NCBI RefSeq assembly: GCF_002930645.1
Contig: NZ_PSNW01000005.1
Location: 186,001-250,000 of the forward strand
Length of the DNA stretch: 64,000 nucleotides
Direction: 5' to 3'
Source of the DNA: Solimonas fluminis
Lineage (GTDB): Bacteria; Pseudomonadota; Gammaproteobacteria; Nevskiales; Nevskiaceae
In this document: piece after piece, positions 1 to 64,000 of the stretch
Layout: each line of letters begins with the position of its first letter
How positions within the stretch are numbered: position 1 is the first letter of the stretch
The notes under the pieces: generated by a model
Databases searched by the model: none
Told to the model about the DNA's origin: nothing
The model's input: only the letters and a program-made list of their open reading frames with translations
Program-made: the position numbers and the translations under genes

Positions 1-176
1 AGACGCGCAAAAAAACAGTCAGATCGTTATGATTAATTTTTGAAACGGGGAAATAGCGGGCTGTTTAGGTCGCGGCCGGTGATCCAAAAGACGCCGCGCA
101 GCCTGTGTGATGGCTCTATTTCATCCCATCCGACCGCCGCTTGCAAGAGCGCTGGTCCCGACAATAGATACCATTC

Positions 177-1478
177 ATGCAGCCCCAGCACCTCAGCGAA
201 GTCAGTTTCGAGTCCCTGCCCCTGCACCCCCTGCTGAAAGCGGGGCTGGCCAAGTTGGGCTTTACGCACTGCACCCCCATCCAGGCGCAGACCCTGCCCC
301 TGGCCCTGGAGGGCGGCGACCTGGCCGGCCAGGCCCAGACCGGCACCGGCAAGTCCGCGGCCTTCCTGCTGGCGGCCATGCACCGGCTGCTGACCCGCCC
401 CCGCCGGGAGGGGGCCGACCCCCGGCAGCCGCGCGCGCTGATGATGGCGCCCACCCGCGAGCTGGCCATCCAGATCCTCAAGGATGCCGAGCAGCTGGGC
501 GCCGAGACCGGCCTGCGCATGGTGGTCTGCTACGGCGGCGCCGGCTACGAGACCCAGCGCGCGGCGATCGAGGCCGGCATCGACATCCTGATCGGCACCC
601 CGGGCCGCCTGATCGACTACTACAAGCAGGGCACCTACAAGCTCGACCAGATCGAGGTCCTGGTCCTGGACGAGGCCGACCGCATGTTCGACCTCGGCTT
701 CATCGCCGACATCCGCTACATGCTGCGCAAGCTGCCGCCGGCCGACCAGCGCAGCAACTACCTGTTCTCGGCCACCTTGTCCCAGCGCGTACTCGAGCTT
801 GCCTACGAGCACATGAACTCGCCGAAGAAGGTCGAGATCGAGCCCGAGCAGGTCACGGCCGAGCGCGTGCGCCAGGGCCTGATCCATGTCGCCAACGACG
901 AGAAGCTGGCCATGCTGGTCGGCCTGCTGCGCCACCACGACCCCTTCCGCACCCTGGTGTTCCTCAACACCAAGCGCGGCGCCGAGGAGGTGGAGGCCGC
1001 CCTCAAGCTCAACGGCTTCGAGGCCGCGACCCTGTCCGGCGACGTCGCCCAGACCAAGCGCATCAAGCTGCTGGACGACTTCAAGGAAGGCCGCCTGCCG
1101 ATCCTGGTCGCCACCGACGTGGCGGCCCGCGGCCTGCACATCCCCGGCGTGTCGCACGTGATCAACTACGACCTGCCGCAGGACCCGGAGGACTACGTCC
1201 ACCGCATCGGCCGCACCGCGCGCGCCGGCGCCACCGGCGACGCCATCTCCTTCTGCTGCGAGACCTGGGTCTACTCCCTGCCGCCGATCGAGAAGTACAT
1301 CGGCGCCAAGATCCCGCTGATGCCGGAAGCGCACGACTGGCTGGCCACCGATTTCGTCGCCCCGCCGCGCCAGCCGCGGCGCCATTTCGGCGGACGCGGC
1401 GGCGGACGCTCCGGCGGAGGCCGTCCTGGGGGCGGTCGTCCGGGCGGCGGACGCGGCGGCCCCGGTCGGCGCCGCTGA
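177..1478 (+). CDS. rhlB: ATP-dependent RNA helicase RhlB
   Basis: A 433-residue DEAD-box RNA helicase that unwinds structured RNA using ATP, in the degradosome and mRNA decay in related bacteria. The RecA-like core is complete: Q-motif near residues 29-37, Walker A AQTGTGKS at 53-60, PTRELA near 92, TPGRL near 141, DEAD at 165-168, SAT at 198-200, and HRIGRTARAG in the second lobe. After about residue 390 comes a Gly/Arg-rich tail (repeats of GGGRPGG type), which in this family binds RNA non-specifically. The overall core, including VLDEADRMFDLGF, is closer to RhlB than to RhlE or SrmB. It stands alone, and the next gene is about 100 bases downstream. Confidence 0.93.
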   Translation: MQPQHLSEVSFESLPLHPLLKAGLAKLGFTHCTPIQAQTLPLALEGGDLAGQAQTGTGKSAAFLLAAMHRLLTRPRREGADPRQPRALMMAPTRELAIQILKDAEQLGAETGLRMVVCYGGAGYETQRAAIEAGIDILIGTPGRLIDYYKQGTYKLDQIEVLVLDEADRMFDLGFIADIRYMLRKLPPADQRSNYLFSATLSQRVLELAYEHMNSPKKVEIEPEQVTAERVRQGLIHVANDEKLAMLVGLLRHHDPFRTLVFLNTKRGAEEVEAALKLNGFEAATLSGDVAQTKRIKLLDDFKEGRLPILVATDVAARGLHIPGVSHVINYDLPQDPEDYVHRIGRTARAGATGDAISFCCETWVYSLPPIEKYIGAKIPLMPEAHDWLATDFVAPPRQPRRHFGGRGGGRSGGGRPGGGRPGGGRGGPGRRR

Positions 1479-1580
1479 ACCGCCTGTCAGGTTTGCATTA
1501 AAACTTCTTCACAAGTCGTTGCCGTTGATATATTTTCCGTCCTTGTACGGACGGATGCCGCCAACGGCTACGGGGCAGGA

Positions 1581-2753
1581 ATGAAGAAAACCAAGACAGG
1601 CGGAATGCTTGCCGGCTGGCGCCAGCTGCTGCTGGCCCTCGCCTTGGCCGGCCTGACCGCCGGCACCACCCCGGCCCTGGCCGCCACGCCGGCCAAGGAC
1701 AAGGCCGCCAAGGCCAGCAGCGCCGGCGCCAAGAAGGACGCCGCCGGCACCAAGTCCACGACCAAGCGCAAGAGCACGGTCAGCAAGAAGAAGAGCACGG
1801 CCAAGTCCAAGGGCAAGGCCTCCAGCAAGAAGCGCGTCTCGCGCAAGACCACCAAGCGCTCGGTGCGCCGCGTCGTCGCGGTGGCCCCGGCCGTTCCCAC
1901 CATGGGCCAGGCCCTGGGCCTGCACCACACGCGCGACGAACTCAACCTGGGCTCCAGCGTGGCGATGGTGGTGGACCAGCGCACCCACGAGGTGCTGTTC
2001 TCCAAGAATCCCGACGCGGTGCTGCCGATCGCCTCGATCACCAAGCTGATGACGGCCCTGGTGGTGATGGAAGCGCGCCTGCCGCTGACCGAGATCCTGA
2101 CCATCACCAGCCAGGACATCGACACCGAGAAGAACAGCCACTCGCGCCTGCGCGTCGGCGCGGAGCTGAGCCGCGAGGACCTGCTGCTGCTGGCGCTGAT
2201 GTCCTCCGAGAACCGCGCCGCCTCCGCGCTGGGCCGCAACTACCCGGGCGGCATCACCGCCTTCGTCGGCGCCATGAACCGCAAGGCGCGCGAGCTGGGC
2301 ATGCGCGACTCGCGCTTCGTCGACTCCACCGGCCTGTCCAGTTCCAACGTGTCCAGCGCGAACGACCTCGTGCGCATGGTCAACGCCGCCTATCGCGATC
2401 CGCTGATCCGCCGCTTCTCGACGCAGTCCGAGCACACCGTGGCGCTGGGCCGCCAGAACATGCAGTTCGTCAGCAGCAACCGCCTGGTGCGCTACCGCGG
2501 CGACGACTGGCAGATCGGCCTGCAGAAGACCGGCTACATCAGCGAGGCCGGCCGCTGCCTGGTGATGCAGGCCCGCATCCAGGACCGCCCGGTGATCATG
2601 GTGTTCCTCGATTCCGCCGGAAAGCTGACCCGCTTCGCCGACGCCCAGCGCGTGCGCACCTGGCTGGAAACCCGCCCGCGCGAGCACATCGCCAGCCCGT
2701 CGCAGGGCGGCCTGATGCCGGCCTCGGTGCCCCCGCCGCCGAGCAACCTGTAG
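1581..2753 (+). CDS. pbpG: D-alanyl-D-alanine endopeptidase (PBP7/PbpG-like, peptidase S11)
   Basis: A periplasmic serine peptidase that acts on cell-wall peptide cross-links. The 390-residue protein starts with a signal peptide ending near ALA (32-34). A very Lys/Ser/Ala-rich linker (about 36-98) follows, then the S11 catalytic domain. The three penicillin-binding motifs are present: S152-I-T-K155, S209-E-N211 and K316-T-G318. The basic linker is longer than in E. coli PbpG and could bind anionic wall polymers or DNA (inference). A strong hairpin terminator follows the stop. DacA-like carboxypeptidases share the same motifs, so the exact specificity is inferred from length and overall similarity. 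Confidence 0.85.
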   Translation: MKKTKTGGMLAGWRQLLLALALAGLTAGTTPALAATPAKDKAAKASSAGAKKDAAGTKSTTKRKSTVSKKKSTAKSKGKASSKKRVSRKTTKRSVRRVVAVAPAVPTMGQALGLHHTRDELNLGSSVAMVVDQRTHEVLFSKNPDAVLPIASITKLMTALVVMEARLPLTEILTITSQDIDTEKNSHSRLRVGAELSREDLLLLALMSSENRAASALGRNYPGGITAFVGAMNRKARELGMRDSRFVDSTGLSSSNVSSANDLVRMVNAAYRDPLIRRFSTQSEHTVALGRQNMQFVSSNRLVRYRGDDWQIGLQKTGYISEAGRCLVMQARIQDRPVIMVFLDSAGKLTRFADAQRVRTWLETRPREHIASPSQGGLMPASVPPPPSNL

Positions 2754-2764
2754 CGGTTCTGCCA

Positions 2765-2803
2765 GACACGAAAAAGGCCCGCGATGCGGGCCTTTTTCGT
2801 GTC
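2765..2803. terminator. Bidirectional Rho-independent terminator
   Basis: A perfect 18-bp stem (2765-2782 with 2786-2803) has a 3-base loop. It contains AAAAA and TTTTT blocks on either side of the GC core, so it can terminate the endopeptidase gene and the convergent nucleotidase gene. Confidence 0.9.
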
Positions 2804-2812
2804 CGCGCCCAC

Positions 2813-3487
2813 CTAGCGGGGAATCAGCTGCTCGATGCGGTCCGCCGCGGGATCCCAGTCGAAATCCGCCCGGCATGGCTGCGTGGAGTCCGGATGGCGC
2901 AGGCCCACCACCTGCCCCACGCCGAAGCGGCGCGCCGCCTGCAGCACCGGCAGGCTGTCGTCCACGAACAGCGCCCGCTCCCGCTCGAAGGGCTTGTCCG
3001 CCAGGAAGCGCTGCCAGAACAGCGGATCCTCCTTGGGCGCGCCGTAGTCATGGGAGCTGACGATGTGGTGGAAGTAGTGCCCCAGCCCGGTCTGCTCCAT
3101 CTTCAGCGTCCAGCTGTCGCGGTGGGCATTGGTGGCCAGCCACAGCTGCCGGCCGGAATCGCGCACATGCCGCAGGAAATCCTCGGCGCCGTCCAGCGCG
3201 CGGATGTGCTGGCGGATCTCCCGCTTGAGTCCGGCCACGTCGAGCCCGGTGATGCCGCTCCAGTAGTCGGTGCAGTACCAGGGCAGCGTATGCTGCACCT
3301 CGACGAAGCGCGGCAGCAGTTCCGCGCGCGCATCCTCCAGGCTCAGTCCCCTGGCCCAGGCATAGCGCTCCGGGATCAGCTCGCGCCAGAAGTAGTTGTC
3401 GTAGGCCAGGTCCAGGATCGTGCCGTCCATGTCCAGGATGACCCAATCGGCCCGGGACCAGTCCACTTGAAGGAGGTTCTCGCTCAT
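2813..3487 (-). CDS. yrfG: HAD-family GMP/IMP nucleotidase (YrfG-like)
   Basis: A haloacid-dehalogenase phosphatase of 224 residues, the length of E. coli YrfG, which dephosphorylates purine nucleoside monophosphates. Motif I, DMDGTILDL, contains the nucleophile Asp (about residue 19). TNAH forms motif II (about 118), PKED supplies the motif III Lys, and VDDS is motif IV. The N-terminal NYFW and LPWYCTDYW stretches match YrfG strongly. It is divergent from cysQ with 41 bases between the starts, so the promoters must be compact or overlapping. Confidence 0.85.
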   Translation of the reverse strand: MSENLLQVDWSRADWVILDMDGTILDLAYDNYFWRELIPERYAWARGLSLEDARAELLPRFVEVQHTLPWYCTDYWSGITGLDVAGLKREIRQHIRALDGAEDFLRHVRDSGRQLWLATNAHRDSWTLKMEQTGLGHYFHHIVSSHDYGAPKEDPLFWQRFLADKPFERERALFVDDSLPVLQAARRFGVGQVVGLRHPDSTQPCRADFDWDPAADRIEQLIPR

Positions 3488-3528
3488 CAGGGGCTTATGA
3501 TAGCCGCCTGATTCCCAGGAGGCGTCAC

Positions 3529-4329
3529 GTGAAGGTATCGCAGGAAACCCTGGACCAGGTGCTGGCCATCGCCCTCGGGGCCGGCGAGAAGATCCTGGCC
3601 ATCTACCAGTCGGACATCGCCGTCACGAAGAAGGACGACGATTCCCCGCTGACCCAGGCCGACCTCGCCGCGCACCACCACATCGTCGCCGGCCTCAAGG
3701 CCCTGGCGCCGGACATCCCGGTGCTGTCGGAAGAGGATGCCGGCATCCCCTACGAGACCCGCCGCCAGTGGTCGCGCTACTGGCTGGTGGACCCCCTGGA
3801 CGGCACCAAGGAATTCATCAAGCGCAACGGCGAGTTCACCGTCAACATCGCCCTGGTCGACCACGGCGCGCCGGTGCTGGGCGTGGTGCACGGCCCGGTG
3901 CTGGAGACCAGCTGGATCGCCGCGCAGGGCCTGGGCGCCTGGCGCATCGAGAATGGACAGCGCAGCGCCATCCGCACACGCAAGTCGCCGGCCCGCCCGG
4001 CGCTGGTGGTGAGCAAGTCGCACCGCGACGCCGCGCTGGAAGCCTTCCTGGAAAAGATGCCGGAACACGAGGCGGTCAGCCGCGGCTCCTCGCTGAAGTT
4101 CTGCCTGGTGGCCGATGGCGTCGCCGACCTCTACCCGCGCACCGGCCCCACCAGCGAATGGGACACCGCCGCCGGCCAGTGCGTGGCCGAGCAGGCCGGA
4201 GCCCAGGTGCTGGTGATGCCGGGTCTGCAGCCGCTGCGCTACAACCAGAAGGAATCGCTGCTGAACCCGCTGTTCGTGGTGATCGGCGATCCGTCCTACG
4301 GCTGGGCGGATCGCCTGCCGAAGGCGTAA
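3529..4329 (+). CDS. cysQ: 3'(2'),5'-bisphosphate nucleotidase CysQ
   Basis: An inositol-monophosphatase-fold enzyme (266 aa) that hydrolyses PAP to AMP, removing the by-product of sulfate assimilation and sulfotransfer. Metal-binding motifs are visible: SEED (about 64-67) and the signature DPLDGTKEFI (about 87-96). WDTAAGQ near the C-terminus carries the third metal Asp. The start is GTG at 3529, chosen because AGGAGG lies 6 bases upstream and the N-terminus matches the family. A GC-rich hairpin follows the stop, shared with the convergent mtnC. Confidence 0.92.
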   Translation: MKVSQETLDQVLAIALGAGEKILAIYQSDIAVTKKDDDSPLTQADLAAHHHIVAGLKALAPDIPVLSEEDAGIPYETRRQWSRYWLVDPLDGTKEFIKRNGEFTVNIALVDHGAPVLGVVHGPVLETSWIAAQGLGAWRIENGQRSAIRTRKSPARPALVVSKSHRDAALEAFLEKMPEHEAVSRGSSLKFCLVADGVADLYPRTGPTSEWDTAAGQCVAEQAGAQVLVMPGLQPLRYNQKESLLNPLFVVIGDPSYGWADRLPKA

Positions 4330-4346
4330 GCGTACCGGCAACGAAG

Positions 4347-4367
4347 AACGGGCCCTTGGGGCCCGTT
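4347..4367. terminator. Hairpin between convergent cysQ and mtnC
   Basis: A 9-bp perfect stem (AACGGGCCC paired with GGGCCCGTT) has a 3-base loop. There is no long U-tract on either side, but its position between two convergent stops supports a terminator role. Confidence 0.65.
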
Positions 4368-4372
4368 CCGTC

Positions 4373-5047
4373 CTACACCACCACCTCGGTGAGTTTCTGC
4401 ACCTGCTGGTGCCCGGCCGCCGGCCGGGTGCGTTCGTCGCGCAGCAGCTGGCAGGTCTTCAGGCCCGCAGCCTGGGCGGCGTCCAGTTCCTCACCGATAT
4501 CGGACAGGAACAGAACCTGCTCGCCGGGCAGTCCGATCTGCTTGAGGATGTTGCGGTAGGAGGCCGCCTCGCGCTTGCCGCCGACGCGCGTGTCGAAGTA
4601 ACCGGAGAACAGCGGCGTCAGGTCGCCCGCGTCGCTGTAGCCGAAGATCAGTCGCTGCGCTTCCTCGGAGCCCGAAGAATAGACGTAGAGGCGCAGGCCC
4701 TGGCCCTGCCAGCGGCGCAGCGCTTCCGGCGTGTCGGCGTAGACGTGGCCCTTCAGTTCACCGGCCTCGTAGCCCTGGCGCCAGATCATGCCCTGCAGGG
4801 CCTTGAGCGGCGTGTACTTGCGGTCCTCGGCGATCCACTGCTCCAGCACGTCGGCCGCCTCGTTCAGCGACAGGTCGCGGTTTTCCTGGCGTTCCACCTC
4901 GGCCAGCTCGCGCTGCACCGCGTCGTTGCCGGCCTGGGCCCGCAGGAAGGCGCGCATGTGCTGCTTCGCATAGGGGAACAGCGACTGGTGCACGAAATCG
5001 ATCGAGGAGGTCGTTCCCTCGATATCCGTAATTATGGCTTTGATCAT
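4373..5047 (-). CDS. mtnC: Enolase-phosphatase E1 (acireductone synthase) MtnC
   Basis: A bifunctional methionine-salvage enzyme. It enolises 2,3-diketo-5-methylthiopentyl-1-phosphate and then dephosphorylates it to acireductone. The 224-residue HAD protein has the characteristic N-terminal motif TDIEGTTSSIDFVH with nucleophile Asp8, YSSGS as motif II and FLSDIGEELDAA as motif IV. It is the last gene of mtnB-mtnD-mtnC on the minus strand, 45 bases downstream of mtnD. Its product is the substrate of MtnD, so gene order follows the pathway order only partly. Confidence 0.94.
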   Translation of the reverse strand: MIKAIITDIEGTTSSIDFVHQSLFPYAKQHMRAFLRAQAGNDAVQRELAEVERQENRDLSLNEAADVLEQWIAEDRKYTPLKALQGMIWRQGYEAGELKGHVYADTPEALRRWQGQGLRLYVYSSGSEEAQRLIFGYSDAGDLTPLFSGYFDTRVGGKREAASYRNILKQIGLPGEQVLFLSDIGEELDAAQAAGLKTCQLLRDERTRPAAGHQQVQKLTEVVV

Positions 5048-5092
5048 TTTCCTGTCCGCACCGCGTCCTGCCTTCAGGAGCGGCCGATGTTC

Positions 5093-5644
5093 CTAGGCCG
5101 CGCGTTCGAAGCGCGGGAAGCGATCCGCGATGGTGTCGCCGGTGAACTTGCCGACCCAGCCTTCCGCGATGCGGAAGAAGCGGATCGCCTTGAAGAAGGG
5201 CTTCGGCCCCATGTCGAACCAGTGCGTGGTGTTGGCCGGCAGGTTGATCAGGTCGCCACGGGTGCACTCGGTCATGTACACCTTGCCGCCGGAGCGGATG
5301 TAGAACATGCCGGAGCCATCGACGAAGAAGCGCGTCTCGAAGTCGTCGTGCGTGTGCTCGGCCAGGAACTTGCCGCGCGCCGCCTCGGCCTGCGGGTTCT
5401 CCGGGTGCATCGCCACCACGTCGATGGTGACGAAGCCGTACTTCCTGTTGAGCTTGTCGATCGCATCCTGGTAGGCGGCGATCACTTCCTCGGCGCCGTC
5501 CTCGGGCTTCAGCGGCTTGGAGGCGTCCCAGCGCTCGAATTCCACGCCGATGCCGGCCAGGGCATCGCGGATGTCCTCGAAGCGCGTCAGCGTCTGCAGC
5601 GGCGTGCGGGCATCGCTGTCGGCATAGATCGTGAGGGTGGTCAT
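5093..5644 (-). CDS. mtnD: Acireductone dioxygenase MtnD
   Basis: A cupin metalloenzyme (183 aa) that oxidises acireductone to the ketoacid precursor of methionine (Fe form) or off-pathway to methylthiopropionate (Ni form). The metal ligands lie in HTHDDFETRF (H-x-H-x4-E), with the last His in the later NTTHWFD segment. ATG at 5644 is preceded by AAGGAG at good spacing. An open frame continues upstream of it, but that sequence belongs to the overlapping mtnB region. Only 11 bases separate it from mtnB, indicating co-transcription. Confidence 0.95.
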   Translation of the reverse strand: MTTLTIYADSDARTPLQTLTRFEDIRDALAGIGVEFERWDASKPLKPEDGAEEVIAAYQDAIDKLNRKYGFVTIDVVAMHPENPQAEAARGKFLAEHTHDDFETRFFVDGSGMFYIRSGGKVYMTECTRGDLINLPANTTHWFDMGPKPFFKAIRFFRIAEGWVGKFTGDTIADRFPRFERAA

Positions 5645-5655
5645 GGTACTTCTCC

Positions 5656-6273
5656 TTACTTCAGGAGCTGCGAACGCAGCTCGCACTCGAACATGAATTC
5701 CAGGGCCTCGACGCGCCAGCGCGCCTCGGCCACCGTGGCGCCCCAGGCATACAGGCCGTGGCCGGCGATGACATAGCCCGGCGTGGCCGGATCCTGCTTC
5801 ATGTGGGCATCCACGCGCGCCGCCAGCCGGGCGATGTCCTGGTCGTTCTCGAACACCGGCACTTCGACCACGGCATCGTGCGTCTTGATCCCCGGCAACA
5901 GCTTCAGCAGCTCGTAGCCGGCCAGGCGGATGCGCTCGTAGCGGCGCGACAGCAGTGTATTGGCCACCGAATGGGTGTGCAGGGCGCCGCCGATGGCCGG
6001 ATCGTGCTGGTACAGCTGGCAATGCAGCAGGGTCTCGTAGGAGGCCTTGCGGCAGGTGCCGATCGGCTGCCCCTCCAGGTCGGCGACCAGGAAGTCCGCC
6101 TCGGTCAGCTCGCCCTTGTGGCAACCGGAGGCGGTGATCAGCATGCGCTCCGGCGACAGGCGGGCCGAGAAGTTGCCGCCGGTAGCGGGCACCCAGCCAC
6201 GGGCGTGGAACAGCTGGCCGGCGCCGATCAGGGCGCGGCTCAGCTCGGGGACGGTAGGGGCGGTTTCGGTCAT
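5656..6273 (-). CDS. mtnB: Methylthioribulose-1-phosphate dehydratase MtnB
   Basis: A class II aldolase-fold zinc enzyme (205 aa) that dehydrates 5-methylthioribulose-1-phosphate in methionine salvage. Visible signatures are TGGNFSAR, ITASGCHKGE (catalytic/phosphate region), the zinc motif LHTHSV and the C-terminal IAGHGLYAWG. I prefer the ATG at 6273 (MTETAP) over a GTG four codons upstream, because it gives the usual family length. It heads the mtnB-mtnD-mtnC cluster. No mtnA or mtnK/mtnP is in the window, so the early steps must be encoded elsewhere. Confidence 0.93.
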   Translation of the reverse strand: MTETAPTVPELSRALIGAGQLFHARGWVPATGGNFSARLSPERMLITASGCHKGELTEADFLVADLEGQPIGTCRKASYETLLHCQLYQHDPAIGGALHTHSVANTLLSRRYERIRLAGYELLKLLPGIKTHDAVVEVPVFENDQDIARLAARVDAHMKQDPATPGYVIAGHGLYAWGATVAEARWRVEALEFMFECELRSQLLK

Positions 6274-6378
6274 GGGATCGCGCACTTTACGGCATGGCGT
6301 GTGACAGCCGATAGAGGCCCTGCCAAACCCCGGAGGACCCGGGGCCTGGCCCCTCCCGGCCGCGGCCGGCGATCGCCG

Positions 6379-7200
6379 TCAGCGTGCCGGCTGGCCGTTC
6401 AGGCCCAGGAAAGGCACGGCGCCGCCCGCCATGGTCTGGGGCAGTACGCCGTTCCATTTGTCGATCGCCTTGATCTGGGCGTCGATCTCGCGCAGCTTGA
6501 TCAGGTCCGGGGTGATCTCCTGCTTCTGCACCCGCAGGGCCGCCGCCTCGGCCTCCGCCTGGGCGATGCGCTGCTTGGCCTCGATCTGGATGCGCTCCAG
6601 GTCGCGCTGCGCCTTCAGGGCCAGCTGCTCGGCCTCCTGCTTGGACTCGATGGCCTGGGAGAACTGCTGCGAGAAGCGGAAATTGGTGATCGACACCTCG
6701 TCCAGCGCCAGGGCGTTGACCGCGCGGGCGTTGATCTTCTCGTTCAGCAGCAGCCGGATGTTGTGGCGCACGTCCTCGCGCTTGGTGATCAGCTCCTCGG
6801 CGGTGTACTTCGCCGTCACCGCCTTGAAGGCCTCCTGCACCGCCGGCTCGATCACCTTCTGCTCGAAGCCCGGCCCCACCTCCTGGTACAGCTTGGCGGT
6901 GAGTTCCGGATTGATGCGGTAGTTCAGGGTGATCGCCGTATGCACGATCTGCAGGTCGCGGCTGGCCGCCTCGCCCTCGGAATCGGCGCGCGCCACGCGC
7001 ACGTCGATCTTCACCACGTTGCACAGCGGGTTGACCAGATGCAGGCCCTCCCCCAGCGGCTGCGGATCGACCTTGCCGAACAGGGTCACCACGCCGCGAT
7101 GGCCGGCCGGCACCACCGTGAGCGGCGACATGCGCGCCAGGACGGCCAGGCCGACGACGGCCACGATGACACCCAGGACCAGCTTCCCCGTTGACCCCAT
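6379..7200 (-). CDS. Prohibitin / SPFH-domain membrane protein
   Basis: An SPFH (band 7) protein with one N-terminal transmembrane helix (about residues 6-24: KLVLGVIVAVVGLAVLA) and the PHB domain exposed outside. A charged coiled-coil region follows (about 165-230, rich in E/A/Q/K). Such proteins oligomerise and, in HflKC, modulate membrane proteases. The start is uncertain: ATG 7200 is chosen because it puts the membrane helix directly at the N-terminus. ATG 7242 overlaps the mgtE stop as ATGA and would add 14 residues. Overlap or close spacing with mgtE implies one transcript. Confidence 0.85.
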   Translation of the reverse strand: MGSTGKLVLGVIVAVVGLAVLARMSPLTVVPAGHRGVVTLFGKVDPQPLGEGLHLVNPLCNVVKIDVRVARADSEGEAASRDLQIVHTAITLNYRINPELTAKLYQEVGPGFEQKVIEPAVQEAFKAVTAKYTAEELITKREDVRHNIRLLLNEKINARAVNALALDEVSITNFRFSQQFSQAIESKQEAEQLALKAQRDLERIQIEAKQRIAQAEAEAAALRVQKQEITPDLIKLREIDAQIKAIDKWNGVLPQTMAGGAVPFLGLNGQPAR

Positions 7201-7238
7201 TTTCCTGCCCCCTTCTTCCAGCTTCATTTCGTACGTCT

Positions 7239-8726
7239 TCATACCAGGAATACCGCCGCCAGCCCCAGGAAGATGAAGAACCCCATGCTGTCGGTGGTCG
7301 CCGTCAGGATGATGCTGGAGCCCATCGCCGGATCGCGCCCCAGCCGGTGCAGCAGCACCGGCGCCAGCACCCCCACCAGGGCCGCCACGGACATGTTCAG
7401 CATCAGCGCCACCGCGATCACCACCGACAGCGGCAGCTGGTGGTAGAGCAGCAGCGTAGCAAAGCCCAGCACCACGCCCCAGAGGGCGCCGTTGAGGGCG
7501 CTGATCGAAAGCTCGCGGCGCAGGATACGGCGCAGCTGGTCGCTGCCGAGCTGGCCCAGGGCCAGGCCGCGGATCACCAGGGCCGCCGACTGGTTGCCGG
7601 TGTTGCCGCCGATGCTGGCGACGATCGGCATCAGCGCCGCCAGCGCCACCAGGGCCTCGATGATCGGCTCGAAGGCGCCGATCACCCGCGAGGCGAAGAA
7701 GGCCGTGGCCAGGTTGATGGCCAGCCAGGGCCAGCGGCGCTGGGCACTGGCCACCACCGGGGCGAACAGGTCCTCGTCCTCCTCGGTCAGGCCCACCTGG
7801 CGCAGGCCCTCGGTCTGGGCCCGCTCGGAGATCTCGTCGAGCACCGCATCCACCGTCACCCGCCCCACCACCTGGCGGTGCAGGTTCAGCACCGGTGCCG
7901 AGATCAGGTCGTATTTCTCGAAGGCCGCCACGGCCTCGCGCGAGGGATCGTCGGTGTAGAAATAGACCGGGCGGGGATTCATGACCTCCGCCACCTGGCC
8001 CTCCGGATCGCCCAGCAGCAGCCTGGCCAGCGGCAGCAGGCCGCGCAGCTGGTTGCCGCGGTCCACCACGAACAGCTGGTTGGTATGCGCCGGCAGCAGC
8101 TTGCGCCGCCGCAGCAGGCGCTGCACCGCCTCCAGCGTGGTGTCCTCGCGCACGGCGATGAAGTCCAGGTCCATCATCGAGCCGACCGTGCCCTCCGGGA
8201 AGGAGAGCATCGAGCGCACCTCGGCCTGGTCGGCGCTGTCCAGGCGCTCCAGCACCTGCTGGCGGGCCTCCTCGGGCAGGGAGGACACCAGGTCGGCCAG
8301 GTCGTCGGTATCCAGCGAGCCGGCCAGCGCCACCACCTCCTCCGGCGGCATGCTCATCACCAGGGCCCGGCGCACCGTGTCCGAGGTCTCCAGCAGCACC
8401 GCGCCACGCCGCGCCGGCCGCACCAGCGTCCAGGCCAGGTCCCGCGCCTCCGGCGCCAGGGCCTCCAGCACGAAGGCGATGTCCGCCGGGTGGAAATGCG
8501 ACAGGCGCTGCTCCAGCGCCGCCTGGTGCTGCCGCGCCACCAGCTGCGCCACCACGTCGCTGTTGCGGCTCTCCGAGCGCGACAGCAGCTCCTTCTCCAC
8601 CGACTGGCGCGACAGCAGCTGGATCACCTGGGCCCGGGCCTGCTCCAGGTGGTGGTGGTGCGGGCGGGCGGCACCGTCGGCGTCGGCATCGGTTTCCGGG
8701 TCGTCGGGCGGCAGGAGCTGGGACAT
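7239..8726 (-). CDS. mgtE: Magnesium transporter MgtE
   Basis: A 495-residue Mg2+ channel/transporter. In order it has an N-terminal superhelical MgtE_N domain with the HFHPADIAFVLE signature, two CBS domains (about 190-310), and five C-terminal membrane helices containing GGNTGNQSAALVIRGLALG, the pore motif of the family. Start ATG 8726 (MSQLLPPDDP) is chosen: the open frame upstream runs through the repeated terminator hairpins and is not protein-like. A short His run (HHHH) occurs near residue 24. It is followed at once by the prohibitin-like gene. Confidence 0.93.
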   Translation of the reverse strand: MSQLLPPDDPETDADADGAARPHHHHLEQARAQVIQLLSRQSVEKELLSRSESRNSDVVAQLVARQHQAALEQRLSHFHPADIAFVLEALAPEARDLAWTLVRPARRGAVLLETSDTVRRALVMSMPPEEVVALAGSLDTDDLADLVSSLPEEARQQVLERLDSADQAEVRSMLSFPEGTVGSMMDLDFIAVREDTTLEAVQRLLRRRKLLPAHTNQLFVVDRGNQLRGLLPLARLLLGDPEGQVAEVMNPRPVYFYTDDPSREAVAAFEKYDLISAPVLNLHRQVVGRVTVDAVLDEISERAQTEGLRQVGLTEEDEDLFAPVVASAQRRWPWLAINLATAFFASRVIGAFEPIIEALVALAALMPIVASIGGNTGNQSAALVIRGLALGQLGSDQLRRILRRELSISALNGALWGVVLGFATLLLYHQLPLSVVIAVALMLNMSVAALVGVLAPVLLHRLGRDPAMGSSIILTATTDSMGFFIFLGLAAVFLV

Positions 8727-8840
8727 GGCCGGGATATTACGGGCTGGCTGTGACTGTTTGTGAGGCCATGTCCCCGGAAACAGGACCGCCGCCCGGGAGG
8801 GGGCGGTTTGAAGGCGGCCTGAAGCCGCGAGAAGCTCGCT

Positions 8841-8992
8841 CCAGAAAACAGCAAGGCCGCCTCTAGGGCGGCCCACTGGAACGCGAAATTTCGCTGCTGG
8901 CCGGCTTCGCCTGGCCAGGTGCGGAAGTCCTGGCACAGCCAAACGCCCGCTCCAAGAAACAGCAAGGCCGCCCCTGGGGCGGCCCACTGGAA
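8841..8992 (-). terminator. Duplicated terminator hairpins downstream of rpmG
   Basis: Two near-identical units of about 41 bp (8841-8881 and 8952-8992) each contain a GC-rich hairpin. The stems are 8855-8861/8867-8873 and 8966-8974/8976-8984. Read on the minus strand, each is followed by TTGCTGTTTTC or TTGCTGTTTC. They lie just after rpmG and so are probable tandem terminators of rpmB-rpmG. A third, more diverged hairpin lies near 8772-8810. The 318-base gap between mgtE and rpmG holds nothing else recognisable. Confidence 0.7.
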
Positions 8993-9044
8993 CCTGCGGA
9001 TTTTCACTGCCGGCTTGCTTCGCTCCGCCGGGTGCGAAAATCCT

Positions 9045-9215
9045 TTACTTGACCTTCGCTTCCTTGAAGACCACGTGCTTGCGGACGATCGGGTCGTACT
9101 TCTTGAACTCGAACTTGTCCGGCGTGTTCTTACGGTTCTTCTTGGTGGTGTAGTAGTAGCCGGTGTCAGCGGTCGACACGAGCTTGATCTTCTCTACTTC
9201 CTTCTTCTTTGCCAT
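9045..9215 (-). CDS. rpmG: 50S ribosomal protein L33
   Basis: A 56-residue protein starting [24 protein letters not shown] and ending in EAKVK, the typical short bacterial L33 of the large ribosomal subunit. The [17 protein letters not shown] segment is family-specific. This gene is Cys-free: the zinc-binding Cys pairs seen in some L33 paralogues are absent. It lies 3 bases downstream of rpmB, the standard rpmBG operon, and is followed by the duplicated terminators. Confidence 0.97.
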
Positions 9216-9218
9216 GGC

Positions 9219-9455
9219 TTACACCTTCTCGCCGCGGGCGCGCAGTTCGGCCACCACGGCCTCGACGCCCTTCTTGTCGATGATGCGCATGCCCTTGGAG
9301 GACACGCGGAGCGCCACGAAGCGCTTCTCGGACTCGAGCCAGAAGCGGTGCGAGTGCAGATTCGGCTCAAAACGGCGACGACGCTTGTTGTTGGCGTGCG
9401 AAACGGTGTTACCCGTCAGCGGACGCTTGCCGGTCACCTGGCAGACTTTGGACAT
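9219..9455 (-). CDS. rpmB: 50S ribosomal protein L28
   Basis: A 78-residue L28: [29 protein letters not shown] is the classical N-terminus, and the C-terminus carries the usual [13 protein letters not shown]. It is a structural protein of the 50S subunit. It is first in the rpmB-rpmG operon on the minus strand. The 275-base spacer to maeB should contain the two divergent promoters; I see no distinctive operator in it. Confidence 0.97.
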
Positions 9456-9730
9456 GACACAAACCTTGGTCAGGAATTATCGAATTGGCATGGCTTTACG
9501 CCAGGCGCTTACAGGGCCACGGGGCCATGCAGAAGGGGCGCGATTGTGCCAGCAGCCGGCCGGCAAGGCAAGGCCCCCGGGGAGGTTCGTTCCAGCCCCT
9601 GCCGGGCAGCGTCCGCCCGGCCAAAGCCCCCGGAGGGTGGCTTCGGATACTCTATAGGGGCCCTGATCCCCCGCGCCGCCCCCGGCCCCGCCCCAAGGCC
9701 CGGCGACCGCCCCAGCGTTGACCGCGTCCC

Positions 9731-12031
<2,301 letters not shown>

Positions 12032-12041
12032 GCACCGCGTT

Positions 12042-12161
12042 CCCCTCTCCCTCCGGGAGAGGGGCAGGGGTGAGGGACACAGGTCAGGGGAATGAACTGA
12101 CGGTAGTGGTTGCTCCACGCTCGTCCCTCACCCCCTTCCCCTCTCCCGGAGGGAGAGGGGG
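12042..12161. repeat. Large intergenic inverted repeat (two hairpins)
   Basis: Segment 12042-12078 (CCCCTCTCCCTCCGGGAGAG...) is repeated in inverted orientation at 12123-12161. Each arm also folds on itself (CTCTCCCtCCGGGAGAG). It looks like a dispersed, REP-like chromosomal repeat and may also act as terminator for maeB and the convergent radC. Confidence 0.75.
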
Positions 12162-12280
12162 CTCCGATTTTCGATTCCTAAACCCTTAGGGTGATTGCAG
12201 GGCCGGCCAACTCCCGCGGCCCACTCGCGACGCTAGGATCCCCGGCGCTTTGCGCCAGGGGCCTCCACGCTGCTCGGGCT

Positions 12281-12955
12281 TCACAACCACCCCCTCTCCG
12301 CAAACGAAGCCGGCCGCCCCTCCCCGATCACGAAGTGATCCAGCACCCGGATATCCACCTGCCCCAGCACCGCCTTGAGCCGCTCGGTCAGCGCCCGGTC
12401 CGCCGCGCTGGGCTCGGACACGCCGGACGGGTGGTTGTGGGCAAAGATCACCGCCGCCGCGTTGTGCCGCAGCGCCGCCTTCAGCACCTCGCGCGGGTAG
12501 ACCGCCGCGGAATCCAGCGTGCCCAGGGCCAGCTCCTCGAAGGCCAGCACCTGGTGCTGGGCGTCCAGGAACAGCGCCCCGAAGACCTCCCGGTCCAGGT
12601 CGCGCAGGCGGGCCACCAGGTAGTCGCGGGCGCCCTCGGGGCTGCTCAGGGCCGGCCTGGCCTTCAGCTCCTCCGCCAGGTAGCGCCGGGCCATCTCCAC
12701 GCAGGCCTGCAGCTGCACGTACTTGGCATCGCCCAGGCCCCGGCCGGTGCAGAACTCCTCCCGCGAGGCCTTCAGCAGGCCGCGCAGGCCGCCGAAGCGG
12801 CCCAGAAGCTCCCGGGCCAGGTCCACGGCGCTGGTGCCGGGAACCCCCGTCCGCAGGAAGATCGCCAGCAATTCGGCGTCCGACAGGCTGGCCGCCCCCC
12901 GCGCCAGCGCCTTCTCCCGGGGGCGCTCGCCCTCCGGCCAATCCGTGATCGCCAT
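12281..12955 (-). CDS. radC: DNA repair protein RadC (JAB-domain)
   Basis: A 224-residue RadC-family protein with an N-terminal UPF0758/helix-hairpin-helix part (about 1-100) and a C-terminal JAB/MPN metalloprotease-like domain. The metal-binding motif is HNHPSG (about 173-178), with E upstream and S/D downstream. Its biochemical role is unsettled; the family is associated with DNA repair. Start ATG 12955 (MAITDWP) was chosen because it matches the canonical N-terminus. It is divergent from coaBC, the usual chromosomal neighbourhood. Confidence 0.92.
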
Positions 12956-12994
12956 CCGGCGTCGCCCCCTGGTTGATGGGGATAGAATATTGCG

Positions 12995-14209
12995 ATGCAA
13001 ACGAATGAACCACGGCTCGACGGGCGCCGCATTCTCCTGGGTGTGACCGGCGGTATTGCCGCCTACAAGGCGGCCGACCTCGTGCGCCGGCTGATGGACG
13101 CCGGGGCGGAGGTGCAGGTGGCGATGACCGCCTCCGCCACCGAGTTCGTGCGCCCGCTGACCTTCCAGGCCCTGTCCGGCCGCGACGTCCGCACCGAGCT
13201 GTTCGACCCGGCCGCCGAGGCGGCCATGGGGCACATCGAACTGGCGCGCTGGCCCGATGCCATCGTCGTGGCCCCCGCCAGCGCGGATTTCCTGGCGCGC
13301 CTGGCCTCCGGCATGGCCAACGACCTGCTGACCACGCTGTGCCTGGCCACCGACCGGCCGATCCTGGTGGCGCCGGCGATGAACCGGCTGATGTGGGCCA
13401 ATCCCGCCACGCAAGCCAATATCGCGACGCTGCGCCAGCGCGGCATCCGCACCGTCGGCCCCGGCGCCGGCTTCCAGGCCTGCGGCGAGACCGGCGAAGG
13501 CCGCATGAGCGAGCCGCTGGACATCCGCGAGGCGGTCCTGCGCCTGTTCGGCGACGGCCCGCTGCGCGGCGTGAAGGCCGTGGTCACCGCCGGCCCGACG
13601 CGCGAGGCCATCGACCCGGTGCGCTTCATCACCAACCGCTCTTCCGGCAAGATGGGCTACGCGGTCGCCGCCGCCCTCGCCCGCCTGGGCGCCAGCGTCA
13701 CCCTGGTCAGCGGCCCGACGCAGCTCGCGGCGCCGGCCGGCGTGCAGCGGGCGTCCGTGGAAACCGCTGCCGAAATGCTCGCCGCCAGCCGCGAGGCGGT
13801 GGCCGGCGCACAGCTCTTCGTGGGCGCCGCCGCGGTGGCCGACTACCGCATGGACACGGTCGCCGAACAGAAGATCAAGAAATCCAGCGACGCGATGGAA
13901 CTGCGCCTGGTGAAGAACCCGGACATCCTCGCCACGCTGCGCCAGGAGAACCCGAAGCTCTTCATCGTCGGCTTCGCGGCCGAGACCGAGAAGCTGGAAG
14001 AACACGCCCGCGGCAAGCTGGAGCGCAAGCAGCTGGACCTGATCGCGGCCAACCTGGTCGGCAACGGCAAGGCCTTCGACCGGGACGACAACCAGCTCAG
14101 CGTCTACTGGAAGGGCGGCGGCCAGGAACTGGCGCCGGCCCACAAGCACGATCTCGCACGCGACCTTGCCCGGCTGATCGCCGACCGCTATACCGCCACC
14201 ACGGCCTGA
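12995..14209 (+). CDS. coaBC: Bifunctional phosphopantothenoylcysteine decarboxylase / phosphopantothenate-cysteine ligase CoaBC
   Basis: Catalyses two successive coenzyme A steps: ligation of cysteine to 4'-phosphopantothenate (CoaB) and FMN-dependent decarboxylation (CoaC). The 404-residue fusion has CoaC first, with [10 protein letters not shown], the active-site His in GHIEL, PAMN and the substrate-clamp Cys in [10 protein letters not shown]. CoaB follows (about 190-404) with [20 protein letters not shown] and KIKK. It is followed one base later by dut, as in most proteobacteria, indicating an operon. Confidence 0.96.
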
Positions 14210-14210
14210 C

Positions 14211-14666
14211 ATGCACACGATCCAGATCAAGATCCTCGACCCGCGGGTCGGGTCGGAACTTCCCTTGCCGGCCTATGCCACCGACGGCTCCGCCGGCCTG
14301 GACCTGCGCGCCGTGCTCGACGCGCCGCTGACGCTCGCCCCCGGCGACACCACGCTGCTGAAGACCGGCCTTGCGATCTACATCGCCGACCCGAACCTCG
14401 CCGCCGTGATCCTTCCGCGTTCCGGACTGGGCCACAAGCATGGCATCGTGCTCGGCAACCTCGTGGGCCTGATCGACTCCGACTACCAGGGCGAGCTGAT
14501 GGTGTCCTGCTGGAACCGCGGGCGCGACAGCTTCACGATCAACCCGGGCGAGCGCATCGCGCAGCTGGTGTTCCTGCCGGTGGTGCGCGCGAACTTCGAG
14601 ACCGTCGCCGACTTTCACGCGACGGCGCGCGGGACCGGTGGTTTCGGTAGCACTGGGAAACAGTAA
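14211..14666 (+). CDS. dut: dUTP diphosphatase Dut
   Basis: A trimeric dUTPase (151 aa) that hydrolyses dUTP to dUMP and PPi, preventing uracil incorporation into DNA. All five motifs are present: [12 protein letters not shown] (1), [10 protein letters not shown] (2), [11 protein letters not shown] (3), [10 protein letters not shown] (4) and the C-terminal GTGGFGSTG (5). It lies 1 base after coaBC and is probably co-transcribed. The spacer behind it contains an inverted repeat that may end the transcript or attenuate read-through into argB. Confidence 0.97.
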
Positions 14667-14677
14667 AGCAGTGCCGA

Positions 14678-14738
14678 GTGCTGAGGACTGAGTGCTGAGT
14701 AAAAGCACCGCCCCCACTTGGCACTTAGTCCTCAGCAC
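14678..14738. repeat. 23-bp imperfect inverted repeat between dut and argB
   Basis: The left arm 14678-14700 (gtgctgaggactgagtgctg...) pairs with 14716-14738 over about 20 of 23 positions, around a 15-base loop. Extra direct repeats of the CTTAGCACT type continue to about 14754. It could be a terminator or a mobile repeat; there is no U-tract. Confidence 0.7.
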
Positions 14739-14755
14739 TTAGCACTTAGCACTGA

Positions 14756-15631
<876 letters not shown>

Positions 15632-15643
15632 AAGGACGTCGCG

Positions 15644-15665
15644 GCCGGAGGTTTACTCCTCCGGC
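15644..15665. terminator. Hairpin between argB and the convergent DUF4124 gene
   Basis: An 8-bp perfect stem GCCGGAGG/CCTCCGGC has a 6-base loop, followed on the + strand by TTCTTGTCCTT. It overlaps the stop region of the minus-strand gene. Confidence 0.55.
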
Positions 15666-16501
15666 TTCTTGTCCTTCTTGGCGTCCTTGTTCTTCTTGTC
15701 CTTCTTGGCGTCCTTCTTCTTGTCCTTCTTCTTGTCCTGGTCGGTCTTCTTCTTCGGAGCGGCCGGGAGCGGTTTCTCGATGACCGCTGCCAGCACCGGC
15801 GATCCCGGCTTGGGGCACTCGCCGGCGTAGGCGGCGGCGCCCATCTTCAGCTCCTGGTAACGCTGGATGTCGCGCAGGAAGTCGCTGCAGACGCTTTCGC
15901 GATCCTTCTGCATCTGGGCGATCGCCGCCCGGTTGTCGCGCAGGGCTTTCTCCACATCGCGCAACTGCTTCTGCTGCTCCGCCGCCGGGCGGCCCTTCTT
16001 GAGCATGCCGTCGATGCGCTTCTGCAAGTCCGCCTTCGATGCCTCGGAGCCCTCGATCGACTGGTTGGCCAGGTTCACGCGTCCGTCCAGCGTCGCCAGG
16101 CGCTCGTTGCGCGCCCGTTCCAGATCCTTGACGCTGGAGTAGCTGTCGGTGAGGAACTTGTCGTAGGCCGCCTGCTTTTCAGCCTTGACCTTGGCCGCCG
16201 CAGCTTCCGCCGCCGCCTTTTCCTCGGCCGCGATTTCCTCGGCCGTCTTCTCCCTGGACCGCGTATTCACCACGCGCCCCTGCCGATCCACGGTTTCCAG
16301 TTCCTTGCTGGCATACTCGGGCGGCACACGGTCGCCGCAGGCACGATTGCCCTGATCGTCGGTCCAGCACTGGATCTTGCCGTAAGTCCCTGACTTGGCC
16401 TGCGCCTTCGCAGGCTTCGTCGGCTCGGTAGCAGACTGTACCGGCAGGGACAGCGCCGCCAGCAGGGCGGCCGCCAGCAGGGGGGCAGTCGTCTTGATCA
16501 T
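15653..16501 (-). CDS. Exported DUF4124-domain protein
   Basis: A 282-residue protein of unknown function. The signal peptide (about 1-23, LLAAALLAALSLPVQSA) is followed by a DUF4124 module containing KIQCWTDDQGNRACGDRVP (two Cys, probably disulfide-bonded). After it come a long Glu/Ala/Lys-rich predicted coiled coil (about 85-215) and a C-terminal tail made almost entirely of KKDKK-type repeats (about 250-282). DUF4124 occurs in periplasmic or envelope proteins. The strongly basic tail could bind wall polymers, nucleic acid or other anions (inference). It is 39 bases upstream of the pyrE stop region and may be transcribed with pyrE. Confidence 0.8.
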   Translation of the reverse strand: MIKTTAPLLAAALLAALSLPVQSATEPTKPAKAQAKSGTYGKIQCWTDDQGNRACGDRVPPEYASKELETVDRQGRVVNTRSREKTAEEIAAEEKAAAEAAAAKVKAEKQAAYDKFLTDSYSSVKDLERARNERLATLDGRVNLANQSIEGSEASKADLQKRIDGMLKKGRPAAEQQKQLRDVEKALRDNRAAIAQMQKDRESVCSDFLRDIQRYQELKMGAAAYAGECPKPGSPVLAAVIEKPLPAAPKKKTDQDKKKDKKKDAKKDKKNKDAKKDKKPEE

Positions 16502-16540
16502 CGACGTATCCTCTCCATCTCAACAGCCTTCGAGTTTACG

Positions 16541-17179
16541 CTAAACCCCGTACTGCGCCTGATACGCCCGAATGGCGTCGATGGTGGCCGGATCGGCGGC
16601 GCCCTGGCTCAGGTAGTCCAGCAGGCTGCGGACATTGACCAGCGGCAGCACGCGGATGCCGGAATCCCGTTCCATCTCCTGCACGGCGGACGCGCCGCTG
16701 GGGCCCTTCTCCTGGCGGTCCAGGGCGATCACCGCGGCCACCGGCTCGGCGCCGGCGGCGCGCAGCAGGCGCACCGCCTCGCGCAGGGCGGTACCGGCGG
16801 TCAGCACATCGTCCACGATCACCACGCGGCCCTTGGGGGCGGCGCCGACCAGGGTGCCGCCCTCGCCGTGGTCCTTGGCTTCCTTGCGGTTGTAGGCGTA
16901 GGGAACGTCCCGGCCCTGCTCGGCCAGGGCCAGGGCCACCGCCGTGACCAGGGGGATGCCCTTGTAGGCCGGGCCGAACAGCATGTCGTAGCCGATGCCG
17001 GCCTGCTGCAGGGCCTGGGCATAGGCCTTGCCCAACTCGCGCATGGCGCCGCCGCTGGAAATCTTGCCCAGGTTGAAGAAATAGGGGCTGGTGCGGCCGG
17101 ACTTCAAGGTGAAGGAACCGAACTTGAGCACCTCGTGTTCGAGGGCCAGCTTGAGGAAGGCGGACTGGTAGGCGTGCAT
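16541..17179 (-). CDS. pyrE: Orotate phosphoribosyltransferase PyrE
   Basis: Transfers the phosphoribosyl group from PRPP to orotate, giving OMP in pyrimidine synthesis. The PRPP-binding motif is VVIVDDVLTAGTA (about 119-131), and the catalytic-loop segment RKEAKDHGEGG is intact. I choose ATG 17179 (MHAYQSAFLK) because it aligns with the N-terminus of E. coli PyrE and gives 212 aa, the normal length. A GTG 11 codons upstream (17212) is the alternative. It is divergent from xth with a very short spacer. Confidence 0.95.
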   Translation of the reverse strand: MHAYQSAFLKLALEHEVLKFGSFTLKSGRTSPYFFNLGKISSGGAMRELGKAYAQALQQAGIGYDMLFGPAYKGIPLVTAVALALAEQGRDVPYAYNRKEAKDHGEGGTLVGAAPKGRVVIVDDVLTAGTALREAVRLLRAAGAEPVAAVIALDRQEKGPSGASAVQEMERDSGIRVLPLVNVRSLLDYLSQGAADPATIDAIRAYQAQYGV

Positions 17180-17253
17180 GGATTTCAGGATTTCGGCGTG
17201 AGGCGTGCTCACCGGATAACATGCGCATTATCGCCCAAGAACGAAGCCCACCG

Positions 17254-18027
17254 ATGCGCGTCATCTCCCTGAATGCCAACGGCCTGCGCTCGGCCGCCCG
17301 CAAGAACCTGTTCGACTGGCTACCGAAGCAGAAGGCCGACATCCTTTGCGTGCAGGAGACCAAGGCCCAGCCGGACGACCTGGCCGACCCGCTGTTCCAC
17401 CCGGAGGGCTGGCACGTACAGTTCAACAGCGCCCTGCGCAAGGGCTACTCCGGGGTCGCGATCTACTCGCGCCGCAAGCCGGACGCCGTGCTGAGCACGC
17501 TCGGCAACGAGGAATTCGACGCCGAGGGACGGTATCTGGAAATGCGCTTCGGCGACCTGTCCGTGGTGTCCCTGTACCTGCCCTCCGGCTCGGCCGGCCC
17601 GGAGCGCCAGGCCAGCAAGGACCGCTTCCTGGAATTCTTCCTGCCCCGCATGCGCGAGTGGATGGGCAGCGGCCGCCAGTACATCGTCTGCGGCGACTGG
17701 AATATCGCCCACCGCAACATCGACCTGAAGAACTGGCGCTCCAACCAGAAGAACTCGGGCTTCCTGCCGCACGAGCGCGAATGGCTGGACCTGGTGCTGG
17801 GCGCCGTGGGCTGGGTCGATGCCTACCGCACGCTGTACCCGGAACAGGAGGGCGAGGCCTACACCTGGTGGAGCAACCGCGGCCAGGCCTGGGCCAACAA
17901 CGTGGGGTGGCGCATCGACTACCAGATCGTCACGCCGGGCCTGAAGGACAAGCTGAAGAAGGGCAGCGTCTACAAGGCCGAGCGCTTCTCCGACCACGCC
18001 CCGCTGACGCTCGACTATGGCCTCTGA
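17254..18027 (+). CDS. xth: Exodeoxyribonuclease III
   Basis: An AP endonuclease and 3'-5' exonuclease of base-excision repair (257 aa). The EEP-family active site is complete: LNANGLRS at the N-terminus, QETK (Glu about 35), GDWNIAHRNID (Asp/Asn) and the terminal FSDHAPL (Asp-His). ATG 17254 (MRVISLNANG) is preferred over ATG 17221, since family members start within two or three residues of this strand. It overlaps the following transporter gene by 11 bases, indicating translational coupling. Confidence 0.93.
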   Translation: MRVISLNANGLRSAARKNLFDWLPKQKADILCVQETKAQPDDLADPLFHPEGWHVQFNSALRKGYSGVAIYSRRKPDAVLSTLGNEEFDAEGRYLEMRFGDLSVVSLYLPSGSAGPERQASKDRFLEFFLPRMREWMGSGRQYIVCGDWNIAHRNIDLKNWRSNQKNSGFLPHEREWLDLVLGAVGWVDAYRTLYPEQEGEAYTWWSNRGQAWANNVGWRIDYQIVTPGLKDKLKKGSVYKAERFSDHAPLTLDYGL

Positions 18028-19369
18028 AGCGGCCGCCCCCCGCGGCTGGCTCGACTCCCTGCGCATGTACGGCCACCCCCGGGTGGCCAGCATGCTGTTC
18101 CTGGGCTTCTCCGCCGGCCTGCCCTTCCTGCTGGTGTTCTCCACGCTCTCGGCCTGGCTGGCGCAGGCCGGCATCGAGCGCGCCACCATCGGCATGCTGA
18201 GTTGGGTGGGCATCACCTACTCCATCAAGTTCTTCTGGGCACCGGTGGTGGACCGCCTGCCGCTGCCGGGGCTCACGCGCCTGCTCGGACGCCGGCGCAG
18301 CTGGATGCTGCTGGCGCAGATCGGCCTGGCCTGCGGCCTTGCCGGCCTGGCGCTGCACGACCCGGCGACGCAGCTGCGCACGATGATCGGCTGCGCCCTG
18401 CTGGTGGCCTTCTCCTCGGCCACGCAGGACATCGCGATCGACGCCTGGCGGATCGAGGCCGCCGAGCAGGCCATGCAGGGCAACATGTCCGCCGCCTACC
18501 AGCTGGGCTACCGCATCGCCCTGATCGTGGCCGGCGCCGGGGCGCTGTACCTCGCCGCCGAGCAGAGCTGGCACACGGCCTACCTGACGATGGCCGCGCT
18601 GGTCGGCGTGGGCCTGCTGACCACGCTGCTGATCGCCGAACCCGAGCAGAAGATCAGCCGCGATACGCTGCTGCAGGAAGAGCGCGTCACGCGCTTCATC
18701 GAGCAGCGCCGGCACTGGCCGGAAGGGCTGCGCCATGCCGGCGCCTGGTTCGTGGGCGCGGTGGTCTGTCCCTTCATCGATTTCTTCGAGCGCAACGGCC
18801 TGAAGCTGGGCGCCCTGATCCTGTGCTTCGTCGGCCTGTTCCGCCTCACCGACATCACCATGGGCGTGATGGCCAACCCCTTCTATCTCAGCCTGGGCTA
18901 CACGCTGAAGCAGATCGCCGCCATCGCCAAGGGCTATGGCGTGGTGATGTCGATCCTCGGCGCCTTCCTCGGCGGCCTCGCCGTCGCCCGCTGGGGCGCG
19001 CTGCGGGCACTGGTGATCGGTGGCGTGGCGGTGATCCTGAGCAACCTCTGCTTCGCCGCGCTGGCGATCCACGGAGCGCCGAGCCTGGAAGGCCTGGCGC
19101 TGGTGATCAGCGCCGACAATCTCGCCGCCGGCCTGGCGGGCTCCGCCTTCATCGCCTACCTGTCGGGTCTCACGAACACCGCCTACACCGCGACGCAGTA
19201 CGCACTGTTCAGCTCGCTGTTCACGCTGCCGGGCAAGCTGCTGGGCGGCGCCTCGGGCTGGGTGGTGGACCAGGTGGGCTTCGTCGGCTTCTTCCTCTAT
19301 ACCTCGGCGCTGGGCCTGCCGGCGCTGTGGATCCTGCTGCAGCTCAACCGGCGGCTGCAGCGGGCCTAG
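18017..19369 (+). CDS. ampG: AmpG-family MFS transporter (muropeptide permease-like)
   Basis: A 450-residue major-facilitator protein of the AmpG group with about 12 hydrophobic segments. Family signatures include GFSAGLPFLLVFSTLSAWL, IKFFWAPVVDR and SSATQDIAIDAWRIE. In other bacteria AmpG imports GlcNAc-anhydroMurNAc peptides for wall recycling and so influences AmpC induction. The start overlaps the xth stop. Orthology to AmpG is inferred from these motifs. Its 3' end overlaps the convergent acetyltransferase by 4 bases. Confidence 0.85.
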   Translation: MASEAAAPRGWLDSLRMYGHPRVASMLFLGFSAGLPFLLVFSTLSAWLAQAGIERATIGMLSWVGITYSIKFFWAPVVDRLPLPGLTRLLGRRRSWMLLAQIGLACGLAGLALHDPATQLRTMIGCALLVAFSSATQDIAIDAWRIEAAEQAMQGNMSAAYQLGYRIALIVAGAGALYLAAEQSWHTAYLTMAALVGVGLLTTLLIAEPEQKISRDTLLQEERVTRFIEQRRHWPEGLRHAGAWFVGAVVCPFIDFFERNGLKLGALILCFVGLFRLTDITMGVMANPFYLSLGYTLKQIAAIAKGYGVVMSILGAFLGGLAVARWGALRALVIGGVAVILSNLCFAALAIHGAPSLEGLALVISADNLAAGLAGSAFIAYLSGLTNTAYTATQYALFSSLFTLPGKLLGGASGWVVDQVGFVGFFLYTSALGLPALWILLQLNRRLQRA

Positions 19370-20037
19370 GCCTTCTGCCCGGCCAGCGGCAGCACGAAGT
19401 CTTCCACCGGCATCGGCTCCGCGCGGTGCAGGCGGCGGAACACGTCGGCGAAGCGCATGCCCAGCGGATTGGCGGAGGGCACGCTGACGGCACGCTGGTA
19501 GACCGGCAGGGACAGCCGCTCGATGTGGTGGGCCGACCCCTCCTGCCGGGCCCCCAGGGCATGCAGCAGGCGGATGAAGCGCTGGTTGTCGGCATGCACG
19601 TCGTAGTAGAAGCGCTTGATCCCGTAGAGACGGGCGGTGAGGTGCAGGCAGGCGTGCAGGACCTGCCCGGCGCCCTGGCGGCGGTAGGGCTCGCCGATGG
19701 CGATGGCCACGTCGGCCGCGGCCGGCTCGCCGGGGATCACGGCAAAGCGGGCCACGCCGATGCCCGGCTCCTCGGGCTTGTCGAGGTTGAGCGCCCCCCA
19801 GATCACCTGGGTCTTCTGGTCCGGCAGCATCAGCTGGCCGAACTCCTCGTCGCTGAGCTGCTCGAAGCCTGCCACCGTCCGGCGGCGATGCGGCAATCTC
19901 AGCAGGGATTCCATGCCGGCCCGCAGGCGCGGCAGATCCTCCGGGTAGACCGGGCGGATCAGCGCCGGGGTGCCGTCGTCCAGCAGGTACTTGAACGCCG
20001 TAGGTAGTGGCGGTGATGTGAAGCTGTCGATCAGCAT
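19366..20037 (-). CDS. GNAT-family N-acetyltransferase (paralogue 1)
   Basis: A 223-residue protein with the GNAT acetyl-CoA fold. VARFAVIPGEPAAADVAIAIGEPYRRQGAGQVLHA contains the A-motif Q/RxxGxG/A signature (RRQGAG) near residue 115-120. A Cys/Tyr-containing C-terminal half follows. The substrate is unknown. It closely resembles the next gene in layout (N-terminal LDDG, ALNL..PEEPGIGVAR, SVPSANPLG), so the pair arose by tandem duplication. A 143-base spacer separates the two. Confidence 0.8.
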   Translation of the reverse strand: MLIDSFTSPPLPTAFKYLLDDGTPALIRPVYPEDLPRLRAGMESLLRLPHRRRTVAGFEQLSDEEFGQLMLPDQKTQVIWGALNLDKPEEPGIGVARFAVIPGEPAAADVAIAIGEPYRRQGAGQVLHACLHLTARLYGIKRFYYDVHADNQRFIRLLHALGARQEGSAHHIERLSLPVYQRAVSVPSANPLGMRFADVFRRLHRAEPMPVEDFVLPLAGQKA

Positions 20038-20180
20038 GATTCCCCCGAACGGTGCTCAGCCTACCTGCCGTTGCCCGCACGCACCAGAAACGCGCGCGAC
20101 AACAATCCGGCGACCGCGATGATCACCCACGGACGTTGCAAGAAACGGACCGAGCAAGAAGCCTGCCGCCGGACGGCGGC

Positions 20181-20819
20181 TCAGGGGGAAGCCGGCGTGA
20201 CGCTCCGCAGCCGGCGGAAGGTGGCGGCAAAGCGCCGGCCGATCTCGTTGCCGTCCGGCACGTCCCAGGCGCGGCTGTAGACCGGCAGGCGCAGCCGGTC
20301 GATGTTGTCGGCGCGGCCGGCGTGCTCTGCGCCCATCAGTTTCAGGTGCTTGATGATGCGCTCGTTGTCGGAGAGCACGTCGTAGTAGAAGGTACGGATG
20401 CCGGCACGGTGCGCGCAGAGGTGCAGGCAGGCCTGCAGCACGAAGCCGGTGCCGCGCCCCTGGTACTCGTCGGCGATGACGATGGCCACGTCCGCCGCCT
20501 GCGGATCGTCGGCCAGGCGCACGTAGCGCGCCACGCCGATGCCGGGCTCGTCCGGCCTCTCCAGGTTCAGCGCACCCCAGGCGACGTGGTCGGCATCGTC
20601 GGTGGATGTGAAGGCCGCCAGCTGCTCCTCGCTGAGTTCGTCGACGTGATCCAGGAAGCGCCGGCGCCGCGCCAGCTTCGACAGGCCGCGGAAGCCCTCC
20701 TGCAGTCGCGGCGCATCCTCGCGGCGGATCGGCCGCAGCAGCACGCGCAGGCCGTCGTCCAGCGGATACTCGAAGGCCGGCGGCAGCGTGGGCGGGAAGA
20801 AGCCGGAAAGCACGCCCAT
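20181..20819 (-). CDS. GNAT-family N-acetyltransferase (paralogue 2)
   Basis: A 212-residue GNAT protein. The acetyl-CoA-binding segment is DVAIVIADEYQGRGTGFVLQA (QGRGTG). It shares with its neighbour ALNLERPDEPGIGVAR, FYYDVLSDNERIIKHLKLMGA and the C-terminal DRLRLPVYSRAW...GRRFAATFRRL. No substrate can be assigned. It is 10 bases downstream of the small DUF6763-like gene, so the two are likely co-transcribed. Confidence 0.8.
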   Translation of the reverse strand: MGVLSGFFPPTLPPAFEYPLDDGLRVLLRPIRREDAPRLQEGFRGLSKLARRRRFLDHVDELSEEQLAAFTSTDDADHVAWGALNLERPDEPGIGVARYVRLADDPQAADVAIVIADEYQGRGTGFVLQACLHLCAHRAGIRTFYYDVLSDNERIIKHLKLMGAEHAGRADNIDRLRLPVYSRAWDVPDGNEIGRRFAATFRRLRSVTPASP

Positions 20820-20829
20820 CGCGCCCCCC

Positions 20830-21129
20830 CTACAGGTTCATCTGGTCGATGAAGTCCGCCGGGTTGTCCCAGCGTCCGGGGGAAAGGCTGTCGTCGTTGA
20901 GGCCGTAGTCGTCACGCCCGATGTCCAGCGCGCCGGAATAATCCTCGGGCGGGGCGCAGGGCCGGGCGGCCAGTTCCATCCAGGCGTCGAAGTCGACTTC
21001 CTCCAGCGTGCCGTCGAAGTGCTGCACCAGCACCACCTCGGCCGCGGCATCGAGGCCGACGATTTCGAACGGTTCGCCGTCGGTCTGGAACCACTGGCCG
21101 ACGGACATCTCTCGCAACCACTCCGCCAT
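20830..21129 (-). CDS. Small conserved protein, DUF6763-like
   Basis: A 99-residue acidic cytoplasmic protein beginning MAEWLREMSVGQWFQTDGEPFEIVG. The first half looks like a small beta-barrel (GQWFQTDGEPFEIVGLD...VLVQHFDGTLEEVDFDAWMEL). The second half is acidic, Asp/Tyr-rich and probably flexible. The start at 21129 is fixed by AGGAGG six bases upstream. It resembles a gammaproteobacterial family of unknown function that I recall as DUF6763; that family name is from memory. Confidence 0.7.
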   Translation of the reverse strand: MAEWLREMSVGQWFQTDGEPFEIVGLDAAAEVVLVQHFDGTLEEVDFDAWMELAARPCAPPEDYSGALDIGRDDYGLNDDSLSPGRWDNPADFIDQMNL

Positions 21130-21349
21130 GACCGCCTCCTGCATGCCGCTCGCAGATGGGAGTGAGTTTGTTTTACGCCTGTTGGGCGAGGGGTTCAAGG
21201 CGCTGCACGAGGGAGGGCCGGCAAGCGGCTGAAAGCAAGGAAACTCTTGGGTTGCCTTGGGCATGCCCATGGGAGCATCCACGAACCGTTCATGCCGGGT
21301 AGCGCCGCGCAGCCTCGCGTACCGAGGCACATGCGCGGCGCGGATACGC

Positions 21350-22384
21350 CTACGGTGCCGGAATCGTGAACCTCGCGTGAATCTCCTCGATTCCCCGCAT
21401 CACATCCTTGCCCAGCTTCAGTTCCACGCTGGCGATGTTGCTGCGCAGCTGCTCCATCGTGGTGGCGCCGATGATGGTGGACGTCATGAAGGGCCTCGTG
21501 CGCACGTAGGCCAGCGCCATCTGCGCCGGATCCAGGCCGTGCCGACCTGCCAGCGCCACGTACTCGCGCGTGGCCAGCTCCACCTGCTCGTTGGTGTAGC
21601 GCGTGAAGCGCGAGAACAGCGTGATGCGGCCGTCGGCCGGGCGGGCGCCGTGCAGGTATTTGCCGCTGAGCACGCCGAAGGCCAGCGGCGAATAGGCCAG
21701 CAGGCTGACGTCCTCGCGCATCGCGAACTCCGCCAGGCCCACCTCGAAGCTGCGGTTGAGCAGGCTGTAGGGGTTCTGGATGCTGGCGACGCGCGGCAGG
21801 CCCTTCTCGCGCGACAGGCGCAGGTACTCGGACAGGCCCCAGGGCGTTTCGTTGGAGATGCCGGCGTGGCGCACCTTGCCCTGCCGCACGAGCTCCCCCA
21901 GGGCCTCCAGCGTTTCTTCCAGCGGCACGCCGCCGTCCTCGCCGCGCTGCTCGTAGCCGAGCTTGCCGAAGTAGTTCGTCGGGCGCTGGGGCCAGTGGAT
22001 CTGGTAGAGGTCGATGTAGTCGGTGCCCAGGCGCCGCAGGTTGTCCTCGCAGGCACGGATGACCGACTCGCGGTCCAGGCGCGTCCCGCCGCGCAGGTAG
22101 GGGAACAGGCCCGGCCCGGTGACCTTGGTGGCCAGGATCAGCTCCTGGCGCTTGCCGGTCTTGCGCAGCCAGCTGCCGATGTACTGCTCGGTGCGGCCCT
22201 GCGTCTCCGGCTTGGGCGGCACCGGGTACATCTCGGCGGCATCGAAGAAATTGATGCCCTGCGCCACCGCATAGTCCATCTGCTCATGGGCCTGCGCCTC
22301 GCTGTTCTGCTCGCCCCAGGTCATGGTGCCCAGGCAGATTTCGGTGACATCCAGGCCGGTGCGGCCGAGCGGGTTCTTCTTCAT
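21350..22384 (-). CDS. NADP(H)-dependent aldo/keto reductase (Tas-like)
   Basis: A TIM-barrel oxidoreductase of 344 residues. Catalytic residues of the AKR family are visible: Asp in FFDAAEMYP (about 51) with Tyr, Lys in LATKVTG (about 85), and His in DLYQIHWPQRPTNYFG. The NADP site near the end is STIIGATTMEQLRSN. PTNYFG and LGTMTWGEQNSE are characteristic of Tas/YghZ-like reductases. The start at 22384 (MKKNPLGRTGL) matches the family. It is 44 bases downstream of the phosphoribulokinase gene on the same strand. Confidence 0.88.
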   Translation of the reverse strand: MKKNPLGRTGLDVTEICLGTMTWGEQNSEAQAHEQMDYAVAQGINFFDAAEMYPVPPKPETQGRTEQYIGSWLRKTGKRQELILATKVTGPGLFPYLRGGTRLDRESVIRACEDNLRRLGTDYIDLYQIHWPQRPTNYFGKLGYEQRGEDGGVPLEETLEALGELVRQGKVRHAGISNETPWGLSEYLRLSREKGLPRVASIQNPYSLLNRSFEVGLAEFAMREDVSLLAYSPLAFGVLSGKYLHGARPADGRITLFSRFTRYTNEQVELATREYVALAGRHGLDPAQMALAYVRTRPFMTSTIIGATTMEQLRSNIASVELKLGKDVMRGIEEIHARFTIPAP

Positions 22385-22428
22385 GCGGGCCTCGTGGGGC
22401 AGGGCGTGACCGCCGGGGACTGCAGGGC

Positions 22429-23319
22429 TCAGGCGGCGCTGCGCAGGGCCTCGGCCCGGCGGCGAGCCAGCTGTTCGATGGCGGGGCGCAGGATCAGTTC
22501 CATCGCCTGTGCCTGCAGGGGACCCGGCACCACCAGGGTCTGCTCGTGGCTGCGGAAGGTGCCGGGCAGCTCGCGCTTGAGGAACTCGAAGTCGGACTGG
22601 ATGCGCGAATGCTCGTTGAAGTGCACCACGAACAGCGTCTCCTCCGGCTGCGGGATCTCCCGCACCACGAAGGGATTGCTGGTGTCCACCAGCGGCACGC
22701 GCTGGAAGTTGATGTCGGTGCGCGAGAACTGCGGGGTGATGTAGTTCACGTAGTCCGGCAGGCGGCGCAGGATCGTGCCGGTGACCTCCTCCGGGCGGTA
22801 GCCGCGCTCGGCGGTGTCGCGGCTGATCTTCTGGATCCACTCCAGGTTGATCACCGGCGTTACGCCGATCAGCAGGTCCATGCAGCCGGCGACGTTGCAG
22901 TCCTCGCTGACGTAGCCGCCGTGCAGCCCCTCGTAGAACAGCACGTCGGTATCCGGCGGCAGGCGCTCCCAGGGCGTGAAGGTCCCCGCGGGCTGCCCGG
23001 CCTCGATCGCCTCGGCGTCGGTATGCAGGTAGTGGCGCGTCCAGCCGCTGCCGCTCTCCCCATACTCGCGCAGCGTGGACTCCAGCCGGTCCAGCAGGTT
23101 GGCGGACGGCCCGAACAGCGAGAAATTCTCGCCGCGGATGCGCGCGCGCTCCAGCGACTGCCGCACCTGGCTGCGATCGTAGGCGTGGAAGGCGTCACCC
23201 TCGATCAGCGCCGGGCGCAGGCCCAGCTGGTCGAAGATACCCTCCATCACGCGCGTGGCCGTGCTGGTGCCAGCACCGCTGGAACCGGTGACGCCGATGA
23301 TGGGGTGTTTCGCGGACAT
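22429..23319 (-). CDS. prkB: Phosphoribulokinase (PrkB-type)
   Basis: A 296-residue P-loop kinase of the phosphoribulokinase/uridine kinase superfamily. Walker A is GVTGSSGAGTSTAT (about 8-21), EGDAFHAYDR carries the catalytic Asp region, and FYEGLHGGYV is the Walker B-type segment. It is the octameric proteobacterial class that phosphorylates ribulose-5-phosphate in Calvin-cycle bacteria. Close relatives (E. coli PrkB/YhfN region) occur without RuBisCO, and their role is unclear. No Calvin-cycle gene is in the window, so autotrophy should not be inferred. Confidence 0.88.
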   Translation of the reverse strand: MSAKHPIIGVTGSSGAGTSTATRVMEGIFDQLGLRPALIEGDAFHAYDRSQVRQSLERARIRGENFSLFGPSANLLDRLESTLREYGESGSGWTRHYLHTDAEAIEAGQPAGTFTPWERLPPDTDVLFYEGLHGGYVSEDCNVAGCMDLLIGVTPVINLEWIQKISRDTAERGYRPEEVTGTILRRLPDYVNYITPQFSRTDINFQRVPLVDTSNPFVVREIPQPEETLFVVHFNEHSRIQSDFEFLKRELPGTFRSHEQTLVVPGPLQAQAMELILRPAIEQLARRRAEALRSAA

Positions 23320-23475
23320 GCTGCCTCTTAAGCTGGAACCGTTACCGCCGCGTGACGGGGGAGCATAGGGGAAAACACCGGAAGCTGGGAATCCGGGCTG
23401 GATTTACCGCCGGACGCCGGCGGCCATGGCCACCCGGGGACGGCATTCCTTGCCCACCGGCAAGGGATGCAAGAA

Positions 23476-24201
23476 TCAGGCGCGCTCGAAGGACAGGTCG
23501 AAGACCTCGTGCCCCAGGCGTTCGCCGCGGGCCTCGAAGCGCGTCTTCAGGCGGGTGGCGGGCATCGGCACGTAGCGGCCGTCCGCGGCACGGTTGCGCA
23601 GGCCGGGCGCGGCATTGAGGACGTCCAGCATGTGCTCGGCGTAGGGCGCCCAGTCGGTGGCCAGCTGCAGCTCGCCTCCAGGCTTGAGCTTCCGGACCAC
23701 CAGCTGCGCGAACTCCGGCTGCACCAGGCGGCGCTTGTGATGGCGCTTCTTGTGCCAGGGATCGGGAAACTGGATCACCACCTGGTCCAGGCTGGCGTCG
23801 GGAATGCTGTCGCGCAGCAGCTCCACGGCATCATGGCTGGCCACGCGCAGGTTGGTCAGGCCCGCGGCGGCGGCGCGGTTCAGCACGCGGCCCACGCCCG
23901 GGCGATGCACCTCCACGCCGATGAAATTCCAGCCGGGTTCGGCGGCGGCGCGCGCCAGCAGATGGTCGCCGGCGCCGAAGCCGATCTCGAACATCACCGG
24001 CGCGGCGCGGCCGAAGACGGCGGCAAGATCCAGCGGCCCTGCGGAAGGCTCGATACCGTAGCGCGGCCACTGCTCGGCCAGCGAGCGCTCCTGGCCGTCG
24101 GTCATGCGTCCTTCGCGGCGCACGAAGGAGCGGATGCGGCGCAGGTGCGGGGTTTCCGCGTCCTGCGGGGCGTCACCCTGCCGGTCCCCGGGACCCGACA
24201 T
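23476..24201 (-). CDS. trmB: tRNA (guanine-46-N7)-methyltransferase TrmB
   Basis: A 241-residue SAM-dependent class I methyltransferase that forms m7G46 in the tRNA variable loop. The SAM-binding motif is [13 protein letters not shown], and [10 protein letters not shown] and [18 protein letters not shown] are the TrmB signature segments. The N-terminal extension (about 1-30) is acidic and variable. It follows thiG by 2 bases on the same strand, so the two are co-transcribed. The spacer of 156 bases to prkB shows nothing distinctive. Confidence 0.95.
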
Positions 24202-24203
24202 GC

Positions 24204-24989
24204 TCAGATGATGCCTTCCAGCGGCGAGGACGCGCTGGCGTAGCGGCGGCGCGGCATGCGTCCGGCCAGGCGCGCCTCGCGGCCGGCCTCGATGGCCTTG
24301 CGCATCGCCGAGGCCATCAGTACCGGGTTCTTCGCCTCGGCGATGGCCGTGTTCATCAGCACCCCGTCGCAGCCCAGCTCCATGGCGATGGCGGCATCGG
24401 AGGCGGTGCCCACGCCGGCATCGACGATGATGGGCACCTTGGCATTCTCGATGATGGTCAGCAGGTTGTAGCGGTTCTGGATGCCCAGGCCCGAGCCGAT
24501 GGGCGCCGCCAGCGGCATCACGGCCACGCAGCCGATCTCCTCCAGGCGCTTGCAGAGGATGGGATCGTCGCTGGTGTAGACCATCACGTCGAAGCCTTCC
24601 TTGACCAGGGTCCTGGCCGCTTCCAGCGTGGCCGTCACGTCCGGGTACAGCGTCTTCGGATCGCCCAGCACTTCCAGCTTCACCAGCTTGTGCCCGTCCA
24701 GCAGCTCGCGGGCCAGGCGGCAGGTGCGCACGGCATCCTCGGCGGTGTAGCAGCCGGCGGTATTGGGCAGGATGGTGTAGCGGCTGGGCGGAACCACGTC
24801 GAGCAGGTTGGGCTCGCCCTGGTTCTGCCCGATGTTGGTGCGGCGGATCGCCACCGTGATGATCTCGGCGCCGCTGGCCTCGGTGGCCTCGCGGGTCTGT
24901 TCCAGGTCCTTGTACTTGCCGGAGCCCACCAGCAGGCGGGAACGGTAAGTCTTGCCCGCGATGATCAGCGGATCGGCATTGGCGGTCAT
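24204..24989 (-). CDS. thiG: Thiazole synthase ThiG
   Basis: Forms the thiazole phosphate moiety of thiamine from 1-deoxyxylulose-5-phosphate, dehydroglycine and ThiS-thiocarboxylate. The 261-residue (beta/alpha)8 protein contains [14 protein letters not shown], the Schiff-base Lys region [16 protein letters not shown], and [21 protein letters not shown] near the phosphate site. No thiS lies upstream: the chromosome is broken 30 bases beyond the start by the tRNA-Gly fragment and intron. If thiS was adjacent in the ancestor, it may have been separated by the insertion. Confidence 0.94.
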
Positions 24990-25012
24990 GGGCGTGATAC
25001 GCAGCGGAAGAA

Positions 25013-25032
25013 AATGGAGCGGGTGATGGGAA
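25013..25032. repeat. 20-bp direct repeat, copy 1 (tRNA-Gly 3' end)
   Basis: The sequence aatggagcgggtgatgggaa includes the last 18 bases of the tRNA-Gly 3' end. It recurs exactly at 27418-27437, 16 bases upstream of the intron RT start. It is a candidate att core. Confidence 0.8.
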
Positions 25033-25049
25033 TCGAACCCACGCTAGCA
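25015..25049 (-). pseudogene. 3' fragment of a tRNA-Gly-like gene (ICE attachment-site remnant)
   Basis: On the minus strand the sequence ends GGGTTCGATTCCCATCACCC then GCTCCA. This is a T-arm with T-loop TTCGATT, the 3' acceptor strand CACCCGC and a CCA tail, as in tRNA-Gly. The preceding bases (TGCTAGCG) would be variable-loop and anticodon-arm sequence. The 5' half of the tRNA is not found: the group II intron 3' end adjoins directly at 25050. The amino-acid identity is inferred from the GCGGGTG-type acceptor. ICEclc-like elements integrate at the tRNA-Gly 3' end, so this is probably the distal att half. Confidence 0.7.
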
Positions 25050-25125
25050 GTCGGGTAAGGGGGCGGCCTCGCGGCCACCCCCTCCCCCTAGAACCGTACG
25101 TGAGGGTTTCCCCTCATACGGCTCA
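25050..25125 (-). ncRNA. Group II intron 3' end: domains V and VI
   Basis: Read on the minus strand, 25125-25092 is a textbook domain V hairpin: GAGCCGTATGAGGGG, a GAAA-containing tip, then CCTCACGTACGGTTC. Domain VI follows (GGGGGTGGCC gcga GGCCGCCCCCTTA...) with an unpaired A near the base of its 3' strand as the candidate branch point. The intron then ends ...CCCGAC, matching the 3' AY rule. The next base begins tRNA sequence, so the 3' splice junction is placed at 25050/25049. Confidence 0.85.
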
Positions 25126-25208
25126 TGCAGCTTTAAGTCCGGACTGACTGAATTATATCCGGACCGGCTGTATCACTGTGAAACGGCCTTTAAAAACTTC
25201 TCTTTTTG

Positions 25209-25655
25209 CTAACGTGTACGGACCCCTGCGTCCTTCAGTGCCTTTCTTACCGTTTCATCGACGCAATACATGTCGACTGAGGCGGAAATGGCTCTGGCGG
25301 CCGGTTTGTTAAACCCCCATATTTCTGGGTTTAACCCCGAATTTGGGGCACCTTTCCACGCTGCGTCCGCGTGCTTCCATACAACCAGTGCAAAGTCGAA
25401 ACGCGGGACTTGATCGTACATTCTGGCCAGGCAGGATTTCATCGAGAGGTTTTCTGCGTACCTCTTCTCCAGTTCAGGCCTTATTTGTTCGATTATGCCC
25501 CGTATATACCATTCGCATTTAACGCTGGGTGTCCCCGGCGCTTCACAGAGATACTTCAGGTCCGCAAGCATGTAGTCGGCTTCAGCCGATGCCATGCTGG
25601 GTCCTAAAAGCATCCCCGCGAACACTGCTGCGGTAGCTGATAAACGTACGCCCAC
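25209..25655 (-). CDS. Small exported Rap1a/Tai immunity-like protein inside the intron
   Basis: A 148-residue protein with a clear signal peptide (MGVRLSATAAVFAGMLLGP, cleaved near MASA). The mature domain begins LADLKYLCEAPG and contains four Cys. Spacing such as LC...KCEWYIRGIIE resembles the Rap1a/Tai family, some members of which neutralise type VI amidase effectors. Function here is not shown. GTG 25655 is chosen because AAGGAG lies 6 bases upstream; ATG 25673 lies upstream of that site. It sits between the RT gene and domain V, so it is intron cargo. GC content is visibly lower than in its surroundings. Confidence 0.6.
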   Translation of the reverse strand: MGVRLSATAAVFAGMLLGPSMASAEADYMLADLKYLCEAPGTPSVKCEWYIRGIIEQIRPELEKRYAENLSMKSCLARMYDQVPRFDFALVVWKHADAAWKGAPNSGLNPEIWGFNKPAARAISASVDMYCVDETVRKALKDAGVRTR

Positions 25656-25736
25656 GACCCTCTCCTTCCACATCTAAGTGGTTGAAAAAAAAAAAAAGGC
25701 CGTGTGCAAAAGAAGAAGACGGATTCGCTTGTATTG

Positions 25737-27401
25737 CTAACCCGCTTCTGGACTCCCGTTCCTACGAGGGCTTCCCGCAGGCTGAGAGTGAATCTGACGA
25801 TGACATGTTGGATGCAGCAATTGCAGATTAGTCAGCTTGTCCGAGCCTCCGTCGCTTCGGCGAACCTTGTGGTGGACATGCCACCGGGTTTGCTTGGTGA
25901 TCGGCTGACCGCAGACAGGGCACTTTCCTCCCTGCTCCCGCCACAACCATGCCAGCTTCTTGCGTCCCGTCAAGGTAGCCATCATCAGACGAGTGAGACA
26001 TTCGTCAAAATAAGCATCCCATTTCGGATCGTAAGGGTTAGCGTCGGCTTTAATCTTGAAGTGCTCCCGGAAGTGAAAGTCCGAGTACCTCAAGAGCCGC
26101 ATGCCATCGACGGCGAACACCCAATCTCGGGCTCCTTCCCTGCGGAAGTAGCGCTTTTTAATCCAGCGCTTACCCTTGCTTGGATGCCTCCGTTTCGCCC
26201 ACGCCCACAACTTCCCCCATAGCAGGTGATCCATCTTCTTGAACGTCGCCGCGACGGCCACCGGGATGTGATACCGCGCCCATCCCCGAATGATCGGGTT
26301 GAGCGACAGGATCACGTTTTCCTGTTTGGCCGTGCGCAGTTCGTGAATCTGCTGCCTGAGTTTGTCGTAGTGCGCGAGACGATTCTTCTTCGATGGTTTG
26401 ACCTGCAGGCCATTGCGGACCCACCTGACATTCCATCCCAAGAAGTCGAAGCCGTCTGATATGTGGGTGATCTTGGTTTTCGTTGGTGAGAGCCATAGAC
26501 CGCGCTCAGCCAAGAATTCCTCGATTACGGGCTTGACCTGTGCTTCCAGCAACTCCTTCGAGCTACCGGTCACGACAAAGTCATCCGCATACCGGACCAT
26601 GTGGACTTTGTGCTTGCGGCTCTTGAACCGTTCCGCGAGGAGCGATTCGAGCCCATCCAGGGTCATGTTCGCCAGGACAGGGCTGATGATGCCACCCTGG
26701 GGCGTTCCGGCTTCTGTGGGGGACAGACGACCCATTTCAACCACACCCGCCTTGAGCCAGCGCTGCAACACCTTCCGATCCGTTGGAATGTGCTGCAACA
26801 GCCAGTCGTGGCTGATGTTGTCAAAGCATCCCTTGATGTCCGCTTCGAGTACCCATTTCGACGAATGCCCCCGTGCTAATAAATTCTTGCACTGGACGAT
26901 GGCATCTGCTGTGGATCTGAAGGGCCGAAAACCGTAGGAGTTCTCGTCCGCCGTGCTTTCCGCGATGGGGTCGAGTGCAAGCAGAAACAGCGCCTGCATA
27001 GCTCGGTCCTTCATCGTCGGAATGCCCAGCGGCCGCTTTTCCCCGTTGGCCTTTGGGATGTGGACCCGTCTGAGGGGTTTGGGCTTATAGCCCGTGGTGT
27101 GTAGCGATTGAACCGCCTTCCATTTGGAATCCGGAGCGGACCAGGTTTCCCCGTCCACGCCCGGCGTCCTACGGCCTTGGTTCTCAGTGACACGACGTAC
27201 AGCCAGCGCTTTCGCGCTTGTCGTGCGAGTCAGCAACTTTTGCAGGCGTTTTGCGCCGCGCCAGTCACCTTCTCGTATCGCCTTCGCTATGCGAGTTTGT
27301 AGCCTCCTAACCGTCTGGTGGATACCGGCCCAATCGAGACTGGTCCAGTCCTGCCATACGTCGGAGGCAACATCGCGTGGGAGTACAGCTTGCGCGTCCA
27401 T
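25737..27401 (-). CDS. ltrA: Group II intron reverse transcriptase/maturase with HNH endonuclease
   Basis: A 554-residue intron-encoded protein that promotes splicing and retrohoming. In order: N-terminal RT-0/RT-1 region (GVDGETW, PLRRVHIPKANGEKRPLGIPT), fingers/palm with DIKGCFDNISHDWL and the catalytic RYADDFVVTG, a maturase domain X (LNPIIRGWARYH), and a C-terminal HNH nuclease (CPVCGQPI...HVHHKVRRSDGG...HPTCHRQIH). ATG 27401 is set by GGAGG six bases upstream. The open frame continues to 27575 without a stop. No frameshift or premature stop is seen, so the protein looks functional. Confidence 0.93.
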   Translation of the reverse strand: MDAQAVLPRDVASDVWQDWTSLDWAGIHQTVRRLQTRIAKAIREGDWRGAKRLQKLLTRTTSAKALAVRRVTENQGRRTPGVDGETWSAPDSKWKAVQSLHTTGYKPKPLRRVHIPKANGEKRPLGIPTMKDRAMQALFLLALDPIAESTADENSYGFRPFRSTADAIVQCKNLLARGHSSKWVLEADIKGCFDNISHDWLLQHIPTDRKVLQRWLKAGVVEMGRLSPTEAGTPQGGIISPVLANMTLDGLESLLAERFKSRKHKVHMVRYADDFVVTGSSKELLEAQVKPVIEEFLAERGLWLSPTKTKITHISDGFDFLGWNVRWVRNGLQVKPSKKNRLAHYDKLRQQIHELRTAKQENVILSLNPIIRGWARYHIPVAVAATFKKMDHLLWGKLWAWAKRRHPSKGKRWIKKRYFRREGARDWVFAVDGMRLLRYSDFHFREHFKIKADANPYDPKWDAYFDECLTRLMMATLTGRKKLAWLWREQGGKCPVCGQPITKQTRWHVHHKVRRSDGGSDKLTNLQLLHPTCHRQIHSQPAGSPRRNGSPEAG

Positions 27402-27417
27402 ATCAACCTCCGGGTTG

Positions 27418-27437
27418 AATGGAGCGGGTGATGGGAA
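27418..27437. repeat. 20-bp direct repeat, copy 2
   Basis: An exact copy of 25013-25032 (aatggagcgggtgatgggaa). Weaker similarity continues a further 16-18 bases into the tRNA (GTTAGCGAACGGGTGCTG versus GCTAGCGTGGGTTCGA on the minus strand). The 27402-27669 spacer otherwise contains no recognised gene and may hold the remnant of the intron 5' part. Confidence 0.75.
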
Positions 27438-27669
27438 CAGCACCCGTTCGCTAACTCGTTTATTACGAACGTCTTTTCCGATCCAAGCGTCACGGAATGG
27501 ACTCGATTGTGGACTCAAGTCTTCGGCCTGGTCAACGCAGGCCGTTGCGGGTGATCCAAAGCGAGCCAAGCACATCCACCAACAGCCAGAGCATCGGATT
27601 TCATTCCGAAGTCTATCTGTCTACTGGCACACCACGCCACAGGTCGCAACGGACAGGCGAGCTGCGTCC

Positions 27670-28578
27670 TCAAAGGACCGGCTCATCATCGATCGGCGCG
27701 GCCTTGTCTTTCACCCGCTCGATGAACCGCATCATGGGCTCCGAGGGTTCGCCCTGGCGGCGCAGCAGGTAGGTAGAGAGCATCGGTGGGGTGCCGGCCA
27801 GGGGACGAATGGAGATGTCCGGGCGCTGTAGGGTCTGCACTTGCGAGGCGATGGCGAAGCCGATGCCGTAGCCGGCGCCGACCAGGGTCAGCATCACGCC
27901 GAGGCTGGTCACTTCATCGACCAGCTTGAGCGGCGTGCCCGCGTCCTGCAGCATCGCTTGAATCTGATGGCGGCAGCCCGATCCCGATTCGGGATGGCAC
28001 AGAACCAGCGGGAACTTCAAGGCTTCGGCCAGCGGCACCTGCATGTGTGCCAGCAAGGGGTGGCGTGCGGGCACGATCACCGACAGTGGATCGGTCCACA
28101 CCGGCTCAGCGACGAGGCCAGCATGCACCGCGTTTGACAACGCAAAGCCGATGTCCAGCAGATCGTTGTGCAGCATCTTGAGCTGCTGCGCGAACGGCAG
28201 CTCGAAGACGCGAATCTCCAGCTCGGGCTCATCCTCGCGGCTGCGTGCCAGCAAGGTGGCGATGTGGGGCTGCGCCAGGCTGTCGCAGATGGCGATGCGC
28301 AGATGGCCCTGGTAGCCCTGTGCAGCCGCCTTGGCGCTCTTGACTGCCTGCTCCACGGTAGCCTGCACGCGCCGGCATTCGCCGAGGAACACCTGGCCGG
28401 CCCAGGTCAGCCGCGTCAGGCGTGTGCTGCGGTCGAACAACTGTACGCCGAGCTGGCTTTCCAGGTCGCGCATCGCACGCGACACAGGCGATTGCTCGAT
28501 GCCCAGACGCTCGGCTGCACGGGCCAGATGCAGTTCTTCCGCAACTGCGACAAAGTAACGTAGCAATCTGAAATCCAA
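27670..28578 (-). CDS. LysR-family transcriptional regulator
   Basis: A 302-residue regulator. The N-terminal winged HTH (MDFRLLRYFVAVAEELHLAR...LGIEQSPVSRAMRDLE, about 1-60) is followed by the two-lobed substrate-binding domain (about 90-295). The HTH resembles that of the LysR at 44683, suggesting the two belong to one group that is common on ICEs and genomic islands. The regulated gene is not evident: upstream on its 5' side is only a pseudogene. The effector is unknown. Confidence 0.9.
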   Translation of the reverse strand: MDFRLLRYFVAVAEELHLARAAERLGIEQSPVSRAMRDLESQLGVQLFDRSTRLTRLTWAGQVFLGECRRVQATVEQAVKSAKAAAQGYQGHLRIAICDSLAQPHIATLLARSREDEPELEIRVFELPFAQQLKMLHNDLLDIGFALSNAVHAGLVAEPVWTDPLSVIVPARHPLLAHMQVPLAEALKFPLVLCHPESGSGCRHQIQAMLQDAGTPLKLVDEVTSLGVMLTLVGAGYGIGFAIASQVQTLQRPDISIRPLAGTPPMLSTYLLRRQGEPSEPMMRFIERVKDKAAPIDDEPVL

Positions 28579-28769
28579 GGCCGCCTCCTGTCTGTCTTCT
28601 TCTGGTTCGGCCTATCGGGCGCCAACACCTCCATCCGCATCCCGTCAGCACCTCCTTCGGTGGCATCGCGTCAAAACCTCATGCCCGCTCGGTGCGCCGG
28701 GCACGAGCGCGCAGGCGCACACGTGTGCTGGAGTCCGCGATCGGTGCAGCCGACGACGTCACGCCGGCG

Positions 28770-29075
28770 TCAGGGCGGGCGTGCCGATGCAGTTTCGTGG
28801 GGGGTGTCTTTCGGCTCACCCCGGTCGCTGCCAGGGTCGGTCACAAAGCTCAGTTTCAACACCCGGACTTCTGCGCAGCCGCCAACACCTGGGCGACGCG
28901 CTCGTAGGCCCACCAGGCGGTCGCCGCGGATGAGGTCCTCGGGCTGCGGTTGACGCGGCGCGGAGGCCTGCAGCCGCTGCGCGAGCTGCTCGTCGCCCAT
29001 GCGTTCGTCGTTCCAGAACACGCTGCCGTGGGTGGGGACGGACAGGTTCGCCACGTCGGGCTTGATCGGCTTCAC
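28770..29075 (-). pseudogene. Degenerate ExbD-like C-terminal fragment
   Basis: The frame reads NLSVPTHGSVFWNDERMGDE and then EDLIRGDRLV, like the periplasmic part of the biopolymer transport protein ExbD. At 28920-28870 the frame slips. Dropping one G restores VAYERVAQVLAAAQKSG, and a second shift restores LKLSFVTDP, the ExbD C-terminus. The N-terminal membrane helix is missing. It is therefore a 5'-truncated, twice-frameshifted relic of a TonB-energising gene. A weak Fur-box-like sequence (AATGAGACTTATTATT, 29096-29111) lies upstream. Confidence 0.6.
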
Positions 29076-29254
29076 TCCACTCAGATTCAGATGCTAATGA
29101 GACTTATTATTGATTGTCCGTGGTTTTGTGTGATATGGCAACACCGATGGAATAACCCGGCCTTGCCTGGACACTCGCCGCCTCGCCGGCGACTGAAGGC
29201 CGGATGGCGGCAACTGGAAAGCCTCTGTGACCGGCATCGCCACCGGGAAGCACT

Positions 29255-29259
29255 CATGC
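29255..29259. repeat. Target-site duplication, left copy (CATGC)
   Basis: CATGC immediately precedes the TGTGGGA transposon end at 29260 and is repeated immediately after the opposite end (44630-44634). Five-base duplications are the hallmark of Tn7-family insertion. Confidence 0.88.
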
Positions 29260-29269
29260 TGTGGGATGC

Positions 29270-29325
29270 AAATAAAGTTTCATCCGTACAAATAAAGTAT
29301 CATCCTTATAAATAAAGTTTCATCC
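29270..29325. promoter_or_regulatory. Three tandem TnsB-type binding sites at the tnsA end
   Basis: Copies at 29270-29285, 29290-29305 and 29310-29325 read aaataaagtttcatcc, aaataaagtatcatcc and aaataaagtttcatcc, exactly 20 bp apart (about two helical turns). They adjoin the terminal TGTGGGATGC. They also sit about 50 bases ahead of tnsA, so binding would repress its transcription, as TnsB does in Tn7. Confidence 0.85.
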
Positions 29326-29377
29326 TGAGCCTGCATCCGCTATGTTGAGGTCATCGACACAGGGGGCAGGCTTTCTC

Positions 29378-30088
29378 ATGTCTGGAACATTCAAGGGGCT
29401 GACCCAAGCCCAGATCGATAGAAGGCTCAAGGACGGGCGTGGCCAAGGCCAGGGATCGGACTACAAGCCGTTCATCTACACCAGGGACGTATCCTCGCTG
29501 GGGCGCTCCCACCGTCTGCCTGGCAGCAAGACCCGGCGTTTACACCATCTTCTATCCGATCTTGAACTGGCCATCTTCCTGACCTTGGATCGGTCTCCCC
29601 ATGTCACCGATATCCGTGAACAGTTCCCGATGCGGGTCGAAGATACGGTGCGCATCGCAGAGGAGCTTGGCCTGCCCCACGGGCGTTACAAGGGTACTCC
29701 GCAGGTACTGACCAGCGACTTCCTGGTGGATTTCGAAGATCCTCAGCGCCCGAGCATCGCGATTCAGGCCAAGTACAGTGCCGACCTGCAGAAGCCAGAA
29801 GTCATCGAGAGGCTTGAGCTTGAAAGGCGCTACTGGCAGGAAAAAGGTATTCCCTGGGTCATCGTCACGGAACGTGAGGTATCCAGGGAGGCATTTGCCA
29901 ATATCCAATGGCTCTATCCTGCCCATGCTGAAGACGACATCGCTCAGGACGATCTCGCCCATTACCAGCAGCTGTTTATGCTCGAGTTTCAGCGTCACCC
30001 AGACCAGAAGCTGACCGCTATTGCCCAAGGACTGGATACCTCCGGCCAGCTGGAGGCCGGTCAGGCGCTCTATTGGCTACGCTGTTGA
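29378..30088 (+). CDS. tnsA: TnsA-like transposase subunit (3' end probably cut by IS21)
   Basis: A Tn7-family endonuclease subunit that cuts the 5' ends of the transposon. The 236-residue product has the restriction-endonuclease-fold core: FLTLDRSPHVTDIREQFP carries the E/D region, TSDFLVDFEDPQRPSIAIQAKYSADL carries the D...QxK catalytic motif, and WVIVTEREV follows. ATG 29378 has an AGGGGGCAGG ribosome site. The stop (30086-30088) lies inside the first six bases of the IS21 end, so the native C-terminus, about 20-40 residues by comparison with Tn7 TnsA (273 aa), is probably missing. It is next to the TnsB sites. Confidence 0.82.
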   Translation: MSGTFKGLTQAQIDRRLKDGRGQGQGSDYKPFIYTRDVSSLGRSHRLPGSKTRRLHHLLSDLELAIFLTLDRSPHVTDIREQFPMRVEDTVRIAEELGLPHGRYKGTPQVLTSDFLVDFEDPQRPSIAIQAKYSADLQKPEVIERLELERRYWQEKGIPWVIVTEREVSREAFANIQWLYPAHAEDDIAQDDLAHYQQLFMLEFQRHPDQKLTAIAQGLDTSGQLEAGQALYWLRC

Positions 30089-30143
30089 CGCTCGCCGTGA
30101 ACTGACCCGGTCTGCTCGTTCAATACTGACCCACCCCTGAAGG

Positions 30144-30977
30144 CTACCCGAGGGTGCCCTGGTCTGTGGATATCTCTGCGGTTTTGGGGTCTGGGTTCGA
30201 TCCTTTCCTGCGTTGAGTCGTTGACCGGGTTCTAGCCGCGGCCGTGGTCGTGCTGCTGTGCTTGAAGCGCCAGGAGTCGTTGCCGCTCTCGACGATGTGG
30301 CAGTGGTGCGTCAGCCGGTCCAGCAGCGCCGTGGTCATCTTGGCGTCCCCGAACACGCTCGCCCACTCGCCGAAGCTCAGGTTGGTCGTGATGACCACGC
30401 TGGTGTGCTCGTAGAGCTTGCTCAGCAGGTGGAACAGCAAGGCACCTCCAGCCTGGCTGAACGGCAGGTAGCCCAGCTCGTCGAGGACGAGCATGTCCAC
30501 GTACATCAGCCGGTGCGCGATCTGCCCAGCCCGGCCCGCGGCCTTCTCGGCCTCCAGCGCGTTGACCAGCTCCACCGTCGAGTGGAAGCGCACCCGCTTG
30601 CCATGCCGCTGGATCGCCTCGATGCCGAGTGCCGTCGCCAGGTGCGTCTTGCCCGTGCCCGGCCCGCCGATGAGCACCACGTTGTGCGCCGCCTCGGTGA
30701 AGGCGGTGGTGTGCAGCTTGCGCACCAGCGCCTCGTCGACCGCGCTGGCGCCGAAGTCGAAGCCCGCCAGGTCGCGATGCGCCGGGAACCGGGCTGCGCT
30801 CATCTGGTACGCGATCGAGCGCACGTTGCGCTCGGCTCCCTCGGCATCGAGCAACTGCTCGACGAGCTGCTCCGGCTCCAGCGCCGCATGCCGGCAGCGC
30901 GCCACCAGCTCCGGCCAGTTCGAGGCCATGCCGTGCAGCTTGAGCGCCTTCAGGCGCGTGACGATCTCGGTGCTCAT
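30144..30977 (-). CDS. istB: IS21 helper ATPase IstB
   Basis: A DnaC-like AAA+ ATPase of 277 residues that stimulates the IstA transposase. Walker A is [15 protein letters not shown] (about 104-118) and Walker B is [13 protein letters not shown]. Sensor and arginine-finger residues are in [11 protein letters not shown]...[15 protein letters not shown]. Its ATG overlaps the istA stop (ATGA), the standard IS21 arrangement giving coupled translation. No disruption is visible. Confidence 0.92.
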
Positions 30978-32438
30978 GGCTGGGCCTCCTGGGGGCTTCT
31001 GGGTGTGTCGCGCAGCGCGTCGTAGCGCTGCACGTCGGCGCGGGGCTCTTCCCGCAAGATCGGTGTGGGCTGCGTCAGCTCGCGCAGCGCAGGGGCGCCG
31101 TCCTTCAGCCGCGCCAGCACGTTGAGCACATGCTCGGCGCTGGGCCGCCCGGTCTCCAGCGCGATCTCCGCGGCCACCAGCACGGCCTCCAGCCCGTGCA
31201 CCGGCACGGCGGCCAGTACCTGCGCCATCACCCGGTCGCCTCCCGCATGGCGCAGCAGGTGCCGCTGCAGCGTCTGCAGGACCTCGGGCATGGCCTTGAA
31301 GGGCGCCCCGTTGCGCAGCGCCCCCGGCTTGGTCTGCACCAGCGGGATGTAGTGCTGCCAGTCGTAGAAGGTGAGGTAGCGCTCGAAGCTCCTGGCATGC
31401 CGGGCCACCTCGACGCTGTCGGCCACCAGCACCAGGGTGTTGGGGTACACGCGCAGGCTCAGCACCTCGTTCACGTGGCGGGTCGGCACGCTGTAGCGGT
31501 TGCGCTGGAAGTGCACCAGCGCCGTCGCCGACACGCGCACGGTCTGCTCCACGTAGCCGTCGAAGGGCCGGGGGCACGGCATCAACCGGGTCTGCTCGTC
31601 CTGCAGCACTTCGGCCACGGTCAGCGCTGGCCACTCGGGGTGGGCGGTCTCGGCCCAGCAGGCGCGGCAGCGCTCGCCCAGCCAGGCGTTCAGGGCGGCC
31701 AGGTCGCTCCAGCGGCGTTCGCTCGCTTCCCGCCACACCTGCCGGCGCCGGTCCTGCACGTTCTTCTCGACGATGCCCTTCTCCCAACCCGAGGCCGGGT
31801 TGCAGAACTCGGGCTCGAACAGGTAGTGCGAGCACATGGCCTGGAAGCGGGCGTTGACCGAGCGCAGCTTGCCCACACCCACCCGGTCCACGGCGGTCTT
31901 CATGTTGTCGTACAGGCCGCGCCTGGGGATGCCTCCCAGCGCCTCGAAGGCGCGCGCGTGGGCGTCGAACAGCATCTCGTGGCTCTGGCCCGGGTAAGCC
32001 GTCAGCCAGAAGGCCCTGGAACTGGCCAGCTTGGTGTGGGCGACCTCGAGCCGGCGGCGCAGGCCGCCGACGAAGACGTACTCGCAGCTCCAGTCGAATT
32101 GGAAGGCATCCCCCAGCTCGAAGCTCATCGGTACGAAGGCTGCCCGGCGTGGGGCGTCGTCCTGCTCGGCGCGCCAGGCACGAATCCACCGGGTGACGCG
32201 GGCGTAGCTGCCCGCGTAGCCGAGCGCGCGGATCTGCTCGTAGAGCATCTTGACCGTGCGGCGCTCGCGCACCGGCCGGTGGCCATCGGCCTTGAGCGCC
32301 GAGGTCAGGTGCTCGGCCCACGCATCGACCGCGCTTGCAGCCTCGCGCCTGGGGTACTTCGGTTCGGTCACGCCCTCCTGGCGCAACGTAAGCGTCCGGC
32401 GAAGGCCTATTGCCCGTGAGGCTGTTTGCTGATCGGTA

Positions 32439-33977
32439 TCAGCGCGTTGCTTCGGGATGATTCCAGGGCAGCAGTCCGTCGAGACGGTTGGCGGGATGGT
32501 CGGCGATGCGGCCGATGACGTCGCGCAGGTAGGCCTCGGGATTGAGGCCGTTGAGCTTGGCGGTACCAATCAGGCTGTAGATTGCGGCAGCGCGTTCGCC
32601 GCCGGCGTCGGAGCCGCAGAAGAGGTAGTTCTTCCTGCCGAGGGCGACGACGCGCAGCGCGCGCTCGGCTGCGTTGTTGTCGATCTCCAGATTCCCGTCG
32701 TCGCAATAGCGCGTCAGCGCCGGCCAGCGCGAGGTGGCGTAGCGGATGGCGACGGCGAGTTCGGACTTGGCCGACAGCGTCGTCAGCGTGGCGGTCAGCC
32801 AATCTTTCAGTTCGGTGAGCAGGGGCCCAGCGCGGGATTGTCGGTGCTGCTGGCGCACATCCGGTGGCTGGCCTCGGATGTCCTTCTCGATGCCGTAGAG
32901 CGCCGCGATCCGGTCGAGTGCGGCTTTGGCAATCGGCGATTGATTGGCCTGATGGATGTCGAAGAATTTCCGCCGGACATGCGCCCAGCAGGCCGCTTCG
33001 CGGATCCGTCCCGCTTCGTAGAGGTGGTGGAAGCCGGCATAGCCGTCGGCCTGCAGGGTGCCGGTGAAGGATTTCAGGTGCTGCCGCGGATGCTCACCCT
33101 TTCGATCCGGGGTGTACTGGAAGAATACGGCCGGCGGGGCTTTGCTCCCCGCCGGGCGATCATCCCGGACATAGGTCCACAGGCGCCCGGTCTTGGTCTG
33201 GCCTTTTCCCGGTGACAGCACCGGGACCGGCGTGTCGTCGGCATGCAGCTTGGTAGCACTCATGACGTAAGCGCCCAGTCGCTCGATGAGCGGGGCGAGC
33301 AGCGCGGCACTGCCGCCGACCCAGTCGGCGAGTGTCGAGCGCTCGATCTCGATGCCATCGCGGGCATAGATCTCGGATTGCCGGTGCAGCGGCAGCGAGT
33401 CGCAGTACTTGGATACCAGCACATGGGCCAGCAGACCCGGTGCGGCCAGTCCCCGCGGAATCGGCCGCGACGGGGCTTCGGCCTGCACGATCCGCTGGCA
33501 GGCATCGCAGGCGCACTTGGGCCGGACATGCCGGATCACCTTCCAATGCGCCGGCACGTAGTCGAGCATTTCGGAGATGTCCTCGCCGATCGCCCGCAGC
33601 GTGCCGCCACAGCTCGGGCAGACGGTGGCCGGGACATGAACAACGGATTCCCGGGGCAGGTGTGCCGGCAATGGCCGGCGGACCGGGACTGCTTTCTCGG
33701 CAGCCGCATCGGCCGGGGCGCGCGGCGGTACCGTGCTCGGCGTCTGCAGCTCCTCGATCAGCAATTCGAGCTGCTCGATCTCCCGATCAAGCTTCTCGGA
33801 CTTCGCGCCAAACTGCATCCGCTTGAGCCGGGCCAACTGCAGCAGGAGCTTCTCGATCTGGGCGTCGCGGTAGACCAGTGTCGAGCGCAGCCGATGATTC
33901 TCCAGACGGCTTTCCGCCAGCAGCGCACGAAGGCTTTCGACATCATCCGGCAGGTCAGAAGGCGCACTTTCGAGCAT
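32439..33977 (-). CDS. tnpC: IS66 transposase TnpC
   Basis: A 512-residue DDE transposase. An N-terminal leucine-rich coiled coil (about 10-70) precedes a zinc-finger-like CPSCGG...CACDAC segment (about 125-165). The catalytic domain follows, with LHADDTPVPVL (first Asp), LQADGYAGFHHLY (second) and NNAAERALR (Glu). ATG 33977 (MLESAPSDLPDD) is preferred to a TTG five codons upstream. It is complete and presumably active. Confidence 0.93.
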   Translation of the reverse strand: MLESAPSDLPDDVESLRALLAESRLENHRLRSTLVYRDAQIEKLLLQLARLKRMQFGAKSEKLDREIEQLELLIEELQTPSTVPPRAPADAAAEKAVPVRRPLPAHLPRESVVHVPATVCPSCGGTLRAIGEDISEMLDYVPAHWKVIRHVRPKCACDACQRIVQAEAPSRPIPRGLAAPGLLAHVLVSKYCDSLPLHRQSEIYARDGIEIERSTLADWVGGSAALLAPLIERLGAYVMSATKLHADDTPVPVLSPGKGQTKTGRLWTYVRDDRPAGSKAPPAVFFQYTPDRKGEHPRQHLKSFTGTLQADGYAGFHHLYEAGRIREAACWAHVRRKFFDIHQANQSPIAKAALDRIAALYGIEKDIRGQPPDVRQQHRQSRAGPLLTELKDWLTATLTTLSAKSELAVAIRYATSRWPALTRYCDDGNLEIDNNAAERALRVVALGRKNYLFCGSDAGGERAAAIYSLIGTAKLNGLNPEAYLRDVIGRIADHPANRLDGLLPWNHPEATR

Positions 33978-34016
33978 GTCCGGATGACGCAAGAAACATG
34001 CAAAATCCGAATGAAA

Positions 34017-34364
34017 TCAGGCGGCTTTCAGCGGTTTCGTGGTCCACTCCGGATGCCGCCAGTCGATCCCCTCCAAGAGCATCGACAACTGGGCGGCCGT
34101 CAGATGGATCCGGCCAGATTCCGCCCTCGGCCAGACAAATCGGCCCCGCTCCAGACGCTTGGCCAGCAGGCACAGACCGTCGCCATCCCACCATAAGAGC
34201 TTGATCATGTCGCCGCGCCGGCCCCGGAATACGAACACATGGCCGGAGAACGGATCGTCGCGCAGCGCCTCCTGCACGATCGCCGACAGGCCATCAAAGC
34301 CCTTCCGAAGATCCGTGATCCCGGCTGCGAGCCACACCCGCGTGCCGGCCGGCAGCCCGATCAT
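34017..34364 (-). CDS. tnpB: IS66 accessory protein TnpB
   Basis: A 115-residue IS66 Orf2 protein. The family signature is nearly complete: [41 protein letters not shown] and [16 protein letters not shown]. It is required for IS66 transposition, with an unknown molecular role. Its start overlaps the tnpA stop by 4 bases, and 39 bases separate it from tnpC. It is not related to IS200/IS605 TnpB nucleases. Confidence 0.93.
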
Positions 34365-34777
34365 CGTCGCGCCAGTAGGCAGTCCAGCACCGTGCCCAGC
34401 GACTGCGCATCCACCGCACCGCGAACGTGCACCGTGACGCCCGCCATGGTGATCTCGATCGACGGCAACGACGGCGGCGGCGTCACCTGCGCGATGGGCG
34501 ATGGCACAGCTTCCGGCTCAACCGTCACCACCGGCAGCAGCCGCGGTGACCCCGCCTGTCGCGCCGGCCGGATGCTGACACCCTGATAGCGCCGGATCCA
34601 CTTGCGCAGCAGATTCGAATTCACCCCATGGTCCAGCGCCAGACGCGACACCGACACACCAGGCGCAAGCGCCCGCTCCACCAGCGCACGCTTGCCCGAC
34701 TCGCTGTACACCCGCCGGCCGTCCGCATCCGACGACGAAACCAGCCCCGCGACCAGTACTCCTTCCGCTCCCTTCAT
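34361..34777 (-). CDS. tnpA: IS66 accessory protein TnpA
   Basis: A 138-residue IS66 Orf1 protein with an N-terminal transposase_8-like helix-turn-helix ([38 protein letters not shown], about 27-65). A basic Pro-rich linker and a short beta-rich C-terminus ([19 protein letters not shown]) follow. It probably recognises the IS ends. It is first in the tnpA-tnpB-tnpC operon. Confidence 0.9.
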
Positions 34778-35086
34778 CGGTGTCCACTCCCTCAGCCAGT
34801 GGACACCATCTTTCTGACCTTCAGGCTCAAACGATAGCGGCCTTCACCGGACGCTTACTGCGCAACCACTGCCGCACGGTGTTCCTCGACAGCCCCGTGC
34901 GCCGGCTCACCTCGCGGATGGACAGACCATCGCGCAGGTGCATCCGTCTGATCTTGGCCAACATCGCCACGCTCATCACTCCTGGCTCTCCCCGCTCGTT
35001 CATCGAGCAGGGCAGTGTGTTTGCGTGGGTCAGTTTTGCGCGAGCAGCAGCCCCGTAGGTGGGTCAGTTTTCAACGAGCGTCAACA

Positions 35087-35900
35087 CCGCGTGCCCCGCA
35101 TCGTCCTTCTCGACAACCAGAAGGTGAAGCTCACGGAGGAGCTGGAGACCGAGAGCACCGTCAGGCTGTTCCCCAGCATCGCCAAGCTGTTGGGGGAATC
35201 CCCCGTCACCTTCGAAGAACTGCTGCGCCATGACGAAGTAATCGATCAACTGCTTGGTCTGGGATGCGCCAAGCTGGATGAGCTTCGTCAGATCAAGCCG
35301 GATGCGGCTGGTCTAGTGGTCGCCACCGATATCGAGCACGCCCTGCAGATTGCTCAGGCTCTGGAAGCTAGAGGAGAAGGTTGCCGCGTAGTGACCAACC
35401 GGACTCCGGATGCTCAACAGGTGATCAATGCATTCAGGCACAGCGATTGCCGCTGGATCATCGCAGTAGGGATGATCAGCGAGGGTACGGATATCCCCCG
35501 CCTGCAGGTGTGCTGCTACCTCAGCCGCATCCGTACTGAGCTGCACTACCGGCAAGTCCTGGGGCGCGTGCTGCGGCGGATGGGCGAGTCCGATGATCAG
35601 GCTTGGCTGTTCATGCTGGCGGAGCCAACATTGCGGCGCTTTGCGGAGCGCATTGCGGATGATCTGCCGGATGACCTGGCAGTGCTGAGCCGGGTGAAGA
35701 TGCCCGCTGCCTCTTCTGGTTCGATGGCTGGTGGGATGGGGGCTACCTGCGATATCGATGGCTGCGGTGGAGGCGAGGCCGGGCAAAGTCTTGGTGCAGG
35801 TTTGGCGGGTGCCTACTCGCTGGGGGATTTTGCTGCTGAGCCGAGCTATCAGGTCAGTTTTTCTCAGCACTATCGGCAGTTGTTGTTGGCTTGCCTCTGA
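35087..35900 (+). pseudogene. C-terminal remnant of a DEAD/DEAH-box helicase
   Basis: An open frame of about 270 codons starting at the IS21 end with no credible start. It contains the second RecA lobe of an SF2 helicase: GLVVATDIEHALQIAQAL, CRVVTNRTPDAQQVINAF, the motif V-like VGMISEGTDIPRLQVCCYLS and the motif VI-like YRQVLGRVLRR. A non-conserved Gly-rich tail follows. The N-terminal lobe with Walker A and DEAD is missing, deleted at the IS21 junction. Helicases of this type are common cargo of mobile elements. The open frame reads through the IS21 end, so a hybrid product is possible but unlikely to be functional. Confidence 0.75.
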
Positions 35901-36342
35901 TGGTCGGTAAGCAGTTAGCCCCAACTAGGGTGAGGCTGCCCGAAGTCTGACCGAGCCAACACAGGCCAGTCACCAGCCTTTCACCAATTCCGCGCCGAGC
36001 GGCCCAATGCGCTCTCGGGGCGTTCAGCTATTCGCGAAAGGCATCTCTTGGCCGATAGCTGGTCCGCTTTCGGCCAATAGCCGACAATGACGACACTGGA
36101 AATCCCCGCCTGTGAGCGTCGGCTCAGGGCGGGACAGCGTCATCCAGCTACCTGCGCCACTGACTCAGCCTTGTCCAGCCGGCCGCGCCGCACGAACAGA
36201 CTGACCAGCCGTTGACGGATCGCCACCTGGAGTTCCGCCAGTTGTTCCGGCGTGATGCGAATTTCACCCGCTCGACGAGCGCAACACCGGCGCCGCCTAC
36301 GCCAAGAACCGGCGAATCGAACTCAAACTCACGAACCGCTGA
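35901..36342. other. Gene-free patch with two relics
   Basis: Two short relics can be read here. On the minus strand near 36260-36140, ITPEQLAELQVAIRQRLVSL and LFVRRGRLDKAES resemble the C-terminal part of IS91-type transposases. On the plus strand ending at 36342, DERNTGAAYAKNRRIELKLT resembles the last residues of an OmpA/MotB-like peptidoglycan-binding domain. Both are partial. A third feature, GGCCGATAGCTGGTCCGC / TTTCGGCCAATAGCC near 36050-36090, is a small imperfect repeat. Nothing else is seen. Confidence 0.4.
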
Positions 36343-37171
36343 GCGCCGCGTCACCGCGCTGCTGCGCCAGCCAGTCGCGCGGGGCGCAGCCCATGCGCAC
36401 GCGGAAGGCGCGCGCCAGAGCGTTCGGGCTGCCGTAGCCGACGCGGTCGGCCACCACCGCCACCGGCCGCCCCTGCTTGAGCAGGGTGCAACTGACGTTC
36501 ATCCGCCAGTCGGCCAGATAGTCGCCCGGCGTGACGCCCACCGCGTCCTTGAACGCGGCGGCGAAGCGCGCGCGTGACATGCCCGCCTTCGCCGCCAGCG
36601 CCTCGAGCGACCACGCGGTCTGCGGCGCATCGTGCATGGCGGTTATGGCGCGCGCGAGTTTCGGGTCGGCCAGGCCCGCCAGCAGTCCGGTGGCGCCAAG
36701 CCGCCCATCCATCAGATAACGCAGCAACTGGATCAGTAGCAACTCGCACAAGCGGTCGATGGCGGCCTGCCGACCGCACTGGTCGCGCTCGGCTTCGGCA
36801 AACAGCAACTCTAGCGTCGGCCCGAGGCCGGGCAAGTCCGCCAACGGAATCAGCAGCATCGACGGCAAGGCCATGGCCAACGGATTGCCCGTCGAAGCGC
36901 CCAGGTCGACCTCCGCACACAACAGCTCAGCGGTATCGCCGGGGGCGGCGACAAAACGATGCGACGCCACGCGCGGATAAAACAGCAGGCTCGGCTCGGT
37001 AACCAGCAGATCTTCATGCACGGGCGAACGCGCCGTAATCGGGCCGCGCCGCACCAGATGGATATAGCCATGCGGCGCCGCGTAATGATGCTGCCCACAG
37101 AAGGCGCCGCTGTGAAAAACGCGCGCCGAAAGCGAGTAGTGCCGGAGCAAGCCGGCCAGTCGATCCGCCAT
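36329..37171 (-). CDS. AraC-family transcriptional regulator
   Basis: A 280-residue regulator. The N-terminal cupin-like domain (about 1-165, GYIHLVRRGPITARSP...LLFYPRVASHRFV) is of the AraC_binding/cupin_6 type. The C-terminal AraC HTH pair follows (about 180-278: WSLEALAAKAGMSRARFAAAFKDAVGVTPGDYL...GYGSPNALARAFRVRMG). ATG 37171 is preferred because GGAG precedes it; longer starts to 37237 exist. It is divergent from the AhpD-like gene at 37289, which it probably controls together with cytochrome P460. Confidence 0.88.
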   Translation of the reverse strand: MADRLAGLLRHYSLSARVFHSGAFCGQHHYAAPHGYIHLVRRGPITARSPVHEDLLVTEPSLLFYPRVASHRFVAAPGDTAELLCAEVDLGASTGNPLAMALPSMLLIPLADLPGLGPTLELLFAEAERDQCGRQAAIDRLCELLLIQLLRYLMDGRLGATGLLAGLADPKLARAITAMHDAPQTAWSLEALAAKAGMSRARFAAAFKDAVGVTPGDYLADWRMNVSCTLLKQGRPVAVVADRVGYGSPNALARAFRVRMGCAPRDWLAQQRGDAALSGS

Positions 37172-37288
37172 TCCACTCTCCATATAAGACGATAGGTTAC
37201 GTATTTGATACTTTACGTGCCATATCGTACCAAACAAAGGGCGATCATGCCCACGTGCTCTTGCACCTCACCCACTACGGAGATAGAC

Positions 37289-37822
37289 ATGACCCAAATC
37301 GCCCCCCTGACCATCGACACCGCTGACGCCGCTACCGCTGCCACACTCAAGGCCGTCAAAGCCAAGCTTGGCATGGTGCCGAACCTGTTCGCCACGCTGG
37401 CCCACGCGCCGGCGGCGCTCAATGGCTACCTCGGCTTGTCCGAAACGCTGGGCACCGGCCGCCTGAATGCCTCCCAGCGCGAGATCGTTGCGCTCGCTGC
37501 CGGTCAAGCCAATCGCTGCCAGTATTGCCTGAGCGCACACACCCTGATCGGCAAAGGTGCCGGACTGTCGGCAGAGGCCATCGCCGCGGCCCGCACCGGC
37601 CAGGCGGCCAACGCACTTGACGATGCAATCGCCGGCTTTGCCCGCGCGCTGGTCGAGCAACGCGGCGTGGTGTCGGCCGACGCCATGGCCAACTACCGCC
37701 GCGCGGGGCTCGACGACGGCCTGATACTGGAAGTGATCGCCAACGTCGCGCTGAACACGCTCACCAACTACACCAACCACATCGCCGACACCACGGTGGA
37801 TTTCCCCGTGGTCGCCGTCTGA
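37289..37822 (+). CDS. Carboxymuconolactone decarboxylase / AhpD-family protein
   Basis: A 177-residue all-helical protein of the CMD/AhpD family. The redox motif is ANRCQYCLSAH (Cys-x2-Cys, then His), as in peroxidase-related members that reduce hydroperoxides or act on unknown substrates. The N-terminal LGMVPNLFATLAHAP is typical. ATG 37289 is preceded by GGAG. It is followed 27 bases later by cytochrome P460 and lies divergent from the AraC regulator, suggesting a small inducible oxidative- or nitrosative-stress operon (inference). Confidence 0.88.
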   Translation: MTQIAPLTIDTADAATAATLKAVKAKLGMVPNLFATLAHAPAALNGYLGLSETLGTGRLNASQREIVALAAGQANRCQYCLSAHTLIGKGAGLSAEAIAAARTGQAANALDDAIAGFARALVEQRGVVSADAMANYRRAGLDDGLILEVIANVALNTLTNYTNHIADTTVDFPVVAV

Positions 37823-37849
37823 TCTCCATAGGCATATAAGGAGAACACG

Positions 37850-38398
37850 ATGAAAATCGCACTCACCGGCGCTCTGCTCGCCAGCGCCCTCGTCCTGCCA
37901 CTGGCCGTCACGGCCGGCGACTTTTCGCCCTATGTGGACAGCCAGGGCGGCATCAGCCGCCCCACAGACTTCCGCACAAACTTCGTCCACCTGGGCTCAT
38001 ATGCGGTGTTGGACGAAAAATCCGCCTCTCGCGGCTTGCACGATGTGTACACCGAAAAGGCCTCGGCCGAGCACTACCGCAAGACCGGCAAGTTCTTGGA
38101 CGGCGCCACGCTGGTGAAAGAGATCCGCAAGCTCGAAACCAGCGCCATGACCACTGGCAACCCTGTGGTCTGGGGTTCCGATGCGGCCGTGTGGTTCGTG
38201 ATGGTCAAGGACGCCAAAGGCCGTTTCGCCAGCAACCCCTTGTGGGGCGACGGCTGGGGCTGGGCGCTGTTCAAGGCCGACGCCCCCGCCAAGAATGTCG
38301 CCGTCAGCTACGAAGCCGACTGCATGGGCTGCCATGTGCCGGCGGCCAAGACCGACCGCGTATTCATCCAGGGCTATCCGACACTGACCCAGCACTGA
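37850..38398 (+). CDS. Cytochrome P460-family haem protein
   Basis: A 182-residue exported protein: signal peptide about 1-22 (ALLASALVLPLAVTA), then a P460-type domain. The c-type haem site is CMGCH near residue 159. The WGDGWGWALF and KNVAVSYEADCMGCHVPA segments are typical. P460 proteins bind a cross-linked haem and act on hydroxylamine or NO, or detoxify nitrogen oxides; non-nitrifiers carry them with unclear role. The cross-linking residue cannot be assigned by eye. It is in a cluster with the AhpD-like gene. Confidence 0.85.
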   Translation: MKIALTGALLASALVLPLAVTAGDFSPYVDSQGGISRPTDFRTNFVHLGSYAVLDEKSASRGLHDVYTEKASAEHYRKTGKFLDGATLVKEIRKLETSAMTTGNPVVWGSDAAVWFVMVKDAKGRFASNPLWGDGWGWALFKADAPAKNVAVSYEADCMGCHVPAAKTDRVFIQGYPTLTQH

Positions 38399-38471
38399 CT
38401 TGCTGCCGGGTTACGCTTCGCGCAGGATGGCACCTCCGTCCTGCGCGAGCCACCCTTTCCGGAAGCGCGCC

Positions 38472-39072
38472 ATGCCGACACTCGACGCCTTTCTGACCGA
38501 CGTCCGCGCCTGCACGCGCTGCGCACCGCATCTGCCACACGGCGTGCAGCCGGTCTTCCAGTTTCACCCGAGTGCGCCCATCCTCATCGCCGGCCAAGCA
38601 CCGGGGGCCCGGGTCCATGCCTCAGGCGTGCCCTTCGACGACGCCAGCGGCGCGCGTCTGCGCGCCTGGCTGGGCGTGGACCGCGACACCTTCTACGACC
38701 CTACCCGCATCGCCATTCTGCCCATGGGCTTCTGTTATCCGGGCACCGGCAAAAGCGGTGACCTGCCGCTACGCCCGGAGTGCGCCCCCCGCCTGGCGCG
38801 AAGCCTTCATGCAGCGTTTCGAGCGCCTGTCGCTGGTCATCGTGCTGGGCAGCTACGCCATGGACTACCACCTCGGTACTGGCAAGACGCCGCTCACCCG
38901 GGTGGTCGAAGCCTGGCGCGAGCACTGGCCGCAAGCGTTCCCCCTGCCTCACCCTAGCCCGCGCAACAATCGCTGGCTGGTGCGCAACCCCTGGTTCCAA
39001 CAAGACGTGCTGCCCGCGCTGCAAGCACGCGTCCAGGCAGTCCTCACCGCCAACCCCAAGGAAACCCCATGA
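38472..39072 (+). pseudogene. Uracil-DNA glycosylase-like protein, frameshifted
   Basis: The first part (from ATG 38472) reads ACTRCAPHLPHGVQPVFQF, ILIAGQAPGARVHASGVPF and RLRAWLGVDRDTFYD, as in uracil-DNA-glycosylase-superfamily proteins (GQAPG motif plus Cys pair). After a run of six C (around 38784-38791) the frame changes. In the +1 frame the sequence continues AWREAFMQRFERLSLVIVLG and then the glycosylase-like PLPHPSPRNNRWL to a stop at 39072. One extra C explains everything. It is either a true inactivating mutation or a sequencing error. Total product would be about 200 aa. Confidence 0.75.
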
Positions 39073-39188
39073 CCGACGACACCGCCGCCATTACCGAGCT
39101 GCTGCACAAGTACTACGACACCCTGGCCTGGGCGAACGGAGACAGGCACCGGCTTTGGAGCGATGAACGACGGCTTCAGGTGCGGTAG
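39069..39188 (+). pseudogene. Truncated SnoaL/NTF2-like gene
   Basis: It starts ATGA-overlapped with the preceding gene and reads MTDDTAAITELLHKYYDTLA, the typical first helix of a nuclear-transport-factor-2-like (SnoaL) domain. After 39 residues it departs from the family and stops. It is a 5' fragment left at a junction: the next gene is the LysR on the other strand. Confidence 0.5.
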
Positions 39189-39255
39189 CTGACGCCTGGG
39201 ACCTCAATCACCGTATGACCGGGTCGAAAGCGGTCCTTTCTCTGACAACATCGCC

Positions 39256-40140
39256 CTAGCCCGCACTCAACCCCCACAACACATCCAGCACATGTTGCGT
39301 AGGCCGCTCGACGTCCCCACCACGGTGGGCAATACCAAGTTGACGCCACAATAAGGGCTGTAATGGCCGCATGACGATCCTGGTATCGGGCAATGGCGTG
39401 GAGGCTTCATGCGGCAACAACGTCGCACCATAACCGGCCGCCACTAGGCTTTTGATCGCATCGTTGTAGTTCAGTTGAATACGCGGCGTGGGCTGCCGTC
39501 CATCACTGGCGAACCACTCCGAGGTCAAGCGCGAAAGCCGAGTAGTTTTGTCATTCAGAATTAATGGCTGGGCGGCCAGCCAACCGGGGGTCACAACATC
39601 CGGGCATTCCCAGCGAGCCGGCAAGAAGGCCATGACCGGGTCCCGCCGCCATGGCTCGATCCGCAATTCCTTCACCGGGGTCTGTGGCAGCGCGACCAGA
39701 CCGATCTCCAAAGAGCCCTCGGCAAGCTTCTTCAAAGTTTCCTGCGACGTGAGCACCGCGACCTGCACATCGATAGCGGGATGGCGTTGGCCCAACGTCT
39801 CCAAAGCTTGCGGCATCAACTGTGCGATGGCCCCTGTGGAGGCACCCAGCCGCACACGCCCGGCCAAGCCCTGCACCTGACGCTCCACGTCCTCAAGCGC
39901 CTGCTCCGCATCCGCCAACAGGCGCCGCGCGCGCTCCACCAGCGTTTCTCCAATCGCCGAAGGCTGAATGCGCCCACGTGTGCGCGACAACAGCTTTCCG
40001 CCAACCCGCGACTCCAGGTCGGCAATATGCAAACTGACCGTGGGTGGCGCGAGGTGCAGCACACGGGCCGCCTCGGCAAACGAACCCAGGTCGGCAATGG
40101 CCACCAACGTGCGCAGACGGTCCAGGCTGATTTCGCGCAT
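39256..40140 (-). CDS. LysR-family transcriptional regulator, divergent from argC
   Basis: A 294-residue regulator. The HTH is at about 1-60 (LDRLRTLVAIADLGSFAEAARVLHLAPPTVSLHI), and the periplasmic-binding-like effector domain (about 90-290) has GLVALPQTPVKEL. It is divergently arranged with argC with a 114-base spacer containing A/T-rich palindrome-like sequence (AGAAAAGCTGAATTTC...GAAATTCAACTTTTC), a likely binding site. It probably controls argC. The ligand is unknown. Confidence 0.9.
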   Translation of the reverse strand: MREISLDRLRTLVAIADLGSFAEAARVLHLAPPTVSLHIADLESRVGGKLLSRTRGRIQPSAIGETLVERARRLLADAEQALEDVERQVQGLAGRVRLGASTGAIAQLMPQALETLGQRHPAIDVQVAVLTSQETLKKLAEGSLEIGLVALPQTPVKELRIEPWRRDPVMAFLPARWECPDVVTPGWLAAQPLILNDKTTRLSRLTSEWFASDGRQPTPRIQLNYNDAIKSLVAAGYGATLLPHEASTPLPDTRIVMRPLQPLLWRQLGIAHRGGDVERPTQHVLDVLWGLSAG

Positions 40141-40149
40141 GAGTCACTC

Positions 40150-40200
40150 CTTGTTCAGAAAAGCTGAATTTCATCGTTTAGAAATTCAACTTTTCCTATC
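40150..40200. promoter_or_regulatory. Imperfect dyad in the LysR/argC divergent spacer
   Basis: The segment 40157-40198 contains GAAAAGCTGAATTTCATCG followed by AGAAATTCAACTTTTCCT. The arms AAAAGcTGAATTTC and GAAATTCAaCTTTT are near-perfect inverted copies, suitable for a LysR-dimer operator controlling both genes. Confidence 0.6.
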
Positions 40201-40254
40201 TTAGCCCCTCACTGAAGATTGGAACTCCTGATTTCCTATGTCCGAGAGCATTCC

Positions 40255-41184
40255 ATGGCAAGTCCTCTTATATTCATCGACGGCGACCAAGGCACCACCG
40301 GGTTGCAAATCCATCAACGTCTACGCGACCGGACCGATCTGCGGCTTATCACGCTCAGCCCCGAACATCGCAAGGATCCGCAACGTCGCGCCGAAATCAT
40401 CAACGCCTGCGACATCGCGATTCTCTGCTTGCCCGACCAAGCCGCACGCGACGCTGTAGCGAGCATCGAAAACCCCGCCGTTCGGGTGATCGATGCGAGT
40501 TCGGCGCACCGCACCCATCCAGACTGGACCTATGGTTTCGCGGAGATGAACTCGCAGCAGGCCCAACGCATCGCCACGGCACGGCGGGTCAGCAATCCCG
40601 GTTGCTATCCCACGGGGGCGATAGGGCTGCTGCGCCCATTGCTGGAGGCCGGGTTGCTGCCCAGGGACTATCCGACGAACATTCATGCTGTGTCGGGCTA
40701 TTCCGGAAAAGGGCGCGTTGGCGTGCAAGAGCATGAGGGAGAGGGCGCATCACAGGCGCCCGCGTTTCAGGTTTATGGTCTGGGGCTGGCACACAAACAT
40801 ATTCCGGAGATTCAGCAGCAAAGCGGTCTGATGGAGCGGCCGATGTTTGTGCCGGCTTATGGGGCTTTTCGGCAGGGGATCGTGCTGACCATACCGTTGC
40901 AACTTCGCTTGTTGGCGCCGGGCGTGGATGCGGTGCGGTTGCATGCGTGTCTTATGCAGCACTACGTCGATGCGGACCATGTACAGGTGATGTCGATGCA
41001 GGAGGCCAAAGGGTTGACGTGCCTTGATCCTCAGGCGCTTAACGGGACTGATAGTTTGCGATTGGTGGTGTGTGAAAATGATGAGACGGGGCAGGTTTTG
41101 TTGGCTGCGGTGTTTGACAATCTTGGGAAGGGAGCCGCTGGAGCGGCGGTGCAGAATCTGGATTTGATGGTTGCAGGAACATGA
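40255..41184 (+). CDS. argC: N-acetyl-gamma-glutamyl-phosphate reductase (ArgC, type 2)
   Basis: Reduces N-acetylglutamyl-phosphate to the semialdehyde in arginine synthesis, using NADPH. It is of the short, type 2 form (309 aa): [16 protein letters not shown] is the nucleotide-binding N-terminus, [10 protein letters not shown] carries the catalytic Cys, and [10 protein letters not shown] and [10 protein letters not shown] follow. ATG 40255 is chosen over the TTG at 40219 by family N-terminus. Codons in the 3' half become noticeably richer in A/T third positions than chromosomal genes, a sign of acquisition. It is far from argB in this window, as transposon cargo under its own LysR. Confidence 0.9.
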
Positions 41185-41478
41185 CTCCGACTACCCACTG
41201 GCTCTAGAGTCTATGGCTCGAATTTTCGAGCGGTTGTTTCCTCTCTGTTTATGGCCTGGCATCGACGGCATTAAACGAGTCGAAAACAGAATCTACGCGT
41301 GTCAGCAGTTTGCAATCCAGTCAGGCTTTGAAGTTAAACGGTCGTCCACGACAGGCAGCAATCGGCCAAAAGCAGACAGTCTGCCCCATGAAATAAATCC
41401 ATCTCTTTCTGGAGTTGCAGTCACGCGGGATATCAGGAAAAACAGTGAGACAAGCGGAGCAATTAGTACGCTTCAGCC
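41185..41478. other. Spacer between argC and the metal module
   Basis: 294 bases without a convincing gene. Only short fragments of open frame are present, and base composition is lower in GC than on either side. It may be a junction between two cargo modules. Confidence 0.4.
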
Positions 41479-41829
41479 TTACAGCAGCTGCACGCCAAAG
41501 CGTCGCATCACCACTGCGAACAGAGCAAAGCAGAGCCCCGTAGCGACTACATAGCCTGCCAATGCCAACCAGAAGCCCAATCGCGATAAAAGGAGCGGAA
41601 ATACCAACAGTGCCGGCAGGGTAGGAATTACATACCAGAAGGTGTACCAGGCATGATTGGCGATTTTCAGTTCTGGCTGTTGCTCGACATACAACCAGAT
41701 CAGAGTCAGGACAGTGACCATCGGTAGGGCCGCGATCAGCCCACCGATGCGGTCACTGTATTTGGCGGCTTCAGACACCAGGATCACGACCAGAGCCGTG
41801 ATCAGGTACTTGGTAAAAATCCAGGTCAT
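41479..41829 (-). CDS. DUF3147-family membrane protein
   Basis: A 116-residue integral membrane protein with about four hydrophobic helices: FTKYLITALVVILVSEAAKY, IGGLIAALPMVTVLTLIWLY, YTFWYVIPTLPALLVFPLLL and FWLALAGYVVATGLCFALFA. DUF3147 has no known function. It lies 30 bases downstream of the metal-sensing repressor on the same strand, so it is probably co-transcribed and regulated by it, which suggests a role in metal handling (inference). Confidence 0.85.
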   Translation of the reverse strand: MTWIFTKYLITALVVILVSEAAKYSDRIGGLIAALPMVTVLTLIWLYVEQQPELKIANHAWYTFWYVIPTLPALLVFPLLLSRLGFWLALAGYVVATGLCFALFAVVMRRFGVQLL

Positions 41830-41859
41830 GTCAGGCTCCGCAGGGCTGGCGGCAGTCGC

Positions 41860-42150
41860 TCAAAGGTATTTGGTGATCAGCTTGAAGTCGTCCAGCGCGG
41901 TGTTCTCGCCACGCTCGCTGGCCGCAGTTACGGCATGTTCAAGGCAGTGATCGATATGATCCTGAATCAGGGTGCGCTTGGCCTGGCAGACTGCTTTCTC
42001 CACCGCATGCAATTGCTGGGCTAGGTCAACACAAGGACGACCGTCCTCCATCATGCCGACGATGCTGCGCAGATGGCCTTCAGCCCGCTTCAACCTTTTG
42101 ATGATATCGCTATGACTTTGGTGCTGATGGGCGTGTGCCTGCTCGCTCAT
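41860..42150 (-). CDS. CsoR/RcnR-family metal-sensing transcriptional repressor
   Basis: A 96-residue all-helical tetrameric repressor. The N-terminus is His-rich (MSEQAHAHQHQSHSD). The core is IIKRLKRAEGHLRSIVGMMEDGRPCVDLAQQLHAVEKAV...DHIDHCLEHAV. Metal ligands are Cys near 40 and the HIDHC cluster (about 65-70). The Cys-His-Cys pattern fits Cu(I) or Ni sensors, while the extra His residues fit Ni/Co RcnR types, so the metal is not decided. It is divergent from the His-rich protein/HupE operon, which it is likely to repress. Confidence 0.9.
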   Translation of the reverse strand: MSEQAHAHQHQSHSDIIKRLKRAEGHLRSIVGMMEDGRPCVDLAQQLHAVEKAVCQAKRTLIQDHIDHCLEHAVTAASERGENTALDDFKLITKYL

Positions 42151-42266
42151 GCCTTGAGTCTCGTGCGTCGATGAATTACCCTCGCATGCTATCCCCCTGG
42201 GGGGGATATGGCAAACCTGCAGCCCTGTCAAAAAATTCACTATTCAAGCCTCAACCGAGCCAGTGC

Positions 42267-42626
42267 ATGCTCAGTAAACCCATCAGTGCCAAGGTTATTT
42301 TTGCCCTTGCTCTTGCCATTCTGATGGCCTGGGCCGGGCATACCTCTGCGCTATTTATTGGGGCTTCTCAGTCCGTCTTGGCCGACAATGAGCATGCGCA
42401 TTTCCATGCGCACGGCGACGGCGCCTTTGCCTGCGCCGCTTGTTCCGATCATTTCCATTCCCCGCTTACTGCAGACCATGTGCATGAAACGCCGCACCTG
42501 AGCAGCCTGCTCAGCCTTGATGCCGTGTCAGAAGGCCGCTTGCCGATTGAAGCTCCGCACTATTTCTTTCCTACGGGCCCGCTCTTTCTGATTGAGCGGC
42601 CCCCACGGGCCAGCTTCATTCTCTGA
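42267..42626 (+). CDS. Small His-rich exported protein
   Basis: 119 residues: a signal or anchor helix (about 9-28, VIFALALAILMAWAGHTSALF), then a region dense in His, Cys and acidic residues (NEHAHFHAHGDGAFACAACSDHFHSP...DHVHETPH). Such segments bind Ni, Co, Zn or Cu. A hydrophobic PHYFFPTGPLFLIERPP tail follows. ATG 42267 was chosen; the open frame upstream has no ribosome site and includes the repressor promoter. It is first in the + operon with the HupE/UreJ-like gene, likely a periplasmic metal chaperone or sensor (inference). Confidence 0.7.
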   Translation: MLSKPISAKVIFALALAILMAWAGHTSALFIGASQSVLADNEHAHFHAHGDGAFACAACSDHFHSPLTADHVHETPHLSSLLSLDAVSEGRLPIEAPHYFFPTGPLFLIERPPRASFIL

Positions 42627-42673
42627 TACAGGCCGCTGTGCGGCTCAAGCTCCCTTTAATTTAGGACTTAACC

Positions 42674-43408
42674 ATGCATTCGCTATCTATGAGCGCAATG
42701 GGCGCATCTGTTGTGCGTCCGACGCGCTCGTTACTCCTGCTGCTGTTCGCGGCATTACTGTTTCTCGGTATGCCTGAGGCACTGGCCCATGCTGTTGCCG
42801 AGGGCGACAAGGGCTTTATCCAGGAAAGCTCCGGGGTGATGCTGCTGCCGTTCATCTATATGGGCGCCAAGCACATGATCACCGGCTACGATCACCTGCT
42901 GTTTCTCTTTGGGGTGATCTTCTTTCTCTATCGCCTGAAAGACGTGGGCCTCTACGTCACCCTGTTTGCGGTGGGCCATACCGTGACGCTGTTGTTCGGG
43001 GTCCTGGCGGAAGTCAGCATCAGCGCCTATGTGATCGACGCCATTATCGGTTTCTCGGTGGTGTACAAAGCGCTGGATAACCTGGGCGCATTTCAGCGCT
43101 GGTTTGGTTATCAGCCCAATACCAAAGGCGCCACGCTGATTTTCGGTCTGCTGCATGGCTTTGGCCTGGCGACCAAGATTCAGGAATACGAAATATCGAC
43201 CGACGGCCTGATTCCCAATCTGATTGCCTTTAACGTCGGCGTTGAAATCGGCCAGCTCCTGGCCTTGAGCGCCATTCTGATTGTCATGGGCTACTGGCGG
43301 CGTACCGCCAGCTTCTGGCGCCATGCCTACACCGCCAACGTTGCCATGATGAGCGCCGGTTTCCTCTTGATGGGTTACCAGCTCACCGGCCTGATCGTCT
43401 CTCAGTAA
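42674..43408 (+). CDS. HupE/UreJ-family membrane protein (putative metal permease)
   Basis: A 244-residue protein with an N-terminal signal segment (LLLLLFAALLFLGMPEALAH) and six or so membrane helices. The HupE/UreJ family signature HMITGYDHLLFLFGVIFFLY contains the His/Asp pair, and AVGHTVTLLFGV and GLLHGFGLA contain further conserved His. Related HupE/UreJ proteins supply Ni or Co to hydrogenases and ureases. None is encoded here, so a transport role in tolerance or acquisition is inferred from the flanking metal sensor. Confidence 0.88.
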   Translation: MHSLSMSAMGASVVRPTRSLLLLLFAALLFLGMPEALAHAVAEGDKGFIQESSGVMLLPFIYMGAKHMITGYDHLLFLFGVIFFLYRLKDVGLYVTLFAVGHTVTLLFGVLAEVSISAYVIDAIIGFSVVYKALDNLGAFQRWFGYQPNTKGATLIFGLLHGFGLATKIQEYEISTDGLIPNLIAFNVGVEIGQLLALSAILIVMGYWRRTASFWRHAYTANVAMMSAGFLLMGYQLTGLIVSQ

Positions 43409-43420
43409 GGAATTTTCAAT

Positions 43421-44080
43421 ATGTTCAATAGCCAACTTCCAACCCAGAGCGAGTTGCCGACCAGCCGCCAGCTGCTGCGCTCAACCGTACTGGCGCTGAT
43501 CGCCGCCGCCGTGCTGCTGGTGACTGTGGTTATGCCGGCGGAATACGCCATCGATCCGACTGGAGCCGGCCGACTGCTGGGCTTGACCCAGATGGCCGAA
43601 GTCAAACTGCAGTTGGCCGAAGAGGCCGCTGCGGATGCCGCAACATCTGTCGCTGCCGTTGCGCCTGTTACGCCTGCTGCAGTGGAGATTGCAGCTGAGA
43701 CTGTTGTGGTTAGCGAGCCAGCAGCGGCCGAGGTGGTGGAGCCTGAAAAGCAGGGACAGAAGCATGAAATGAGCTTTTCCCTAGCTCCCGGCCAGGGCGC
43801 CGAGATCAAAGTGGAGATGCTCAAGGGCACCAAGGTCAACTACTTCTGGACGGCTAATGGCGGCGTGGTGAATTACGACACCCATGGCGACCCCTACAAT
43901 GCACCGCGTGAGTTCTACCATGGCTATGGCAAGGGACGCGCCACACCCGAAGATAAGGGTGTGCTGGAGGCAGCCTTTGACGGTAATCACGGTTGGTTCT
44001 GGCGCAATCGCACCAACAAACCTGTGACCGTTACGCTGCGCACCGAGGGCGATTACATCGCTATCAAACGAGTAATCTGA
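43421..44080 (+). CDS. Membrane-anchored protein with cupredoxin-like C-terminal domain
   Basis: 219 residues: one N-terminal membrane helix (about 25-40, LALIAAAVLLVTVVMPAEYA), an Ala/Val/Glu-rich linker (about 60-105), and a C-terminal globular beta domain (MSFSLAPGQGAEIKVEMLKG...WFWRNRTNKPVTVTLRTEGDY). Homologues are annotated simply as transmembrane anchor proteins. It follows the HupE/UreJ gene by 12 bases and is surely in the same operon. Its exact partner is unknown; a cupredoxin-like shape is my inference from the strand pattern and is not confirmed. Confidence 0.75.
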   Translation: MFNSQLPTQSELPTSRQLLRSTVLALIAAAVLLVTVVMPAEYAIDPTGAGRLLGLTQMAEVKLQLAEEAAADAATSVAAVAPVTPAAVEIAAETVVVSEPAAAEVVEPEKQGQKHEMSFSLAPGQGAEIKVEMLKGTKVNYFWTANGGVVNYDTHGDPYNAPREFYHGYGKGRATPEDKGVLEAAFDGNHGWFWRNRTNKPVTVTLRTEGDYIAIKRVI

Positions 44081-44093
44081 GTCATGCGAAGCG

Positions 44094-44120
44094 GGGCTGG
44101 GTTAGGACTTAACCCAGTCC
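44094..44120 (+). terminator. Hairpin after the metal operon
   Basis: An 11-bp stem, GGGCTGGGTTA with TAACCCAGTCC (one G-T pair), has a 5-base loop just after the anchor-protein gene. No U-tract follows. Confidence 0.55.
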
Positions 44121-44266
44121 CACATGAAGAATTCTTTTCCGTATCAAAAGGCAGCTTCTGGCCCGATTTGTGCCGGTCGTCAACGACCGCTTCGGATCAC
44201 TCTCAACCGGATCGCGGGCCAGCTGATTTGCTAAAAACCCGCGCCAAACTCAACGAAGGATTTCGC

Positions 44267-44337
44267 ATGATCCGTTTTTTTTGGCGATCACGCTCGGCCT
44301 GATGGTTGGCTGCTCGTCGAGTTCAAGTGCGATCTGA
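44267..44337 (+). pseudogene. Tiny lipoprotein gene with frameshift in a T8 run
   Basis: From ATG 44267 the frame reads MIRFFWRSRSA then stop. If the run of eight T at 44275-44282 had one more T, it would read MIRFFLAITLGLMVGCSSSS ending at 44337, a canonical lipoprotein leader with lipobox LMVGC. It is probably a decayed or slippage-prone small lipoprotein at the end of the metal module. Confidence 0.4.
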
Positions 44338-44423
44338 TCAGTGAGCGGTAGCGCAAGTGGATCGCCTCAGCCAAGCAGCGTTGTTGCCGGCGGCCGGAAG
44401 AAAGCCTTGAACTAGTAGCGGAA

Positions 44424-44629
44424 AGGATGAAACTTTATTTTTACGATTCTCAGCATTTTCCAAGGTTGAGCGAAAATTAGGATGATACTTTAATGATTCC
44501 GGCCTCCATCCCCACAAAACGCTTGCAGATGGCAGAATTGAAATAAGTCATTGTTTTAAATGGATTTTTGCAGGAATTGCTACGTTGCAGGGTCCTGTAG
44601 TTAGGATGACACTTTATTTTCCTCCCACA
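44424..44629. promoter_or_regulatory. TnsB-type sites and terminus at the far end of the Tn7-like element
   Basis: Inverted relative to the other end are ggatgaaactttattt (44425-44440), ggatgatactttaat (44480-44494) and ggatgacactttatttt (44604-44620), finishing in CCTCCCACA at 44629. Spacing is irregular and wide, as in Tn7 L. Confidence 0.85.
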
Positions 44630-44634
44630 CATGC
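44630..44634. repeat. Target-site duplication, right copy (CATGC)
   Basis: CATGC directly follows the CCCACA end and equals 29255-29259. Confidence 0.88.
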
Positions 44635-44682
44635 GGTTCCCTACGGCCAGAGGAATGGACTCCACTTTCTGGGGGGAAATAC

Positions 44683-45594
44683 ATGAACTTGCGCCATCTT
44701 CGCTGTTTCATCGCCGTGGCCGAGGAGTTGCACTTTGGCCGGGCGGCACGGCGCCTGCATGTGGAGCAGTCGCCCCTGTCGCGCACGATCCGCCAACTGG
44801 AGGCGGACCTGGGCGTGACGCTGCTGGAGCGCACGCCGCGCACCGTGCGCCTGACCCCGGCCGGGCAGGTGTTCCTGGAGGAGGCCCGGCGCGTGCTGCT
44901 GGCCTTTGAGCAAGCCCAGACCAAGGCGCGGGCGGTGGCGGCGGGACACCGGGGCACCCTGCGCATCGCCTTGGCCGGCGGCGTCGGGCGGACCCGGCTG
45001 TCGGCGTTGCTCGCGCTGTGCCGGGAGGAGGCGCCGGAAGTGGGCATCCGGTTGTTCGAGGCGCCGCTGTCGCAGGTGGTGGGCGGGCTGAGCAACGACC
45101 TCTACGACGCGGCCTTTGCGATGGCCGGCGAGATGGAGGCCGGGGTGGTCGCCAGGCCGGTGTGGCAAGACCCGTTGGTGGTGGCCATACCCGCGCGGCA
45201 CCCCTTGCTGGCGCACAAGCGGGTACCGCTGGAAGAGGTGGTGGGCTACCCGCTGGTGCTGTGCCACCCGCAGGTTTGTCAGGAGTGCAGCCGGCAATGC
45301 GAGCGCCTTCTGCGCTTGGTGGAGACACCGCCGGTCGTGGCCGAGTACGTGACAACCCACTCGCTGATGCTGGCCCTGGTGGCGGCCGGCTATGGCGTGG
45401 GGTTTTCCACCGCGGCGCACGTGGTGGCATGCCGGCAGGCGGACGTGATCGTCCGGCCGCTGGATGAAGACTCGGCGGCGTTGACGACCTACCTGCTACA
45501 TCCCGAGGGCGCGATGTCAGAGCCGCTGCGCCACTTCATCGACCGTGCGCAGCGTGTCGGCCATATGCCGTTGGATACGCAACGGCTCGCATGA
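44683..45594 (+). CDS. LysR-family transcriptional regulator at the ICE side
   Basis: A 303-residue LysR protein. The HTH is MNLRHLRCFIAVAEELHFGRAARRLHVEQSPLSRTIRQLEADLG, and the effector domain (about 90-290) contains LEEVVGYPLVLCHPQVCQECSRQC, an unusual cluster of four Cys. It resembles the LysR at 27670, and both flank the Tn7-like insertion. LysR genes are frequently found just outside the alpA-parA module of ICEs of this family. Its targets are unknown. Confidence 0.9.
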   Translation: MNLRHLRCFIAVAEELHFGRAARRLHVEQSPLSRTIRQLEADLGVTLLERTPRTVRLTPAGQVFLEEARRVLLAFEQAQTKARAVAAGHRGTLRIALAGGVGRTRLSALLALCREEAPEVGIRLFEAPLSQVVGGLSNDLYDAAFAMAGEMEAGVVARPVWQDPLVVAIPARHPLLAHKRVPLEEVVGYPLVLCHPQVCQECSRQCERLLRLVETPPVVAEYVTTHSLMLALVAAGYGVGFSTAAHVVACRQADVIVRPLDEDSAALTTYLLHPEGAMSEPLRHFIDRAQRVGHMPLDTQRLA

Positions 45595-46123
45595 GGCTGC
45601 CTCAGGCGGGTTGACCGATTCCATTTTGGTCAAAGCGCCAGACCTGTTTTGCCACAGCGGGATTCCATTGGCGGTGCACGGGCGCGCTGCACTCAGGCGT
45701 TGCTCGCGCTTGCCGTTGGCATCCTGCGAGCAACTTCGCATGCCCATCGTGGCGCGTCACAGCGAAGACGCGCGGCGCAACAGTGCTTGCCGTATGCGCA
45801 TCGGCTCTGGCGTGTTGAGCTGATCGCGCTTTACTGGGCCTCTTTCCCTGCAAAGACTTTGGCCTGGTTATCCGGGTCAAGCATGGTGCCCGCGAATGAC
45901 GCTGGTGACAGCGTGTTTCGCGGCTTGCGAATTGTGAGTGATGGCGCCATGCGCAGCAAGGCGCGCATCTCGCAACGAAACCGGCGGCATCAACGATGCC
46001 ACGGTCTTCGCCGCTTCGCCACCTGCTCGTTTCGCCCGGAGATTCCTGGACAGCCACGCACGCCGCCTGTACGGCGGGTGCGCGTGCTTGGACTCGGTGC
46101 GATGACGAATGGAGGCGCGCGAT
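45595..46123. other. 529-base non-coding stretch before the ICE maintenance module
   Basis: No convincing gene is seen. A 340-codon minus-strand frame crosses it but continues antisense into the following gene. Probably it contains the promoter/regulatory region of the alpA-parA-parB operon. The peptide AVAKQVWRFDQNGIGQPA on the minus strand at 45660-45602 looks like the end of a protein but cannot be extended. Confidence 0.4.
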
Positions 46124-46885
46124 ATGCCGAAGTCGAGCAGCCTGGCCGATGGCGCCAAGACCTACTACCGCCCGATCGAGGCGGCAATCCGCTGGAGCGG
46201 ATTGCTGCGCTTCGAGCGGCGCATCCTGGCGACCTTGGGACAGCGGCCTCTGCCGGAGGCAACGGAGTTTCCGCGCTGGCCGATGCTGCGGTTGAACGCC
46301 GAAAGAATCTTCGATGCGCTGGCTCACGGCGAGATGCCGTATGGCAAGGAGGGCTTGGGGCGGGACACGCAAGGCCTGGCGATGGACGACTCGTCGCTGA
46401 CGGTGCGGCACGTCGATCTGAAAGCCTGGATGGCGCACTACTACCCCGGCGAGAAACCGGCGTTTCTGTTCGATGAGATCGAGCGTGCGCTTCACCCGGC
46501 GATCAGCCTGGACACAGTGGGCGCATTGCTGGTCGAGCGGGAAGCGATCAAGGCGCGGCTGGCGGAACACTTGGGCGTGCACGAGACGCTGCGCGCCGAG
46601 CATGAGGCGCTGCTCAGAACGCACGCCGCCTGCGCGGCCGACGCGGAGCGTGCGAACACGCCGGGGCCGCGCAGCGAATCGACCTACCTGAACATCGTTG
46701 GCGGGTTACTGACGCTGCTGCTGGGCAAGTCGCCCAGCGGCATGCCGTATTCCAGCTTCCTGACGCAGGAGGCCATCATCAGCGCGATGGTGGCGCACCA
46801 CGGCAACGCGATGGGCATCACCGAGCGCACCCTGCAGGCCAAGTTCGCACTGGCTCGGCGCAATTTGCAGAGCACAACTTCCTGA
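46124..46885 (+). CDS. Conserved ICE hypothetical protein upstream of alpA
   Basis: 253 residues, soluble, no recognisable domain. It contains helical regions (ESTYLNIVGGLLTLLLGKSPSG, LDTVGALLVEREAIKARLAEHLG) and a C-terminal HHGNAMGITERTLQAKFALAR that looks like a small helix-turn-helix. ATG 46124 is used because GGAGG lies 8 bases upstream. Homologous genes with this position are common in ICEs of the family. A regulatory or DNA-binding role is only a guess. Confidence 0.65.
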   Translation: MPKSSSLADGAKTYYRPIEAAIRWSGLLRFERRILATLGQRPLPEATEFPRWPMLRLNAERIFDALAHGEMPYGKEGLGRDTQGLAMDDSSLTVRHVDLKAWMAHYYPGEKPAFLFDEIERALHPAISLDTVGALLVEREAIKARLAEHLGVHETLRAEHEALLRTHAACAADAERANTPGPRSESTYLNIVGGLLTLLLGKSPSGMPYSSFLTQEAIISAMVAHHGNAMGITERTLQAKFALARRNLQSTTS

Positions 46886-47003
46886 GCGATGCCAGACCGT
46901 ATCTGCGGTCGCGAATACCGCATTTGCGGTGTCTTTCTTCAACGCGGCGTTCTTAATTCGAGTCACGCCAATCAGCGCCACTGAGCGTTAAGGAGTGACC
47001 CTC

Positions 47004-47222
47004 ATGTCTTCGCAGACCGCCGCCACGGCAGCACCGACCGAACACCGCATCCTGCGCCGCGCCGAGGTCGAAGCCAAGACCGGCTTCAAGCGCGCGCACA
47101 TCTACAGCCTGATGAAGGAAGGCAAGTTCCCCAAGGCGCTGCGCCTGGGCGTGCGCGCGGTGGGCTGGGACTCGGTGGAGATCGAACAGTGGATCGCCGA
47201 TCGCCTCAAAGAACGCGCCTGA
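47004..47222 (+). CDS. alpA: AlpA-family transcriptional regulator
   Basis: A 72-residue excisionase/AlpA-type DNA-binding protein. RAEVEAKTGFKRAHIYSLMKEGKFPKALRLGVRAVGWDSVEIEQWI is the MerR-like HTH and wing. ATG 47004 has AAGGAG 8 bases upstream. In related ICEs, AlpA controls the transfer genes or integrase and starts the parA-parB transcript. It is 40 bases ahead of parA, in the same operon. Confidence 0.9.
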   Translation: MSSQTAATAAPTEHRILRRAEVEAKTGFKRAHIYSLMKEGKFPKALRLGVRAVGWDSVEIEQWIADRLKERA

Positions 47223-47262
47223 CGCTTCTTCTCGGTTCATGCCATTCGACGAGGAGAAGCTC

Positions 47263-48129
47263 ATGCAGGTGGTGTCCATCATTTCGACCAAGGGCGGCGT
47301 GGGCAAAACCACGACGGCAGCCAACCTGGGCGGCTTCATCGCCGATGCCGGGCTGCGCGTGCTGCTGCTGGATCTGGACGTGCAGCCCACGCTGTCGAGC
47401 TACTTCACGCTGGACGTGCGCGCGCCCGGCGGCATCTACGAGATGCTGGCCTTCAACGAGCGGCGCATCGAGCAACTGGTGTCGCGCACCGCGATCGCGG
47501 GCCTGGACCTGGTGCTCTCCAACGACGACCGCGGCGAGCTGAACACGCTACTGCTGCACGCACCGGATGGGCGCCTGCGACTGCGCCATTTGCTGCCCGT
47601 CTTCCGCACGCACTATGACTTGCTGCTGATCGACACCCAGGGCGCGCGCAGCGTGCTGCTGGAGATGGCGGTGCTGGCGTCCGACCTGGCGCTGTCGCCG
47701 GTGACGCCGGAGATCCTCGCGGCGCGCGAGCTGCGGCGCGGCACGCTGCAACTGATCGAGGACATCGCGCCGTATCGGCACCTGGGCATCGAGCCACCGC
47801 CGCTGCGCCTGCTCATCAACCGCGTGCATCCGGTGTCGTCGAACGCGCGGCTGGTCCAGCAGGCGCTGCGACAGGTGTTCCAGGAACAGGCCGGCGTGCA
47901 GGTGCTGGACACCAACGTGCCGGCCATCGAAGCCTATCCGCGCGCTGCGACACGAGGATTGCCGGTGCACCGGGTGGAGTACCGGCGGCCGGCTGGGCGC
48001 ACGGCGCCCGCGGCGCTGGACACCATGCGCACGCTGGCCGGCGAGCTGTTCCCCGCGTGGCGGGAGCGCTTCGCGCTGGTCACCGGCCGGGCCGATGCGG
48101 GAGGGGCCAGCCATGGCGAGCGCACATGA
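47263..48129 (+). CDS. parA: ParA-family partition ATPase
   Basis: A 288-residue deviant-Walker P-loop ATPase that positions DNA with ParB. STKGGVGKTTTAANLGG is the Walker A motif with signature Lys, LLLDLDVQPTLSSYF is A', and DLLLIDTQGARS is Walker B. A variable C-terminus ends EERFALVTG-like. ATG 47263 has GAGGAG 6 bases upstream; an ATG at 47239 is possible. The 3' end overlaps the HicA-like gene by 17 bases. It stabilises the excised ICE during growth (family knowledge). Confidence 0.93.
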   Translation: MQVVSIISTKGGVGKTTTAANLGGFIADAGLRVLLLDLDVQPTLSSYFTLDVRAPGGIYEMLAFNERRIEQLVSRTAIAGLDLVLSNDDRGELNTLLLHAPDGRLRLRHLLPVFRTHYDLLLIDTQGARSVLLEMAVLASDLALSPVTPEILAARELRRGTLQLIEDIAPYRHLGIEPPPLRLLINRVHPVSSNARLVQQALRQVFQEQAGVQVLDTNVPAIEAYPRAATRGLPVHRVEYRRPAGRTAPAALDTMRTLAGELFPAWRERFALVTGRADAGGASHGERT

Positions 48130-48349
48130 ACTGGCGCGCGGCCGTGAACGGCTGCGCGCGCTGATCGAGTTCGCGCTGGGCGAAGGCTGGCGCGTGGTGC
48201 GCACGTCCGGCGGGCACCTGAAATTCACGAAACCAGGCTGCGCGTCGATCTACACCAGTTCGACTGCGAGCGACCACCGTGCCGACCGCAATGCCCGCGC
48301 GCAACTTCGCCGCGCCGACCGGCAGGCGCAGGAGAACGGCCGTGGCTGA
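48113..48349 (+). CDS. HicA-like small protein between parA and parB
   Basis: A 78-residue protein. The segment LIEFALGEGWRVVRTSGGHLKFTKPGCASIYTSSTASDH has the dsRBD-like layout of HicA mRNA interferases, including the conserved SGGH catalytic His. There is no HicB antitoxin gene next to it. It overlaps parA by 17 bases and the parB start by 8 bases, so it is translationally coupled to both. It may be a toxin whose antidote is elsewhere, or a repurposed RNA-binding member. Confidence 0.65.
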   Translation: MASAHELARGRERLRALIEFALGEGWRVVRTSGGHLKFTKPGCASIYTSSTASDHRADRNARAQLRRADRQAQENGRG

Positions 48350-49991
48350 GCTGACGCCGCAGGACATGGCTGCCAAGCTGCTGGCCACCGGCTTCGAGCG
48401 CAGCGGCCCTTCGGCCGCGACCTTGAGCGACCCCATCGCCGACACGCCGATGGTGGTGACGCTGGACCAGTTGCGGCCCTACGACCACGACCCGCGCGTG
48501 ACGCGCAACCCGGCCTATGCGGAGATCAAGGCGTCCATCCGCGAACGCGGGCTGGACGCGCCCCCCGCGATCACGCGCAGGCCGGGCGAGGCGCACTACA
48601 TCATTCGCAACGGCGGCAACACGCGGCTGGCGATCCTGCGCGAGTTGTGGAGCGAGACCAAGGAGGAACGCTTCTTCCGCATTGCGTGCCTGTTCCGCCC
48701 GTGGCCGGCGCGCGGCGAAATCGTGGCGCTGACCGGGCATCTGGCCGAGAACGAGCTGCGCGGCGGGCTGACCTTCATCGAGCGGGCCTTGGGCATCGAG
48801 AAGGCGCGCGAGTTCTACGAGCAGGAAAGCGGCCAGGCGCTGTCGCAGAGCGAACTCGCGCGGCGGCTGACTGCCGACGGCTATCCGGTGCCGCAGTCAC
48901 ACATCAGCCGCATGAACGATGCGGTGCGCTATCTGCTGCCGGCGATCCCGACGCTGTTGTACGGCGGTTTGGGCCGGCATCAGGTGGACCGGCTCGCGGT
49001 GCTGCGCAAGGCGTGCGAGCGCACCTGGGAGCGGCGTGCGCTGGGCCGCACCGTGGCCGTGGACTTCGCCACCTTGTTTCAGGACGTACTGACGCAGTTC
49101 GACACACAGCCGGACGACTTCTCGCCGCAGCGGGTGCAGGACGAGCTGGTGGGCCAGATGGCCGAGCTGCTGGAAGCGGACTACGACACGCTGGCGCTGG
49201 AGATCAACGACAGCGAAAGCCGCCAGCGTGCGCTGACCAGCGAACCAGCGGTGCCGACGCCACCGGCAGCGCCTGTCGTGCCTGCTGCTCCTCCCCCGCA
49301 GGTCTCCGCGCCTCAGCAGCCACCCGCCTCGTCTGTGCCGCGCGACGCCACGCCTCCGGCGCCAGCAGCGACACCGTCTGCATCGCCCGGAGCGCCGGAG
49401 GAACAGCACGGGCAACACGACGAGCGCCTGCAAGGGCACATCGTGACACCGGCACCGACCACCGAGCGCCTGCAGTCCATCCAACGGATGGTCGCGGACC
49501 AGCTCGGCGACAAGCTGCCCGACTTCGAGGCCGATGCGTTGCGTGCGATCCCCGTGCAGGTCGGCGGGCTCTATCCCATCTCGGATGTCTGGTACATCGA
49601 GCCGGGCCTGGACGTGCCGGATCGCCTGCGCGTGCATATCTCGCAGTTCGCTCGCGAGATCGCGGGGGAAGCGGCGGTGGGCGACCACATCGAAGCCAGC
49701 GATGGCGGCATCGGCTTCGTCTGCGTGACGCCGGCCGTGGGCCAGGCGAAGGCGCTCCCGGCGTTCGCGCGTGCGATGCTGACCCTGCTGCACGCGCTGA
49801 GCACCGCGCCGGCACCCGCGACCGGGCTGGACAGCGCGCGGCTGGCCGATGACCTTGGGCCGCTGCTGCATGGTCACGGCGGCTTGGTCACGCGCCTGAG
49901 CGATGCCGGGCTGGTAAAGCTGTTCCGTCTGCTGCGCCTGGCGCGTCGGCTGCTGGATCTGGAAGCCGGCGTAGCGAGCCAGGATTCCTGA
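48342..49991 (+). CDS. parB: ICE-type ParB-family protein
   Basis: 549 residues. The ParB N-terminal nuclease-like domain (about 40-130) has VTLDQLRPYDHDPRVTRNPAYAEIKASI and HYIIRNGGNTRLAILRELW. An HTH region follows (QALSQSELARRLTADGYPVPQSHISRMN, about 170-200). A long Pro/Ala linker (about 305-375) precedes a C-terminal dimer/accessory domain specific to ICE ParBs (TIGR03764 class). GTG 48342 is chosen because AGGAG is 7 bases upstream; upstream ATGs lie inside the HicA-like gene. It partners ParA. It is larger than chromosomal ParB (about 300 aa). Confidence 0.9.
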   Translation: MAELTPQDMAAKLLATGFERSGPSAATLSDPIADTPMVVTLDQLRPYDHDPRVTRNPAYAEIKASIRERGLDAPPAITRRPGEAHYIIRNGGNTRLAILRELWSETKEERFFRIACLFRPWPARGEIVALTGHLAENELRGGLTFIERALGIEKAREFYEQESGQALSQSELARRLTADGYPVPQSHISRMNDAVRYLLPAIPTLLYGGLGRHQVDRLAVLRKACERTWERRALGRTVAVDFATLFQDVLTQFDTQPDDFSPQRVQDELVGQMAELLEADYDTLALEINDSESRQRALTSEPAVPTPPAAPVVPAAPPPQVSAPQQPPASSVPRDATPPAPAATPSASPGAPEEQHGQHDERLQGHIVTPAPTTERLQSIQRMVADQLGDKLPDFEADALRAIPVQVGGLYPISDVWYIEPGLDVPDRLRVHISQFAREIAGEAAVGDHIEASDGGIGFVCVTPAVGQAKALPAFARAMLTLLHALSTAPAPATGLDSARLADDLGPLLHGHGGLVTRLSDAGLVKLFRLLRLARRLLDLEAGVASQDS

Positions 49992-50008
49992 GCGCAGGAG
50001 GCTCCCGT

Positions 50009-50569
50009 ATGTCGGCACCGCACCCGCTCAACCAGGCCGTGATCGCCCAGGCCCTGCATGACCTGCGCAACGGCCAGTTGCGCCGCTGCAAGGCCATGGG
50101 CTTCGGTGAGGAGGAGCTGGATGCGCTGAAGCACCCAGAACTCGTGAGCATGCTGGTGAATGCCACGGTGTCGTGGTGTTCGGTGTCGGTGAACCGGGAA
50201 GTGTTGAAGCGGCTGCTGAGCCAGGTGCACGACGTGGAGCGGGAGATCGCCACGGTGGACCGCATGCTGCGCCTGGGGGCGAGCACGGAGATGGTCAGCA
50301 AGTTCTACGGCCTCACGCATCAGGAAGTGGCGCTGCGCCGCGACATCCTCGGGCTGCCCAAGCGTAAGGGTCGGCATCCGGTGCTCGACGAGGCGCAGGA
50401 CGTGGCCCTGTGGGAACGCTGGAAGGCCGGCATCACGGAGCGGCACATCGCACTGAACGACGACATGGCGATGCTGGCGCTGACCATGGACCTGGCCGAG
50501 GCCATGACCCTGCCCATGTCGGTGATCTGGTCGGCGATACGGAACTGGGTCGACCAGGGGCTGGTGTAG
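50009..50569 (+). CDS. DUF2857-domain ICE protein
   Basis: 186 residues. DUF2857 family, found almost only in ICEs next to parB. There are two helical segments and a central HTH-like region (DREIATVDRMLRLGASTEMVSKFYGLTHQEVALRRDILGL, about 75-112), suggesting DNA binding or a sigma-like fold. FlhC-like activators of ICE transfer genes in ICEclc (BisC) are DUF2857 proteins, so an activator role is possible (family knowledge, not shown here). 17 bases after parB. Confidence 0.88.
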   Translation: MSAPHPLNQAVIAQALHDLRNGQLRRCKAMGFGEEELDALKHPELVSMLVNATVSWCSVSVNREVLKRLLSQVHDVEREIATVDRMLRLGASTEMVSKFYGLTHQEVALRRDILGLPKRKGRHPVLDEAQDVALWERWKAGITERHIALNDDMAMLALTMDLAEAMTLPMSVIWSAIRNWVDQGLV

Positions 50570-50572
50570 GTC

Positions 50573-51766
50573 ATGACGACGGGCGACGCTCCACGGCGTG
50601 ATGGCCCGGTTGCGCTGTCGGCGTTGTTCGACGAGGCGCTGCGGCACCTTGAGCCGAAGGAACCGGCGCAGGGCACGGCGCCGAGCCAGGACGGCTTTCT
50701 CTACAGCGGCAACCGGCACGAGAGCGTGCCGCGCGCGTTGTTCTTCGACCGGCGCCTGACGCCGCTGGAGCGCAATGCCTGGCAGGTGTTCCGCCTGCAG
50801 CTCAACGACGACGGCGTGACCGCCTTTCCCACCTACGACCAGCTCCGCCCATATCTGGCGTCCATGCCCTGTGCGGCGCAAGCCTCGCACGAGACCGTGG
50901 CGCGCGCCTTGACGCTGCTGCGGCTGACGCGCTGGCTCAGCCTGGTGCGGCGGCGGCGCGATCCCAAGACCGGCCGTATCCAAGGCAACCTCTACGTGCT
51001 GCACGACGAACCGCTGTCACCCTTCGAGGCGATGCAGCTCGACCCGGACTACCTGGGCCTGGTGAGCCAGGCGCTCACGCACGCGGCGAAGGCGGTGCAG
51101 GTCGTGGGCATGAACACGCTGCGGGAGATCGCCGAAGACCCGCTGCTCAGCGGGCGCACGCTGCCGACCCGTCTGCAAGTGCTGGCGCAGCGCATGGCGC
51201 GGCATGGCTGGACGACGCCAGGTTATCCACAGGAGGGTGCGGACCACGAATCCGAAGAAGGCCAGGAAGCCCTTCTTCGGAATGCTGCGCGCCCGTCTTC
51301 GGAATCCGAAGCAGGACCGAAACCCGCGCCGGACGGCTCTCTTTGGATTCCGAAGGAGGACCGTACAGTACGTAATGATCGTATAAATGAAGTACGTACA
51401 GTACCGCGCGCGAGGGCCTTGCAGAACCTGCGGCTGCCCGAGCGTTTCCTGCGCTTGAAGGACGAGCAGCAGGCCGGCGCGCTGGTGGCGCTGCAGCAGG
51501 TGGACGAGGCGCAGAGGCAGGCCGTTCTCGACGAGTGGGCGGCACGCTGCCACAACAGCGCGGTACGCAACCCGGCCGGCTACCTGTTTGGCATCATCCA
51601 GAAGGCGATCCGCGGGGAGTTCAAGGCCTGGGCCGGAGAAAGTGCATCGACGCCGCCAGCGCCCCCGTCACCTGCGCCCTCGTCACCGCCAGCATCCCGT
51701 GCGGCTGATCCCGAGGTGGCACGTGCCTACCTGGCTCAGCTCCGAGAAGCCTTGCGTGATCGCTGA
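50573..51766 (+). CDS. STY4528-type pathogenicity-island replication protein
   Basis: 397 residues. The N-terminal part carries the family segment (about 40-150: RALFFDRRLTPLERNAWQVFRLQLNDDGVTAFPTYDQLRPYL), a winged-helix initiator-like fold. It then has a variable linker (about 220-285) and a C-terminal helical region (LPERFLRLKDEQQAGALVALQQVDEAQRQAVLDEWAAR...GYLFGIIQKAIRGEF). STY4528 proteins are considered replication or stability factors of SPI-7-like ICEs. The DNA encoding the linker is packed with inverted and direct repeats (51250-51410), reported separately. 4 bases after DUF2857. Confidence 0.85.
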   Translation: MTTGDAPRRDGPVALSALFDEALRHLEPKEPAQGTAPSQDGFLYSGNRHESVPRALFFDRRLTPLERNAWQVFRLQLNDDGVTAFPTYDQLRPYLASMPCAAQASHETVARALTLLRLTRWLSLVRRRRDPKTGRIQGNLYVLHDEPLSPFEAMQLDPDYLGLVSQALTHAAKAVQVVGMNTLREIAEDPLLSGRTLPTRLQVLAQRMARHGWTTPGYPQEGADHESEEGQEALLRNAARPSSESEAGPKPAPDGSLWIPKEDRTVRNDRINEVRTVPRARALQNLRLPERFLRLKDEQQAGALVALQQVDEAQRQAVLDEWAARCHNSAVRNPAGYLFGIIQKAIRGEFKAWAGESASTPPAPPSPAPSSPPASRAADPEVARAYLAQLREALRDR

Positions 51767-51772
51767 TGTTGA

Positions 51773-51789
51773 CTATCCCCAGGGGATAG
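51773..51789. promoter_or_regulatory. 17-bp palindrome, copy 1
   Basis: CTATCCCCAGGGGATAG is a perfect 8-bp inverted repeat around a central A. It lies 108 bases before the LOTUS gene, just after the STY4528-type gene. It recurs at 52808 and (one mismatch) at 54727, always ahead of a new transcription unit: a probable operator. Confidence 0.8.
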
Positions 51790-51896
51790 CTGGAACAAAC
51801 ACCCTTCCGCCGTGCTCGATTGCTGCCCGCCGAACGACAGGCGAAACTGTCGCCTGTGAATCAAACGAGGACAGCCACGCACGAGCCCGGCCAACG

Positions 51897-52757
51897 ATGG
51901 ATATGACGACTTTCCCCGTCACAAACGCACTGCAACCACTACAGCCAGACGTTCAGCGCTTGCTGGGCAGATGCCTGTTGCGCCTTCAACAATACGAGCG
52001 CCTCATGAAAGCCATCGTGGCCCACCACGAGATTTCAGGCCCGGCGCATTCGCTGGAGGCCATTCGCGCAGCGCGGATTGAAGATGCCGCGACCAAGACC
52101 CTGGGCACGTTGATCGGACAACTGTTTGGTTCGTATGTCGTCACCGATGGAAATGGCGGCGAGGAACGCGACGACGATCTTCCCGGCGACGTGATCTCCT
52201 TTCGCACGCGCGTGCAATTGAGCCTGTCTGCGCAGGACTACGCCAAGACCCAGGCCGACCTCAAAGACCTGGTATCGCTGCGCAACACACTGGTGCACCA
52301 CTTCATCGACCAGCACGATCTATGGACCGTGGACGGGTGCCGCGCTGCACAGGACGAACTCGGTTCCGCCTACACGCGCATCGATCAGCACTTCGAGCAG
52401 TTGCGCGGCTGGGCCGAGCACATGGATCAGGCGCGGCGCCTGGCAGCGGAATTCGTCCACTCGGATGTGTTCCACGACCTGGTGGTCAATGGCATCGCGC
52501 CGGACGGCACGGTGGACTGGCCGGCCGCCGGCATCGTTCGTGCGCTACGCGAGGCCGCCGCGCAGTTGGCCGTCGAGGGCTGGACACCGATCGCCGCCGC
52601 TGGCCGCTGGATCGCGGACCGGCATCCCGAGCAGCTTCCAGCCAATTACGGCTGCAGCAGTTGGCGGCAGGTGGTGCACGAGTGCCGCCTGTTCGAGCTT
52701 CGCTACCGTGAGGTGGAGGGGCAACGGGCCGCTTGGTACAGACCTCGCGAGGCGTAG
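51897..52757 (+). CDS. OST-HTH/LOTUS-domain protein
   Basis: 286 residues. The N-terminal half is mainly helical (LGRCLLRLQQYERLMKAIVAHHE; DLVSLRNTLVHHFIDQHD, HEPN-like in its RNTLVHHF, compare RxxxxH of HEPN nucleases). The C-terminal segment (about 225-280) is a LOTUS/OST-HTH winged helix: WTPIAAAGRWIADRHPEQLP and YGCSSWRQVVHECRLFELRY. LOTUS domains bind RNA (G-rich or structured). It stands between two palindrome sites as its own transcription unit, with weak GC shift. Function in the ICE is unknown. Confidence 0.75.
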   Translation: MDMTTFPVTNALQPLQPDVQRLLGRCLLRLQQYERLMKAIVAHHEISGPAHSLEAIRAARIEDAATKTLGTLIGQLFGSYVVTDGNGGEERDDDLPGDVISFRTRVQLSLSAQDYAKTQADLKDLVSLRNTLVHHFIDQHDLWTVDGCRAAQDELGSAYTRIDQHFEQLRGWAEHMDQARRLAAEFVHSDVFHDLVVNGIAPDGTVDWPAAGIVRALREAAAQLAVEGWTPIAAAGRWIADRHPEQLPANYGCSSWRQVVHECRLFELRYREVEGQRAAWYRPREA

Positions 52758-52807
52758 CCCCGCAACGCGGTCTCACCTCCGCGCGAGCCGCGAACAAGTC
52801 CGCCGAG

Positions 52808-52824
52808 CTATCCCCAGGGGATAG
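52808..52824. promoter_or_regulatory. 17-bp palindrome, copy 2
   Basis: Identical to copy 1 (CTATCCCCAGGGGATAG). With flanking G and C it makes a 19-bp perfect dyad (52807-52825). It lies 122 bases before the TIGR03761 gene. The bases after it (CCGGCACACACAGCCTTCCG) resemble those after copy 1 (CTGGAACAAACACCCTTCCG), so a longer module of about 40 bp is conserved. Confidence 0.8.
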
Positions 52825-52945
52825 CCGGCACACACAGCCTTCCGTGCGGAACAAACCGGGCGCGCATGGGCTGCGGTTTGTTGACTGACAGCCTTCCGGC
52901 CGATGCCGATACTGGCGACTCGCCCCTTCACCGCGAGTCGCTCTC

Positions 52946-53734
52946 ATGGCCAACGAACGCACAGAACCCCTGCAACTGAATCTCGGATCGCTGCGCAGCG
53001 CGATGTCGCTGACGCTGCACACGCACCACGCTTCGCGCATCTGGCACGGCCGTGCGCCGACCGAGGGGCGCCCCGGCATCATCGGTCTCAACGGCTTCAT
53101 CGGCGCCATGAACAAGATGAAGCGCGGCGCCGAGCAGGACGACCCGTACTCGGACTCGTGGATGTTGCGGATCGAGGACAAGCTCGCCGACACCAAGACC
53201 CGTCTGCAGACCCTGCGCGAACAGGTGGATCAGGCCTTGGCCGACGTGCCAGCGGCGCTGTCCCTGGGCGAGAACATGAACGTGCAGCCGGTGAAGCTGC
53301 CGCTGTTCGTGAACGCCCAGCTCGGTTTCATGGCGGTGTATCTGCTGGCCGACTACGACGACCTGGCACGCAAGCTCATCCTGGCGCACCACACGGCGCT
53401 GATCGACCGCAGCACCTTGGAGCGCTGGCTCAATGATGGTGCGCACGCGCTGCGCAGCCTGTTCTCGCTGGCCCAGCAGTACCGCTACTCGGGCACGACG
53501 CGCGACGACTTCGCGGCGAAGAACGCGGCGGCGCGAGCGGCGCTGGAGAAGTTCGGCGAGTTGCCGCAGGACGTGCTGGAAGGCACGCGCCGCTCGCGCT
53601 TCGCGCCACCCATCGCGCGGCGGTCGAACAAGCCCGGCACGCCGCCTGCTGCGCCTGCCATCGTGCCCGATGCGCAGGCTCCCACGGGTGGCGCAGCCGA
53701 TGGTGCCGCGGGCGATGAGGGTGCTGGCGCATGA
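52946..53734 (+). CDS. ICE protein of the TIGR03761 (PFL_4669) family
   Basis: 262 residues. TIGR03761 family. It begins PLQLNLGSLRSAMSLTLHTHHASRIWHGR, with the family motif GIIGLNGFIGAMNKMKRGAEQDDPYSD, a long helical region (about 85-180), and a Pro/Ala-rich tail (about 225-262). The function is unknown; it is invariably next to DUF3158, ssb and topB, suggesting involvement in ICE DNA processing. It overlaps the next gene by 4 bases (ATGA). Confidence 0.92.
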   Translation: MANERTEPLQLNLGSLRSAMSLTLHTHHASRIWHGRAPTEGRPGIIGLNGFIGAMNKMKRGAEQDDPYSDSWMLRIEDKLADTKTRLQTLREQVDQALADVPAALSLGENMNVQPVKLPLFVNAQLGFMAVYLLADYDDLARKLILAHHTALIDRSTLERWLNDGAHALRSLFSLAQQYRYSGTTRDDFAAKNAAARAALEKFGELPQDVLEGTRRSRFAPPIARRSNKPGTPPAAPAIVPDAQAPTGGAADGAAGDEGAGA

Positions 53735-54279
53735 CAGCATCGCCCCCTATCAGCCACTCCACGCGCTTCGTGGCGCTGGAACAGGCGGACTTCCAGCGGC
53801 TGGAACACGCAGGCTACCTAAAAGGCCTTTTACAGCCTTTTAAGGGTAAGGGGAGTCTGGAGACCTGGGCCAGCCAGTGCGCAGCGCTGCGCGACGACGT
53901 GATTGGCCTGGCGCAGCGGCGCGTGCTGCCCCAGGCGCGCGCCTATCCATTCAGTCTGCTCGACGTGCAACTGGCCCAGCAGGCCACTGGCGCAGGGACG
54001 ACCTTCCTGCGCTGGCGCAACCTCGACCGTTCCTCCATGGGCGTGGCGTTGTGGGAGGCCCTGCTGGCCAACCCCGCGACGCCGGCCTCGCTGATCGACG
54101 ATCTGTACGCGATCGAACTGCAGCGCATCGTGCTGAACATGCAGATCAGCCTGACCCACAGCATCGCCCGCCAAGCCCTGGAATGCGCCAACAAGGCCGC
54201 GCAGGCCGAAGCGGCTTACCTGCGGCGCGTCCACGGGCATACCGCATCCGTTCCACCCACCACCAAGGAGTCTCCATGA
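53731..54279 (+). CDS. DUF3158-family ICE protein
   Basis: 182 residues, mostly helical. VALEQADFQRLEHAGYLKGLLQPFKGKGSLETWASQCAALRDDVIGLAQRRVLPQARAYPFSLLDVQL is diagnostic. Three more helices follow, with no known catalytic residues. It overlaps both the TIGR03761 gene and ssb by 4 bases. In the same operon as TIGR03761, ssb; part of the ICE replication/processing module. Confidence 0.88.
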   Translation: MTASPPISHSTRFVALEQADFQRLEHAGYLKGLLQPFKGKGSLETWASQCAALRDDVIGLAQRRVLPQARAYPFSLLDVQLAQQATGAGTTFLRWRNLDRSSMGVALWEALLANPATPASLIDDLYAIELQRIVLNMQISLTHSIARQALECANKAAQAEAAYLRRVHGHTASVPPTTKESP

Positions 54280-54659
54280 GCACGCACTTCGTCGGCGAGG
54301 GCAACATCGGTTCTGCGCCGGACTACCGCGAATTTCCGAACGGCAACGACGAGCCACGCCGGCTGCTTCGCCTGAACGTCTACTTCGACAACCCGATCCC
54401 GAAGAAGGACGGCGAGTACGAAGATCGCGGCGGCTTCTGGGCGCCCGTGGAGCTGTGGCACCGCGACGCCGAGCACTGGAAGACGCTATACCAGAAAGGC
54501 ATGCGGGTGCTGGTCGAGGGCCGCACCGTGCGCGACGAATGGGAGGACGCCGACGAGAACGAGCGCGTGACGTTCAAGGTCGAGGCGCGGCGCGTGGGCA
54601 TCCTGCCGTACCGCATCGATTCGGTGGCGCTCAGCACCAAGCCGGCCGGCGGACAGTAA
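54276..54659 (+). CDS. ssb: ICE single-stranded DNA-binding protein
   Basis: 127 residues with an OB fold: FVGEGNIGSAPDYREF (N-terminal strand as in Ssb), RLLRLNVYFDNPI, FWAPVELWHRDAEHWKTLYQKGMRVLVEGRTVRDEW and TFKVEARRVGILPYRIDSV. It lacks the acidic DDDIPF-type C-terminal tail of canonical SSB, a feature shared by ICE-encoded versions. It protects single-stranded DNA during transfer or ICE replication. ATG 54276 overlaps the DUF3158 stop. Confidence 0.9.
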   Translation: MSTHFVGEGNIGSAPDYREFPNGNDEPRRLLRLNVYFDNPIPKKDGEYEDRGGFWAPVELWHRDAEHWKTLYQKGMRVLVEGRTVRDEWEDADENERVTFKVEARRVGILPYRIDSVALSTKPAGGQ

Positions 54660-54726
54660 TTCGCCCATCGCCGTTCCCCCGAGGGCGACTGTAGCAACCG
54701 TCATACGCCCGCGATGCACCAGCGAG

Positions 54727-54743
54727 CTATCCCAAGGGGATAG
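54727..54743. promoter_or_regulatory. 17-bp palindrome, copy 3 (one mismatch)
   Basis: CTATCCCAAGGGGATAG differs from the other copies at one base (7 of 8 pairs keep the dyad). It lies 211 bases ahead of topB in a 294-base spacer that shows no gene. Confidence 0.7.
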
Positions 54744-54953
54744 ATCCAAGGTCGTCCACGGAGTTCCAGCCGCCCTCCCGAAACGACGCTCTTGCTGTGC
54801 CAGCTCCTACGATCTATGCACACCGCTGCGGCAACGAACCGCCTGCCGATCACAAAGCGGTGTCTGCATCAATCGACTTCCTTGCTGCCGGCATCTCCTG
54901 GCCCCGCCAAGCTGACGCCCATCCGATGAACCGCACATTTCCAAGGAGGCTTC

Positions 54954-56969
54954 ATGCGCCTTTTCCTGTGCGAGAAGCCGTCCCAGGGCAAGGACATCGC
55001 CCGTGTGCTGGGTGCCGGTCAACGCGGCAACGGCTGCTACAGCGGCGCGGGTGTCGTCGTGACCTGGTGCATCGGTCATCTGGTAGAGGCGGTTCCGCCC
55101 GAAGGCTACGGCGAGCAATACAAGCGCTGGGCCATCGAGCAACTGCCCATTCTTCCTGAGCGTTGGCGTGTCGAGCCCAAGGCGGCGACCGCGGCGCAAT
55201 TCAAGGTCGTGCAGCAGCTCGTCGCCAAGGCGGGCGAGCTGGTGATAGCGACCGACGCCGACCGCGAGGGCGAGATGATCGCCCGCGAGATCATCGACCT
55301 GTGCGGCTACCGCGGGCCGATTCAGCGCCTGTGGCTGTCGGCGCTCAACGATGCGTCGATCCGCAAAGCGCTGGGTGCGCTCAAGCCGTCCGCCGAGACG
55401 CTGCCGCTGTATTTCTCCGCACTCGCCCGATCGCGCGCCGACTGGCTGATCGGCATGAACCTGAGCCGGCTGTTTACGCTTCTAGGTCGGCAGGCCGGCT
55501 ACACCGGCGTGCTGTCGGTGGGGCGCGTGCAGACGCCGACGCTGAAGTTGGTCGTGGATCGTGATCGCGAGATCGCGCGATTCGTCTCCATGCCGTATTG
55601 GGCCGTGGATGTGCTGCTATCCCATGCCGGCCGGTCCTTCACCGCGAGCTGGATACCGCCCGAAGGCAGCACGGATGCAGCGGGTCGCTGCCTTCAGCAG
55701 CCGGTGGCGCAGCAGGCTGCGGATCGCATTCGCGCGGCACGCGATGCGCAGGTCGTGTCGGTGGACACCGAGCGCGTGCGCGAGGCACCGCCGCTGCCAT
55801 TCGATCTGGGCACCTTGCAGGAAGTGTGTTCGCGTCAGCTCGGCCTCGATGTGCAGGAGACGCTGGACATCGCGCAGGCGCTGTACGAGACGCACAAGGC
55901 GACGACCTATCCGCGCAGCGACTCGGGATATCTGCCCGAAAGCATGCTCGCGGAAGTGCCGGCGGTGCTCGATGCACTGCTCGCCACCGATCCCAGCCTG
56001 CGGCCCTTGATCGGCCAGCTCGACCGCAACCAGCGTTCGCGCGCCTGGAACGACGGCAAGGTGTCGGCTCACCACGGCATCATCCCGACGCTGGAGCCCG
56101 CCAACCTGTCGGCCATGAACGAGAAGGAACTGGCCGTCTACCGGCTGATCCGCGCTCATTACCTCGCGCAGTTCCTCCCGCACCATGAGTTCGACCGGAC
56201 GGTAGCGCAGTTCTCGTGCGGCAGTCAGTCGCTGGCGGCCGTGGGCAAGCAGATCGCCGTCACCGGCTGGCGCGAGGTGCTGGCGACGCCGGGGCCGGAC
56301 GATGCCGACGGCGAGGATGCGCAGCGCAGCCAGGTGCTGCCGGCGCTGCATGCGGGCCTGTCCTGCCCGGTCGGCAAGGTGGATCTCAAGGCGCTGAAGA
56401 CGCTGCCGCCCAAGCCCTACACGCAGGGCGAGCTGATCAAGGCCATGAAGACTGTCGCCAAGTTCGTGACCGACCCGCGGCTGAAACAGAAGCTGCGAGA
56501 TACCACAGGCATCGGCACCGAGGCGACACGCGCCAACATCATCAACGGTCTGATCGGTCGCGGCTACCTGGTCAAGAAAGGCCGCGCCGTCCGCGCTTCC
56601 GACGCGGCATTCACGCTCATCGACGCGGTGCCCTCGGCCATCGCCGACCCCGGCACCACGGCGGTGTGGGAGCAGGCGCTGGACATGATCGAGGCCGGCC
56701 AGATGGCGCTGGACACCTTCATCGAGAAGCAGTCCGTGTGGGTCGGCCAGCTCGTGCAGCAGTACCGCGGCGCAACGCTCTCGCTCAAGCTGCCGCCGGC
56801 GCCGGCCTGCCCGCAGTGCGGCGCACCGATGCAGCAGCGCACGGGCAAGAGCGGCGCGTTCTGGTCCTGTTCGCGCTACCCGGACTGCAAGGGCACGTTG
56901 CCGATCGAGTCCCCGACGGGCCGGCGCAGCGCACCGCGCAAGCGGCGCGCTGCCTCCAAGGCGTCCTGA
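54954..56969 (+). CDS. topB: DNA topoisomerase III (ICE-type TopB)
   Basis: A 671-residue type IA topoisomerase that passes single strands. The TOPRIM domain is N-terminal: MRLFLCEKPSQGKDIARVLG (Glu7) and ATDADREGEMIAREI (about 99). GRVQTPTL follows. The active-site Tyr319 is in TTYPRSDSGYL. At the C-terminus is a zinc-ribbon topoisomerase finger (CPQCGAPM...CSRYPDCKGTLP, about 619-650). It has the same family as TraE/TopB of plasmids and decatenates transfer or replication intermediates. It is preceded by palindrome copy 3, so it may be expressed separately from ssb. Confidence 0.96.
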   Translation: MRLFLCEKPSQGKDIARVLGAGQRGNGCYSGAGVVVTWCIGHLVEAVPPEGYGEQYKRWAIEQLPILPERWRVEPKAATAAQFKVVQQLVAKAGELVIATDADREGEMIAREIIDLCGYRGPIQRLWLSALNDASIRKALGALKPSAETLPLYFSALARSRADWLIGMNLSRLFTLLGRQAGYTGVLSVGRVQTPTLKLVVDRDREIARFVSMPYWAVDVLLSHAGRSFTASWIPPEGSTDAAGRCLQQPVAQQAADRIRAARDAQVVSVDTERVREAPPLPFDLGTLQEVCSRQLGLDVQETLDIAQALYETHKATTYPRSDSGYLPESMLAEVPAVLDALLATDPSLRPLIGQLDRNQRSRAWNDGKVSAHHGIIPTLEPANLSAMNEKELAVYRLIRAHYLAQFLPHHEFDRTVAQFSCGSQSLAAVGKQIAVTGWREVLATPGPDDADGEDAQRSQVLPALHAGLSCPVGKVDLKALKTLPPKPYTQGELIKAMKTVAKFVTDPRLKQKLRDTTGIGTEATRANIINGLIGRGYLVKKGRAVRASDAAFTLIDAVPSAIADPGTTAVWEQALDMIEAGQMALDTFIEKQSVWVGQLVQQYRGATLSLKLPPAPACPQCGAPMQQRTGKSGAFWSCSRYPDCKGTLPIESPTGRRSAPRKRRAASKAS

Positions 56970-57548
56970 TCCTCGCTTCCCCCTGCCGCGCCGGCCACTT
57001 CACTGGCGGCGAGGCAAACGTCCCGCACCGCGCGGGACTCCAAAGCGCGCGTCTCCTTCTGCAACGGTGTGCGCGCCCCGTCTGCCCGCCGTCGGGCGAC
57101 GGGGCGAGAAGGTCATTGCTCCACGAATCGCGCCCGCCGCCATTCCCTTGATCGGTGTGCCTTGCCTCGGTCACGAGGGGCTTCCTGACGCCTTGCCGCC
57201 GCGCGAGCCGTGAGGAGGCCCCTTGGGCCGAGGGTATTCCGTGCCGGTGCCCGCCGGCGAAACATCGGGCTCCCTTTGTGTGTGGATGCACGCCAGAGGT
57301 TTCCGGCCCCAGCCACGAAACGGGCCGGGTGCGATTGCTGACGCAGCGAACGGCTTTGACGACGGCCTGCGCTGACGCAGCCCACAGGTGGTTTTCCATT
57401 CTCTTCAGCCGAAGGCCCGTGTGGCCTTCGGCGCCCTGGTCTTTGCCTTGTCCCGTGACGCGGGCCATTGCCCTAAAGCGGGCCGTCCGCGATTCGGTTT
57501 TCCCTGCGACGGCAGCCATGCTTCGCGCCCATCCTCACGCCATGCGTT
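56970..57548. other. Gene-poor spacer downstream of topB
   Basis: About 580 bases. A hairpin GTCCCGC/GCGGGAC (57020-57038) follows topB. Beyond it are open frames on all strands with no family resemblance and without good ribosome sites, so I call no gene. The dispersed repeat described next ends the spacer. Confidence 0.5.
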
Positions 57549-57612
57549 GCTGACAGTCGTCAGCGGCATGCCCTGGCAGTCTCGGTCTTCAAGACTGCAA
57601 CGCGGTTCGCCG
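57549..57612 (+). repeat. Dispersed ICE intergenic repeat, copy A
   Basis: Reads GCTGACAGTCGTCAGCGGCA then TGCCCTGGCAGTCTCGGTCTTCAAGACTGC... with two small dyads (GCTGAC/GTCAGC and CAGTCT/AGACTG). Related copies are at 59491-59553 and 61011-61072. Each precedes a small ICE gene by 100-170 bases. Confidence 0.75.
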
Positions 57613-57750
57613 CGTCGACCGATCCAGTCCGCTTCGCATCGCCCACCGCGGACGCTCGCCGGCCTGGCGACGATGCACTTTTCTCAACCACCCGAGGGGA
57701 ACCCCATCCCCTGCGGGATGCGTGCTCCCCGACCCACCAAGGAGCACGGC

Positions 57751-57987
57751 ATGTCTGAACCTTCCGCATCTTCCTCTGCAACCGCAGTGCGCAGTGGTGC
57801 GCTGGCGCTGACCTGGACCGGCAAGCGTTTGCCGCTACAGGTGCTGCGCAGCGCGGCCGGCCACTACATCGGCACACAAGACGACGAAGGACCGGTATCG
57901 CGGGAGTCCGTCGAGTATTTCCCGACCCACCTCGCAGCACAGCGCGCCCTGGATACCCATGCCTGGACACAGCGCGCTCACCCCTGA
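57751..57987 (+). CDS. Small conserved ICE protein
   Basis: 78 residues, no known domain. It is acidic-basic mixed and includes GHYIGTQDDEGPVSRESVEYFPTHLAAQRAL, which looks like a small beta-helix unit. AAGGAG lies 6 bases before the ATG. First of a series of small single-gene units, each with a strong ribosome site. Unknown function. Confidence 0.7.
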   Translation: MSEPSASSSATAVRSGALALTWTGKRLPLQVLRSAAGHYIGTQDDEGPVSRESVEYFPTHLAAQRALDTHAWTQRAHP

Positions 57988-58012
57988 TTCCCACCCTTCA
58001 AGGAGTTCTCTC

Positions 58013-58405
58013 ATGAATCTGTCTTTACCCGAAGACGTGCTCGATCAGATGGCGCTGGAACAGGCGCACTTCGACGCTGCACCGCAGGCCTTCTTCGAGG
58101 CCTGGAAGCGCGGCGCGCAGATCGCCGGCCACGAGTGGTTCGGCGACGGCACACGCGAAGGTCTGCAGCGTGCCACCACCAAGTGGGACCTGCGGCCCAA
58201 CATGCTGATGCTCAACGACGCCCTGGGCGTGCTGAGCAGCGGTCAACGCATGTTCCTGTCCGCGATGGTGAGCTTCTACAACTCCCGCGAGGGCGGCGCG
58301 ATGCTCAAGCGTTGCGGCTTCGAGGGGCTGTCCGACTTCGGCGGCCTCGATCTGGAACGGCGCCAGGTCATCGCTGACCTCACGCTGCACTACAACGGCT
58401 GGTGA
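58013..58405 (+). CDS. Conserved ICE hypothetical protein
   Basis: 130 residues, soluble and mainly helical: LPEDVLDQMALEQAHFDAAPQAFFEAWKRGAQIAGHEWFGDG, then RMFLSAMVSFYNSREGGAMLKRCGFEGLSDFGGLDLERR. No catalytic motif is visible. It starts 25 bases after the previous stop, with AAGGAG. It is followed by a strong hairpin (58446-58481). Confidence 0.7.
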   Translation: MNLSLPEDVLDQMALEQAHFDAAPQAFFEAWKRGAQIAGHEWFGDGTREGLQRATTKWDLRPNMLMLNDALGVLSSGQRMFLSAMVSFYNSREGGAMLKRCGFEGLSDFGGLDLERRQVIADLTLHYNGW

Positions 58406-58445
58406 GCCGCGCCTGGCAACCCACCGTCTTTTCATCCCACCCCAC

Positions 58446-58490
58446 GAGGGACATGCGTCCTCGTTCGGGGCCATGTCCCTCCTTCTTTTC
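58446..58490 (+). terminator. Terminator-like hairpin after the 130-aa gene
   Basis: A perfect 10-bp stem GAGGGACATG/CATGTCCCTC around a 16-base loop is followed by CTTCTTTTC. Confidence 0.65.
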
Positions 58491-58655
58491 GCAGGAGCGG
58501 CCATGTCCCGAATCACCATCTTCCACTGACCTGCACCGCCCGCCACCAGGGCGGCCCGACGCCGCGGCCGGCTGACCGGTTGCCACTTCATCCACTCGCT
58601 GGGGTTCAATCCCCGGCAGGGGATTGCCTCGGCCATCCTCTGCTGGAGGAATCCC

Positions 58656-59372
58656 ATGTCCCATTCCAACAATCCCTTCGCCCGCGGCTACGATGGCCTG
58701 TCCGTGCAGCGGCTGCTGGCGATTTCCTACGACGACGACTGCCCGCTGAGCTACCTGCCGCTGCACGTCTCGCAGTCGCACCTGCCGGACAGCCAGGTCG
58801 AGCGCCATGCCTGCGTCTTCTGCGACGACTTCGCGCTGATCACCGAGGGCCAGAACGTGCCGCCCGAGCTGGACGCGCAGTGCCCCAGCCACGGTATCGC
58901 CCGAAACCTCGTCTACGCCGTCATGGCAGAAGAAGCCGGCCAGCCGCTGCACGTCGGCGATACCTACTCCGAGGAAGCCGCGCGCGAGGTGGTACTCCGC
59001 CTGCGCTTCGAGACCGGGTTCTACAGCCGTGCCTGGGAAATCAGTTCGGCGCACATCACCGAGGAGGCCGGTCGCTTCCTCGCCGAACTGGCGGACATCG
59101 CCACGCCGAGCGGTTTTCTGTTCGTGGCCTTCCGCATTCCCTACAGCCCCGCGATCGGCGTGAAGCTGATCGCCACGCCCTGGACGGATGCGAACCTGCA
59201 GCATGTCGAGGGCATCACCGCCGAAGAGCTGCGGCAGGAGCACCGGGCCAAGGGCGTGCCGGAGTCCCTCGTGGAAGTGTTGCACCTGGCTGCGCTCGCC
59301 GACGTTCGCATGTTGGTGTTCGATGCCGACGCGCCAGTGCTGGACGGGCTGACGCTCTACGACGACGAGTAA
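58656..59372 (+). CDS. Conserved ICE protein, DUF5983-like
   Basis: 238 residues. No catalytic family recognised; a Cys pair (HACVFCDDFALITEG, about 49-60) and an acidic C-terminus ending LTLYDDE are features. I recall this ICE family as DUF5983, from memory only. ATG 58656 has GGAGG 5-9 bases upstream. It is preceded by a 250-base spacer with one hairpin and a 9-codon frame (58503-58529) that I do not call. A terminator follows. Confidence 0.65.
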   Translation: MSHSNNPFARGYDGLSVQRLLAISYDDDCPLSYLPLHVSQSHLPDSQVERHACVFCDDFALITEGQNVPPELDAQCPSHGIARNLVYAVMAEEAGQPLHVGDTYSEEAAREVVLRLRFETGFYSRAWEISSAHITEEAGRFLAELADIATPSGFLFVAFRIPYSPAIGVKLIATPWTDANLQHVEGITAEELRQEHRAKGVPESLVEVLHLAALADVRMLVFDADAPVLDGLTLYDDE

Positions 59373-59386
59373 CCCGCAACCCATTC

Positions 59387-59414
59387 GAGCCCCCACGTCG
59401 GGGCTCTTCTTTTT
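59387..59414 (+). terminator. Terminator after the 238-aa gene
   Basis: Stem GAGCCCC/GGGGCTC with a 6-base loop, then TTCTTTTT: a good Rho-independent terminator. Confidence 0.8.
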
Positions 59415-59490
59415 CGCGGAACGCGGTGCCGGCGCATTGCCGATTCCCAACGGACGGTCGCCGCCATGTGCCGCACGCTGGCCGCATGTT

Positions 59491-59553
59491 CGCTGGCGTT
59501 GCCGGCAGCATGCCCAGGCAGTCGAGACCTTCAAGACTGCGGCGCGGTTCGCC
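59491..59553 (+). repeat. Dispersed ICE intergenic repeat, copy B
   Basis: Contains GCATGCCCAGGCAGTCGAGA then CCTTCAAGACTGCGGCGCGG and TTCGCC, matching copies A and C. Its first dyad is degenerate. Confidence 0.7.
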
Positions 59554-59662
59554 GTGCTGGTTGCTTCGTTCTCCGGGCGCACCCGCGTCCATCCACCTCA
59601 CCCTCAAGGGACAGACCTCCCTTGCGGGCGGGAGTCCCTTGGTTGCCACAAGGAGTCTCCCC

Positions 59663-60460
59663 ATGGATACCCAAGCCATCCGCGCACAGATGCCGACGCT
59701 CGTTGTCGGTCATGTGCCTTCCAACGTCCGTTCGTTCAAATTCAACATCTTCGACGGCCAGCCCAAGGTTTCGACGCTGGGCTTTCACATCGACCCGAAG
59801 CCTTTCGAGGGCAAGGTCATCGCCACCACCGACGAGGCCATCGTCGTCAAGACGGGACGAGCCGAGTTCGCGGTGCTCGATCGCACGCTCGTGACCGAAG
59901 TGCCCGACGAGGGCGCCAAGGTGCAGGTCGAACCCTATGTCAGACGCCGCTTCGACGGTCAGCGGGCGGACACGCCCGAGGAGCAGACCGAGTTCACCGC
60001 CGACGGCCAGCCCTACACGGTGAAGCGGTTCGTGCTCGGGTCCGCACCGGCGAAGCTGCCGATCCCCGAGCCGCGCTGCCCCGAGCTGCAGGAACTGGTC
60101 GACCAACTGGAGCAGTTGCCCGCTCCCGACGGTTTCCGGCGCGTCACCCACATGCTGGTGGATGCCGGCGCGCGGGACATCACCTGGGTCGATCCGCTGC
60201 CCGCCGACATCATCCGCACGCCGCCGGCCATCGGCTTCACCGTCGCCACGACGAAGTTCCAGGGTCGCGTCACCGTGCTGTATGAGCGTGGCCTCGACCT
60301 CTACGCGGTGGAGCTGCACCGCGACGGCGAGCTGGTCGAACGGGTCGATGAGGTGTTCTTCGACACCCTCGGCGAGACGCTGGAACGGCTGATCGACGAC
60401 GGGAGTTGGCGGCGCATCCGCGTGCAGTGCCTGTCGTGTCGTAAGGCTATCCGGCACTGA
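59663..60460 (+). CDS. Conserved ICE hypothetical protein
   Basis: 265 residues, mostly beta-strand-rich: VRSFKFNIFDGQPKVSTLGFHIDPKPFEGKVIATTDEAIVVKTGRAEFAVLDRTLVT. The C-terminus ends in a small CLSCRK pair. No known domain. It has AAGGAG upstream and a terminator downstream, so it is a monocistronic unit. Commonly seen in ICEs between topB and DUF3085 genes. Confidence 0.7.
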   Translation: MDTQAIRAQMPTLVVGHVPSNVRSFKFNIFDGQPKVSTLGFHIDPKPFEGKVIATTDEAIVVKTGRAEFAVLDRTLVTEVPDEGAKVQVEPYVRRRFDGQRADTPEEQTEFTADGQPYTVKRFVLGSAPAKLPIPEPRCPELQELVDQLEQLPAPDGFRRVTHMLVDAGARDITWVDPLPADIIRTPPAIGFTVATTKFQGRVTVLYERGLDLYAVELHRDGELVERVDEVFFDTLGETLERLIDDGSWRRIRVQCLSCRKAIRH

Positions 60461-60470
60461 TCTCACAGCA

Positions 60471-60501
60471 GCTTCCCGCCCTCGCGGCGGGAAGCCTCTT
60501 T
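60471..60501 (+). terminator. Terminator before the DUF3085 gene
   Basis: A perfect 10-bp stem GCTTCCCGCC/GGCGGGAAGC with a 5-base loop, followed by CTCTTTTCC. Confidence 0.85.
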
Positions 60502-60525
60502 TCCTGCCCCCTGGAGATCACACCC

Positions 60526-60891
60526 ATGACTGTTCGATTCAAAGGCACGGAGCTGCGGCCCGTGCTCGCCGAAGCGGTGGCGAATCAATGCCGCGTCATC
60601 CTGGTCAAGGATCAGGGCGTGTACTTCCTGGCCGAGTGCGGCGAGCGCCGACCCGATGGTCGCCAGAAGACCATCGCCTATGCCGCTGGCTGCAACCCGG
60701 ATGTCGATGCCTTCGATGACTGGTGGGAGCTGGCGCGCGCCGAGTTCGGTGGCGACGACTTCGGCGAGTTCTTCGATCCGCAGGAGGGCGTGTTTGCGCG
60801 CATCCTGCGCAGCGAGGACGACCTCGACGTGTCCGCCTCCGCGACACACCTATCGCTGCAGGCGGTTCCTCCCACGCCCAGCGGTAACTGA
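60526..60891 (+). CDS. DUF3085-domain ICE protein
   Basis: 121 residues: MTVRFKGTELRPVLAEAVANQCRVILVKDQGVYFLAECGERRPDGRQKTIAYAAGCNPDVDAFDDWWELARAEFGGDDF is the DUF3085 signature (an all-alpha/beta small fold, two Cys). Function unknown. The terminator hairpin is at 60471-60495 upstream and another is at 60904 downstream, so expression depends on read-through or a local promoter. Confidence 0.88.
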   Translation: MTVRFKGTELRPVLAEAVANQCRVILVKDQGVYFLAECGERRPDGRQKTIAYAAGCNPDVDAFDDWWELARAEFGGDDFGEFFDPQEGVFARILRSEDDLDVSASATHLSLQAVPPTPSGN

Positions 60892-60903
60892 CCGCCCATC
60901 CCT

Positions 60904-60930
60904 GGCCCCCGCTCCGGGGGCCTCTTTCTT
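60904..60930 (+). terminator. Terminator after the DUF3085 gene
   Basis: Stem GGCCCCC/GGGGGCC with a 5-base loop, then TCTTTCTT. Confidence 0.75.
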
Positions 60931-61010
60931 CCCGGCAATGCGGACAGCCGCGAGTGCCGATTGCCGCTCGCCTGCGCGCCGTCCCGGCGCGACGCTTCCG
61001 GCCATGTTCC

Positions 61011-61072
61011 GCTGACGTCCGTCAGCGACATGCCCAGGCAGCCACGATCTTCAAGGCTGCGACGCGGTTCCG
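61011..61072 (+). repeat. Dispersed ICE intergenic repeat, copy C
   Basis: GCTGACGTCCGTCAGCGACA then TGCCCAGGCAGCCACGATCT and TCAAGGCTGCGACGCGGTTC; both dyads are retained. It lies in a 343-base spacer that carries no gene. Confidence 0.75.
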
Positions 61073-61234
61073 ACCGTGTAGATCACCCCAGTTCGCACCG
61101 GCATCCATGCGCGAACGGCCATCGGTTCTCGATGGCGATGCCACCAAGCTGTTCCTTCAACCCACGCGGGGGTTCCACACCTTCCCCGCCTGGGTCGGGT
61201 GTGTCTCCGCCTCATTGTTCTCAGGAGATTCCCC

Positions 61235-61786
61235 ATGACCACTTCCACCGACAAGTCCTACTTCGATCTGCACATCACCGGCCTCGGGTATCTCAATCGC
61301 ATCCGCGAAGTGAAGCCCAAGAAAGGCGATGCGTTCCTGGCCTGCGACATCGCGGCCCTGAACGGTCCCAGCGATGACGTCTCGTACGTGCGTTTCGACA
61401 CGCGCGTATCGGGATCGGAAGCGCAGCACCTGGTGCGCCGCTGCATTCAGGCGGTCGACGCCGAGAAGAAGGTGATGATCGGCTTCCGCCTGGGCGACCT
61501 GTGGACCGACACCTTCACCTACTCCAAGGGCAAGCGTGCCGGCGAGCAGGGGGTGAGCCTCAAGGCCCGCCTGCTGTTCGTCAGTTGGATCAAGGTCGAC
61601 GGCAAGCTCGTCTACAAGGCCGAACCCAAGCCGACCGAGACCGACGAGCGCGACCCGGAAGTCCCTGTGATGTCCGACGCGCCCGCCGCGCAGCAAGCCT
61701 CGGCACCGGAGCCTTCCAGGCCCGTCGCCGATGCTGCCGACGACGCTGCCGATGCCCCCGCATTGGCCGTTGCCGAGTCGTTCTGA
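61235..61786 (+). CDS. DUF3577-domain (STY4534-type) ICE protein
   Basis: 183 residues. The core (about 8-120) is DUF3577: YFDLHITGLGYLNRIREVKPKKGDAFLACDIAALNGPSDDVSYVRFDTRVSGSEAQHLVRRC, with an OB-like strand pattern reminiscent of SSB-type proteins. An acidic Ala/Pro tail (about 135-183) follows. CAGGAG precedes the ATG. STY4534 homologues in SPI-7-type ICEs are of unknown function; single-strand DNA binding is a possibility from the fold (inference). Confidence 0.88.
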   Translation: MTTSTDKSYFDLHITGLGYLNRIREVKPKKGDAFLACDIAALNGPSDDVSYVRFDTRVSGSEAQHLVRRCIQAVDAEKKVMIGFRLGDLWTDTFTYSKGKRAGEQGVSLKARLLFVSWIKVDGKLVYKAEPKPTETDERDPEVPVMSDAPAAQQASAPEPSRPVADAADDAADAPALAVAESF

Positions 61787-61790
61787 TCCG

Positions 61791-61820
61791 CAAGGCCCCA
61801 TCCCCGGGGCCTTGTCTTCT
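61791..61820 (+). terminator. Terminator after the DUF3577 gene
   Basis: A perfect 9-bp stem CAAGGCCCC/GGGGCCTTG with a 6-base loop, then TCTTCTCTTC. It lies 21 bases before the next start and could act as an attenuator. Confidence 0.75.
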
Positions 61821-61841
61821 CTTCGTCCGCAGGAGACCTTC

Positions 61842-62453
61842 ATGATCACCATTCCCGGCCAACTGGCCATCAAGACCATCCACGGCAGGAACGGCGACTT
61901 CAACGTCGGCCGCCTGGCGACCTCGATCGGCGAGTTCGTCGTGAAGAACGCCGAACTCGATCAGTACCGCGAGGGCAAGTACGACGGTGATTTCGTCATC
62001 GTCGAGATTCGCCCCTCCACGTACAACGCCAACGGCCGCATGGTCATCGAGATCCGCGCCCATCTGGGCGGGATGACGCTGTCCAACATCGACGCCCTGA
62101 GCCGTGACGAAGCCCGCCGGCTGAGTCCGCAGGAAGTCGATCCGATCGACGAGGAAGCGCAGGCGCCCGCGCCGGCATCGCCCCCGGCCAAGCCGAAGGC
62201 GAAGCCGCGCAGTCCGCGCGATCCCCTGGTCGATACCACGCCGTTCGGCAGCGAACCGGCTCCCGTGTCCGCTGCGGCCTCGGCCGAGGCAGACGACGCG
62301 GCGCTGTTCGGCTCCTTGTGGCCCCTGGGCGAGACCGTGAAGCTCGATGCGACCGTGGATCGTCGTGTGCTGCGTCAGCAGCGCGACCGTCTCGACAAGC
62401 TGGGCTACGAGTTCGCTCCGTTGTCCCAGGACTGGCATCTCAAAGCTGCCTGA
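61842..62453 (+). CDS. DUF3275-family ICE protein
   Basis: 203 residues: MITIPGQLAIKTIHGRNGDFNVGRLATSIGEFVVKNAELDQYREGKYDGDFVIVEIRPSTY is the DUF3275 start. A Pro/Ala-rich linker (about 108-150) is followed by a C-terminal helix-loop (LDATVDRRVLRQQRDRLDKLGYEFAPLSQDWHL). Function unknown; conserved with DUF3577 and DUF3085. AGGAG lies 5-9 bases upstream of the ATG. Confidence 0.9.
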   Translation: MITIPGQLAIKTIHGRNGDFNVGRLATSIGEFVVKNAELDQYREGKYDGDFVIVEIRPSTYNANGRMVIEIRAHLGGMTLSNIDALSRDEARRLSPQEVDPIDEEAQAPAPASPPAKPKAKPRSPRDPLVDTTPFGSEPAPVSAAASAEADDAALFGSLWPLGETVKLDATVDRRVLRQQRDRLDKLGYEFAPLSQDWHLKAA

Positions 62454-62542
62454 TCCATCCGCCGCCTCGCGCGGCATTCCGCCACCCGCCGGGGTTCTCC
62501 CCCGACGGGGAGGGCTCCGGCCTTTTCTTCAAGGAGACCCTC

Positions 62543-62908
62543 ATGGGCTGGACCTTCGTTCGTCAGAAACGCGATCAGTTGATCCGCGAGCTGCTCGCTC
62601 CGCAGGCGTCCGAACGCGCTTGCTGCGAAGTCATCGACCACACTCTGGACGGCGACGTTCTGTGGACCGTGGTTCGCGTCACCGCCAAGCAGGCGGGCGT
62701 CATGGGCCTCGCGGCCGGTGAGTCCGTCTGCTACGTCGGCTGCCATCTGCTGGAAAGCGCGGGCTTTGAGTGGGGCTACAAGTCACTCGATGAGTCCGTG
62801 CATCCGTACTACTACTCGTGCCCGCTGCGCTATCTCGACATGGCGCCGGTGCAAAGCCCCGAGTGGCGCGAGCGGGTTCACCGCTTCCACGCAGGGCGCG
62901 CTGTCTAG
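62543..62908 (+). CDS. Conserved ICE hypothetical protein
   Basis: 121 residues: MGWTFVRQKRDQLIRELLAPQASERACCEVIDHTLDGDVLWTVVRVTAKQAGVMGLAAG, then YYYSCPLRYLDMAPVQSPEWRERVHRFHAG. Compact alpha/beta without recognised catalytic residues. AAGGAG precedes the ATG, and a hairpin (CTCCCCC...GGGGAG, about 62497-62513) lies 30 bases upstream. It is present in many ICEs of this family (from memory). Confidence 0.7.
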   Translation: MGWTFVRQKRDQLIRELLAPQASERACCEVIDHTLDGDVLWTVVRVTAKQAGVMGLAAGESVCYVGCHLLESAGFEWGYKSLDESVHPYYYSCPLRYLDMAPVQSPEWRERVHRFHAGRAV

Positions 62909-62992
62909 CGGCACGCATCTTCCTTCACCCAACCGGGGCGAGCACTGCCCCGCGGGCTGTGGTTGCTCCTTCATTTCCAAGAGGACATCACC

Positions 62993-63643
62993 ATGCCTGC
63001 ACCTTCTTCCGCGAAACCGCTGTACCGCATCGACGAATGCCCCGACCTCATGGCCGACGGTTGCGTCGGCGACGAGCAGGGCAATCTCGTCTTTCTCTCG
63101 ATCTGGGCGCGCGACACCGCCGTTCAGGAGTTCCTCGCCCGCCTGACCCTCAGCCGGGATGAACAGGGGCTGGACCAGTTCCACGTCATCACCGATCAGG
63201 GCGCATCCATCCCGGTCTTCGTCGGCAACGTCGAGAACCTGGAAAAGCGCATCACACGCGCCTACCGGCGAACGCGGTTCGGTTCGCTGACGAACGTGTG
63301 GCTGTTCGATCGTCGCTGCGTGAAGCCAGACAAGGCCAACGCCAGCGCGCTGGCGCTTCTGCCCAGGGATTCCGCTCACCGGCTCGACCGGCTGTGGACG
63401 CTGGTGCAGGACACCTGCCCGCTGCCACTGCTCGACCACTGGCGCGACACCGTGCTGGAGCTGTTGCAGACACAGCGGATGCTGACCGGTCTTCCCTTGG
63501 CCCTCGGGCCGCTGGAAGGCCATCGGCTGGCCCTCGATGTCCCGGCGCTGACGAAGGAGTTGGGCGAGCTGATCCGCAACGGCACCCTCGGCGCTACGCA
63601 GTACGAACTGGCCGCGAACGCACCGCTTCGGCGTGTGGCGTGA
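62993..63643 (+). CDS. Conserved ICE hypothetical protein
   Basis: 216 residues, no domain recognised: DECPDLMADGCVGDEQGNLVFLSIWARDTAVQEFLARLTLSRDEQGLDQFHVITDQ, a basic central part (KRITRAYRRTRFGSLTNVWLFDRRCVKPD), and a helical C-terminal half. It has GAGG 10 bases upstream of the ATG. Between stop and the next gene is an imperfect GGGCATGCGCG/CGCGTGCCC hairpin (63655-63677). Confidence 0.65.
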   Translation: MPAPSSAKPLYRIDECPDLMADGCVGDEQGNLVFLSIWARDTAVQEFLARLTLSRDEQGLDQFHVITDQGASIPVFVGNVENLEKRITRAYRRTRFGSLTNVWLFDRRCVKPDKANASALALLPRDSAHRLDRLWTLVQDTCPLPLLDHWRDTVLELLQTQRMLTGLPLALGPLEGHRLALDVPALTKELGELIRNGTLGATQYELAANAPLRRVA

Positions 63644-63708
63644 GCCATCCCCACGGGCATGCGCGCCGCGCGTGCCCGCCTTCCCTCATCCATCACCAGG
63701 AGAAATCC

Positions 63709-64000
63709 ATGGCACTCATGTTTCCGCGCCTGGCGCGCAATTTCATTCGTAACGGCTACTTCCCCACCGACGAGCCGACGCTGGAGCGGGCCTTGTCCGC
63801 GCTGGCGCCGTCTCCCGGCGCCATGTCCATCCTCGATCCCTGCGCCGGCGAAGGCGTGGCGATCGCCGAAGCCGCCCACGCCCTCGGGCGCGAGCAGGTC
63901 CAGGCCTTCGCCGTCGAGTACGACGCCGAGCGTGCCCGCCACGCACGGAAACTGGTCGATCGCTGCATCCACGGTGACCTGATGGACACGCTGATCTCGC
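63709..64000 (+). CDS. DUF6094-type SAM-dependent methyltransferase (truncated by window end)
   Basis: The first 97 residues of a class I methyltransferase-like protein. MALMFPRLARNFIRNGYFPTDEPTLERAL is the usual start, and SILDPCAGEGVAIAEAAHALG carries the SAM-binding DPCAGEG motif, followed by AFAVEYDAERARHARKLVD as motif II. Proteins of this ICE family (DUF6094) may be DNA methyltransferase-like. The catalytic motif (N/D-P-P-Y/F) would lie beyond the edge. AGGAGAAATCC precedes the ATG. Partial at the 3' end. Confidence 0.8.
   Translation, partial: MALMFPRLARNFIRNGYFPTDEPTLERALSALAPSPGAMSILDPCAGEGVAIAEAAHALGREQVQAFAVEYDAERARHARKLVDRCIHGDLMDTLIS

Follow-up and report, generated by a model that had tools for sequence, protein, structure and literature searches.

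The best comparison for the locus described here is ICEclc, whose bisS boxes and BisD-CTP clamp were reportedly presented by Antar et al. 2025 (gkaf802). In ICEclc, BisD and its partner BisC (PMC7423338) jointly activate the inrR, int and alpA promoters (PMC7423338; PMC9286271). According to later work, BisD is a ParB-like CTP clamp that starts from bisS boxes, slides in one direction and, together with BisC, coactivates core promoters (PMC13393423; PMC13098234; PMC12704722). Transcription of ICEclc ORF95213 begins 25 nt ahead of its start codon, from a promoter with a -35 box TTGACT and a -10 box TGTCGATCCT (PMC2892462), and a 27-bp transfer-competence promoter motif is found at alpA, int, traI and other late promoters (PMC9286271). 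Among chromosomal proteins of the family, ParB and Noc tell their parS and NBS sites apart through residue 173, which reads base 1 (Q173-A1, R173-G1), and residue 201, which reads base 6 (PMC7383237). Repeats in two related elements have been given another label: the putative oriV of PFGI-1 lies upstream of PFL_4669 and consists of 46-bp repeats, each with a 21-bp inverted repeat (PMC2647930), and the same stretch of ICEHin1056 has also been called a putative oriV (PMC2258188).

Judged from its genes, the part of Solimonas fluminis DNA considered here belongs to an ICEclc-type element and forms its block for regulation and DNA processing. Within the window, by which we mean the whole 64,000-nucleotide stretch analysed, positions 186001-250000 of contig 30, the block runs on the plus strand from an alpA homologue (46995-47222, assigned by position and AlpA-like sequence, with AlpA annotated at the same place in locus L098) through parA (47239-48129), a bisD homologue (48279-49991; ParB family TIGR03764, 570 aa), a bisC homologue (DUF2857; 50009-50569) and a gene of the STY4528 family (50573-51766). 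It continues with a LOTUS/OST-HTH gene (51897-52757), a TIGR03761/PFL_4669 gene (Pfam AcaB; 52946-53734), a DUF3158 gene (53731-54279), ssb (54276-54659) and topB (54954-56969), and the ICE extends to traD, the TraC ATPase, mobH and an integrase at contig position about 300000. This order is that of ICEclc, alpA-parA-x-bisD-bisC-STY4528-TIGR03761-inrR-ssb-topB, with the TIGR03761 gene, the first of the inrR operon, matching ORF95213 and the DUF3158 gene standing in the position of inrR. The two elements share a ParB-like BisD, a BisC partner and a promoter core ahead of the inrR operon; unlike ICEclc, the window ICE has the LOTUS gene in addition.

Three copies of a palindrome lie in intergenic spacers of this block, none of them assigned to a strand. 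Copy 1 (51773-51789) and copy 2 (52808-52824) are identical, CTATCCCCAGGGGATAG, and copy 3 (54727-54743), CTATCCCAAGGGGATAG, differs by one base, exactly as a sequence-only reading of this DNA had located and described them. That reading had also placed each copy ahead of a gene start, and we measured 107 nt from copy 1 to the ATG of the LOTUS gene at 51897, 121 nt from copy 2 to the ATG of the TIGR03761 gene at 52946 and 210 nt from copy 3 to the ATG of topB at 54954. It was likewise right that the bases after copies 1 and 2 are alike: repeat comparison pairs 51790-51809 with 52825-52844 on the plus strand, and palindrome plus flank make up 37 nt at 89% identity. Dinucleotide shuffles of the window put the chance expectation at 0.07 matches with up to three mismatches, and the observed number was reached in 0/100 shuffles. 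A check for random genomic spread found no further copy with at most one mismatch in the whole 4.67-Mb genome, the nearest other matches having two mismatches and lying on another contig. Among 274 genomes drawn from the class, 6 contained any match to the palindrome, spread over 4 genera, and the sequence was not found in the literature searched.

Like parS-type sites, the palindromes are dyad-symmetric inverted repeats present in several copies near parAB, and like bisS boxes they sit on an ICEclc-type ICE beside bisD-bisC; the likeness to bisS is drawn from descriptions of those boxes in other papers. We propose that the three palindromes are very probably parS-like loading sites ("bisS boxes") for the BisD encoded by the ICE itself, which would read them through its helix-turn-helix (HTH), with probable clamping and co-activation of promoters together with BisC. 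Copy 1 is marked here as a putative bisS-like BisD/ParB loading site.

In about 80 related ICEs the palindrome is retained at the expected positions, while the DNA just upstream of it varies. With the TIGR03761 protein as query 80 loci were obtained, 74 of them long enough to judge; the promoter-proximal palindrome is kept with at most two mismatches in 64 loci and the palindrome before topB in 70. In most close relatives copy 2 stands at a constant -138 relative to the TIGR03761 start, and copy 3, which in the window departs by one base from the usual form, is intact in most relatives. Conservation is concentrated in the palindrome itself (97-99%, with arm positions at 99%), compared with about 50% in the 40 bp upstream and 71% in the 60 bp downstream. 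At the centre, A or T is usual, so that the site should work in either orientation, as expected of DNA bound by a dimer. Between copies 1 and 2, relatives carry the LOTUS gene, a RES/Xre toxin-antitoxin pair, a RelB antitoxin, PLD-nuclease-like genes or a histidine kinase-like gene, and in some the two boxes are separated by just 68-140 bp with no gene at all. The LOTUS gene is therefore best regarded as a cassette inserted between neighbouring boxes, and copy 1, from this comparison of loci, as one half of a box pair flanking an insertion spot and not the private promoter site of the LOTUS gene, to which it had earlier been tied.

Copy 2 stands upstream of a PinR-type promoter, TTGACT-17-TGCCGATACT, at 52881-52913 on the plus strand, which matches the reported promoter of the ICEclc inrR transcript; the comparison was made with the published text of the ICEclc -35 and -10 boxes. 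From the end of copy 2 to the -35 box is 56 bp (about 57 bp). A promoter-proximal role is plausible both here, where the conserved -35/-10 pair follows about 57 bp downstream, and before topB. An inverted repeat could also fold in RNA, as an attenuator or terminator hairpin in the leader, but such a hairpin would have a very tight loop, the repeat is not followed by a T-run, and copy 2 lies upstream of the promoter and so outside the type of transcript that has been mapped; we give this reading almost no credence.

That the boxes precede operons, and that Pfam names TIGR03761 AcaB, a transcriptional regulator, could instead point to an operator common to the ICE regulon, with BisC (DUF2857), AlpA or the TIGR03761/AcaB protein as its binder. 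In the same ICE, however, no palindrome was found around alpA, among the T4SS genes, or at mobH or int. A shared operator defining the regulon, as the sequence-only reading had suggested, was rejected because there are just three copies, all within 3 kb. By placement the palindrome also differs from the 27-bp ICEclc motif, being absent from those promoter regions in the window ICE. The operator reading seems to us very improbable, also on the evidence of covariation given below.

The sites covary with the HTH of BisD, whose recognition helix changes in step with them. Ahead of any look at the HTH, sites were selected by visual inspection of palindrome lists in 45 elements (37 after removal of near-duplicates), and BisD, BisC, STY4528 and TIGR03761, all present in every element used, were aligned and scored by weighted, corrected mutual information over 1058 variable columns; AlpA (not in all elements), ParA and DUF3158 lay outside this set. 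Half-site bases are numbered 1-8 towards the centre and residues on the window BisD (L018 column minus 19). For each of the eight half-site bases the best column was in BisD, and for six of the eight it fell in the HTH, at about residues 188-240 (48840-48998, plus strand). The top columns follow the site from outside to inside: S191 for bases 1 and 2, Q206 for base 3, R211 for base 5, V216 for base 7 and H234 for base 8; the best columns for bases 4 and 6 are in BisD yet outside the HTH. Six HTH columns among eight were reached in 0/480 permutations, within-cluster permutations of related elements included, the maximum being 3. In an identity-based test S191 ranked first of 8992, above all 300 permutations. 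Across the 1058 columns BisC, STY4528 and TIGR03761 yielded no best column for any half-site base, on which ground binding by any of the three was set aside as improbable. Of the binders that the sequence-only reading had offered, the ParB option has strong support from this covariation with the HTH of ParB/BisD, and the DUF2857-type regulator fares poorly, BisC showing no covariation comparable to that of BisD. An early scan had pointed to the BisD C-terminal region; it was dropped, the signal being a split between two deep clades with gaps.

The correspondence between residues and bases has the form of a code. Base 3 is A, with Gln at the place of Q206, in every A class (CTATCCCC, CTATACCC, TTATGCCA, TGATGACA, TGATGGCA, TGATTACA, TGATTCCA and TTATTACA), and G, with Arg or His, in all G classes (CGGTCCCC, TGGCCACA, TGGTCACA, TGGTTACA, TGGTGCCA, TGGTCCCC and TGGGGCAC); T goes mostly with other residues and C with Ser or Asn. 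At the place of R211, Gln accompanies T at base 5 and Arg accompanies G. A natural switch occurs in 13 loci of a close clade that carry QRSHITRM (Q206R): wherever the site ahead of the inrR operon is clear, it reads CGGTCCCC instead of CTATCCCC. The copy before topB in these loci retains CTATCCCC/TTATCCCC, against a simple code, which suggests that this copy is tolerated, recently acquired or has another role. Four loci left out of the fit agree with the code: L126 (Gln, Arg; site GTATGCCC), L123 (His, Gln; one arm TGGTTACA), L153 (His, Arg; one arm TGGTGACA) and L170 (like L167, TGTTGC). The fit is poor for the GTGTCGAA group (L117, L160, L162) and for ICEHin1056, which has T at base 3 together with His.

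The same geometry is known from chromosomal ParB and Noc. Their parS and NBS are likewise inverted repeats read by the ParB HTH, with Gln-A and Arg-G at the outer specificity base and a second contact 28 residues and 5 bases on (PMC7383237). The covarying pairs Q206-base 3 and H234-base 8 are also 28 residues and 5 bases apart, the same as ParB/Noc 173/201, and covariation places specificity at known ParB HTH positions, as for parS. Compared with parS and NBS, the window site is an odd palindrome with one centre base, of different sequence and borne on an element, and its putative reader has an HTH with a longer turn. Because the covariation falls in the HTH, and because code and spacing match those of ParB/Noc, we read the palindromes as BisD loading sites; by the same covariation, each would be read by the BisD of its own element, as a bisS box should be. 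An AlphaFold model of BisD had a mean pLDDT of 55 and a Foldseek search with it gave nothing useful; phmmer against the PDB returned just a weak KorB match (E 0.078).

Palindromes at the equivalent place are widespread in more distant elements. A set assembled from plasmids with a DUF2857 gene and genomes with TIGR03761 includes pKLC102, ICEHin1056, SGI4, Pantoea and Serratia plasmids and many chromosomal ICEs. In most of these, perfect odd palindromes with different sequences stand some 55 to 450 bp before TIGR03761, and up to about 1 kb before it where they form arrays; in a few of the most divergent elements no palindrome was found there. In pKLC102 the site is GTGGTGCCACTGGCACCAC, with a spacing of 57 bp, in a Serratia plasmid it is TGTTGCCACTGGCAACA, with a spacing of 36 bp, and in ICEHin1056 it is TGTAAAGGGGCTTTACA; further types include GTGGTTACAGTGTAACCAC, GTGATGGCAGTGCCATCAC and GTGTCCACAGTGTGGACAC. 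Both arms are altered symmetrically, as expected for a dimer site.

In place (upstream of PFL_4669/TIGR03761) and in inverted-repeat architecture, these sites are like the oriV repeats of pKLC102, PFGI-1 and ICEHin1056. The window palindromes might then be iteron remnants of a replication origin bound by a replication protein, STY4528 being the candidate. The PFGI-1 annotation (PMC2647930) and the tandem arrays of 36- or 57-bp spacing upstream of TIGR03761 in pKLC102, P. veronii, SGI4 and Serratia speak for such an origin. The arrays called iterons in pKLC102, PFGI-1 and ICEHin1056 are tandem, however, whereas the window has three dispersed single copies, 1035 and 1919 bp apart and one of them before topB; the sites covary with the BisD HTH and not with STY4528, of which no column was best; and STY4528 genes have a separate repeated palindrome of their own, TTCGGAWTCCGAA, mostly at 44-bp spacing. 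An origin is for these reasons an improbable explanation. We lean instead, by a little, to a general rule for the SPI-7/PAPI-1/ICEclc/ICEHin1056 superfamily: all its ICEs and plasmids may have a BisD-type ParB which recognises a palindrome upstream of TIGR03761 by one simple code, more than 20 site types may avoid interference in a shared cell, and the oriV iterons of pKLC102, PFGI-1 and ICEHin1056 may be ParB loading arrays. In several genomes two to four such ICEs, each differing in site type, occur together, and one genome (G510) holds four with four different types.

Such co-residence is also what partition incompatibility predicts. The main role of the palindromes could be that of a parS centromere with which ParA and BisD keep the excised ICE, transcription being secondary; parA lies within the same gene run, and the site arrays on plasmid-living relatives resemble centromeres. 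Against this, BisDC of ICEclc activates promoters without parA (PMC7423338), and copies 2 and 3 are close to operon starts. We regard partition as the main role as rather unlikely, and it is compatible with the explanation preferred here since the binder would be the same. ParB sites near transfer-activator sites are also known from IncC plasmids, where parS lies upstream of AcaCD-dependent promoters (PMC10954446), although IncC parS sites are longer and different and number about 14 copies over the plasmid, unlike those of the window ICE.

As BisD loading sites, the palindromes suggest the following course of events, in which binding, clamping, sliding and activation by BisD in this element are inferred by analogy with ICEclc. 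A BisD dimer would read the 17-bp inverted repeat through its HTH, with predicted contacts of S191 to the outer bases, Q206 to base 3 (A), R211 to base 5, V216 to base 7 and H234 to base 8. BisD would then probably close as a CTP-dependent clamp and slide along the ICE from the boxes. Together with BisC (DUF2857) it would co-activate transfer-competence promoters, first the inrR-operon promoter about 57 bp past copy 2 and possibly also a topB promoter after copy 3. A clamp that travels would explain how promoters elsewhere in the regulon, which have no box, could be served by just three boxes clustered in one place.

In ICEclc, BisD is described as a ParB that has become a gene activator and turns on horizontal transfer. 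What our analysis adds is a code at the level of residues, which we did not find described across the superfamily in the literature searched, and a link to repeats annotated elsewhere as oriV. With the sites and the residues that read them known, the switch would become predictable from sequence in hundreds of elements, and the code could be tested by exchanging a single residue. Repeats long labelled replication origins in related islands may load the same kind of protein, and differing site types may be the way in which several related ICEs share one cell.

The stretch separating the first two boxes (window 51790-52807), the 17-bp palindromes that we read as putative loading sites for BisD, the ParB of the ICE, is an insertion spot for various accessory genes. 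The same inter-box spot was found in related elements at loci L021, L022, L026, L037, L038, L040, L041, L043, L051, L055, L057, L059, L062, L063 and L065, and the cargo there comprises a LOTUS gene, an RES/Xre toxin-antitoxin pair, a RelB antitoxin, PLD-nuclease (DrmC-like) genes and a histidine-kinase-like gene.

Box sequences vary between elements. Where several ICEs reside in one genome their site types often seem to differ, as in G510, whose four ICEs (L145, L147, L150 and L157) have the four types TGATTCCA, TGGTTACA, TGCTGACA and CTATCCCC; further examples are G366 (L116 and L118) and G632 (L159 and L160), while G247 is a counter-case in which two ICEs have like site types. Among close relatives with Arg replacing Gln206 in the BisD HTH, the boxes upstream of the inrR operon have switched to CGGTCCCC, unlike the topB box, which retains the old form CTATCCCC/TTATCCCC; in L074, L085, L092 and L094 this topB box sits ~1.9 kb downstream from the start of TIGR03761.

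Additional repeats were identified along the ICE. Between bisR and alpA (window 46895-46935) there are two near-repeats, ccgtatctgcggt and ccgcatttgcggt, which form a candidate site for the regulator of the alpA promoter. Further along, three copies of a 70-nt repeat (family D1; 69-80% identity to the reference copy) lie between the next ICE genes at 57539-57608, 59481-59550 and 61001-61070; this repeat contains inverted repeats resembling GCAGTCTCGGTCTTCAAGACTGC and might represent a further shared element with a regulatory or terminator role.

A second palindrome, TTCGGAWTCCGAA, lies at window 51298-51310 within the STY4528 gene, with a degenerate second copy near 51342. Relatives' STY4528 genes also contain TTCGGAWTCCGAA, with pairs spaced exactly 44 bp in 70 cases, and some other clades have TTCAAAATTTGAA at this place. 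The phage lambda O initiator gene contains internal iterons, an arrangement that the STY4528-internal palindrome resembles, and this palindrome makes up half of the putative oriV of the related element PFGI-1.
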